The translations under genes were made by a program, and so were the position numbers. DNA of 38,420 bases, from positions 226,603 to 265,022 of the forward strand of contig MGIW01000003.1 of the NCBI GenBank assembly GCA_001793945.1, written 5' to 3'. The DNA comes from Candidatus Wolfebacteria bacterium RIFOXYD12_FULL_48_21. GTDB lineage: Bacteria > Patescibacteriota > Minisyncoccia > UBA6257 > UBA9933. This document shows positions 1-38,420 of the stretch, one piece after another (the first letter of the stretch is position 1; each line of letters opens with the position of its first letter). The notes below the pieces were generated by a model that saw only the letters and a list, made by a program, of their open reading frames with translations, ran no database searches and was not told the origin of the DNA.

Positions 1-1
1 T

Positions 2-139
2 CTCCGCCCTGATATGGGCGATCTGTTCGCGGCCCTTGATGCGGACGCGCGGCGGGTCGTGCGAGGGGAGCTCCCGTTGGACGAGGGGCTTCTGGACGAG
101 CCGGTTTTGCCGGTTGTTGACCTATGTTGTGTGTCTTAG
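2..139 (+). CDS. C-terminal fragment of an unidentified protein, truncated by window start
   Basis: Open frame LRPDMGDLFAALDADARRVVRGELPLDEGLLDEPVLPVVDLCCVS* from the window edge; GC-rich; no recognisable domain. Confidence 0.35.
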   Translation, partial: LRPDMGDLFAALDADARRVVRGELPLDEGLLDEPVLPVVDLCCVS

Positions 140-551
140 GGACGCCGCTTGACTGGGCTCCGCGCGAGCGGAATGCTGGTCTGCGCGAGCGCTCCGGACG
201 TGGGGATGAACCCTGTCCTTGTGTGTTTTGTTTGTTTTCCATTTGTTTTTATTTTAAGTTACTTTGTTTTTTGATCTGTCATGCATGCCATGTCGGGTTG
301 GGGAACTACCCTATAGCCTTGCGTATTTAAACGCCACTAAGTCTATGGAGACGCGGATTGAGTGGTACTTCGTCCAACCCGAAATGGAATGCATTACTGT
401 AAAACACTTACATGTCCCACAAAAAGGAACATAAAGGTATTTTATTCGATACTCCGTTTGTACGGGTATGTTTTGATCGGCTGACCATGTGCCAATCGAT
501 ATGTTTCTTTGATAGTGCCACAACTCTCTTGTGTAACACTGCTAAAAGATG

Positions 552-635
552 TGCCGAGGAGAGGACTCGAACCTCCACACTGTTGCCAGCGCTAGAACCT
601 GAATCTAGTGCGTCTACCAATTTCGCCACCTCGGC
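552..635 (-). tRNA. tRNA-Leu (anticodon CAG)
   Basis: Reverse complement gccgaggtggcgaaattggtagacgcactagattcaggttctagcgctggcaacagtgtggaggttcgagtcctctcctcggca; 7-bp acceptor stem, long variable arm, GGTTCGAGTCC T arm, anticodon loop TTCAGGT. Confidence 0.95.
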
Positions 636-724
636 ATAATAACTAATGACCGATAACCTATGACTAATAACAAAATGCCCAATAGGTATCGAATTAATGA
701 CTTATAATACCTACTTTCTCTCTA

Positions 725-1528
725 TTATGCAAGTTTTCCCTTCCAATTGACGGTAAAAAGAGGTGTTTTCTTTGTGGCAATCACTTCTTTTTTGGGGTTG
801 GTCAAGATGTCGAAGCGGGTCGGATCTTCCGTAAAAAGGGTATAGAGAGGGGTCTTTTTTGGAAACCCAAGCTTCGAAAGATCGGCAGGTGTGCCGAGTG
901 CAACTTCCCCCGCGTCTTTATGCGCCTTGTTTTCCGCAAGCGTTATCCCCTCCGCTTCCCATGGAGAAAGTAATACCCAAAATGCAGCACCGCGGCGTTT
1001 TTTGAAGAACGAGTAATTCGATTTGATCGAATCAGAAAAAAGGTCCGCGAGAATTAAAGGCTCAGTCCCTACATTTATGGTGATATGCCCATAGCCCGAG
1101 GGGATGAGAACCTTTTCGTTCTTCGTGGCGGCAATATAAAAAACATCATTTTGCTTTGCTCCTATTTGTTGCACTACAAACATGGCCTCTCCGGCGAGCA
1201 CTTCGTATATTTCCGCAGCCGGATGCGTGTGTCCTATGGTGCGTATGTATTCGCCTTTCTTTCCACCGAGCGTTCCGGGGAAAAGAACGGTGATGTCGTA
1301 GCGAATATGATATTTCCTAAAAATGCTTTCATCTTGTTCGCGATGCATGTCCCGATACATCAAGTAAAGGTTCTTTCTGCGCGCCGTTGCGTGCTTGTCC
1401 ATAAGATACGGACGCGCATCTTCGAGCGTGCGCGCATGCACGGGTTCGGAAACGACGCCCTTCCCGAGCGTGATCGCATCGTCATCAAATGCAAGTTGCA
1501 GACCGCTTTGTTTTTTTAAGGTAAGCAT
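725..1528 (-). CDS. Glucose-6-phosphate isomerase, cupin (archaeal-type) family
   Basis: 267 aa; cupin signature IRTIGHTHPAAEIYEVLAGEAMFVVQ, typical of the cupin-type GPI family. Confidence 0.8.
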   Translation of the reverse strand: MLTLKKQSGLQLAFDDDAITLGKGVVSEPVHARTLEDARPYLMDKHATARRKNLYLMYRDMHREQDESIFRKYHIRYDITVLFPGTLGGKKGEYIRTIGHTHPAAEIYEVLAGEAMFVVQQIGAKQNDVFYIAATKNEKVLIPSGYGHITINVGTEPLILADLFSDSIKSNYSFFKKRRGAAFWVLLSPWEAEGITLAENKAHKDAGEVALGTPADLSKLGFPKKTPLYTLFTEDPTRFDILTNPKKEVIATKKTPLFTVNWKGKLA

Positions 1529-1604
1529 AAATAATTTATAATTTAAAGTTTATAATTTAAAAAATACAGAGGGGTTCTTTAAATTTCGAATTATAAATTT
1601 AAAA

Positions 1605-3242
1605 TTATTTCTTTAGCGTTCTTACCGTTTTAATAAACCATGTATCTATCATACCAAAGCGATCGCTGGGTACCGAAAGTGTAGTGGTCTCGAAGCCTTT
1701 CAGTGATTTATTGCTTACATACAGATAGTACGGGGAATAGAGAAATACTGCCGGCTTGTCTTGGATGATGATATCGCGCATTTGATCGAGTCCATTTTCG
1801 CGGCTGCTCGCATCAAAATCCGTGCGAATGTAATCGATGAGCTTGTCTACATCCTTGTTGCCATAGATCGCAAGGTTTAAGCCCGGGTCGAGCTTCTGGC
1901 TTGAATCCCAAAACGAGAACGGATCAAGATTTTTTCCATAGGTATTTCCGAACAGCAACAGTTCATAGTCGCGGGGCTTGATGACTGCGGTGCTGAAGTC
2001 CGCCATGGATGCATTGTGGATTCGAATATCGATGCCGGCCGCTTTCCATTGTTCCTGTAACAGTTTTGCGGTCTCTTGCAGAAACGGTGTCGGATAGACC
2101 GTCAGAACGAATTCAAGCTTTTTGCCGTCTTTTTGCCTTACGCCCGAGTTGGTCATTGCCCAGCCGTTTTCTTCGAGCCATGCATTTGCGCGCTCAAGTG
2201 AATATTCCGGCATGCCTTGCACTTCTTCGGTGAACGGCGGGATGGGGCTGGAGATGGCCACGGCATTATCTCCGAAGACCGCCTTGGTAATGGCCGCGTT
2301 GTCCGTGGCGAGCGAGAGCGCCTTTTGTACGCTCCCGGCCTGAAGCGTTTCGTTTGCGTACGGGTTGGGGAATACCGCGTAATAGCGCGGCAGTGCAAGT
2401 TTTCTTGCCCGGTATGGTATGGAAACCTTGTCAAAATGTTTCGGCTCAACGATCGCCATGCCGTCGATGTCTCCGCCGTTGAGCGCCTTTACCGCGTCCG
2501 GTTCATTTTGGTAAAAACGAACCATAATGGTATTAATGTATGTTTTTGGTCCAAAGTAATGCCCGTTTCGTTTGAGCGTCATTTGGGTCACGAAGCCGTC
2601 TCGACGTTTTTCGAATGATTCAAATGTATAGGGGCCGCTTCCCATCGGCTCCCTGTTATAGTCTGATAGGCGGATGTTCGCCGCCGGGATGCTTTCGAAC
2701 ATATGCTTTGGGATCGGCTGTAAAGATAGGAGTGTATTTTCGAAGAAAGAATATGTTGCCGGCGTGGTGATGCTTAGCTCGCGTTCGCTGATTCGTTCTA
2801 CTTGGACGCCTTTCCATAGCGGGGCGAGCGGGGATGCGACCGCGGGGTCTTGAATGAGCTTGATCGTGAAGATGATGTCGTCGGTCGTTAGGGGGCGGTT
2901 ATCATGCCAAGTGATGTCACCTTTGATGCGGATGGCAAACGAGCGCTTGTCGGCGCCGAGCGTGATCTTTTCCGATATGGCGTCTATATCCGCGAATATA
3001 AGCTGGGTCAGATCGCTATCAACCGCATTGCTCTCGGCAAACAATGGGTTAATAAGTGTTGGTTGACCGACGATGCCTTCTACATATTCACCGCCTTCCA
3101 CCGGAGATAGGATCGTATTTTGCTGAATGACGCTCGATAACAATAGAAATGACGATATGACAAGAACAAAAAACGCCGCAATGAACGCAATGCGCTCTTT
3201 GCGGGAGAAGGAAAGAAAAAGATTAATGATCGCGCGTAACAA
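1605..3242 (-). CDS. ABC transporter substrate-binding protein, family 5 (peptide/oligopeptide type)
   Basis: 545 aa with N-terminal TM segment and SBP_bac_5-like motifs (FADIDAISEKI, ITWHDNRPLTTDDIIFTIKLIQDP, GSGPYTFESFEK). Confidence 0.85.
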   Translation of the reverse strand: MLRAIINLFLSFSRKERIAFIAAFFVLVISSFLLLSSVIQQNTILSPVEGGEYVEGIVGQPTLINPLFAESNAVDSDLTQLIFADIDAISEKITLGADKRSFAIRIKGDITWHDNRPLTTDDIIFTIKLIQDPAVASPLAPLWKGVQVERISERELSITTPATYSFFENTLLSLQPIPKHMFESIPAANIRLSDYNREPMGSGPYTFESFEKRRDGFVTQMTLKRNGHYFGPKTYINTIMVRFYQNEPDAVKALNGGDIDGMAIVEPKHFDKVSIPYRARKLALPRYYAVFPNPYANETLQAGSVQKALSLATDNAAITKAVFGDNAVAISSPIPPFTEEVQGMPEYSLERANAWLEENGWAMTNSGVRQKDGKKLEFVLTVYPTPFLQETAKLLQEQWKAAGIDIRIHNASMADFSTAVIKPRDYELLLFGNTYGKNLDPFSFWDSSQKLDPGLNLAIYGNKDVDKLIDYIRTDFDASSRENGLDQMRDIIIQDKPAVFLYSPYYLYVSNKSLKGFETTTLSVPSDRFGMIDTWFIKTVRTLKK

Positions 3243-3268
3243 GGTAGTTGGATCGCTCGCGCTTGATG

Positions 3269-3334
3269 CCGAATATGCAAGCGGTATCGGGAGGAGGGCT
3301 CTCTTTATCCTCCCTCAACTGCTTGCGTATTCGG
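3269..3334. repeat. Nested hairpin element, copy 1 (GGGAGGA..TCCTCCC core inside CCGAATATGCAAGC/GCTTGCGTATTCGG arms)
   Basis: Inverted repeat; core shared with 14839..14912 while the outer arms differ in sequence. Confidence 0.75.
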
Positions 3335-3376
3335 TAAACAGCGATAAATCGCGTCGCACGCGTACGGTTAAATTAA

Positions 3377-3595
3377 TTATTTAATGAGCGTAACAAGCGA
3401 CAACGCTGCGAACGCAATGGCAATAACAATGGTCGCTGCGAAGATGATGCGCTCAAAGCCGCGGCGGGTCTGGTATGCGCCGCTTTCCGAACCGCCACCA
3501 AAAGCGCCGGAAAGGCCCGATGTGCGCTCCTGCAACAAAATAAGGATGATGAGAACGAGCGAAAGGATGACTTGGGATAGGGAAATGTAGTTCAT
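3377..3595 (-). CDS. secG: Preprotein translocase subunit SecG
   Basis: 72 aa, two TMs, LVLIILILLQERTSGLSGAFGGGSE is SecG-like. Confidence 0.85.
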   Translation of the reverse strand: MNYISLSQVILSLVLIILILLQERTSGLSGAFGGGSESGAYQTRRGFERIIFAATIVIAIAFAALSLVTLIK

Positions 3596-3603
3596 AATTT
3601 TTT

Positions 3604-3725
3604 AAAACGCACATATTCGGCGAATTACTTTGTTGCGGGGCCCTATCGATTCGGTCGCAGTACTACTGTACAGCTTACTCATCGATTTTCCCGCGCCTCG
3701 CACTTCACTCAAATCCGAGCGTTTT
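3604..3725. repeat. Structured ~122-nt element, copy A
   Basis: Aligns with 4952..5074; terminal AAAACGC/GCGTTTT, inner ATCGAT/ATCGAT and GCGGG/CCCGC pairings. Confidence 0.75.
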
Positions 3726-3746
3726 AAGCTGGGGTTACTGTTCGTA

Positions 3747-4112
3747 TTACTCGGCGTATGTTCTGCGGGCCGCCATGCTTATGATGACATTGACCGCGCC
3801 GATGATGAGCGTCGCGTAGGCGAGGGGCTCAAGTCCTTGTATGGTAACATTTTCCGAGAAATAATCAAGCAGATACAGCATCAATGCGTTGATGACCAGC
3901 AAGCCCAGTCCGAGTGAAAGCACGATGACCGGGCCAAGGAGGAGCTTTAGAATGGGGCGGATCAGGATATTGATCGCTGTAAATATCGCCACTACTATAA
4001 GTAGTTGCTTCAGTTCGCCCGTTATAATGAAGCCGGTTATGTATGTTTTTGCCACAATAAACGCGAGCAGGTTCGAAAACAGTGAAAAAACGACCCGAGA
4101 TAGAAGTTTCAT
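3747..4112 (-). CDS. Phage holin family protein (4-TMS, superfamily IV type)
   Basis: 121 aa, four hydrophobic helices, IRPILKLLLGPVIVLSLGLGLLVINALMLYLLDYF typical of this family. Confidence 0.75.
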   Translation of the reverse strand: MKLLSRVVFSLFSNLLAFIVAKTYITGFIITGELKQLLIVVAIFTAINILIRPILKLLLGPVIVLSLGLGLLVINALMLYLLDYFSENVTIQGLEPLAYATLIIGAVNVIISMAARRTYAE

Positions 4113-4244
4113 TGCCCATAGTATACCACAAAAAGTAGATACATCTATAACGGCCTTACGGTCCCTATGCGCGTATATCGATTTTTGCTATACTTGTAGC
4201 ACCTGAAAGGTCGAAAAACATAAAGTGTCATTTTTCATTTTTAA

Positions 4245-4946
4245 ATGGAGAATGATAGCAAACAAATGTTCGTACAAAACCTAACAAGCACGCTTTACGG
4301 TTCGCTGGCAAGCGTGTGGCTTGGAGTAATGGCATTCGTGCCTAAGTTTCTCGGAGCGCTCATCGTTTTGATCATCGGTTTGGTCATCGCATCCGTTTTC
4401 GGATCGGTCGTCGAGCAGATCATCAAGGCGGTCAAGTTGGATGAATTGTTGAAGAAGCTCGGCGTTGCTCAATATGTTGAGCGCGGCGATGTGCGCCTTG
4501 ATTCAGGACGCTTCCTGGGTCGCGTTGTTTACTGGTTCTTCGCAGTTGTTGCCATTCTTGCCGTTTCCGGCATCTTGGGTCTTGATGTCTTTTCTGATTT
4601 CTTGAAACAAGTATTGTTGTATGTTCCGAATATCGTTGCCGCTGCATTGATCATGCTTGCGACCTTGGTAGTTGCGAAGTTTTCCAAGTCATTGGTCAAA
4701 GCTTCCGTATCAAGCGCAAAATTGAGCGCAGCCAACTTTCTCGGATCATTCGTTTGGTGGACTGTCGTTGTTTTTGGTCTTATTACTGCTTTGATGCAGC
4801 TTGGGATCAACGTATATGTTCTTCAGACGGTTATCACCGGAGTCGTTGCAATGCTCGCCCTTGCGGGTGGCATCGCATTTGGCCTTGGCGGAAAGGATTA
4901 TGCAACTTCTCTGATTGAGAAGATGAAAAGGGAGACACAGGGCTAA
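4245..4946 (+). CDS. Conserved TM-helix / mechanosensitive-channel-like membrane protein
   Basis: 233 aa; VWLGVMAFVPKFLGALIVLIIGLVIA and GLGGKDYATSLIEK resemble TM_helix-repeat proteins. Confidence 0.75.
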   Translation: MENDSKQMFVQNLTSTLYGSLASVWLGVMAFVPKFLGALIVLIIGLVIASVFGSVVEQIIKAVKLDELLKKLGVAQYVERGDVRLDSGRFLGRVVYWFFAVVAILAVSGILGLDVFSDFLKQVLLYVPNIVAAALIMLATLVVAKFSKSLVKASVSSAKLSAANFLGSFVWWTVVVFGLITALMQLGINVYVLQTVITGVVAMLALAGGIAFGLGGKDYATSLIEKMKRETQG

Positions 4947-4951
4947 TTGAT

Positions 4952-5074
4952 AAATTGCACATATTTTGCGGGTTGCTTTGTTGCGGGGCCCCATTGGTTC
5001 GGTCACCGTATGTATAATACGGCTTCCTCTCCAATTTCCCCGCGCCTCGCATCCCATCAAAATCTGCACAATTT
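4952..5074. repeat. Structured ~122-nt element, copy B
   Basis: Aligns with 3604..3725; terminal AAATTG/CAATTT, inner ATTGG/CCAAT, CCGTAT/ATACGG, GCGGGG/CCCCGC. Confidence 0.75.
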
Positions 5075-5095
5075 ACATTACACATGTTTCTTATA

Positions 5096-5125
5096 AAAAG
5101 ATGCTACTTGCGTGGCATCTTTTTT
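5096..5125 (+). terminator. Rho-independent terminator
   Basis: AAAAAGATGC tacttgcgtg GCATCTTTTTT. Confidence 0.8.
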
Positions 5126-5140
5126 GTTACTTTTCCGCAT

Positions 5141-5278
5141 TGTCATCCCGATCGGCCACCTGCCTGCCGGCAGGCAGGGCTGGCGGACGAGGGATCTGCA
5201 GTAGATAAAGCAGATTCCTCGACTCCGCGGAGTACCGTGGAGTTTGCCCTGAGCCCGTCGAACGGGCCCGGAATGACA
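5141..5278. repeat. Long REP-like palindromic repeat, variant with inserts
   Basis: TGTCATCCCG...GAGGGATCTGCAG...CAGATTCCTCGACTCC...CGGAATGACA. Confidence 0.85.
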
Positions 5279-5448
5279 AAATGACACTCCGACTCTTTAT
5301 AAGGTCTTTTTTGTTCGGAGGGTAGAAATCGGATATACTTACAATAACGCATAACTAATAACAAATAACTTTTAACAAAATACCAAAGAGGGAATATATT
5401 TTTCGTATTCTGTCATTAGTTATCTGTCAGTAGTTGTTAGTCATTTAC

Positions 5449-5826
5449 ATGGATATCTTCCTTATCTATCTCTTCGACCGGTTTGTTTATCGCATGGCGA
5501 ATTTTTTACGCCATTGGTATGTCGATAGCTTTACATCCTACAGCCGGTTCATCATCGCCCGTTTGGAGCACATGGATAGGACTATTGCGTTAAAGGTAAC
5601 ATGGCGCAATTTGTTCCAGCCATTGTATCAGGAGCGGAACATTTTTGGTTATGTGCTCGGTTTTTTGTTTCGCTCCATCCGGCTGATCGGCGGCGGTATT
5701 ACCTATGTAATAGTCATTGTGCTTGCATCGGCGATTTATTTGGCATGGGCTGGCGTGTTGCCCTATATTTTATTGCGCATCGCCGGGCAGACTCCCGCCG
5801 CATTGCTTTATATGAAAAACCTATGA
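5449..5826 (+). CDS. Small membrane protein of unknown function
   Basis: MDIFLIYLFDRFVYRMANFLRHWY...; overlaps the next start by ATGA. Confidence 0.65.
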   Translation: MDIFLIYLFDRFVYRMANFLRHWYVDSFTSYSRFIIARLEHMDRTIALKVTWRNLFQPLYQERNIFGYVLGFLFRSIRLIGGGITYVIVIVLASAIYLAWAGVLPYILLRIAGQTPAALLYMKNL

Positions 5827-8381
5827 CCAACCAAACCGCCCCCGGCGCACAATCCTCTATTTCTCCCGATCAATTGGTGTTCATCGATCCGCGGTTTGAA
5901 TTTTCCGCACCGCTTCGATTTTTGTGGAGCTTGGTAACATTTTCGTTTTACGGCGTGTTTATCGTTGGCACCATTCTTGCGGTTACTTCGGATATTGAAT
6001 GGCTTCGTTGGGCTGGTATATTGTGCGCACTATGGCTTGTAGATCGTGCGCTGCACATCAATACGCCCCCTTACCAGCTCGACAGGCTGAGCGCCGACAA
6101 GGTTGCGGGCGTCAATGTCGCCCAATTTTTGCTCCCTAAAAGTTTTCGCATCATCGTGCGCGCTTTGGATAGAACGGGCATATCGGGCGGTGATTTTTAT
6201 CTGCACTTCATGAAGGCATTGCTTCGCGATGCGGGCATTCGCGGTGCCTTGTGGCGCCTTGAAATATCGCCGGAAGAGTTTGAACACAAGGTTGACGAAG
6301 AAATAGCCAAATATACAAAAAAAGACAAACAGTATTCCCATGCTGAATTGCTTGCGCGCATCGAGCTCCTTATTAAAATGGCGTTTATCGAGGCATATGG
6401 CGAAGGTACTCGCCATATCGCACCCAGCAATCTTTTCGCGGCGCTCGGCACTATCGATGATGCCGCCGTGCGACGGGTGTTTTACTTGTTTTCGCTTGAT
6501 GTTGGCGATTTGCAAAAAGCCCTTATCTTTAGTCGATATCGGCAACGATTCGCATGGATGCGCGTCATTCCTGCAACATTGGGTGGGTTTGCGCGCAAGG
6601 GCCCGCGGCATCGCATTATGAATCGTGCATGGACCGCGCGGCCTACGCCGACGCTCGATATGTACAGTGATGACCTTACCGATCTCGCGCGTGAACAGCG
6701 CGTCGGGTTTTTGATCGGACACGCGCAAGAATACGGCACGATGATCAATATTCTTTCGCGAGGCGCAAAGCAGAATGTCATGCTGGTGGGCGATCCGGGC
6801 AGCGGAAAGGAAACGATCATTAGCCACTTGGCATTCAATATCGTAAAGGATAAAGTTCCGGATGCGCTTTTTGACAAGCGGTTAGTCTCGCTTTCCATCG
6901 GTGAGTTGGTCTCGGGTGCCGGACCGGAAGAGATATCCGGCAGGGTAAGTGCCGTTGTTTCCGAATTGATTGGTGCAAAAAACATCATATTGTACATTCC
7001 CGACATTCATAATCTTTTCAAGACTTCGGGAGAAGGGTTTATGAATGTGGCAAATATGATGCTTCCCGCCATTGCAGGTGATGCGTTTCAGGTTATCGGG
7101 TCTACCTATCCGCGGGAAATGAAATCGGAAATAGAACCGCATACCGATTTTTTGGGTGCGTTCGAGACCGTGCGCATCGAAGAGATTACGGAAGACGAGG
7201 CCATTAAATTGCTTACCTATGTAAGCATCATCATGGAGCGCCAATATAAGGTCGTGATCAGCTTTGAGGCGATCAAGGCGGCGGTTTCCATAGCCCATAA
7301 ATATTTCAAACAAAAAATGCTGCCTTCAAGCGCGGAAGACCTGCTCAAGGAAGCGCTTGCCGATGCCACGCATAGGGGGGAAAAAATGCTTACCGATGAA
7401 TTGGTCATCGCCGTCGCCGAACGCAAGGTCAACATACCGATTCATAAGGCGACCAAAGAAGAGGCTGAAAAGCTGCTCAATCTCGAAGACATCATTCATA
7501 AAAATCTTGTAGATCAGGAGCCTGCAGTCGGCGCGGTTGCGCGGGCATTGCGCCAATATCGCAGTGGGCTTGCGCGATCGGGCGGACCCATTGCTACCTT
7601 TTTGTTTGTTGGTCCGACCGGTGTCGGCAAGACCGAGTTGGCCAAGATATTGGCGACCACGCAATTCGGTTCCGAACAAATGCTGTTGCGTTTTGACATG
7701 TCCGAATATCAGGACAAGCAGAGCATTTTTCGGTTTATCGGAACGCCCGACGGCAAGATGAGCGGTACGCTTACGGAAGCGGTCATTCAAAAGCCATATA
7801 GCCTTATTCTTCTCGATGAATTTGAAAAGGCGCACCCCGATGTGCTTAATCTGTTCCTGCAGGTGCTCGATGATGGACGCATTACCGACAATGTAGGGCG
7901 GGTCGTCGACTTTCATAATACGATCGTCATTGCGACATCGAATGCGAACTCGGACTTCATTAAAGACTCCATCGAGGCCGGGCGCACGATCGAAGACATT
8001 CGAGACGAGTTCAAAAAAAAACTTACGACCCATTTCCGTCCGGAATTGTTGAACCGTTTTTCCGATGTTATCATTTTTAAAAATCTTTCCGTTGACGATA
8101 CTATCGCCATCGCGCGCATGCAGATGAAGAAGTTCGCTAAAATGGTGGGGCAAGACCAAGGGATTGCGCTTGATATCGATGATGCCGTGGTGCAACATCT
8201 TGCGCGCATCGGGCATGATCCGGTGTTCGGCGCGCGGCCATTGCGCACCGTTATCAACGACCGCATCAAGAGCCAGCTCGCCGAGATGATTCTGCGAAAT
8301 GAGATCAGTCAGGGAAGCCATTTGCGCCTGACTATGGAGGGTGACACTGTGCGGTTTGTTGTAACGGAGGAACATAATTAA
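5823..8381 (+). CDS. ClpC-like AAA+ ATPase with N-terminal transmembrane region
   Basis: Two AAA modules: GDPGSGKETII and GPTGVGKTELAK; LLDEFEKAHPDVLNLFLQVLDDGRITDNVGR; Clp-type C-terminal domain DPVFGARPLRTVINDRIKSQLAE. Confidence 0.88.
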   Translation: MTNQTAPGAQSSISPDQLVFIDPRFEFSAPLRFLWSLVTFSFYGVFIVGTILAVTSDIEWLRWAGILCALWLVDRALHINTPPYQLDRLSADKVAGVNVAQFLLPKSFRIIVRALDRTGISGGDFYLHFMKALLRDAGIRGALWRLEISPEEFEHKVDEEIAKYTKKDKQYSHAELLARIELLIKMAFIEAYGEGTRHIAPSNLFAALGTIDDAAVRRVFYLFSLDVGDLQKALIFSRYRQRFAWMRVIPATLGGFARKGPRHRIMNRAWTARPTPTLDMYSDDLTDLAREQRVGFLIGHAQEYGTMINILSRGAKQNVMLVGDPGSGKETIISHLAFNIVKDKVPDALFDKRLVSLSIGELVSGAGPEEISGRVSAVVSELIGAKNIILYIPDIHNLFKTSGEGFMNVANMMLPAIAGDAFQVIGSTYPREMKSEIEPHTDFLGAFETVRIEEITEDEAIKLLTYVSIIMERQYKVVISFEAIKAAVSIAHKYFKQKMLPSSAEDLLKEALADATHRGEKMLTDELVIAVAERKVNIPIHKATKEEAEKLLNLEDIIHKNLVDQEPAVGAVARALRQYRSGLARSGGPIATFLFVGPTGVGKTELAKILATTQFGSEQMLLRFDMSEYQDKQSIFRFIGTPDGKMSGTLTEAVIQKPYSLILLDEFEKAHPDVLNLFLQVLDDGRITDNVGRVVDFHNTIVIATSNANSDFIKDSIEAGRTIEDIRDEFKKKLTTHFRPELLNRFSDVIIFKNLSVDDTIAIARMQMKKFAKMVGQDQGIALDIDDAVVQHLARIGHDPVFGARPLRTVINDRIKSQLAEMILRNEISQGSHLRLTMEGDTVRFVVTEEHN

Positions 8382-8395
8382 TCATTATCTAAACT

Positions 8396-9085
8396 ATGCG
8401 TATCAAAATAAACATCGATGTGAACGGGCTCAAGATCAACCGTATCATTAAATTTTTCGTCATGTCTGATCTTATGCTGTGGGGTGGTTGGGGTTTGATC
8501 GGTCCGATCTTCTCTATTTTTTTGGTGCAGACCATTTCCGGGGCGACCGTCGCTACCGTGGGTGGTGTTGTTGCTACCTACTGGATAACTAAATCGCTCA
8601 TACAGCTTCCGGTTGCCGTTGCGCTTGATCGGCACGAAGGGGAGCGGGACGATTTTTATACGCTCATTTTTGCATTACTGCTCGCCGGTTTTACCGCTTT
8701 GGCATATTTACTTGTCGAAGATATTGCGTCGCTGTATTTGGTCGCGTTTTTACAGGGTTTGTCGTTCGGCTTGTATGCGCCGGCATGGGCGGGCATTTTC
8801 TCGCGGCACTTGGACAAGGAACATTACGCATTCGATTGGTCGCTTGATAGTACCACCATCGGGCTGGCATCTGGTATTGCGGCATTCGTTGGCGGCGGAC
8901 TTGCCAATGCATTTGGGTTCGATATCGTATTCATTCTTGCGAGCGTCCTTTCGTTCTTCAGCGCATTATTGTTGCTTATGGTCCCCGATCTCGTGTTTCC
9001 GAAGGCTACCATCAACATTCCGTTTCGGTTTCCTGGGTTTATGAAAATAAAAACTCCGATCGAGATCGAGAAAAAAGGACAATAA
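8396..9085 (+). CDS. Half-length MFS-type transporter protein (about 6 TMs)
   Basis: 229 aa; LVAFLQGLSFGLYAPAWAGIFSRHLDKEH is MFS-like; ORF ends without a second half. Confidence 0.7.
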   Translation: MRIKINIDVNGLKINRIIKFFVMSDLMLWGGWGLIGPIFSIFLVQTISGATVATVGGVVATYWITKSLIQLPVAVALDRHEGERDDFYTLIFALLLAGFTALAYLLVEDIASLYLVAFLQGLSFGLYAPAWAGIFSRHLDKEHYAFDWSLDSTTIGLASGIAAFVGGGLANAFGFDIVFILASVLSFFSALLLLMVPDLVFPKATINIPFRFPGFMKIKTPIEIEKKGQ

Positions 9086-9123
9086 CAGAGAGCGAGATGT
9101 GAGGTTAGAGGTATGAGTAAAGA

Positions 9124-9150
9124 GGGAATCGAAAATTCGATTCCCTTTTA
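9124..9150 (+). terminator. Rho-independent terminator
   Basis: GGGAATCGAA aa TTCGATTCCC TTTT. Confidence 0.75.
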
Positions 9151-9260
9151 GTATTCCCAGTGCAGAGCTAAATTACGCTTGGAAAGCAAGCGGAATGTAT
9201 CTATTTTTGAAATACTCCCACCTCTTACCTCCAATCTCATGTTTCTGCTATACTTATCTT

Positions 9261-10121
9261 ATGGAGCAATTACATGCACGGAAGTTGAAATTGTTGGAAG
9301 AGACGGCAAACACGATTCGGCGGGATATCATCGGCATGCTTGAAGAGGCGGGTTCCGGACATAGCGCCGGCTCGCTTGGCATGGCGGATATTTTTACCGC
9401 ATTGTATTTTCATTTGATCAACCATGATCCTAAAAATCCGCATTGGGGCGACCGGGATCGCGTAGTATTGTCGAACGGGCATATTTGCCCTGTGCTGTAT
9501 GCCACACTGGCGCATGCGGGCTATTTTCCGGTTGATGAGCTTAAGACATTGCGCAAGCTCGGCTCCCGTTTGCAGGGGCATCCACATCGTGAATCGTTGC
9601 CGGGCGTGGAAACGACTTCCGGCCCGCTCGGGTCCGGGTTGTCGCAGGCTATCGGCATGGCGCATGCGGCGAAGCTCGACGGGAAAAAGCACCGCATCTA
9701 CTGCATGATGTCCGATGGTGAACACAACGAAGGAAATACATGGGAGGCTATTCTCTATGCGGGGAAGCATCGCTTGAGCAACATTACGGCGATCATCGAC
9801 CGTAACAACATTCAAATAGACGGGTTTACCGAAGATGTTATGCCGCTTGAACCGTTGCGCCAAAAATACGAAGCGTTTAATTGGCATGTGATCGATGTAA
9901 GCGGGCATAACTTTCTTGCCATTGCCGGCGCAGTCGTCGAAGCGCAGGCCATCCATGAGCGGCCAACGGTCATCATCGCTCACACCATTCCGGGCAAAGG
10001 TGTCAGTTTTATGGAAAATGATTACGCATGGCACGGCATGCCGCCAAACAAGGATCAGGCAAAGCAGGCGGTTCGGGAGCTGCGCACCTTGTGGGGGAAG
10101 ATCAAGGCGGAGCACGACTGA
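9261..10121 (+). CDS. Transketolase, N-terminal (TPP-binding) subunit
   Basis: AGSGHSAGSLGMADIFTALYFHLINHDP, DRVVLSNGHICPVLYA, GPLGSGLSQAIGMAHAAKLDG, MMSDGEHNEGNTWEAI. Confidence 0.92.
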   Translation: MEQLHARKLKLLEETANTIRRDIIGMLEEAGSGHSAGSLGMADIFTALYFHLINHDPKNPHWGDRDRVVLSNGHICPVLYATLAHAGYFPVDELKTLRKLGSRLQGHPHRESLPGVETTSGPLGSGLSQAIGMAHAAKLDGKKHRIYCMMSDGEHNEGNTWEAILYAGKHRLSNITAIIDRNNIQIDGFTEDVMPLEPLRQKYEAFNWHVIDVSGHNFLAIAGAVVEAQAIHERPTVIIAHTIPGKGVSFMENDYAWHGMPPNKDQAKQAVRELRTLWGKIKAEHD

Positions 10122-10128
10122 TATGTAT

Positions 10129-10233
10129 TGTCATCCCGAGTGAAATGAAGCGAAGCGGAATGAAACCGAGGGATCTGCAGTATATAAAGCAGATTCCTCG
10201 ACTCCGAAGAGTACTTCTTCACTCGGAATGACA
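10129..10233. repeat. Long REP-like palindromic repeat (~105 bp)
   Basis: TGTCATCCCGAGTG...GAGGGATCTGCAG...CAGATTCCTCGACTCC...CACTCGGAATGACA. Confidence 0.9.
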
Positions 10234-10268
10234 AATACGCATAAAGACGATTTAAATAAATAAAAATC

Positions 10269-11492
10269 ATGTTTAACCCATTTAAAAAAACTACAGAAGA
10301 AATATCCCGCACGACGCCGGGGTATGAAGAAACAGAACGGCGCACTCCGGTGACCGGTATCATTTTATTGCTGCTCATGTTTGTTGCCGGATTGTATTTC
10401 GGCATCTTTGCCATGGAAGATATTAGCAATATTCCGAACGAACCAAAAAGCCTCTCTTCATGCGCCTATCGCTATCAGGAGAGGGGAAGCACTGTCGCCT
10501 CGCCGGCCTATCTGAGCCGATACGCCCATGAAGCAACTCTTGATGAGTTCGCCTTTGCTTCTTATACGACGGCCGAATGTCTTGGGCGGCTGAGCTCATA
10601 TGAAACCGAGGGCGGTATTGCTCCTCTATTGCAGCAGCGTTCCATACTTGAGATCCAGGTCAGTCCTGCCTATTTGCAATTGCGCGATACTGTATTGCCG
10701 AGCCTGCGCGATGTGCAATATCAGATCGGGCGCATTACCGGCGAATATAGCGTGGGCCTGCAGGAAGAAATGGCAGAAGTTGAAAAGCCGTTGTTTCCCA
10801 CGCAACCGGTGCAAAGCTCTATCACGGCGCTACGCGCTCAGGAGGGCGAATTGTTGCAGTGGCAAGGGGAATTGGAAACACAGCTCAACTCGGTCAGAGA
10901 TTCCATCAAATCAATTGATGATCAGTTGACCGCGGCATATAAACCGGTGTTCAAGGCGCATGAGCGCGCGCTGCGCTGGTATGAGTTCCAGGTATTTCTG
11001 TTGCAGTTCTTGTTGCTCATCCCGTTCTTTTACCTTGCCTTGCGCAAATATCTCGAGCTGCACCGCAAGAACAGTCCGTATACCATTATTGTAACCGCGA
11101 TTGTTGCGGTGCTTGGTATATTATTGCTAAAGACCATCCTCTTCTGGTTTTGGGGCCTGTTTCTTGAAAGGATACTAAATGTGTTGATCGAGTGGTTCAG
11201 CATGTATGACCTGTTTCGTTCGCTGTTGTTCTATTTTGGAATGTTCCTATCGTTCGCCATATTTGGCGGAGCGGTGTACTTCCTGCAAAAGAAAGTATTT
11301 GATCCGCGGCGCGTGACTATTCGTCGGTTTCGTGCAAAGCAGTGCCCGCAATGTCAGACCAATCTTGACCTGTCTGCCGAATATTGTCCGAATTGTGGAG
11401 CGCATATTCGTGAGGCGTGTTCAAAATGCGGCAAGGAACGCTTTATCGGCATGCCGTTCTGCCCGCATTGTGGAGATAGGAAGGATAACTAA
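10269..11492 (+). CDS. Membrane protein with C-terminal double zinc ribbon
   Basis: CPQCQTNLDLSAEYCPNCGAHIREACSKCGKERFIGMPFCPHCG plus TM helices and a coiled-coil region. Confidence 0.8.
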   Translation: MFNPFKKTTEEISRTTPGYEETERRTPVTGIILLLLMFVAGLYFGIFAMEDISNIPNEPKSLSSCAYRYQERGSTVASPAYLSRYAHEATLDEFAFASYTTAECLGRLSSYETEGGIAPLLQQRSILEIQVSPAYLQLRDTVLPSLRDVQYQIGRITGEYSVGLQEEMAEVEKPLFPTQPVQSSITALRAQEGELLQWQGELETQLNSVRDSIKSIDDQLTAAYKPVFKAHERALRWYEFQVFLLQFLLLIPFFYLALRKYLELHRKNSPYTIIVTAIVAVLGILLLKTILFWFWGLFLERILNVLIEWFSMYDLFRSLLFYFGMFLSFAIFGGAVYFLQKKVFDPRRVTIRRFRAKQCPQCQTNLDLSAEYCPNCGAHIREACSKCGKERFIGMPFCPHCGDRKDN

Positions 11493-11728
11493 TGACCAAT
11501 AACGGGATGCGAGGAGGAGGGTATAAAGTATAAAGTATAAGGTATACGGTATGGGGAGAATTTCTAAATAAAATGCTGGATACCTCCGATAGTGGGCGGA
11601 CGGGAATGACAATGCGAGGATGAGGGGGGATGCGAGATGGGAGGCGAGAGATGAGAGATGAGAGGTTGGAGGTGAGGAAAAAGAGGGGGGTAGAGATGAG
11701 AGGTTGGAGATGAGAGATATGAATTAAG

Positions 11729-11758
11729 AAAGGGGCGTCCGCTTGCGGGCGCCCCTTT
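11729..11758 (+). terminator. Strong hairpin, probable terminator
   Basis: AAAGGGGCG tccgcttgcggg CGCCCCTTT. Confidence 0.6.
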
Positions 11759-11775
11759 GGCGCTCTATCTCAAGT

Positions 11776-11870
11776 TGTCATCCCGAGTGAATCCGCCAGT
11801 CGGCGGAGAAATTGAGGGATCTGTTACAGATTCCTCGGCTTCGCGGAGTACCGCTTCGCTCGGAATGACA
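11776..11870. repeat. Long REP-like palindromic repeat
   Basis: TGTCATCCCGAGTGAATCC...GGATCTG...CAGATTCCTCGGC...GCTCGGAATGACA. Confidence 0.9.
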
Positions 11871-11920
11871 AATTGTGACGCTTGGCCAATATTCGCCTAT
11901 TCCTGTATAATAAAACTATT

Positions 11921-13177
11921 ATGAAATCATACGAAAAGATCGCAAAAATATTGCGAACAGACCAAGATACGATACGGGTGGCAGAGGAGCGACTTTCCGC
12001 ATTGACGGGAAAGGTCGGCGTGCTGGACAAGATCATGGAAGAGAACTGGACGGCCATACAAGGCAGGCTGAACATTCTCGGATTGACGCGTGATGCATCT
12101 GCAAAAGAAATATACGACGCATTGATAAGCAAGATCGAGGCTGATGATGCTTCATTTTATGAAGCACTCGGGAGGCCACAGGTCACTGAGCCCGCCGATT
12201 GGCAGCGCGTACTTGATACCGTTGTTGCGGCAATCAAGCCGCCAACCGGATTTTTCTTGAAGAAGGAAAAGGCCATCGAGTTTTTGCGGAACGAACCGCC
12301 GACAAAGGTCATCGAGGCACTTGGCTACGACAATGTAGACCAATTGCTTGAAAACGAAGATCTCATGGAGATCTATTGTTCGTTGCGTTTTTTGCAGGGC
12401 GGGGAATGGCTCAATACCGTGTTTTTCAAACAATACGATACGGTAACCCCTGACGATTTCGAAGAACGCGCCATTACGCCGATTGCTTTGGCAAAAAAGT
12501 GGGGGACGCTTGCAGAGGGCTTCATGAAAAAGAAGTACCACAACATCAGCCACTTAAAGGAAATGGGTATTATCTATGTGATCCCATTGCCTCTTGAGAT
12601 CTCCGGCGAAACATTGCGCAACCTTGCGTTGCTATTGCACTATTTCAACGAGATCCCGTTCTATTCCGATATCATCCGAAAGTTTTCCAATATGCCGGAA
12701 ACATTCGTGGAGAATCTTAAATCCCTGTTGCGTGGCGATGTGCTTGATGTGCAGCCTGCTGCAGATGGAGGAAAGATGCCGTGGATGGTCGTACAGCGCT
12801 ACCTTGCGAAAGATGATGAGTTTGATTGGCGATTGTTTACGCCGCATATCAATCCGGAAGCATTGCATTGGGAAAAGGCCGAGCATTTGCTTATGGTCGT
12901 TGCCCGATCGATCGACGGATTTTCTACCGACCTTGCCTTTTGGAAGAACTTGAACTGGGTTGGCGATTATTTCAAAAGCGATGCCGGCATCGATGTACTC
13001 GTGAGCTTTAACTTGGTCGACACCGCCATGGCGCTCGTCCAGCAAAAAGAAATGGTCAAATATCTGTACCACCACCAGGAATCCATGTGGAACAAAATAT
13101 TCCTTGAATATTTTGGGCAAGATGAAATGGAGGCCATGATGAAGGAGTATATCATCAAGGGGTATATGGAGTTGTAA
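11921..13177 (+). CDS. Conserved hypothetical protein, unknown function (about 418 aa, soluble, helical)
   Basis: Long ORF starting MKSYEKIAKILRTDQDTIRVAEERLS; no domain recognised. Confidence 0.75.
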   Translation: MKSYEKIAKILRTDQDTIRVAEERLSALTGKVGVLDKIMEENWTAIQGRLNILGLTRDASAKEIYDALISKIEADDASFYEALGRPQVTEPADWQRVLDTVVAAIKPPTGFFLKKEKAIEFLRNEPPTKVIEALGYDNVDQLLENEDLMEIYCSLRFLQGGEWLNTVFFKQYDTVTPDDFEERAITPIALAKKWGTLAEGFMKKKYHNISHLKEMGIIYVIPLPLEISGETLRNLALLLHYFNEIPFYSDIIRKFSNMPETFVENLKSLLRGDVLDVQPAADGGKMPWMVVQRYLAKDDEFDWRLFTPHINPEALHWEKAEHLLMVVARSIDGFSTDLAFWKNLNWVGDYFKSDAGIDVLVSFNLVDTAMALVQQKEMVKYLYHHQESMWNKIFLEYFGQDEMEAMMKEYIIKGYMEL

Positions 13178-13337
13178 AGGGTATAGGGGGTGGGCAGAGA
13201 TGGGAGATGTGAGGTGAGAGATGAGAGGTAAGGAAAAGAGGGGGGAGTGAGAGATTAGAGATACGAGATATGAAGTTTGAGGTAAGGGGGAATTTCTAAT
13301 TTCTAAATAGAATACGGGATTCCAGTGAAAACAGAAT

Positions 13338-13444
13338 TGTCATCCCGAGTGCAATGCAGCGAAGCGAAATGGAATCGAGGGATCCGCAGTAATAAACAGA
13401 TTCCTCGGCTCCTCCGCCTGCTGGCGGATACGCTCGGAATGACA
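13338..13444. repeat. Long REP-like palindromic repeat
   Basis: TGTCATCCCGAGTGCAATGCAGCGAAGCGAAATGGAATCGAGGGATCCGCAG...CAGATTCCTCGGC...GCTCGGAATGACA. Confidence 0.9.
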
Positions 13445-13559
13445 ATGCCGTGGGCAGAAATAAGAGACAAGAGGAGGAAATTTCTAATTATTAATTTCTA
13501 AGGAGTGGCGTTTCTTGAAAATGTCGCGCATTGCGCGACATTTTTGGTATACTAAACAC

Positions 13560-14234
13560 ATGAATTTCCTTGTCCTGCTTCTTGGCTTACTTCCCAGTTT
13601 TATTTGGCTCAGCTTCTTTTTACAGGAAGACATTCATCCCGAGCCTCGGAAGATGATCTTCTTGGTCTTTATTACGGGAGTTTTTGCCGCGCTGGGCGCC
13701 TATTTCTTGCAACTTTGGGCAAGTGGTCAATTGTTGATCTATGGCGTGTTTTCCGAGTCGCTCGCTTATTTATCCATATTTGCGGGCATAGAGGAGTTGG
13801 TAAAGTTTTTGGCGGCGTACCTTGTCATTCGGAGAAGTAGGCACTTTGATGAGCCGATTGACGCCATGATCTATATGATGACCGCCGCCATGGGGCTCGC
13901 TGCGGTGGAAAACATCGCTGTGGCATTTGAAAACGGCTTTGCCGCGATCACCGTCGGATCACTTATGTTCCGATTTTTGGGGGCCACGCTGTTGCACGCA
14001 CTCAGCTCATCCGCCATGGGGTATTATTGGGCGCAGGGGATTGTGCGCAAGCTTACGCCTATCTATCTGCTATGGGGTCTTTTTATGGCCACGCTGTTGC
14101 ATACCGTCTTTAATTATTTCATCGTCGTTTTCGAAAATGGGTTTATATATTCCATCGGAGTTCTGATGCTTGCCTCATTTTTTGTATTCTATGACTTTGA
14201 GAAATTAAAGAAAAATGATACCATTACATTATGA
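13560..14234 (+). CDS. PrsW-like intramembrane metalloprotease (CPBP/PrsW superfamily)
   Basis: AGIEELVKFLAAYLVI (EExxK), MTAAMGLAAVENIA, LLHALSSSAMGYYW, polytopic. Confidence 0.85.
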   Translation: MNFLVLLLGLLPSFIWLSFFLQEDIHPEPRKMIFLVFITGVFAALGAYFLQLWASGQLLIYGVFSESLAYLSIFAGIEELVKFLAAYLVIRRSRHFDEPIDAMIYMMTAAMGLAAVENIAVAFENGFAAITVGSLMFRFLGATLLHALSSSAMGYYWAQGIVRKLTPIYLLWGLFMATLLHTVFNYFIVVFENGFIYSIGVLMLASFFVFYDFEKLKKNDTITL

Positions 14235-14713
14235 ACAACGATACCAAAAAATTCTTCGAGAAGCTGGCGGGGGCATCCGTACAGGAGGAATTTGAGCCGA
14301 AATTGGCAAAGGTTGCGGCGGTAAGCGCAGTGCAAGACGATGAAGTAGAAGAGCAAAAAATGGAAGGCGAGTTCGACGAAGGTGAAGGCCAGCTTGCCAT
14401 TGATGTATACCAATCTGGAAATGATATTATCATCGAAGCTCCGGTTGCGGGTGTGGGTATCGACGACCTTGATCTTGAAATATCTCCCGAATCGGTCGCC
14501 ATTCGCGGCAAGCGCGAACAGCATGAAAAAATAGAAGAAGGCGATTTTCTCTATCAGGAGTGCTATTGGGGTAAGTTTTCCCGCTCGGTCATTCTTCCGC
14601 AAGAAATAGACCCTGATCATGCGACTGCCACATTTAAAAATGGTGTGTTGCGCATCGTTTTGCCCAAGGTGAACAAGCAAAAGACAAAAAAGGTGAAAGT
14701 AAGGTTTGAGTAA
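14231..14713 (+). CDS. Hsp20/alpha-crystallin family protein
   Basis: ACD motifs IIIEAPVAGVGIDDLDLEISPESVAIRGKREQ, GKFSRSVILPQEIDPDHATATFKNGVLRIVLPK. Confidence 0.92.
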   Translation: MNNDTKKFFEKLAGASVQEEFEPKLAKVAAVSAVQDDEVEEQKMEGEFDEGEGQLAIDVYQSGNDIIIEAPVAGVGIDDLDLEISPESVAIRGKREQHEKIEEGDFLYQECYWGKFSRSVILPQEIDPDHATATFKNGVLRIVLPKVNKQKTKKVKVRFE

Positions 14714-14830
14714 GAAATGAGAGATGAGAGGTATGAGGTATGAGGTATGAGATATGAGATATGAGATATGAGGTATGAGATATGAGATATGAGATATGAG
14801 ATATGAGATATGAGATATGAGATATGAGGT
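14712..14830. repeat. Tandem array of ATGAGATATGAG-type simple repeat
   Basis: Repeats of GAGATATGA / GAGGTATGA directly after hsp20. Confidence 0.9.
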
Positions 14831-14838
14831 AAAAATTC

Positions 14839-14912
14839 AAAAAACGCATGCCGTGCGGCATCGGGAGGAGGGTTTTCTTCATCCTCCTTCAACCGCATGG
14901 CATGCGTTTTTT
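14839..14912. terminator. Nested hairpin element, copy 2; terminator-like on both strands
   Basis: AAAAAACGCATGCC..GCGG ... CCGCATGGCATGCGTTTTTT around GGAGGA/TCCTCC; core shared with 3269..3334. Confidence 0.75.
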
Positions 14913-14977
14913 ATCAGGCAATGTAACGATGTCTGACATCGTTACATTTTCAGTATAGGTCGTAGGTTGCCCCGTAT

Positions 14978-15007
14978 TGTCATTCCGGCCTCCGAGCCGG
15001 AATCCAG
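14978..15007. repeat. Short REP-like palindrome
   Basis: TGTCATTCCGGCctccgaGCCGGAATCCA. Confidence 0.85.
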
Positions 15008-15052
15008 TTATTTCGTTGTTTGGGAAAACAGTCCATGGTAGACTGTGTGGAA

Positions 15053-15880
15053 ATGGCAAAGAAGAAAAAAGCATACATCGGGGTGTTTGATTCCGGTTTT
15101 GGTGGGATCAATGTTTTGCGGGGCATCGTAAAGGCGTTGCCCGCATATGACTATCTCTATGTAGGGGACACGGCGCGCACTCCCTATGGCGCTCGTTCGG
15201 CCGATACCGTGTATGCATTTACGCGGCAGGCGGTTGATTTTATGTTCGCAAACGGGTGTGAATTGGTCGTACTGGCGTGCAATACCGCCTCCAGTGATGC
15301 ATTGCGCAGAATCCAGCAGGAATATATGCCGAAGCACTATCCCAATAAGCGGGTGTTGGGCGTGTTGATACCCGCGGCCGAAGAGGCGGCGGCAAAAACA
15401 GCCAACCGAAAGGTTGGTGTTATGGCCACGGCAGGAACGGTGCGTTCGGGTGCCTTTGTACGGGAACTTGTAAAAATAGACCCGACCATACGGGTAGCCC
15501 AGCAGGCGTGCCCGCTGTTGGTGCCGCTTGTGGAGGCGGGGGAGTATCAATCGCCGGCCGCAGTGCTTATATTGGAAGCATATCTTAAGCCGTTACGCCG
15601 CAGTGGTGTGGATACGCTCATTTTGGGGTGCACCCATTACGGCATATTGGAGCGGCAGATCAGGCGCGCCATGGGGCCGGGCGTGCGTGTGGTTTCGGAA
15701 GCGACCATCGTTCCGAAAAAGTTAAAGGCCTATCTTACTCGCCACCCGGAAATAGAACGAAAGCTCAGTAAGGGAGGGGAGCGGGTGTTTTATTCCACCG
15801 ACCTGACTGATGCGTTTTCCGCGCTGGGGAGCAAGTTTTTCGGCAAACCGATCAAAGCAAAAAAAATAACATTGCAATAA
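15053..15880 (+). CDS. murI: Glutamate racemase
   Basis: IGVFDSGFGGINVLRGIVKALP, YVGDTARTPYGARS, LVVLACNTASSDALR, LILGCTHYGILERQI; start could be further upstream (15020 or 15035). Confidence 0.93.
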   Translation: MAKKKKAYIGVFDSGFGGINVLRGIVKALPAYDYLYVGDTARTPYGARSADTVYAFTRQAVDFMFANGCELVVLACNTASSDALRRIQQEYMPKHYPNKRVLGVLIPAAEEAAAKTANRKVGVMATAGTVRSGAFVRELVKIDPTIRVAQQACPLLVPLVEAGEYQSPAAVLILEAYLKPLRRSGVDTLILGCTHYGILERQIRRAMGPGVRVVSEATIVPKKLKAYLTRHPEIERKLSKGGERVFYSTDLTDAFSALGSKFFGKPIKAKKITLQ

Positions 15881-15890
15881 GTTCGGATAA

Positions 15891-15921
15891 AAAAACAGCC
15901 CCTAAGCGAACTTAGGGGCTG
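15891..15921 (-). terminator. Rho-independent terminator (T-run on minus strand)
   Basis: AAAAACAGCCCCTAAG cgaa CTTAGGGGCTG. Confidence 0.85.
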
Positions 15922-15945
15922 TGGTGCGCTATGCGCAGGAGGTAG

Positions 15946-16473
15946 TTATTCCTTAGGGATCATGAATCGGAACAACCATGGATTCCTCAGGCGGACGCGA
16001 GTGCGCTGAAGCGCTTCCTCCGTTGCGACCCGTTGGTCATACACGGCAGACTGGAGCTCATTGATGCGCTCAACGAGATTCATCAATGTTTCCGATGCCT
16101 TGAGTTCGGGGTACTTTACGAGGTACAGAGCTGCTTGTTCCGGGCTGATTTTGCCGAAGATATCCTTCTCGTGCTTCGGATATGTTTCCGCTAAGTGTCT
16201 TGTGAACTCAGCGGTCAGAGCCTCGGCTTTCGTCCGGTTGATGGCTTCAATTTTCTCGAACTTCTTGATGTTCTCGAAATTATCGATTTGGGCATACCAG
16301 CTGCCACTGGAGACAAGAAATCCCAATGCGACGATAATAATGGCAATTACCGTAAAGACGGAAGCCCCTGCGTCGTATGCCGTTTCTACTCCATCGTTTT
16401 TGAATACACGGTATATTGCATAAAACAATACAGCAAGTACCGCCGGAAAGATCGCGATCCAAAGAAACAGCAT
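15946..16473 (-). CDS. LemA-like / uncharacterised membrane protein
   Basis: 175 aa; two N-terminal TMs, YPELKASETLMNLVERINELQSAVYDQRVA is LemA-like; SD AAAGGAGG upstream. Confidence 0.6.
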   Translation of the reverse strand: MLFLWIAIFPAVLAVLFYAIYRVFKNDGVETAYDAGASVFTVIAIIIVALGFLVSSGSWYAQIDNFENIKKFEKIEAINRTKAEALTAEFTRHLAETYPKHEKDIFGKISPEQAALYLVKYPELKASETLMNLVERINELQSAVYDQRVATEEALQRTRVRLRNPWLFRFMIPKE

Positions 16474-16485
16474 GATACACCTCCT

Positions 16486-16629
16486 TTACTTCTGGTTATT
16501 TTTGATTGTGACCGCGAGTGCGAGCAGGGCGTAGCCGATTCCACGAAGCATCGGGGTGTCGGGGGAGTTGTTGTCCTTTTTTTCGAGTTGCTCCTTTGCT
16601 TTCCGCTTCAGTTCTTCGAATGATTCCAT
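16486..16629 (-). CDS. Small protein (47 aa), unknown function, upstream in the same operon
   Basis: MESFEELKRKAKEQLEKKDNNSPDTPMLRGIGYALLALAVTIKNNQK; SD GAAGAGG upstream; below the ORF track size cut-off. Confidence 0.6.
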   Translation of the reverse strand: MESFEELKRKAKEQLEKKDNNSPDTPMLRGIGYALLALAVTIKNNQK

Positions 16630-16882
16630 TTTCACGCCTCTTCAGAAAGGATTAAACTACTTAAGTTAAAATGCTGTTTAATAAATAGCACTTTTGGGTA
16701 GATATGTCAATACCTTGCGAGGAGTACCCGTTAAAATCCCTTAATGAGCAGATTTTAATAGGGGCTATGAATGCTTCAATTTTTACAGATCCCGATCAAA
16801 TCGATAAATTCCTGCGTTTGTTTGGATATGCGGATGGTGTATTTTTGCATCCGCAGAATTGTATAGATTTCGATCGGAGAGG

Positions 16883-16916
16883 GTGTCATCCCGTGCTCTG
16901 ACACGGGATCCATGGC
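16883..16916. repeat. REP-like palindrome flanking the IS30 element (left)
   Basis: GTGTCATCCCGTGCTctgACACGGGATCCATGGC, same orientation as 18022..18055. Confidence 0.85.
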
Positions 16917-16954
16917 ATAATATTGTGCGGGGAGATGTCCCGCCGCCAGGTCTC

Positions 16955-18004
16955 ACTTCGCACACCCCATATTGATCATTCTCTCTTGACGCTCCCGCGT
17001 CTTTTTTGTTTTCTGTATTCCGTGAGTACTTCATAAGGTGTTTTGTAATCGAGACACTCCATGTATGCCCTTTGCAGCTTCTTCTCGATGGAACGAATGA
17101 ATTTCTTTGAATAGTTTGATATGTCACTCCCTTTGGGAATATCTTTTCTGATGATGCCATTGACGTGCTCCACTGATCCCTTTTCCCATGAGTGATACGG
17201 ATGACAAAAATATATGTTCACGCCAAGTAAGATTTCCAACTCTTTGTGCTTCCGTAGCAGGATATCGTTGTCTGTGGTGATGGTGCGGAGCTCGGGGTAT
17301 CGCTTCTTGATCCGCAGGAACGCTTTGTGTACGTTCTCAATCGTAACATCAATAATCTGTTCCACAAAAGGGGTTCTTGATTTTCTGTCGATCACGACCA
17401 GTAGGATGCCCTTGCCGCTCCTTCCTGAGACGATGAAATCCGCCTCGGAATCGCCGATGCGGGCCCGTTTCCCAATGGAAATGGGCCTTTTGTCGATGAA
17501 AGTGCGCCCGTCCAGTTTGAGGAGCCTCGTTCTCCTATGCTTTCCGCGCTTGCGACGCCTGCCATTGCGGTATCGCTCGATGTTTCTGCCGTAGACTGTA
17601 TCGATGTATCGGTAGATGCTTTCCCTAGATACATACGGAAGTTGATGCTCGTGTTTTTGTATCCTCCCCGCTATGTTGGCGGGTGATTGATCGTCATACA
17701 ATTTTTCTTCTACAAATGTTTGGAGTGCCGGATGTTCTACGATTTTCATTCCCTGAAACTTGCTATTCCTTCTGCGAAGGATCGCCTTTTGCTGGGCTAC
17801 GCCCGGATCGTATCCGTTTTTTGTTTTGTTGCGATTCACTTCGGTGCACAGGGCGGAGAAACTTCGTCCAAGTGCTTTTGCAATATCACGAAATGGATAC
17901 CCTTTCTTTCTCAGGATTGACAACTCATCGCGTTCACTTTGTGAGAATTGCGGTTTCTTTTTTTTGATTTTTTCATACTCCGATTGTATCAGAGTGTGCG
18001 GAGT
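16955..18004 (-). mobile_element. IS30-family insertion sequence (approximate ends)
   Basis: Transposase plus imperfect ~23-bp terminal inverted repeats ACTTCGCACACCCCATATTGATC / ACTCCGCACACTCTGATACAATC. Confidence 0.7.
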
Positions 18005-18007
18005 CAA
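16976..18007 (-). CDS. IS30-family transposase
   Basis: HTH_38 N-terminus FSQSERDELSILRKKGYPFRDIAKALGRSFSALCTEVNRNK and rve core (IGDSEADFIVSGRSGKGILLVVIDRKSR, TTDNDILL, YFCHPYHSWEKGSVEHVNGIIRKDIPKG); TTG start at 18007 or ATG at 18028. Confidence 0.93.
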   Translation of the reverse strand: MTPHTLIQSEYEKIKKKKPQFSQSERDELSILRKKGYPFRDIAKALGRSFSALCTEVNRNKTKNGYDPGVAQQKAILRRRNSKFQGMKIVEHPALQTFVEEKLYDDQSPANIAGRIQKHEHQLPYVSRESIYRYIDTVYGRNIERYRNGRRRKRGKHRRTRLLKLDGRTFIDKRPISIGKRARIGDSEADFIVSGRSGKGILLVVIDRKSRTPFVEQIIDVTIENVHKAFLRIKKRYPELRTITTDNDILLRKHKELEILLGVNIYFCHPYHSWEKGSVEHVNGIIRKDIPKGSDISNYSKKFIRSIEKKLQRAYMECLDYKTPYEVLTEYRKQKRRGSVKRE

Positions 18008-18021
18008 AAGAGAAGCTGGGT

Positions 18022-18055
18022 GTGTCATCCCGTGCTACGACACGGGATCCATGGC
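18022..18055. repeat. REP-like palindrome flanking IS30 (right) and preceding GIY-YIG
   Basis: GTGTCATCCCGTGCTacgACACGGGATCCATGGC. Confidence 0.85.
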
Positions 18056-18093
18056 TTTTATATTTAGTCCTTTGATTTGGTAAAATAAATATA

Positions 18094-18378
18094 ATGAAAC
18101 TGTATTATGTGTATATATTGGCCAGCCAGCGAAACGGAACTTTGTATATTGGCATTACGAATGATCTAAAAAGAAGGGTATTTGAACATAAGGTAGGCCT
18201 AATTGAAGGGTTTACGAAGGCGTATAAAGTTAATCAACTTGTGTATTTTGAGCAGACATCTGATGTGCGAAGTGCGATAGAAAGAGAAAAGAGGTTAAAG
18301 GAATGGAAACGGCAATGGAAGATCGAGCTGGTTGAAAAAGAGAACCCTGCGTGGATTGATTTATACGATTCCCTATAG
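18094..18378 (+). CDS. GIY-YIG nuclease family protein
   Basis: YYVYILASQRNGTLYIGITNDLKRRVFEHK. Confidence 0.93.
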   Translation: MKLYYVYILASQRNGTLYIGITNDLKRRVFEHKVGLIEGFTKAYKVNQLVYFEQTSDVRSAIEREKRLKEWKRQWKIELVEKENPAWIDLYDSL

Positions 18379-18383
18379 AACTC

Positions 18384-18410
18384 TGGATACCGGCTTTCGC
18401 CGGTATGACA
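18384..18410. repeat. Short REP-like palindrome
   Basis: TGGATACCGGCtttcGCCGGTATGACA. Confidence 0.85.
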
Positions 18411-18431
18411 CGGGGGCTTATTTTACAGCAT

Positions 18432-18458
18432 TGTCATCCCGTTGAACAACGGGATCCA
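18432..18458. repeat. Short REP-like palindrome
   Basis: TGTCATCCCGTTgaacAACGGGATCCA. Confidence 0.85.
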
Positions 18459-18526
18459 GAGTTCATAAGTAAGATATTATAGTAGTATCATAAAACGACC
18501 CGCAATGCGGATCGTTTCATTATGTG

Positions 18527-18607
18527 TGCCCAGGAGAGGACTCGAACCTCCACGGCTTTCGCCAATAGGTTTTGAATCTATCGTGTATACCATTCCACCA
18601 CCTGGGC
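18527..18607 (-). tRNA. tRNA-Leu (anticodon CAA)
   Basis: Reverse complement gcccaggtggtggaatggtatacacgatagattcaaaacctattggcgaaagccgtggaggttcgagtcctctcctgggca; acceptor GCCCAGG/CCTGGGC. Confidence 0.9.
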
Positions 18608-18885
18608 ATTTTGAACAATGGTCTTATTATAGGGGAATTTGCCTATTTGTCAAAATGGCAGGAAGTCTATGTAACTGTTTGCTCGGTTTCTCGTTATAGT
18701 CAATATAAAGAATATCACTATGGAACACCGTACTATGCGTCAAACCTATGTGCTTAAGAATATCCAGAATATTTGCGTCTTTTCAAAAGACCCTGTTTTT
18801 TGCTTATTGTTTGGCCAAGGTCGTGCATTTCGGTGCCCCACACACTTTCTTCCTATATAGTACATACCTGTATTACCTGAAGATG

Positions 18886-18917
18886 ATCTCGGCCAGATAG
18901 AAAGCCGAGATTTTTTG
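18886..18917 (+). terminator. Hairpin + T-run in the leader of the MFS gene
   Basis: ATCTCGGC cagatagaaa GCCGAGAT TTTTTT. Confidence 0.75.
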
Positions 18918-18964
18918 TTTTCTGTCCGGGTGGACCTTAACAACTCAATATCAGGAGGATGACC

Positions 18965-20188
18965 ATGAAACAGATCGAGCTAAGAAGGCGGGTGCGTAGG
19001 TTGGTATGGCTGTATCTCTCCCTTTCGTTTGCGTTTAGCATGGGGCATGCATTTTTCTTTTCCACTTATTCACTTTATCTGATGAGCAAAGGATTGGATC
19101 TGTTGCAGATCAATGTGGTCAACTGCGTGTTTATGGTTTCCGTGTTTTTACTGGAAATCCCTACGGGCGCATATGCCGACCTGTTTGGGCGCAAGCGTTC
19201 GTTCGTCGCCGGCTGTTTCGTGCTCGGACTTTCCATGGCTACCTATTGGATCGCTGATTCGTTTTGGATGTGCATAGTTGCCGAGTTACTTGCCGCGCTG
19301 GGTACGGCGTTGCATTCGGGATCCATGGAAGCGTGGATCGTGGATTCAATGCGGCTGACGGGGTTTCGGGGGAGCCTGCACGCATTATTTCGCAAAGAGC
19401 GATATGCGTGCGAGACTGGTATCGTTGTCGGTGCTTTTACCGGCGGGTATCTTGCGGGGTATGACCTTGCGTTGCCGTGGATCGTTGCAGCTGTCGCCAT
19501 TTGGCTGGTTGGCCTGTGGGCCGCGCATGCGATGCAAGAAACGCCACTCGCGCCCCGGCGCCCCGTATCGGGGTTCGAGTCAATGCGACAGGTCGCGCGG
19601 GATAGCATTGACTACGGCGTGCGACACAAGGGCATTCTGTATGTGGTGCTATTTGGCAGTGTTGTATCTATGTGTTGCCAGGGTATGAACATGCAATGGC
19701 AGGTCCGGCTCGCGAATGATTGCTCATTCGACACGCAACATCTTGGATGGGTGTTCGTAGGCGTATCGGGCTGCCTTATGCTTGGTGGTCGTCTTTCTTC
19801 GCTGTTTGCTTCGCGCTATGGCACGGGCCGGCGGGCTATCGTGATGTCACAGTGCGTGACTGCGGTGGGCATTATTGGCGCCGGCTTGTTCTCGTCGGTC
19901 GTGCCGATGCTTGGCGCATTCTTTGTGCATGAGATCGGCCGCGGCGCCATGGGGCCACTTAAGCGGGCATACACCAACGCGCGCATCCCGAGCTCAACCC
20001 GCGCAACCATCTTGTCGTTTGACTCGATGATCTTGCATGTAGGTGCTTTCTTTGGACTGTTGAGTAGCGGGTTTGTTGCCAACTATTGGTCCATATCTGT
20101 GGCATGGATCTGGTCCGGTCTATTGTTGGCAATTGCCATACCCATGTTCCTTTTGCTTAAAAATGGAGATGGGGGAGCGCGGCAATGA
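18965..20188 (+). CDS. MFS transporter
   Basis: About 408 aa, 12 TM pattern, EIPTGAYADLFGRKRSFVAGCFVLGLS; SD AGGAGG at 18953 favours ATG 18965 over 18959. Confidence 0.88.
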   Translation: MKQIELRRRVRRLVWLYLSLSFAFSMGHAFFFSTYSLYLMSKGLDLLQINVVNCVFMVSVFLLEIPTGAYADLFGRKRSFVAGCFVLGLSMATYWIADSFWMCIVAELLAALGTALHSGSMEAWIVDSMRLTGFRGSLHALFRKERYACETGIVVGAFTGGYLAGYDLALPWIVAAVAIWLVGLWAAHAMQETPLAPRRPVSGFESMRQVARDSIDYGVRHKGILYVVLFGSVVSMCCQGMNMQWQVRLANDCSFDTQHLGWVFVGVSGCLMLGGRLSSLFASRYGTGRRAIVMSQCVTAVGIIGAGLFSSVVPMLGAFFVHEIGRGAMGPLKRAYTNARIPSSTRATILSFDSMILHVGAFFGLLSSGFVANYWSISVAWIWSGLLLAIAIPMFLLLKNGDGGARQ

Positions 20189-20207
20189 TAGTGTGATCAT
20201 ATGTGAT

Positions 20208-20233
20208 AGTGGCACTTATCGGTGCCACTTTTT
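20208..20233 (+). terminator. Rho-independent terminator
   Basis: AGTGGCAC ttatcg GTGCCACT TTTT. Confidence 0.8.
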
Positions 20234-20328
20234 ATTCGGCAACCTTAGTGTTTATGCAGGTTTGCCGAATTCGGCAATGCTTCTTTGCCGAACTATTCGG
20301 CTTGCCGTATGGCTTTGCTCTTGCGTTT

Positions 20329-20355
20329 TGTCATTCCGGCGGATGCCGGAATCCA
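20329..20355. repeat. Short REP-like palindrome
   Basis: TGTCATTCCGGCggatGCCGGAATCCA. Confidence 0.85.
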
Positions 20356-20478
20356 GAAGATGTGAGTGGATAATTCTGCATGGACCCCGGCCGGAGTTTT
20401 ACCCTGAGCCTGTCGAACGGGCCGGGGTGACACAAAGAGCCGTGTATTTTTCTCATCAACAAGCCTGCGTGCGCAGGA

Positions 20479-20506
20479 TTGACACATTGCCGAACTGCCG
20501 TATACA
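20479..20506 (+). promoter_or_regulatory. Sigma70-like promoter with TTGCCGAA in the spacer
   Basis: TTGACA-N16-TATACA immediately upstream of ATG 20515. Confidence 0.65.
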
Positions 20507-20514
20507 ATACCACC

Positions 20515-21330
20515 ATGATCAGTAACTACGAGTTTATCAAGACGCAGGCATACGAAATATCATGGGCCGTATTCCGATGCGCCGAATTGTTCTCCCAAGC
20601 CAAATTAAGGGGAGAAGTAGAAGCTGCTGCGGTCGATTTGATTGCGGATCACGCTGTGGCAAACAGTGTGGCAGACGGCGATTTCCCCCGCATCGACAAG
20701 CTTACTTCGTTGATCCGGCTGGCCGAGTCGGTTGGGCAAATAGCTCCGGTGAACGCAAATGTCCTGTATCGGGAACTCGACAATCTTACCAAAGCGCTTA
20801 GGATTGAAGTCGCCGAACAGCACAACAAAAAGAACATTACAGCTTCGCTCGAGCAGATTTTTACCAATACGGCATATGCAAATAACCTACAACCAATAAC
20901 TAATAACCAGCAACAGAATTCGGGTCTTGGAGATTCGGCAAGAATTTCTTCTGCCACTTCTGCTTCCCCTATCATCCCCACCCTTCGGCAAGATAAGGAT
21001 ACTCAATTCGGCAGCGTAGAAGCATTGCTTTCGGCGGCTGTTCGACCGGCCCAGCTAACTCCTGCACCGATGCAAAAGGCTCCAATAGTTCGGCAACCGC
21101 TTACCCCTGTCAGTTCGGCAACCGCGTCGGTGCAGGCAGGATCATGGCAGTTTGTCATTTTGCAAAAGGTAAAAGATCTTGGGCAGACCACTACCAAAGA
21201 GCTCACGGCAAGCTTCCCTGAGATCAGTGAGCGGACCATCCGTTTCTACCTGCAAAAGCTTGTGGATAACGGCTCCATAGACCGCATAGGCTCTTCCGGA
21301 CCCGGATCGGCGTATCGGGCGAAGGGGTGA
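20515..21330 (+). CDS. Putative DNA-binding protein with C-terminal winged helix
   Basis: ILQKVKDLGQTTTKELTASFPEISERTIRFYLQKLVDNGSIDRIGSSGPGSAYRAKG is a DeoR/wHTH-like domain; N-terminal helical domain and low-complexity linker. Confidence 0.75.
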   Translation: MISNYEFIKTQAYEISWAVFRCAELFSQAKLRGEVEAAAVDLIADHAVANSVADGDFPRIDKLTSLIRLAESVGQIAPVNANVLYRELDNLTKALRIEVAEQHNKKNITASLEQIFTNTAYANNLQPITNNQQQNSGLGDSARISSATSASPIIPTLRQDKDTQFGSVEALLSAAVRPAQLTPAPMQKAPIVRQPLTPVSSATASVQAGSWQFVILQKVKDLGQTTTKELTASFPEISERTIRFYLQKLVDNGSIDRIGSSGPGSAYRAKG

Positions 21331-21409
21331 GATGAGAGGTGCGAGATGAGAGATGCGAGGTGAGAGGTGCGAGATGAGAGGTGCGAATAGGGGAGCAGAG
21401 AATATTCGA

Positions 21410-21438
21410 ATAAAACAGCCCCAAAGGGCTGTTTTATT
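21410..21438. terminator. Bidirectional terminator hairpin
   Basis: AATAAAACAGCCC caaa GGGCTGTTTTATT. Confidence 0.8.
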
Positions 21439-21547
21439 CCTCATATCTCATATCTCATATCTCATACCTCTTATCCGTGTAACAAATGAAGAATAGCGCC
21501 GTTATCTTTAGTATGGATGCATACTGGTCGACTTTTGGTCTCAGTTG

Positions 21548-21575
21548 TTGACAAAGTGCATGCATGCTTTACAAT
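21548..21575 (+). promoter_or_regulatory. Sigma70-like promoter for S-layer-like gene leader
   Basis: TTGACA-N16-TACAAT. Confidence 0.65.
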
Positions 21576-21581
21576 AAATAT

Positions 21582-21770
21582 AACTGGCTTGGAGTGAGGC
21601 TAAGCCAAGGTTCTAAAGTTCCGCATTTTATGTGGAAAGCACAAGGGATTTTTATACCCTTGCGTTTCTCTTTTGGAATCTTTCTTAGCCTCGCTTCTGC
21701 GAGGCTTTCGCGTTCTTATTGGGTTTCGATCCGATAAGTGCGAAGAAAGATCAGAGTTATCCCTTGATCA
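21582..21770 (+). ncRNA. Putative structured 5' leader with alternative pairings
   Basis: AGTGAGGCTAAG (21593-21604) complementary to CTTAGCCTCGCT (21684-21695), plus local hairpins TTCCGCAT/ATGTGGAA, CAAGGG/CCCTTG, GCCTCGC/GCGAGGC. Confidence 0.5.
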
Positions 21771-21912
21771 AACCGCCACCTTACCTCACACCGGTTCGGC
21801 TGTTGGTCGATTGATGGGGCCGATGACTTTCTGAGACCGAATTATCACGAATTGAAATTAACATTCAGAATTACTGAAAAACGAAAAGCGAACAACGACT
21901 ATAAAAGACCCC

Positions 21913-21942
21913 TGTCATCCTGAACTTGTTTCAGGATCTCAT
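21913..21942. repeat. Short REP-like palindrome in the leader
   Basis: TGTCATCCTGAACTTGTTTCAGGATCTCAT; reverse complement identical to 30306..30335 and 30861..30890. Confidence 0.9.
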
Positions 21943-21987
21943 ATCCGATAGATCTCGTTGCCGCTGAAAAAGAAAATAAAAATTAAA

Positions 21988-24900
21988 ATGAGCAACGTAT
22001 TTAAAAAGCTTTCTATCGTTGTACTTGCAGTTGCCATGATGGTAACCGCAGTAGCACCGGCAGGAGCCGCGACCACTGAAGAGTTGCAAGCTCAGATCAC
22101 TGCCTTGATGGCACAGATCAATGCTCTCAACGCTCAGTTGTCCGGAACCCCGGCAACGACAATGATGACTTCGTACACGTTTACCCGCAACCTCACTGTT
22201 GGGTCGACTGGCGCCGATGTCATGGAGCTCCAGAAGTTCCTTGTTTCCAAGGGACACCTGGTACTCGCAACTCCGACTAACTACTTTGGTAACATGACCA
22301 AAGCAGCGTTGGCAAAGTTCCAGGCTGCCAATGGCATTTCGCCGGCAGTTGGTTACTTTGGTGCAATCACCCGTGGTTCGGTTAACGGAATGATGGGTAC
22401 AACCCCAACCACTCCGGGAACTCCGACCACTCCGACCACCCCAGCAGTAGGTGCATTTACCGTTTCATTGGCGTCTGATACTCCAGTAGCAGCAGTTGTT
22501 GCTTCTCAGACCGCTTTCAACCCCGCTTTGAAACTTGCCCTCCAGGCAGCTTCAACCGATGTGAAGGTAACTTCCATCACGGTTCGAAAGTCAGGTTTGG
22601 TTGCAAACAGCAACATTACTGGTGTTGACGTTGTTGATTCAATGGGAGTACGTCATGGAAACGTGATCACCTCATTGACCGCCGAGAATGATGCCGTCAT
22701 CGCGATGGTATCTGAACCGATCGTTGTAAAAGCAGGAGCCACCGAAAAGGTGACCATCCGCTTCAACAATGCGGCCACTTCAGGAACTGCACAGTTTAGT
22801 ATCGTAGCAGCATCTGCTATCGTTGCTGATGGAACCGTAAACGGAACTTTCCCGATCATGGGTAACACCATGACCTTGCAGGATGGTTCTTCATCGGTTG
22901 CAAGCACAACGATTGGAGTACTTCCTATAAACTCTACCGGAGCCAGCCTTAATGTTGACTCTGTAAGCGCGCAGGAAATCACCAAATTCCGCATCATCGA
23001 GAATTCAAGCAAGGAAGCCGTTAAGGTTTCTAAGTTGACTCTCTATAACTACGGAAATGCTTCCGACACTGACTACAAGGATGTTGAGCTCGTTTCCCAG
23101 GATGGAACACTCTTGGCGACGGCACAGCCGAAGGGACAGTATGTTACCTTTGACCTGTCAGCAACCCCGTATCTTATCGATAAGGGATTGACCAAGGACT
23201 TCACCGTTCGCGCAAAGATCGTAAATGGAGCCACTCGAACTATCCAGCTCGCAGTGTACAACAACTACGATTTGATCGTGACTGGCGTAAGCACTGGCGC
23301 AAGCGTATTGGCCTCTGCCGCTGGTAATGACACCAGTTTCCCCGTTGGAGATGCATCTAACTACAACAAAGTGACTATTTCTTCGGGAAGCATCACTTTC
23401 GGTAAGGATTCAACTTCTCCAACAAGCGCAACGACCCCAGGTGCTAACAATGTTGTTTTGGCTACTTATTATGCCAAGCCAGCTGGAGAGAACATGGAGT
23501 TGCGCAAGGTCACTTTGGCAATCACCAAGGTAACAACCGCATTGACTGGTTCAGTGTATGTAAAGGTAGGAGGAGCTGTTGTGTATAGCGCAGCTGCTTC
23601 AGATATCTCTGCGTCAAGCACGGCTCCGACGACAATCACATTGTCGACCTATCCGACTTTGAACGCAGGTGCAACTACTTTGATCACTGTAGAAGGAAAC
23701 ATCAGCACTTCTGCTGTCGGAACTGATATTTATCAGACATATCTTGACTTGACTGAAGCAAAGCGCGTGATCACTAATGACCTTATTGATCCGGGTGTTG
23801 CTGCTACTCAGGGTAATGCAATTGCCGTAAAGGCAGCCGCATTGTCTGTGACCAACTTGGCCCAGCCAGTGTCTGCTTCGATCGTTCCAGTTACCAACAA
23901 CTATGAATTCGCACGTTTTGAGCTTAATGCTTCAAACTCCGGCGAAGATGTAAAGGTAACTAAGCTTATCATCAGCGATAACATCACTGGAGCCGCTACG
24001 CTCGCCAACATCATGAACCTCACCATGTGGCAGGGTTCAACACAGTTGACGACTTCAGCAAGCACTGCTTCGACCACTGCATCAACCACATTCACATTCA
24101 CCAACCCAATCATCGTCACTCGGACTACTCCGGTAACCTTGAGCTTGCATGGTGATCTTGTAACTGGAACAACTGGAACTGCTAAGTTCCACATTGGAAT
24201 TGCAGCAACTGATATTATCGCAGTTGGAAAGGATACTGGTAATTCCATCTCCGCCCCGACCCTTACTGGATCAGGACAGGCGATGACCATTGCCGGTGCA
24301 GGATCGCTGACACTCTCAGCAATCTCTGGAGCAGGAGCTTCTCCTTCGATCGATCAGTTGGTAAAGGTTGGAACTGTTGACGGAACCTACTTGGCATTCC
24401 AAATGACTGCCCAGAAGGAACCGGTAAAGCTTACAACATTGACACTTACCGCTACTGGTACTTTGGCAACGAACGATGTTACGAACATCCGCTTGTACCG
24501 AAAGGTTGGTAACAATGCAATGGAAGCAACTCCATTCAACAGTGCAGCTCAGATGACTGTTACTGGTGGAGCCACTGGAACATACACGTGGACATCTACC
24601 GACAACTTGTTGGCTGATGCGATCGTTCCTGGTACTCCAGTTTCGATCTATGTAAAGGCAGATGTTGGAACACAGGGTTCTGCGAAGCTGGGAGATAAAT
24701 TCCGCTTCATGATCGCCTCTTCGACGACCGACATCGCTGGAAAAGGTGCTTCGAGCGCCTCAACCACGCTTACCATTACTGGCGCTCCTTCAGCTGCTGG
24801 TATTACCTATATCTCACCGTTTAGCGTTGTAGTAACCGGAACTTCTCCGCTTGCTCCAGTAACACTTGGAACTGGATCTGGAATCACCATTGGTGTATTC

Positions 24901-25311
24901 AAGGTTGAGAACATGGGAACTGCGCCGATCACATTGACCGACGTAACGCTTAACGATGGTGGATCTGCAACCTCGACACTCATTGCCTATTACTCAACTG
25001 ATGGGAATAGCGATGTTTCTGGAGGAACTGCTTCTTCTACCACGAACCATACTCTTGCATTTGGCGCAGGTGCGGCAGATGTAACGATCAATGGTGGATC
25101 GTTTAGGTACATCACAGTAAAAACCAATTCACTTTCTACTAACAATGATAGCTACACGCTCAGCTCCGATGTTCTCGGAAACCTGAAGTATAGCGTTGCT
25201 GAGTCTGCTCTTGGGTATGACGCAGATGCGGATGCTGCTCTTACGAGCACCATCACAGGACTCTTTGTTGATGGAAAGCCGACATTGGCTACTGTAACAT
25301 CTAAGATCTAA
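21988..25311 (+). CDS. Large secreted S-layer-like surface protein with peptidoglycan-binding domain
   Basis: Signal peptide MSNVFKKLSIVVLAVAMMVTAVAPAGA; PG_binding_1-like LTVGSTGADVMELQKFLVSKGHL...GNMTKAALAKFQAANGISPAVGYFGAITRGSV; long Thr/Ser/Val-rich beta repeats. Confidence 0.85.
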   Translation: MSNVFKKLSIVVLAVAMMVTAVAPAGAATTEELQAQITALMAQINALNAQLSGTPATTMMTSYTFTRNLTVGSTGADVMELQKFLVSKGHLVLATPTNYFGNMTKAALAKFQAANGISPAVGYFGAITRGSVNGMMGTTPTTPGTPTTPTTPAVGAFTVSLASDTPVAAVVASQTAFNPALKLALQAASTDVKVTSITVRKSGLVANSNITGVDVVDSMGVRHGNVITSLTAENDAVIAMVSEPIVVKAGATEKVTIRFNNAATSGTAQFSIVAASAIVADGTVNGTFPIMGNTMTLQDGSSSVASTTIGVLPINSTGASLNVDSVSAQEITKFRIIENSSKEAVKVSKLTLYNYGNASDTDYKDVELVSQDGTLLATAQPKGQYVTFDLSATPYLIDKGLTKDFTVRAKIVNGATRTIQLAVYNNYDLIVTGVSTGASVLASAAGNDTSFPVGDASNYNKVTISSGSITFGKDSTSPTSATTPGANNVVLATYYAKPAGENMELRKVTLAITKVTTALTGSVYVKVGGAVVYSAAASDISASSTAPTTITLSTYPTLNAGATTLITVEGNISTSAVGTDIYQTYLDLTEAKRVITNDLIDPGVAATQGNAIAVKAAALSVTNLAQPVSASIVPVTNNYEFARFELNASNSGEDVKVTKLIISDNITGAATLANIMNLTMWQGSTQLTTSASTASTTASTTFTFTNPIIVTRTTPVTLSLHGDLVTGTTGTAKFHIGIAATDIIAVGKDTGNSISAPTLTGSGQAMTIAGAGSLTLSAISGAGASPSIDQLVKVGTVDGTYLAFQMTAQKEPVKLTTLTLTATGTLATNDVTNIRLYRKVGNNAMEATPFNSAAQMTVTGGATGTYTWTSTDNLLADAIVPGTPVSIYVKADVGTQGSAKLGDKFRFMIASSTTDIAGKGASSASTTLTITGAPSAAGITYISPFSVVVTGTSPLAPVTLGTGSGITIGVFKVENMGTAPITLTDVTLNDGGSATSTLIAYYSTDGNSDVSGGTASSTTNHTLAFGAGAADVTINGGSFRYITVKTNSLSTNNDSYTLSSDVLGNLKYSVAESALGYDADADAALTSTITGLFVDGKPTLATVTSKI

Positions 25312-25357
25312 TGCGTTTTAGCTAATTATATCCTTGTATAATACTTGGATATCAAAT

Positions 25358-25387
25358 TCCTATGAGCCGCTTCGGCGGCTCATAGGA
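25358..25387 (+). ncRNA. UUCG-capped 13-bp hairpin
   Basis: TCCTATGAGCCGC TTCG GCGGCTCATAGGA; upstream TATAAT at 25337. Confidence 0.6.
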
Positions 25388-25408
25388 GGAATGTAATTCT
25401 AAATTCTT

Positions 25409-25502
25409 GTATCGGTCTCACTCTCCTGTAATAGGTGTGTGAGTCGGAAGCCTCCCTTCTCGAATTCGTTTGAGAAGGGAGCGCAACCGACAAAACCGAT
25501 GC
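25409..25502 (+). ncRNA. Putative three-way-junction structured element
   Basis: TATCGGT/ACCGATG closing stem enclosing CTCAC..GTGAG hairpin and GTCGG..CTCCCTTCTC/GAGAAGGGAG..CCGAC hairpin. Confidence 0.5.
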
Positions 25503-25507
25503 AGAGT

Positions 25508-25572
25508 GTCATTCCGGATTTAGTCCGGAATCCATAAACTGTGTCATTCCTGTGAAAACAGGAATCTACAAA
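25508..25572. repeat. Two short REP-like palindromes
   Basis: TGTCATTCCGGAtttagTCCGGAATCCA and TGTCATTCCTGTgaaaACAGGAATCTA. Confidence 0.85.
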
Positions 25573-25835
25573 ACTTCGTATCTTTTGCCGAAAAGGGCAG
25601 AAGAATAAAACTTATTGGTCCGCTGATTCACGCAAGCCTTTGAGTAGCATTGTCATACCGGTGAAAACCGGTATCCAGAGTTCTTAGGGGGAATCACGAC
25701 AAACCAATTCAAATCCCATGTATTCATTCGCCTTGTGCGAGTGAACAATAAAACTCCACGGCCGACGCAAGACATTTTCATGACTGCGTAGGCAGGCTCA
25801 TGCAAATGATGGCCATGGATCAATAAAATACTTTC

Positions 25836-25865
25836 AAAAACGCCACACGATGTGTGGCGTTTTTG
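25836..25865. terminator. Bidirectional terminator hairpin
   Basis: AAAAACGCCACA cgatgt GTGGCGTTTTT. Confidence 0.85.
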
Positions 25866-25963
25866 TTTCTCAAACTCTCACGCCTCTTTTAAGAGGCATA
25901 TATAAGTAGAGGAGTCTGCCGGATAGATTAGTATATAATCTTTTTAGTATGTGCTTTAAATGA

Positions 25964-26003
25964 TTTGTTGTTATCTTTTGCGGTCGCAAAAGATAACAAC
26001 AAA
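25964..26003. repeat. Left 40-bp palindrome bracketing the PaaX/Cas2-like gene
   Basis: TTTGTTGTTATCTTTTGCG-GT-CGCAAAAGATAACAACAAA, 19-bp perfect arms. Confidence 0.95.
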
Positions 26004-26099
26004 CAGTTGTGGCATATCACCCATAGTTTGTAGCAATATCGTGTATGTATGTATGTAAAAAGTATGGTATATTTTATATAGTTTATTTCTATCGCGCAT

Positions 26100-26693
26100 A
26101 TGTACACCGACGATATACTTGGTGCATTGGAAGAATTGGGAGACCTCACTACCGGAGGTATTTTTTCTGTGCTGTTTTCGTCCTATAGCGAGCTTCGTAG
26201 CCGGGGAAGTGATTGGTTGCCACCTGATGAGTTTAAAGCCGCTCAGGAGCGTTCAGAGCGCGCATATAGGCGTAGGCAATATCAACGTGCCTGCAGTCTG
26301 ATTGCTAATTTACGACGCAGGGGATTTATCGAGAAAAAAGAAAATAAAATATTGCGATTGACTGAAAAAGGGTTATTGCGTTTGCAAAAGCGGGCGCTTG
26401 GAGCAAGGTTCATCCCTATCTCAAAGTTTATAAAGAAAGAAGATGATTGTTTAAAGGTAGTTATTTTTGATGTCCCCGAACCAGATAAAAAGAAGCGCGA
26501 TTGGCTCAGATTTAGTCTTCAAAATCTTGGCTTTTCCTTGCTTCAAAAAAGCGTTTGGATCGGCAAGGCGAAGCTGCCGGAAGAATTTTTTAGACAATTG
26601 CATGAATTTGAACTTTTACCGTTCGTGCATGTATTCTCCATTCAGGATACCGGATCCATCGGGTTTAATGACGGACCCCTACTTTTTTCATAA
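26100..26693 (+). CDS. PaaX-family / Cas2-like domain protein with N-terminal winged helix
   Basis: wHTH-like RRRQYQRACSLIANLRRRGFIEKKENKILRLTEKGLLRLQKR followed by ferredoxin-like LKVVIFDVPEPDKKKRDWLRFSLQNLGFSLLQKSVWIGKAKLPEEFFRQLHEFELLPFVHVFSIQ, typical of PaaX C-terminal/Cas2-like folds. Confidence 0.75.
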   Translation: MYTDDILGALEELGDLTTGGIFSVLFSSYSELRSRGSDWLPPDEFKAAQERSERAYRRRQYQRACSLIANLRRRGFIEKKENKILRLTEKGLLRLQKRALGARFIPISKFIKKEDDCLKVVIFDVPEPDKKKRDWLRFSLQNLGFSLLQKSVWIGKAKLPEEFFRQLHEFELLPFVHVFSIQDTGSIGFNDGPLLFS

Positions 26694-26727
26694 TGTGCAA
26701 TCTACCTTATGTTCAAGGTTGTAGGAT

Positions 26728-26769
26728 AATTGTTGTTATCTTTTGCGACCGCAAAAGATAACAACAATT
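26728..26769. repeat. Right 42-bp palindrome bracketing the PaaX/Cas2-like gene
   Basis: AATTGTTGTTATCTTTTGCG-AC-CGCAAAAGATAACAACAATT, 20-bp perfect arms; same core as the left copy. Confidence 0.95.
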
Positions 26770-26868
26770 TAATTTGATTTATACATAAGGCGGGTGTTTG
26801 GATGTGTGTGGAGTATTAAAATAAAAAGTTATCCACAAGTAAAAATTTGTGCGTGTAAAATAAAAGTG

Positions 26869-27000
26869 TGGTATACTGTATGCACTTGCGTCGTTTCTAT
26901 TTTTCACTTTGTAACAGACAGATGAAGAAGATGATCGACAACAATTTATTTATGTAACTTATCGCTTGTGAGCGGGGTCTTTGACGCCCGTTTTTATTTT
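26869..27000 (+). ncRNA. Small transcription unit (promoter to terminator), putative sRNA or leader-peptide transcript
   Basis: Extended -10 TGGTATACT at 26869-26877; 12-codon ORF MKKMIDNNLFM* at 26922-26957; terminator CGGGGTC ttt GAC g CCCG TTTTTATTTT ending near 27000. Confidence 0.5.
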
Positions 27001-27257
27001 ATAGTCGATGGTAATGGATTCCTCTGCCGGCGGGCGGACGGGAATGACAGCGTTCTTGTATTGTCATCCTGAGCCTTTCGTCCGCCGGCTGGTGGAGCGG
27101 ACAGGCTTATGCTCGAAGTGACAATACACTGGATACCGGCTTCCGCCGGTATGACAAAGAGAGGCAGCTCGGAATGACAATGCGAGAGATTTAGGGGGAA
27201 GAAAGAATTAATTAAGGTAACGGATACCGGCTTTCGCCGGTATGACAGGAAAAATAT

Positions 27258-27869
27258 ATGGAAGAACAGAACGAAAAGATCATTGCGCAGTATTTGGAAA
27301 AGGATGGGGAGATATTAAAGGAAAACGGATTGCATGTCGCGAGTGCGGGGCAGGAGGGTTCCATTAAAAGCCATTACTGGAAGTTCATTGGTGGGTTTTT
27401 TGCGTTGATGCTGGTGGGGATCATCGGCATTCCCATGGTGGCGCAGTATATGGAAAAGCAGGAGGAAAAGGCGCGAGAAGAGAGTGCCGCGAATTATATG
27501 CAGCTCGTGACCGATTTGCAGGAGCGGCTTAAAAATGATAAAGACGGCGGCACCACTCCGGAGGAAACATTGGAAATGTTTACGGCTGCATTGGAAAAGG
27601 GTGATATTGACCAGGCGAGCAAGTATTTTGTGTTTGAGCCGAAGGAGAGGCAGGATATGCTGATCGCGCGGCTGGAAGAAATCCGTGAGCAGGGGGAATT
27701 TGAGACACTATTGGGCTATTTGGAGGATTCGGAATTTATGCCTAAGAGTTCAGATGAACATGTTGCAGTTTTTGATACATTAAATAAAAAAGGAATGTCT
27801 GATTTAACTGTAGAAATAACCAAAAATAAATATTCCACTGTATGGAAAATATACGGACTTATGTTTTAA
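27258..27869 (+). CDS. Membrane-anchored hypothetical protein
   Basis: 203 aa, single TM (KFIGGFFALMLVGIIGIPMVAQYM). Confidence 0.65.
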   Translation: MEEQNEKIIAQYLEKDGEILKENGLHVASAGQEGSIKSHYWKFIGGFFALMLVGIIGIPMVAQYMEKQEEKAREESAANYMQLVTDLQERLKNDKDGGTTPEETLEMFTAALEKGDIDQASKYFVFEPKERQDMLIARLEEIREQGEFETLLGYLEDSEFMPKSSDEHVAVFDTLNKKGMSDLTVEITKNKYSTVWKIYGLMF

Positions 27870-30800
27870 CCGCTGCGTTTATTGCTGCAGTATTTTTTGG
27901 TGTCCAGCCAGCTGTTGCATATCAAGTAAATACGCATGCGTATCTGACTAAGGAGGCGATTGAACTGTATAACAAAAACACCGGGGAGAATAAAATCACA
28001 TCTGACCTGCAACGGTTTATGATTGACGGCTCGATGCACGAGGATGACCTGCCACGCCCGCAGAACCATTTTTATGATCCGATCAATAACGAGGGGTTGA
28101 ATGATGGCGGGCTGACGGGCGAGTCGGCAAAGGAGTGGGCGAATGACAGTGTCAGTCAGCGCGAAGTGAAATACAAGCTTACGAGCGACACCTCGCTTAC
28201 ATCAGTCGACAAGGAAAAGATTGATGGATATGGCAATGTGACCGACTTCACATGGGATGCGGCGTTGAAGTACTGGCTCAAGGGCGATGAGGAAATGGCT
28301 ATGGAAGCATTGGGGCATATTATGCACTTGGTGGAAGACATGGGCGTGCCGGAGCATACGCGCAATGACAGCCATATAAACGGGAGTGAGTATGAAAAAT
28401 ATACAGGGCGGTATGACTCGAATAATCCAGACGAGCAATTTAAGGCGCGACTTGGTGATAAAAAGCCGTTTGTTTTAAATTCGCTTAACGACTATTTTGA
28501 CGGGCTGGCAAGGTATTCGAATAAATATTTTTATAGCCCCGGTTCACTGGGGAATTATAATTTTCCCGAGCTTGATTATAAAAATGCGGAATCTAAAGAA
28601 GGAAAATATTATATTGCTAACAAAGATGATGAAGGGGTAAAGTATTATGTTGCAATAAAGAAAAATATCGCCAATATTGCATTAGGATATTCCGATGTTT
28701 CCGTTGTAGAGTTGCCCATCAAAGAATCCTACTGGTCCCTGCTCTCTGTGCGGACAGTGCGGTATAGTGCTGGGGTTATTGATCGGTTCTTTCGTGATGT
28801 AGAAAAGGCGCGGAATGATCCGAATTTTCTGAAAGAAGAAAAGCCCGAAGTGAGTTTGTTTGGCAAAGTAGTCACGCTTACAAGTTCGTTTTTTAGTGGA
28901 GCAAAAGATATTGCCGTAAAGGCAGGGTCTTTTTTCGGGAATATGCTGGGGGCGATCGGGGATGGCGTGGTTTCTGCGGGGAGCTTTATTGGCGGGTTGT
29001 TTACCGGCAATAATGGGCTGACCAATTTGGGAATTACGGACATTGGCGATCCGAATGGGTTGGATACCGGGAATGACAGCGGCTCCAGTGCGCCTACTGT
29101 GCCGACAGCCGCAGCGGTTAAAAAAGATGCGCTTGCGAAAAAAGATGCTGAAATAAATGCGCTGAAGTTGCAGGTAGAGGGTTTGCAAAAGGATGCGAAG
29201 GTGCAAGACGAAGCCGTATTAAAGCTTGAGGAGAAGCAAGATGACCCCGTAGCGAAGAAAACTTCGGTTGATGCGCCGTTGTGCGCATATGGTTCTGCAA
29301 ATAGAGCCGGGAAAAAGGAAGTTGTTATAAACGAAGTTGCGTGGATGGGTAGCGTGCGGAGTGCGAGTGATGAGTGGATCGAATTAAAAAATGTTTCAGG
29401 AGGCGATGTTGATATTTCCGAATGGCAGCTACTTAATAAGGGCGGCGGGGTCAAGGTTCGCTTGGGCGACCTAAAGAATCCGATCATCAAAGCGGGAGGC
29501 TTTGTTTTGCTGGAACGAACGGATAATAATTCCGCAGTGGGTGTGACGGCTGATTTGATCTACTCTGGTGCGTTGGCAAATGCGAATGACGGGTTGAAAT
29601 TGTTCAATGGCTCATGTGCTATCGTTGATGAAATTACGGTCGCATCAAAGTGGGCCGCGGGCAGTAATGATACCAAGCAGACCATGGAGCGCCGTGCCAG
29701 TGGTGGCTGGCAGACATCCGTATCGGCGGGCGGTACGCCGAAGAAAGAGAACTCTGCGGGTGTTGCGGAAGCAGATAAAAAAGAATCTGTTTCTTTTTCG
29801 GGCGGATCGACCCAGTCGGGGGTGGGCGGAGACCCGTTGTCCGTCGCGCCGCAGTTTTATCCGGTCGTCGTTAACGAGATCATGTACGATGTGCCCGGTT
29901 CCGATGGTGGACGCGAGTGGATCGAATTGTACAATGCCGGCACATCGGCTGTTGATATTTCCGATTGGAAATTGCTTGAAAATGAAACCAATCATGCGCT
30001 TACAATAAAACAGGGGTCGCCAACGATCCCTGTTGGTGGGTATGCGGTCATCGCCGATGATGTGACCGATTTTTTGAGCGATAACAATGGATTTGAAGGG
30101 GTTATTTTTGATAGTACATTTTCTTTGAGTAATGATGGGGAAGTGATCGCGTTGAAAAATGGTTCATTGACCATAGATTCTATTGCGTATGCTACCAGCA
30201 CCGGTGCAAATGGAAATGGAATGTCATTGCAGAAGTTTAACGGCGGATGGTCTGCGGCTTCCTCGACGCCGGGGATGGCGAATGTTGCGCAGGCAACGAT
30301 GAGCGATGAGATCCTGAAACAAGTTCAGGATGACAATGCTGGTGGACAGGATGACAGTGCTGGCGGACAGGATGACAATGTGGGTGAGGATGCGGGGCTT
30401 TCCACCTCGACCATTTTATGGGATGGCGGGCTGCATTCGGGTGGCGTTGATGATCTGGTGAGTAACGGATTTGTTGGGCAGCGCGTCCGCTTTTTAAGTG
30501 GAGTTGATGTGGGTACTTTGAAATTCGGTTACTATAATGACTATTCTGCGGGTTCGGTCGAGGTAAAGGTATTTAGTATCGATGGATCAGAGGCATGGGC
30601 GGATACGCTTGCCGTGCCACGGATTAGCTATGGTGGATATATTGAACATACATTTTCTGAGCCGTTGTATTTGGACGCCGGCGATTATTTTGTGGGATCG
30701 CGGCTTATTTCAGGGGCGATTGGTATTCGAAGAGGAATTGGATTGAATCCGTGCGGTCGCGCTACCTATATAAGCGGGAATATTCCGGCGTGCGTCGATG

Positions 30801-32152
30801 GCACAGATGTAGGTATGATCATTGAAAGGTTTGTGGCGGATGTGGCAGTGACTGCGAGTGATGAGATCCTGAAACAAGTTCAGGATGACAATGCGGCCGG
30901 AATGACCCAGCCTTCGCCGGAGGCTACGGCGGGCGAAGCAGACGCTGCCACGACAACTCCGCAATTTTATCCGGTTGTCATCAACGAGATCATGTATGAT
31001 CTTTCGGGAGCTGATGATAATCGCGAATGGATTGAAGTTTATAATGCGGGAACTACTACGGCGGATATTGCGGGTTGGAAGTTTTTTGAAAATAATACGA
31101 ACCATGGCCTTGCGGTGATGCAAGGAAGCTCTGCTATTCCAGTCGGAGGGTATGCGGTCATCGTTGCAAGCTCGACGGCTTTTTTGAATGATAATCCTGC
31201 GTACGGTGGCACTCTTTTTGATAGTGCGTTTTCTTTGAGCAATACCGGAGAAGCGCTGGCATTGAAGAATGGCGGTTTTGTTATTGATTCCGTTACTTAT
31301 GCCTCGAGTACTGGGGCGAATGGATATGGTATGTCGTTGCAGAAATTCGGCGATGGGTGGCATGCGGCGTCTTCGACGCCGGGGGCGGTAAATGTGTTGC
31401 AGGCAACTACGAGCGATGAGATCCTGATCCGCCAGTCGGCGGATCAGGATGACAATGCTGGCGAAGCGGATATTGCGACTACAACGCCGCAATTACCCGT
31501 GCTTGCGCAGTTGGATGACACGGCAAAGTCGTACACCAATCCTACTTCTGCATTTTATCAAACTTTTTCTCCCGGTTCTGTGCAATCGATCGGCTCATTT
31601 CGCATTGCGGCGGAAGGAATAAGCGGGCGATGGAAGGGCGGTGTCTGTGAATTTGACCCGTCAAAGACCCGATGCGCATCAACCGGGGTGTCGGTTCGAG
31701 TTGATGCCGATACCGATATGGTAAGTGGTGTGGGGAAAACTGTGTTTACATTTTTGTTTGCTTCCGACATATTGCTTGACCCGAGCAAGACGCATGCATT
31801 TTTTGTTGAGCCAACGAGTAATGTATCTTTACGGGATCGCTTTGCGAGTATTTATGGCTCGGCAAGCAATGCGTACACAGGCGGCGGGTTATATGGTTAT
31901 GGACAAAATTGGGGGATCAACGGTCCTTTGGATCTGGGTATTGCCGATATGTATTTTGAGATTAATGCCCCGACAGTTCCCGTTGTTGTTCCCGAAGAGC
32001 CTGCGCCTGCGGAGCAGGAGACTGCTACGACAACTATTAACATCATTGTCCCACCGGAAGAAGAGAATACCGCTACGACAACGCCTGATATTGTTATGGA
32101 CCCGACATTGCCGATTGCCACGAGTACAGAGGAAATGGTTTCTTCGGAATAA
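27842..32152 (+). CDS. Secreted multidomain protein: zinc-dependent phospholipase C/S1-P1-like N-terminus plus three lamin-tail domains
   Basis: Signal peptide; HAYLTKEAIELY, HEDDLPRPQNHFYDP, ALGHIMHLVEDMGVPEHTRNDSH motifs; three LTD repeats (VVINEVAWMGS..DEWIELKNVS; VVVNEIMYDVPGSDGGREWIELYNAG; VVINEIMYDLSGADDNREWIEVYNAG). Confidence 0.85.
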   Translation: MENIRTYVLTAAFIAAVFFGVQPAVAYQVNTHAYLTKEAIELYNKNTGENKITSDLQRFMIDGSMHEDDLPRPQNHFYDPINNEGLNDGGLTGESAKEWANDSVSQREVKYKLTSDTSLTSVDKEKIDGYGNVTDFTWDAALKYWLKGDEEMAMEALGHIMHLVEDMGVPEHTRNDSHINGSEYEKYTGRYDSNNPDEQFKARLGDKKPFVLNSLNDYFDGLARYSNKYFYSPGSLGNYNFPELDYKNAESKEGKYYIANKDDEGVKYYVAIKKNIANIALGYSDVSVVELPIKESYWSLLSVRTVRYSAGVIDRFFRDVEKARNDPNFLKEEKPEVSLFGKVVTLTSSFFSGAKDIAVKAGSFFGNMLGAIGDGVVSAGSFIGGLFTGNNGLTNLGITDIGDPNGLDTGNDSGSSAPTVPTAAAVKKDALAKKDAEINALKLQVEGLQKDAKVQDEAVLKLEEKQDDPVAKKTSVDAPLCAYGSANRAGKKEVVINEVAWMGSVRSASDEWIELKNVSGGDVDISEWQLLNKGGGVKVRLGDLKNPIIKAGGFVLLERTDNNSAVGVTADLIYSGALANANDGLKLFNGSCAIVDEITVASKWAAGSNDTKQTMERRASGGWQTSVSAGGTPKKENSAGVAEADKKESVSFSGGSTQSGVGGDPLSVAPQFYPVVVNEIMYDVPGSDGGREWIELYNAGTSAVDISDWKLLENETNHALTIKQGSPTIPVGGYAVIADDVTDFLSDNNGFEGVIFDSTFSLSNDGEVIALKNGSLTIDSIAYATSTGANGNGMSLQKFNGGWSAASSTPGMANVAQATMSDEILKQVQDDNAGGQDDSAGGQDDNVGEDAGLSTSTILWDGGLHSGGVDDLVSNGFVGQRVRFLSGVDVGTLKFGYYNDYSAGSVEVKVFSIDGSEAWADTLAVPRISYGGYIEHTFSEPLYLDAGDYFVGSRLISGAIGIRRGIGLNPCGRATYISGNIPACVDGTDVGMIIERFVADVAVTASDEILKQVQDDNAAGMTQPSPEATAGEADAATTTPQFYPVVINEIMYDLSGADDNREWIEVYNAGTTTADIAGWKFFENNTNHGLAVMQGSSAIPVGGYAVIVASSTAFLNDNPAYGGTLFDSAFSLSNTGEALALKNGGFVIDSVTYASSTGANGYGMSLQKFGDGWHAASSTPGAVNVLQATTSDEILIRQSADQDDNAGEADIATTTPQLPVLAQLDDTAKSYTNPTSAFYQTFSPGSVQSIGSFRIAAEGISGRWKGGVCEFDPSKTRCASTGVSVRVDADTDMVSGVGKTVFTFLFASDILLDPSKTHAFFVEPTSNVSLRDRFASIYGSASNAYTGGGLYGYGQNWGINGPLDLGIADMYFEINAPTVPVVVPEEPAPAEQETATTTINIIVPPEEENTATTTPDIVMDPTLPIATSTEEMVSSE
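30306..30335 (+). repeat. REP-like palindrome inside coding sequence (copy 1)
   Basis: ATGAGATCCTGAAACAAGTTCAGGATGACA, encodes (D)EILKQVQDD. Confidence 0.9.
30861..30890 (+). repeat. REP-like palindrome inside coding sequence (copy 2)
   Basis: Identical 30 nt to copy 1. Confidence 0.9.
31416..31454 (+). repeat. REP-like palindrome inside coding sequence (variant copy 3)
   Basis: ATGAGATCCTGATCCGCCagtCGGCGGATCAGGATGACA. Confidence 0.9.
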
Positions 32153-32386
32153 ATTAGATGTCTATGAAAAAAGATTTTGACGGATGGAATACTGAAAAGA
32201 AAAACGGACCCCTTTCGGGGTCCTTGGGTGCCTAATGGCAATTTATAATTGAAGTGTAGCAGATTAGTAACAGTTGTCAACCATAAAATATCTTATTTGT
32301 TTGCTGCTTACTTGCGTAAGCGGCGAGGCCGAAGCCATTGTGTGTTTAGTATAGGGGAATTTTTATTCTGAGTCTACTATCTTTGC

Positions 32387-32416
32387 TGTCATCCTGAACT
32401 CGTTTCAGGATCTCAT
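32387..32416. repeat. Short REP-like palindrome
   Basis: TGTCATCCTGAACTCGTTTCAGGATCTCAT. Confidence 0.9.
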
Positions 32417-32469
32417 TGGTAATAAACGAGATTCCGAAATAAATTCGGAATGAAAGTGCTCTCCCGCAT

Positions 32470-32506
32470 TGTCATCCTGGTCCGCCGGCTGGCGGATTCA
32501 GAATCT
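32470..32506. repeat. REP-like palindrome upstream of second GIY-YIG gene
   Basis: TGTCATCCTGGTCCGCCGGCTGGCGGATTCAGAATC. Confidence 0.8.
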
Positions 32507-32541
32507 GTATTTATTGGATATCATTTTATTTTTTAATGGGA

Positions 32542-32838
32542 ATGAAAACATTTTGCGTATATATTCTTACCAATAAACCCGAAGGTGTTTTGTATATTGG
32601 TGTTACATCCGACTTAAGAAAGCGCATGCACGAGCATAAAACAAAGGCAACGCACGGGTTTACGGGAAAATATAATGTTGATCAACTTGTTTATTTCGAA
32701 ACAACGACTGATGCTAATGTTGCCATTGCTCGCGAAAAGCAGTTAAAAAATTGGCACCGGCCGTGGAAGATCAATCTGGTTAAAGGGAGTAATCCGCAGT
32801 GGGAAGATTTAAGCGTCGAGTTGTTTTATAAGCCATAA
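32542..32838 (+). CDS. GIY-YIG nuclease family protein
   Basis: CVYILTNKPEGVLYIGVTSDLRKRMHEHK. Confidence 0.93.
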   Translation: MKTFCVYILTNKPEGVLYIGVTSDLRKRMHEHKTKATHGFTGKYNVDQLVYFETTTDANVAIAREKQLKNWHRPWKINLVKGSNPQWEDLSVELFYKP

Positions 32839-32840
32839 GA

Positions 32841-32875
32841 CCCTGAATCCGCCAGCCGGCGGATCAGGATGACAG
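32841..32875. repeat. REP-like palindrome immediately downstream of second GIY-YIG gene
   Basis: CCCTGAATCCGCCagcCGGCGGATCAGGATGACAG. Confidence 0.85.
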
Positions 32876-33107
32876 AGGTGTGGGGTTCAGGATGACAGAG
32901 GCTTCGTTTTGTCATTCCGAATTTATTTCGGAATCTCGTTGATTGAGCACAAGATCCTGAAACAGGCGCAGACCCTGAATCCGCCAGCCGGCGGATCAGG
33001 GTGACATGAGTACATGTCAGTTAAATGCAGGATAACAGAGGTGTGGCGATTAGGATGGCGGTAGCTTGGCGTAGGATGGTGACAATAATATGCTACAATT
33101 TAATAGT

Positions 33108-34241
33108 ATGATACGCACAAAAGGTTTTACATTGCTTGAACTGCTTATTACCATAGGCATACTTGCTGTGCTTGCGACCACGGCTGTTTTGGTTATAAAT
33201 CCAGTGGAGTATTTGAGGCAGTCGAGGGATACGCGGCGCATTGGCGATTTGGATGCCATAAGCAAGGCAATCGATCTGTATACTATAAACAAGCCCGCTA
33301 TCGCGGAGCTGGGGACTGTTTCCATCGTTTATATTTCACTTCCCGATACTTCTTCTACTTGTGGAAGCCACTCGCTCCCTTTGTTGCCATCACCGTGGCA
33401 ATACCGGTGCGCGACCACTGCAAATCTGCAGAAGGTCGATGGTACGGGTTGGCTACCAATCAATTTTTCCTCCGTTTCTGGCGGGGCTCCGCTTGCTACG
33501 CTGCCCATAGATCCGGTGAATGGTGCTGCTAATTTGCAATATTATGCGTTTACCGCGAGTGGAAGAAAATACGAAGTGTTCTCCGTCATCGAATCTGAAA
33601 ATAATTTTTTGGGCGGACCGAACGATAAGATTTCTTCGGACGGCGGGGATGATTTTACCCGATATGAAGTGGGGAGCGATCTTACTATAGCGCCGTGGAG
33701 CTTTGAGTTTGACGCATTTCCGCTTGCTACAAGCGGAAGTAAAAAACCGGGGTGGTATAAAATATATGGCGACTCGTTTGTTTCTATTGAGTCCGATGCG
33801 GAAACAGCTAATTTTTTACGATTGACCACGCAGGTGTGGTACGAGTGGCAGGAAAACATTTTGTATAATCCGAATTCCGTCTACAAGGTTGAGGTACGGG
33901 CTCGGCTATTTGCCGATCCTGCGGTGGGCTATAAGTTTATTTATACCGGCTTTGTTGGTGTTGCCGCCAATGGTGTATCGCGCTCGAACATTACCGGGGC
34001 TAGCGGCACCAATGCACAACATTTTCGCGGGTTTAGAGGCGAAGAGCTGGATGTTACTTCGGGGTGGACCATCGCCACCGATTATTCAGGCGGGTATGGA
34101 TCGCCCCAAGGAACAAACACTAATTGCACTGATCCAAATAATCCATGCCTGATGCATGCGGCTGTGCGTTATATCCGGCCTTTGCTTATGGTTGGTGAGG
34201 GAACCACAGACATCGATTATATTAAAGTGACCAAACAATAA
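33108..34241 (+). CDS. Type IV pilin-like protein with prepilin N-methylation motif and C-terminal beta domain
   Basis: MIRTKGFTLLELLITIGILAVLATTAVLVINPVEYLRQSRDTRRIGDLDAISKAI. Confidence 0.88.
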   Translation: MIRTKGFTLLELLITIGILAVLATTAVLVINPVEYLRQSRDTRRIGDLDAISKAIDLYTINKPAIAELGTVSIVYISLPDTSSTCGSHSLPLLPSPWQYRCATTANLQKVDGTGWLPINFSSVSGGAPLATLPIDPVNGAANLQYYAFTASGRKYEVFSVIESENNFLGGPNDKISSDGGDDFTRYEVGSDLTIAPWSFEFDAFPLATSGSKKPGWYKIYGDSFVSIESDAETANFLRLTTQVWYEWQENILYNPNSVYKVEVRARLFADPAVGYKFIYTGFVGVAANGVSRSNITGASGTNAQHFRGFRGEELDVTSGWTIATDYSGGYGSPQGTNTNCTDPNNPCLMHAAVRYIRPLLMVGEGTTDIDYIKVTKQ

Positions 34242-34245
34242 GCTC

Positions 34246-34719
34246 ATGGAAATAGTTGTTGTTCTGCCCGACATTCGCAGTACACATAATGTCGGGTCCA
34301 TCTTCCGCACTGCCGACGCGGCGGGAGTAAAAAAAGTTTTTTTGTGCGGTATTACGCCGCAGCCGGTCGATCAATTCGGGCGCAAGCGACAGGATATTTC
34401 CAAGGTCGCCCTTGGGGCGGAGGATTACATCCCGTGGGAATATGCACAGTCCGTAGTGCGTTTGATCGGACGGCTTAAAAAAGAGGGTTATGTGGTCTGT
34501 GCCGTGGAACAATCGCCTAAATCCGTGTCCTACAGGGCATTTAAAGCCCCAAAAAGGGCCAAAATAGCCCTGATAATGGGCAGTGAGGTCGAAGGCTTAC
34601 CCAAGGCTATTTTGACCCGTACGGACCATATTTTAGAGATCCCGATGTACGGCAAAAAAGAATCCCTCAATGTGGGAGTGGCGTTCGGGGTGGTGGTTTT
34701 TGGGCTTATTAACCATTGA
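34246..34719 (+). CDS. TrmH/SpoU-family RNA methyltransferase
   Basis: DIRSTHNVGSIFRTADAAGVKKVFLCG ... IALIMGSEVEGLPKAIL ... IPMYGKKESLNVGVAFGVVVF. Confidence 0.92.
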   Translation: MEIVVVLPDIRSTHNVGSIFRTADAAGVKKVFLCGITPQPVDQFGRKRQDISKVALGAEDYIPWEYAQSVVRLIGRLKKEGYVVCAVEQSPKSVSYRAFKAPKRAKIALIMGSEVEGLPKAILTRTDHILEIPMYGKKESLNVGVAFGVVVFGLINH

Positions 34720-34743
34720 CATTTAAGTTAATAACTATTAACC
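34715..34743 (+). promoter_or_regulatory. Promoter with overlapping inverted repeat (putative TA operator)
   Basis: TTGACA-N17-TAACCT with GTTAAT aact ATTAAC overlapping the spacer and -10. Confidence 0.5.
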
Positions 34744-34773
34744 TAAATAAGATAAGTTAATATAAAACATTTT

Positions 34774-35028
34774 ATGCAGAAAGAATATTTTTCCACCACC
34801 GAAGTGGCAAAGATTTTAGGGATAAGTACGGTCGCAGTTTGGAAGAAAATCAAGGAGGGAAAGCTTAAAGCCGATCGATTTGGTCGTAATTTTATGATTC
34901 CCAAAACGGAAATAGATTCTTTAACTGGTGGGATTTTAGATGAGCAAAAGAAAAAGATGATTCAAGATGCAGTTAAAAAAGCCGTTGAAGAATATGGTGA
35001 GGCTCTTAAAATGCTCGGGAAAGAATGA
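34774..35028 (+). CDS. HTH (excisionase/MerR-type) DNA-binding protein, putative antitoxin
   Basis: YFSTTEVAKILGISTVAVWKKIKEGKLKADRFGRNFMIPKTEIDSL. Confidence 0.85.
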   Translation: MQKEYFSTTEVAKILGISTVAVWKKIKEGKLKADRFGRNFMIPKTEIDSLTGGILDEQKKKMIQDAVKKAVEEYGEALKMLGKE

Positions 35029-35471
35029 AAAGATTTATTGCACTATCAATTGAAGAAGTAAAACATGTAGCTCATTGGCTTGCCAAAGAAACGATGGAAT
35101 GGAAAGAACCGATTCCTGATTTTGAGACCAGATTGCCAGGCCGGTTAGAGAGCTGTCTGCATACTCCGTTTATGACATTCGGGAAGCGCGTTGCGTATAA
35201 GGGGTTACAGGGTAAAAGTGCCATGCTTTTTTATTTGATGATCAAAAACCACCCATTTCAAAATGGAAATAAGAGAATTGCGGTTACTACGCTACTTTAT
35301 TTTCTGTATAAGAATGGAAAATGGCTTAAGATTGATAATCAACGACTATATAATTTTGCCAAGTTTGTTGCGGAGAGCGATCCTCAAGTGAAGGATTCCA
35401 TGGTCAAACTGATTGAGGAATTTATTGCAAAAAATATATCCGATCTTTCTAAGCGTACATCGGCAGAATAA
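35025..35471 (+). CDS. Doc/Fic-family toxin (death-on-curing-like)
   Basis: Motif KNHPFQNGNKRIAVTTLLYFLYKNG (HxFx-N-G-NKR); ATGA overlap with the upstream HTH gene. Confidence 0.85.
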   Translation: MKRFIALSIEEVKHVAHWLAKETMEWKEPIPDFETRLPGRLESCLHTPFMTFGKRVAYKGLQGKSAMLFYLMIKNHPFQNGNKRIAVTTLLYFLYKNGKWLKIDNQRLYNFAKFVAESDPQVKDSMVKLIEEFIAKNISDLSKRTSAE

Positions 35472-35492
35472 ATCTATGGATGTGTTACGATC

Positions 35493-35662
35493 CAGTTGGT
35501 GCATTTTTTGCAACAACTGAATTTTAGAGTAACTGTTTCCACCGCGGAAACAGTTGAAAATAAGACAACTTGTTCCAATCTGGAACAAGTTGCGCGGAAA
35601 AGCAATGTGCAAAAAATGCATATTGCTTTTCCGTGATCCCTGCTCATTTGATGAGCTTAGGG
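35493..35662. repeat. Cluster of five consecutive hairpins
   Basis: H1 35493-35519, H2 35531-35555, H3 35566-35592, H4 35595-35633, H5 35638-35662, each with perfect or near-perfect arms. Confidence 0.85.
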
Positions 35663-35821
35663 TGAGTTATGGCGGGAATTCATTTTAATCTTGCGCGAAA
35701 CGCAATGTATATTATCGTCTTGCGATGACGATAATAAAAAGGTTGTGGATCCCCGTTTTCACGGGGATGACAGAGGGGATGCGGGGATGACGATATAGGG
35801 GTTGGCATGATGCCGTTGCGT

Positions 35822-35910
35822 TTGACTTTGTCGGGGAAAATGTATTATACAGTAAGTAGAACAAACGGCGCATAATGCGTATAAAAATTAAATGAACGGG
35901 AGGAGCCCCT
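35822..35910 (+). promoter_or_regulatory. Promoter and 5' leader of rfbF, homologous to the leader at 37087
   Basis: TTGACT-N17-TTATAC, then AAGTAGAACAAACGGCG...GGGAGGAG. Confidence 0.7.
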
Positions 35911-36699
35911 ATGGATATGAAAACGATCATTCTTTGTGGGGGTGAAGGAACCCGCATGAGGGAAGAAACGGAGTTTAAGCCGAAGCCGTTGGTATTGGTC
36001 GGTGGCAAGCCGATCCTGTGGCACATCATGAAGATCTATGCCCATTACGGGTACAATGATTTCATTTTGGCCTTGGGCTATCGGGGCGACATGATCAAGG
36101 AGTATTTCTTGCATTTGAATACGCTCCTGAACGATTTCACGCTCAATGTGCGGAACAATAAACTGACATTCCATAACAATGACTGCGATGACTTTCGGGT
36201 CACATTCGTTGAGACCGGATTGACCTCATTAACCGGCGAGCGGGTAAGGCGGCTCAAGCAGTATATCGGTGGCGAAGACTTCATGCTCACCTATGGTGAC
36301 GGAGTTGGCGATATCGACATCCAAAAACTGGTGGAGTTCCACCAGCGGCAGGGTACAATTGCCACGATCACTGGAGTGCACAAGGAGAGCCGGTTCGGTC
36401 TTCTTTCTATTGATCCACAGTCCGGCAAGGCAAATGATTTTTCCCAAGCAAAGGTGAAAGACTTTGAGCAGGGTGATTTCACTGATGTCGTTAACGGCGG
36501 GTTCATGGTGTTCAAGAATGAATTGTTCGATTTGATCAAACCTGATTCGATGGTCGAGCAGGTGTTTGTTCCGTTGGCGGAACGCGGAGAGCTTTCCGTT
36601 TTTACACATACTGGAAGATGGAAGCCCATGGATACCGCCAAGGAAGCCAAGGAGATGAACGAGCTGTGGGATCGAGATCCGTTCTGGAAGGTGTGGTAG
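35911..36699 (+). CDS. rfbF: Glucose-1-phosphate cytidylyltransferase
   Basis: MKTIILCGGEGTRMREETEFKPKPLVLVGGKPILWHIMKIYAHYGYNDFILALGYRGDMIKEYF. Confidence 0.93.
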   Translation: MDMKTIILCGGEGTRMREETEFKPKPLVLVGGKPILWHIMKIYAHYGYNDFILALGYRGDMIKEYFLHLNTLLNDFTLNVRNNKLTFHNNDCDDFRVTFVETGLTSLTGERVRRLKQYIGGEDFMLTYGDGVGDIDIQKLVEFHQRQGTIATITGVHKESRFGLLSIDPQSGKANDFSQAKVKDFEQGDFTDVVNGGFMVFKNELFDLIKPDSMVEQVFVPLAERGELSVFTHTGRWKPMDTAKEAKEMNELWDRDPFWKVW

Positions 36700-36714
36700 C
36701 GCGGTAAGCGCATA

Positions 36715-36742
36715 CAAGGAGGGGTAAAGCCCCTCCTTTTTT
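36715..36742 (+). terminator. Rho-independent terminator
   Basis: AAGGAGGGG taaag CCCCTCCTTTTTT. Confidence 0.88.
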
Positions 36743-36786
36743 GTTGGAAGTGGATCCCCGCCTCCACGGGGATGACAAAAACGCGT

Positions 36787-36910
36787 TGTCATCCCGAGTG
36801 CAGTGCAGCGAAGCGGAACGAAATCGAGGGATATGCATACTACAGATTCCTCGACTCCACGGATTACCGCGGAGTTTACCCTGAGCTTGTCGAACGGGCT
36901 CGGAATGACA
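36787..36910. repeat. Long REP-like palindromic repeat
   Basis: TGTCATCCCGAGTGCAGTGCAGCGAAGCGGAACGAAATCGAGGGAT...CAGATTCCTCGACTCC...CGGAATGACA. Confidence 0.9.
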
Positions 36911-36922
36911 CATTGAACACAC

Positions 36923-37025
36923 TGTCATCCCGAGTGTAATGCAGCGAAGCGGAGTGAAATCGAGGGATCCGTAGTAACGAGCAGATTCCTCGGCTCCGCA
37001 GAATACTGCTCCACTCGGAATGACA
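36923..37025. repeat. Long REP-like palindromic repeat
   Basis: TGTCATCCCGAGTGTAATGCAGCGAAGCGGAGTGAAATCGAGGGATCC...CACTCGGAATGACA. Confidence 0.9.
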
Positions 37026-37086
37026 AGGAACTGGATACCGGCTTTCGCCGGTATGACAATACAGGGGTTCGGTACTTACATCGCAT

Positions 37087-37173
37087 TTGACTTTTTTGCC
37101 AAAAATTATTATACAACAAGTAGAACAAACGGCGTATAAACGCATAACAATTTAATAGGCGGGAGGAGTTCCG
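37087..37173 (+). promoter_or_regulatory. Promoter and 5' leader of the dehydratase gene, homologous to that of rfbF
   Basis: TTGACT-N16-TTATAC, AAGTAGAACAAACGGCG...GGGAGGAG. Confidence 0.7.
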
Positions 37174-38151
37174 ATGACGAAGAACATTTTGAAAGGCAGT
37201 AATGTGTTGGTCACCGGTGCGACGGGGCTTGTTGGTGGTCATTTGACCGAGCAGCTAATTCGCATGGGTGCAAATGTCCATATTACGAGCCGTTCGTCCG
37301 ATCCGCGGTCGTACTTCAGCAGCAAGCACCTTGGCGATCGTGTGGTCAGTGCCATTTGCGACATCAAGGATTCTCAGCGGGTATTCGATGTCGTAAGCAA
37401 ATACGAGATCGAATATATTTTTCATCTTGCCGCGCAGGCCATCGTGCATACGGGGTTTGTGAATCCGTTCGAAACGCTGAATACGAATGTCATGGGCACC
37501 GCGAACATTCTTGAAGCCGCACGACATTCGCCGCGTATCAAAGGCATCGTGGTCGCTTCGAGCGACAAGGCTTACGGCAAGCAGTGCGATAATGTGATCG
37601 AAGGAGCGCCGATGGCGGGGGACCATCCGTATGATGTTTCCAAATCGTGCACCGATCTTATTGCCCGCGCATATGCGAAGACCTATGATCTTCCCGTGGC
37701 GGTAAGCCGCTTTGGGAATATCTATGGTCCCGGCGATCTGAACTTCAATCGCATCATTCCCGGCATCATGCGGGCGATCATCAGAAACGAAACATTCATG
37801 ATCCGGAGTGACGGAACATTCGTCCGCGATTATGTGTATGTGAAGGATGTTGTCGACGGGTACATCATGCTGATGGAGCAGATGAGTGCGGCCAAGGGCG
37901 AGGCTTTCAATTTTGGCGCGGCGCATAAGTATTCCGTACTTGGCATGGTCGATGCCGTGGGGAGAATCCTTGGCGTTGAGGTTCCCTGTACGGTATTGAA
38001 TAACCAGCGGAATGAGATTCCTTCGCAGAGTTTGAATTTCGAGAAGGCAAAGACGGTGCTCGGCTGGGAACCACAGCAAACATTTTCCGAGGGTATCGTG
38101 AGTACGGCCGATTGGTATCGACGGTATTTCACATTCATGCAACGCGGGTAA
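37174..38151 (+). CDS. NAD-dependent epimerase/dehydratase, possibly CDP-glucose 4,6-dehydratase (RfbG-like)
   Basis: VLVTGATGLVGGHLTEQLIRMGANVHITSRSS, YIFHLAAQAIVHTGFVNPFETLNTNVMGTANILEAAR, YDVSKSCTDLIARAYAKTY; neighbour of rfbF. Confidence 0.85.
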   Translation: MTKNILKGSNVLVTGATGLVGGHLTEQLIRMGANVHITSRSSDPRSYFSSKHLGDRVVSAICDIKDSQRVFDVVSKYEIEYIFHLAAQAIVHTGFVNPFETLNTNVMGTANILEAARHSPRIKGIVVASSDKAYGKQCDNVIEGAPMAGDHPYDVSKSCTDLIARAYAKTYDLPVAVSRFGNIYGPGDLNFNRIIPGIMRAIIRNETFMIRSDGTFVRDYVYVKDVVDGYIMLMEQMSAAKGEAFNFGAAHKYSVLGMVDAVGRILGVEVPCTVLNNQRNEIPSQSLNFEKAKTVLGWEPQQTFSEGIVSTADWYRRYFTFMQRG

Positions 38152-38167
38152 GTAGTGTGTTTTATGC

Positions 38168-38196
38168 AAAGGAGGGGCAAGGCCCCTTCTTTTTTG
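38168..38196 (+). terminator. Rho-independent terminator
   Basis: AAGGAGGGG caag GCCCCTTCTTTTTT. Confidence 0.85.
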
Positions 38197-38216
38197 TTTC
38201 TGTCATTGCGTTTAGG

Positions 38217-38319
38217 TGTCATCCCGAGTGCAACGCAGCGAAGCGGAGTGAAATCGAGGGATCTGTTTCGTACTGCAGATTCCTCGACTGCGCGGGGTAC
38301 CGCTCCGCTCGGAATGACA
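38217..38319. repeat. Long REP-like palindromic repeat
   Basis: TGTCATCCCGAGTGCAACGCAGCGAAGCGGAGTGAAATCGAGGGATCTG...GCTCGGAATGACA. Confidence 0.9.
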
Positions 38320-38328
38320 AAAACACAT

Positions 38329-38420
38329 TGTCATCCCGAGTGCAGCGCAGCGAAGCGGAGTGAAATCGAGGGATCTGCATACACTACAGATTCCTCGGCT
38401 CCGCAGAGTACTGCTCCACT
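38329..38420. repeat. Long REP-like palindromic repeat, cut by window end
   Basis: TGTCATCCCGAGTGCAGCGCAGCGAAGCGGAGTGAAATCGAGGGATCTGC...TGCTCCACT. Confidence 0.9.

Follow-up and report, generated by a model that had tools for sequence, protein, structure and literature searches.

The window, by which the whole analysed stretch of 38,420 nucleotides is meant, carries two members of an undescribed family of dispersed hairpins. With a probability of roughly one half, the element is mobile DNA of the Patescibacteria that folds into a hairpin and is non-autonomous, similar to a MITE or a palindromic repeat. This reading is based on copy number, patchy occurrence, the gain, loss and replacement of copies at individual sites, decayed remnants and an insertion in an rRNA gene. 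Its main rival is a host function at gene borders. Here, the genome of the window is denoted G000, and three other Candidatus Wolfebacteria (congeners) are denoted G001, G002 and G003. The orientation of both copies on the plus strand of the window is termed W and its complement M, W-left being the low-coordinate end.

Structure and Covariation of the Element

The preliminary description reported an element of ~122 nt that occurs twice with shared blocks. Alignment of the two stretches over their full length bore this out, with 83% column identity and with the model edges listed in Table 1. The left edge of copy 1 is located 6 nt from the start codon of secG, a distance formerly given as ~9 nt, while copy 2 directly follows a mechanosensitive-channel-like gene (stop codon 4944-4946). 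The loop blocks in the core of copy 1 read GCGAAyTrCTkyGTTGCGGG ... TCGGTC ... CCCGCGCCTyGCAyTTCA. Compared with dinucleotide shuffles, both strands of both copies folded far better, and the effect was strongest on the minus strand (z = -5.0 for copy 1 and -7.8 for copy 2, with 0 of 200 shuffles as good); the plus strand of copy 2 gave z = -5.7.

Table 1. Positions of the hairpin element, its neighbours and other repeats. Positions refer to the window unless a locus is named.
Feature	Position	Strand	Remarks
Copy 1 of the hairpin element	3602-3726	M (minus), better folding strand	R1 match G000:C3:230204-230328, 127.8 bits
Copy 1, setting			151-nt gap from secG (start codon 3595, -) to the Phage_holin_4_2 gene (stop 3747, -)
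Copy 1, left arm	3602-3620		pairs with 3710-3726; fold and arm helix
Copy 1, core, subtype A	3621-3709		conserved internal loops and two covarying inner stems
Copy 1, right arm	3710-3726		fold
Copy 2 of the hairpin element	4950-5075		R1 match G000:C3:231552-231677, 121.2 bits
Copy 2, left arm	4950-4968		pairs with 5058-5075; fold
Copy 2, right arm	5058-5075		fold
secG	3377-3595	-	neighbour, outside the element
Phage_holin_4_2 gene	3747-4112	-	neighbour, outside the element
Channel gene, MS_channel_1st_1, PF05552	4245-4946	+	neighbour, outside the element
Intrinsic-terminator-like hairpin with T tract	5095-5124	+	downstream of copy 2, distinct from the element
TGTCAT...ATGACA family	5143-5279, 10129-10243, 11775-11879, 13338-13445, 36787-37034, 38217-38420
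Seven-base tandem arrays, GAGATAT / GAGGTAT and relatives	14721-14845, 21315-21397; inverted 21433-21475
Head-to-head pairs of shorter relatives	L154 4300-4513; L243 329-537; L244 1396-1607; L245 1391-1604; L246 1501-1707

As a whole, the element is a 125-nt imperfect palindrome with outer arms of 16-20 bp, the sequence of which is free to vary while complementarity is kept. Between the arms is a core in which the internal loops are conserved and two inner stems covary. The apical part of this core exists as two interchangeable subtypes (A and B), and the basal part is common to both. Conservation is found at the junction of arm and core (TTGGCGAA.../...CATCCAA) and in the internal-loop blocks. 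Outside Wolfebacteria, the arms display a weak TIR-like consensus (TARRAC.../...GTYYTA), and the ends of the Wolfebacteria copies are highly variable.

The compensatory stem changes that had been claimed from the two copies are real and become decisive once 90 copies are compared; chance is ruled out. Compensated double changes were already present in 25 of the 43 pairs when nine copies were available. Two larger alignments were then fitted to the covariance model and are thereby biased towards its pairing: for 90 copies from four genomes, 92.8% of the cells in the 43 pairs were standard pairs compared with 70.8% after shuffling (0 of 500 shuffles), and for 89 copies outside Wolfebacteria, from other genera, orders and classes, 91.8% were paired against 59.8%, with 1120 double-change cells. 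Within the 90 copies, both-sided changes occurred in 40 of the 43 pairs, the arm helix was paired in 91.8% of cells, and sliding partners reached at most 44%. Furthermore, arms aligned by Watson-Crick matches only, independently of the model pairing, were 87% matched over 1538 columns.

Across all arms, mismatches on M comprise 108 G.T and 59 A.C, the reverse being true on W (A.C 108, G.T 59). Moreover, one core pair on M is U.G in 77 of the 90 copies, U-A in 6 and C-G in 5. From this G.T excess and the interchange at the core pair, M is most likely the folded strand. Folding of W, the mRNA sense behind most stop codons, and with it a W-sense RNA, is disfavoured; the mismatches on W are not those of an RNA, which also weighs against a host function. 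It should be noted that the excess on M is weak beside that in the acceptor and T stems of tRNAs from the same genomes (G.T 49 vs A.C 4). It is compatible with a DNA hairpin and a relaxed RNA alike, and does not decide between them.

Distribution

A pattern scan of the own genome with inspection supplied nine copies, from which the covariance model R1 was built. The model R2 was derived from 90 copies, and the E-values of the models come from a shortened calibration. With R1, 17 copies were found in the 879-kb genome of the window and 29, 34 and 14 in the three congeners. With R2, matches were present in at least 33 of 244 genomes of the host's order and at least 43 of 380 genomes of a phylum sample, both counts being lower bounds since only part of the candidates was scored. 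The spread across the phylum is patchy, with up to ~34 copies per genome. For example, one genome of another family contains 26 copies, while among other genera of the host's own family 0 of 18 genomes matched R1 and one weak match was obtained with R2. Many short, non-coding copies that vary between relatives, as expected of a MITE, are observed.

Plasmids, phages and viral contigs were searched and no element was found, two viral pattern matches not being elements. Exact-pattern matches in Proteobacteria and others do not score with the model and are due to chance; only three further records score (one Kaiserbacteria and two with no named phylum). Within what was searched, the element is confined to Patescibacteria. 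Comparison of the window, the congeners and distant copies with 4227 Rfam families, in gathering and E-value modes, returned sub-threshold noise only, and no description of the element was found in the literature on CPR repeats, palindromes and integrons or by its arm consensus string. The abundant further copies, the covariation and the lack of a matching Rfam family support the initial proposal of a dispersed structured element and not a fixed riboswitch. The genomes of Patescibacteria are very small, yet some hold tens of these hairpins against ribosomal, translation, ATP-synthase and gyrase genes.

Some copies are found in compound arrangements. Two elements lie in direct tandem behind one gene at G000:C6:71628-71904 (L040, L045). 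At G001:C3:40198-40328 and G003:C1:25264-25426, small palindromic insertions interrupt elements, which suggests repeats nesting in repeats.

Placement Relative to Genes

Gene context had been described as not constant. This view has to be replaced by a strict polar rule, in which W-left is positioned 0-10 nt outside a coding region, usually behind the stop codon. Among the 90 copies, W-left lies directly behind a stop codon in ~67 and just before the start codon of an M-strand gene in 18 (secG, rpsL, greA and nusB among them), ~5 copies having neither position. Both copies in the window follow the rule, the left edge adjoining the secG start in copy 1 and the channel-gene stop in copy 2. The rule was quantified with simple ORF-based gene calls in G002, an almost fully read genome (genomes other than G000 and G002 were covered in part). 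Here, the distance from W-left to a coding region was 10 nt or less in 28 of 33 copies, and that from W-right in 1, compared with a mean of 1.9 and a maximum of 7 for random placement in intergenic gaps over 2000 trials. The other five copies adjoin small r-protein genes or ORFs with mis-called starts or ends. The flanks at W-right are not conserved.

The neighbours are mostly core genes, the usual site being behind the stop codon, as for tuf, rpsB, rplL and gyrB. In one lineage they include tuf, S2, L10, L7/12, L21, L33, L34, S12, rpoB, gyrB and secA, and in a second S16, L11, S10, BipA, SecY, gyrA and Cpn60, so that the individual genes mostly differ between the two. Element polarity tracks gene direction in G002. 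A polarity set by the replication strand was considered and rejected: the copies in G002 look perfectly strand-partitioned, but the switch points miss the GC-skew extremes. These extremes are located at ~180 and 649 kb of G002:C1, and the genes there are strongly co-oriented with the skew arms.

A second palindromic family, TGTCAT...ATGACA (TGTCATCCCGAG...GGAATGACA and variants), is represented by ~126 units in the genome of the window. On either side it is equally close to coding regions in only 31 of 126 copies, which indicates that the polar rule is specific to the hairpin element. Where the hairpin element is missing from an orthologous site, a member of this family often fills the gap behind the stop codon, though not with the tight polarity of the element.

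Placement also bears on whether the element is a stand-alone RNA gene or a riboswitch-like cis-regulatory leader on the M strand. Such an RNA would be consistent with the strong covariation, the conservation of the internal loops and the folding preference of M, including its conserved U.G/U-A/C-G pair, and with the copies (~18 of 90) that precede a start codon in M sense, including those at secG and rpsL. However, M is antisense to the neighbouring gene in ~67 of the 90 copies, and the copies do not keep to one sense position within the 5' UTRs of related genes, as those of a riboswitch would. Given also the unconserved W-right flanks, a G.T excess (108:59) far below that of tRNA (49:4), the lack of a promoter-like site at the window copies and of an Rfam match, an M-strand RNA is improbable. 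Between the two options first put forward, MITE-like DNA or an RNA with its own function, the mobile DNA is better supported, through its presence and absence at orthologous sites, its decayed remnants, the exchange of subtypes at a site and the related copy in a 16S rRNA gene; a riboswitch or stand-alone RNA is disfavoured.

The position behind stop codons, together with the AAAAC...GTTTT ends that are frequent in Wolfebacteria copies, could suggest long bidirectional transcription terminators. This is the least probable of the readings considered. At the channel gene a separate terminator follows copy 2 (Table 1), so copy 2 is not itself the terminator, and a similar one occurs 3' of the orthologous copy behind the same channel gene in G002 (G002:C1:124526). 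At rplU and rpmG the same downstream terminator is kept in orthologues without the element, from which it follows that the element precedes the terminator, on the side of the stop codon, and does not constitute it. Moreover, in other lineages the ends are GTCCTA without a T tract, and many copies separate two genes read in the same direction, the next of which starts ~33 nt away.

Gain, Loss and Change at Orthologous Sites

Orthology was assigned by the best tblastn match of the neighbouring gene. At orthologous genes the element is present in some species and absent in others, often with no replacement. The site of copy 1 is empty in G002, where the holin-secG gap is ~8 nt compared with 151 nt in G000. 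A site common to G000:C6:203630 and G001:C1:342417 is likewise empty in G002; the remaining gap is unchanged (16 vs 17 nt), and the filled site represents a precise addition behind the stop codon. No obvious target duplication was evident in comparisons of empty and filled sites, which are compatible with TA. Decayed remnants of the element exist, and subtypes A and B were swapped between species at three orthologous positions (rpsL, rpmH and the gap between genes of 97-99 aa and 579 aa). At shared sites, the arms displayed 68 double WC-WC changes vs ~49 single changes. The arms thus change by compensated doubles in place, implying that something maintains the structure at the site.

A related insertion is found in L238 (family f21). 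Here, two shorter relatives in inverted orientation, with an additional long outer stem (1470-1745), interrupt a 16S rRNA gene in its helix-21 region. This gene seemingly also contains a group I intron. Inverted pairs of this kind are present in several genomes.

These observations bear in both directions on the main rival, a host-functional element at gene borders that would influence the stability of the mRNA, its translation or the local topology of the DNA and may be a domesticated older repeat. In-place upkeep of structure is not normally enjoyed by selfish copies, and the strict attachment to core genes, seen in two separate lineages and at a very tight, polar distance, fits a host function as well as mobility. 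Long-term maintenance of pairing by compensatory change at orthologous sites, together with this attachment, keeps the host function alive as an explanation. Nevertheless, it is rather unlikely when orthologous genes so often have neither element nor replacement, when mostly different genes are occupied in the two lineages, and when a related copy is located inside a 16S rRNA gene. If functional, the element would be an uncharacterised gene-border signal of core genes; if mobile, it would be a phylum-wide parasite that follows an unusual targeting rule and depends on an unknown enzyme.

For the mobile element, a mechanism can be proposed. An enzyme supplied in trans would recognise the folded M strand, as suggested by the strand preference and by covariation without sequence conservation. 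It would insert the hairpin at gene borders, where a small self-folded insert would probably be tolerated; at filled sites the remainder of the gap and the genuine terminator are still present. The arms may stay complementary because the element has to fold, or because one arm is copied from the other. Neither a copy bearing a transposase or recombinase nor a related autonomous (parental) transposon was found in the 2.5 Mb examined. A RAYT/Y1 mobiliser was considered and rejected: no Y1_Tnp is present in G001, which has 29 copies, and the domain is common in genomes without the element.

Comparison with Known Systems

REP/BIME and ERIC sequences are non-autonomous imperfect palindromes that are short, non-coding and dispersed over intergenic regions, where many of them follow a stop codon. 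The element is likewise short, dispersed, intergenic, non-coding and palindromic. It differs in that its arms have no fixed sequence yet covary, that one end strictly adjoins coding regions, that no link to Y1/RAYT is present and that, within what was searched, it is confined to Patescibacteria. With MITEs it shares a non-autonomous nature, many copies, loss with remnants and, outside Wolfebacteria, weak TIR-like ends, whereas its ends are free to change as long as the change is compensated, a target duplication is not clearly seen and no parental transposon was found in 2.5 Mb.

In comparison with the attC sites of integrons, including VCR, as described in PMC2727003, the element is an imperfect palindrome of similar length with variable arms, in which structure is conserved over sequence, the strand antisense to the gene is folded, and the site is behind stop codons. 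The copies might represent recombination sites like attC that belong to an integron-type system and are scattered over the chromosome. Such an origin is very doubtful, as only 34 of 90 copies have both an AAC and a GTT box (R boxes), the integron integrase TIGR02249 scored above cut-off in 0 of 41 genomes with matches at control level, the flanking genes are core operon genes and not cassettes, and ~20% of copies precede start codons. The element provides a natural comparison for integron cassettes, namely of how recombination sites defined by structure only reach places behind stop codons.

A more far-reaching version of the mobile reading, unlikely at present, would be a new class of mobile element, restricted to Patescibacteria, for which a folded single strand of DNA is the moving form. 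Its targeting to the borders of translated regions would be polar, and its arms would be regenerated by fold-back copying. If the latter is true, the arms would drift in sequence and stay complementary.

Short (<200 bp), ORF-less insertions in CPR rRNA genes, at the tops or bases of rRNA stems, have been reported as uncharacterised and were not presented as one family (PMC11270868). The related double hairpin within the 16S rRNA gene of L238 resembles them, and the element may account for part of these unexplained short insertions in Patescibacteria.

Other repeats were also observed. Head-to-head pairs of ~104-nt relatives with CCCGAAGGG-like linkers occur in other families of the order (Table 1). 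In the window itself, seven-base tandem arrays are accompanied by matching inverted arrays elsewhere in the window.
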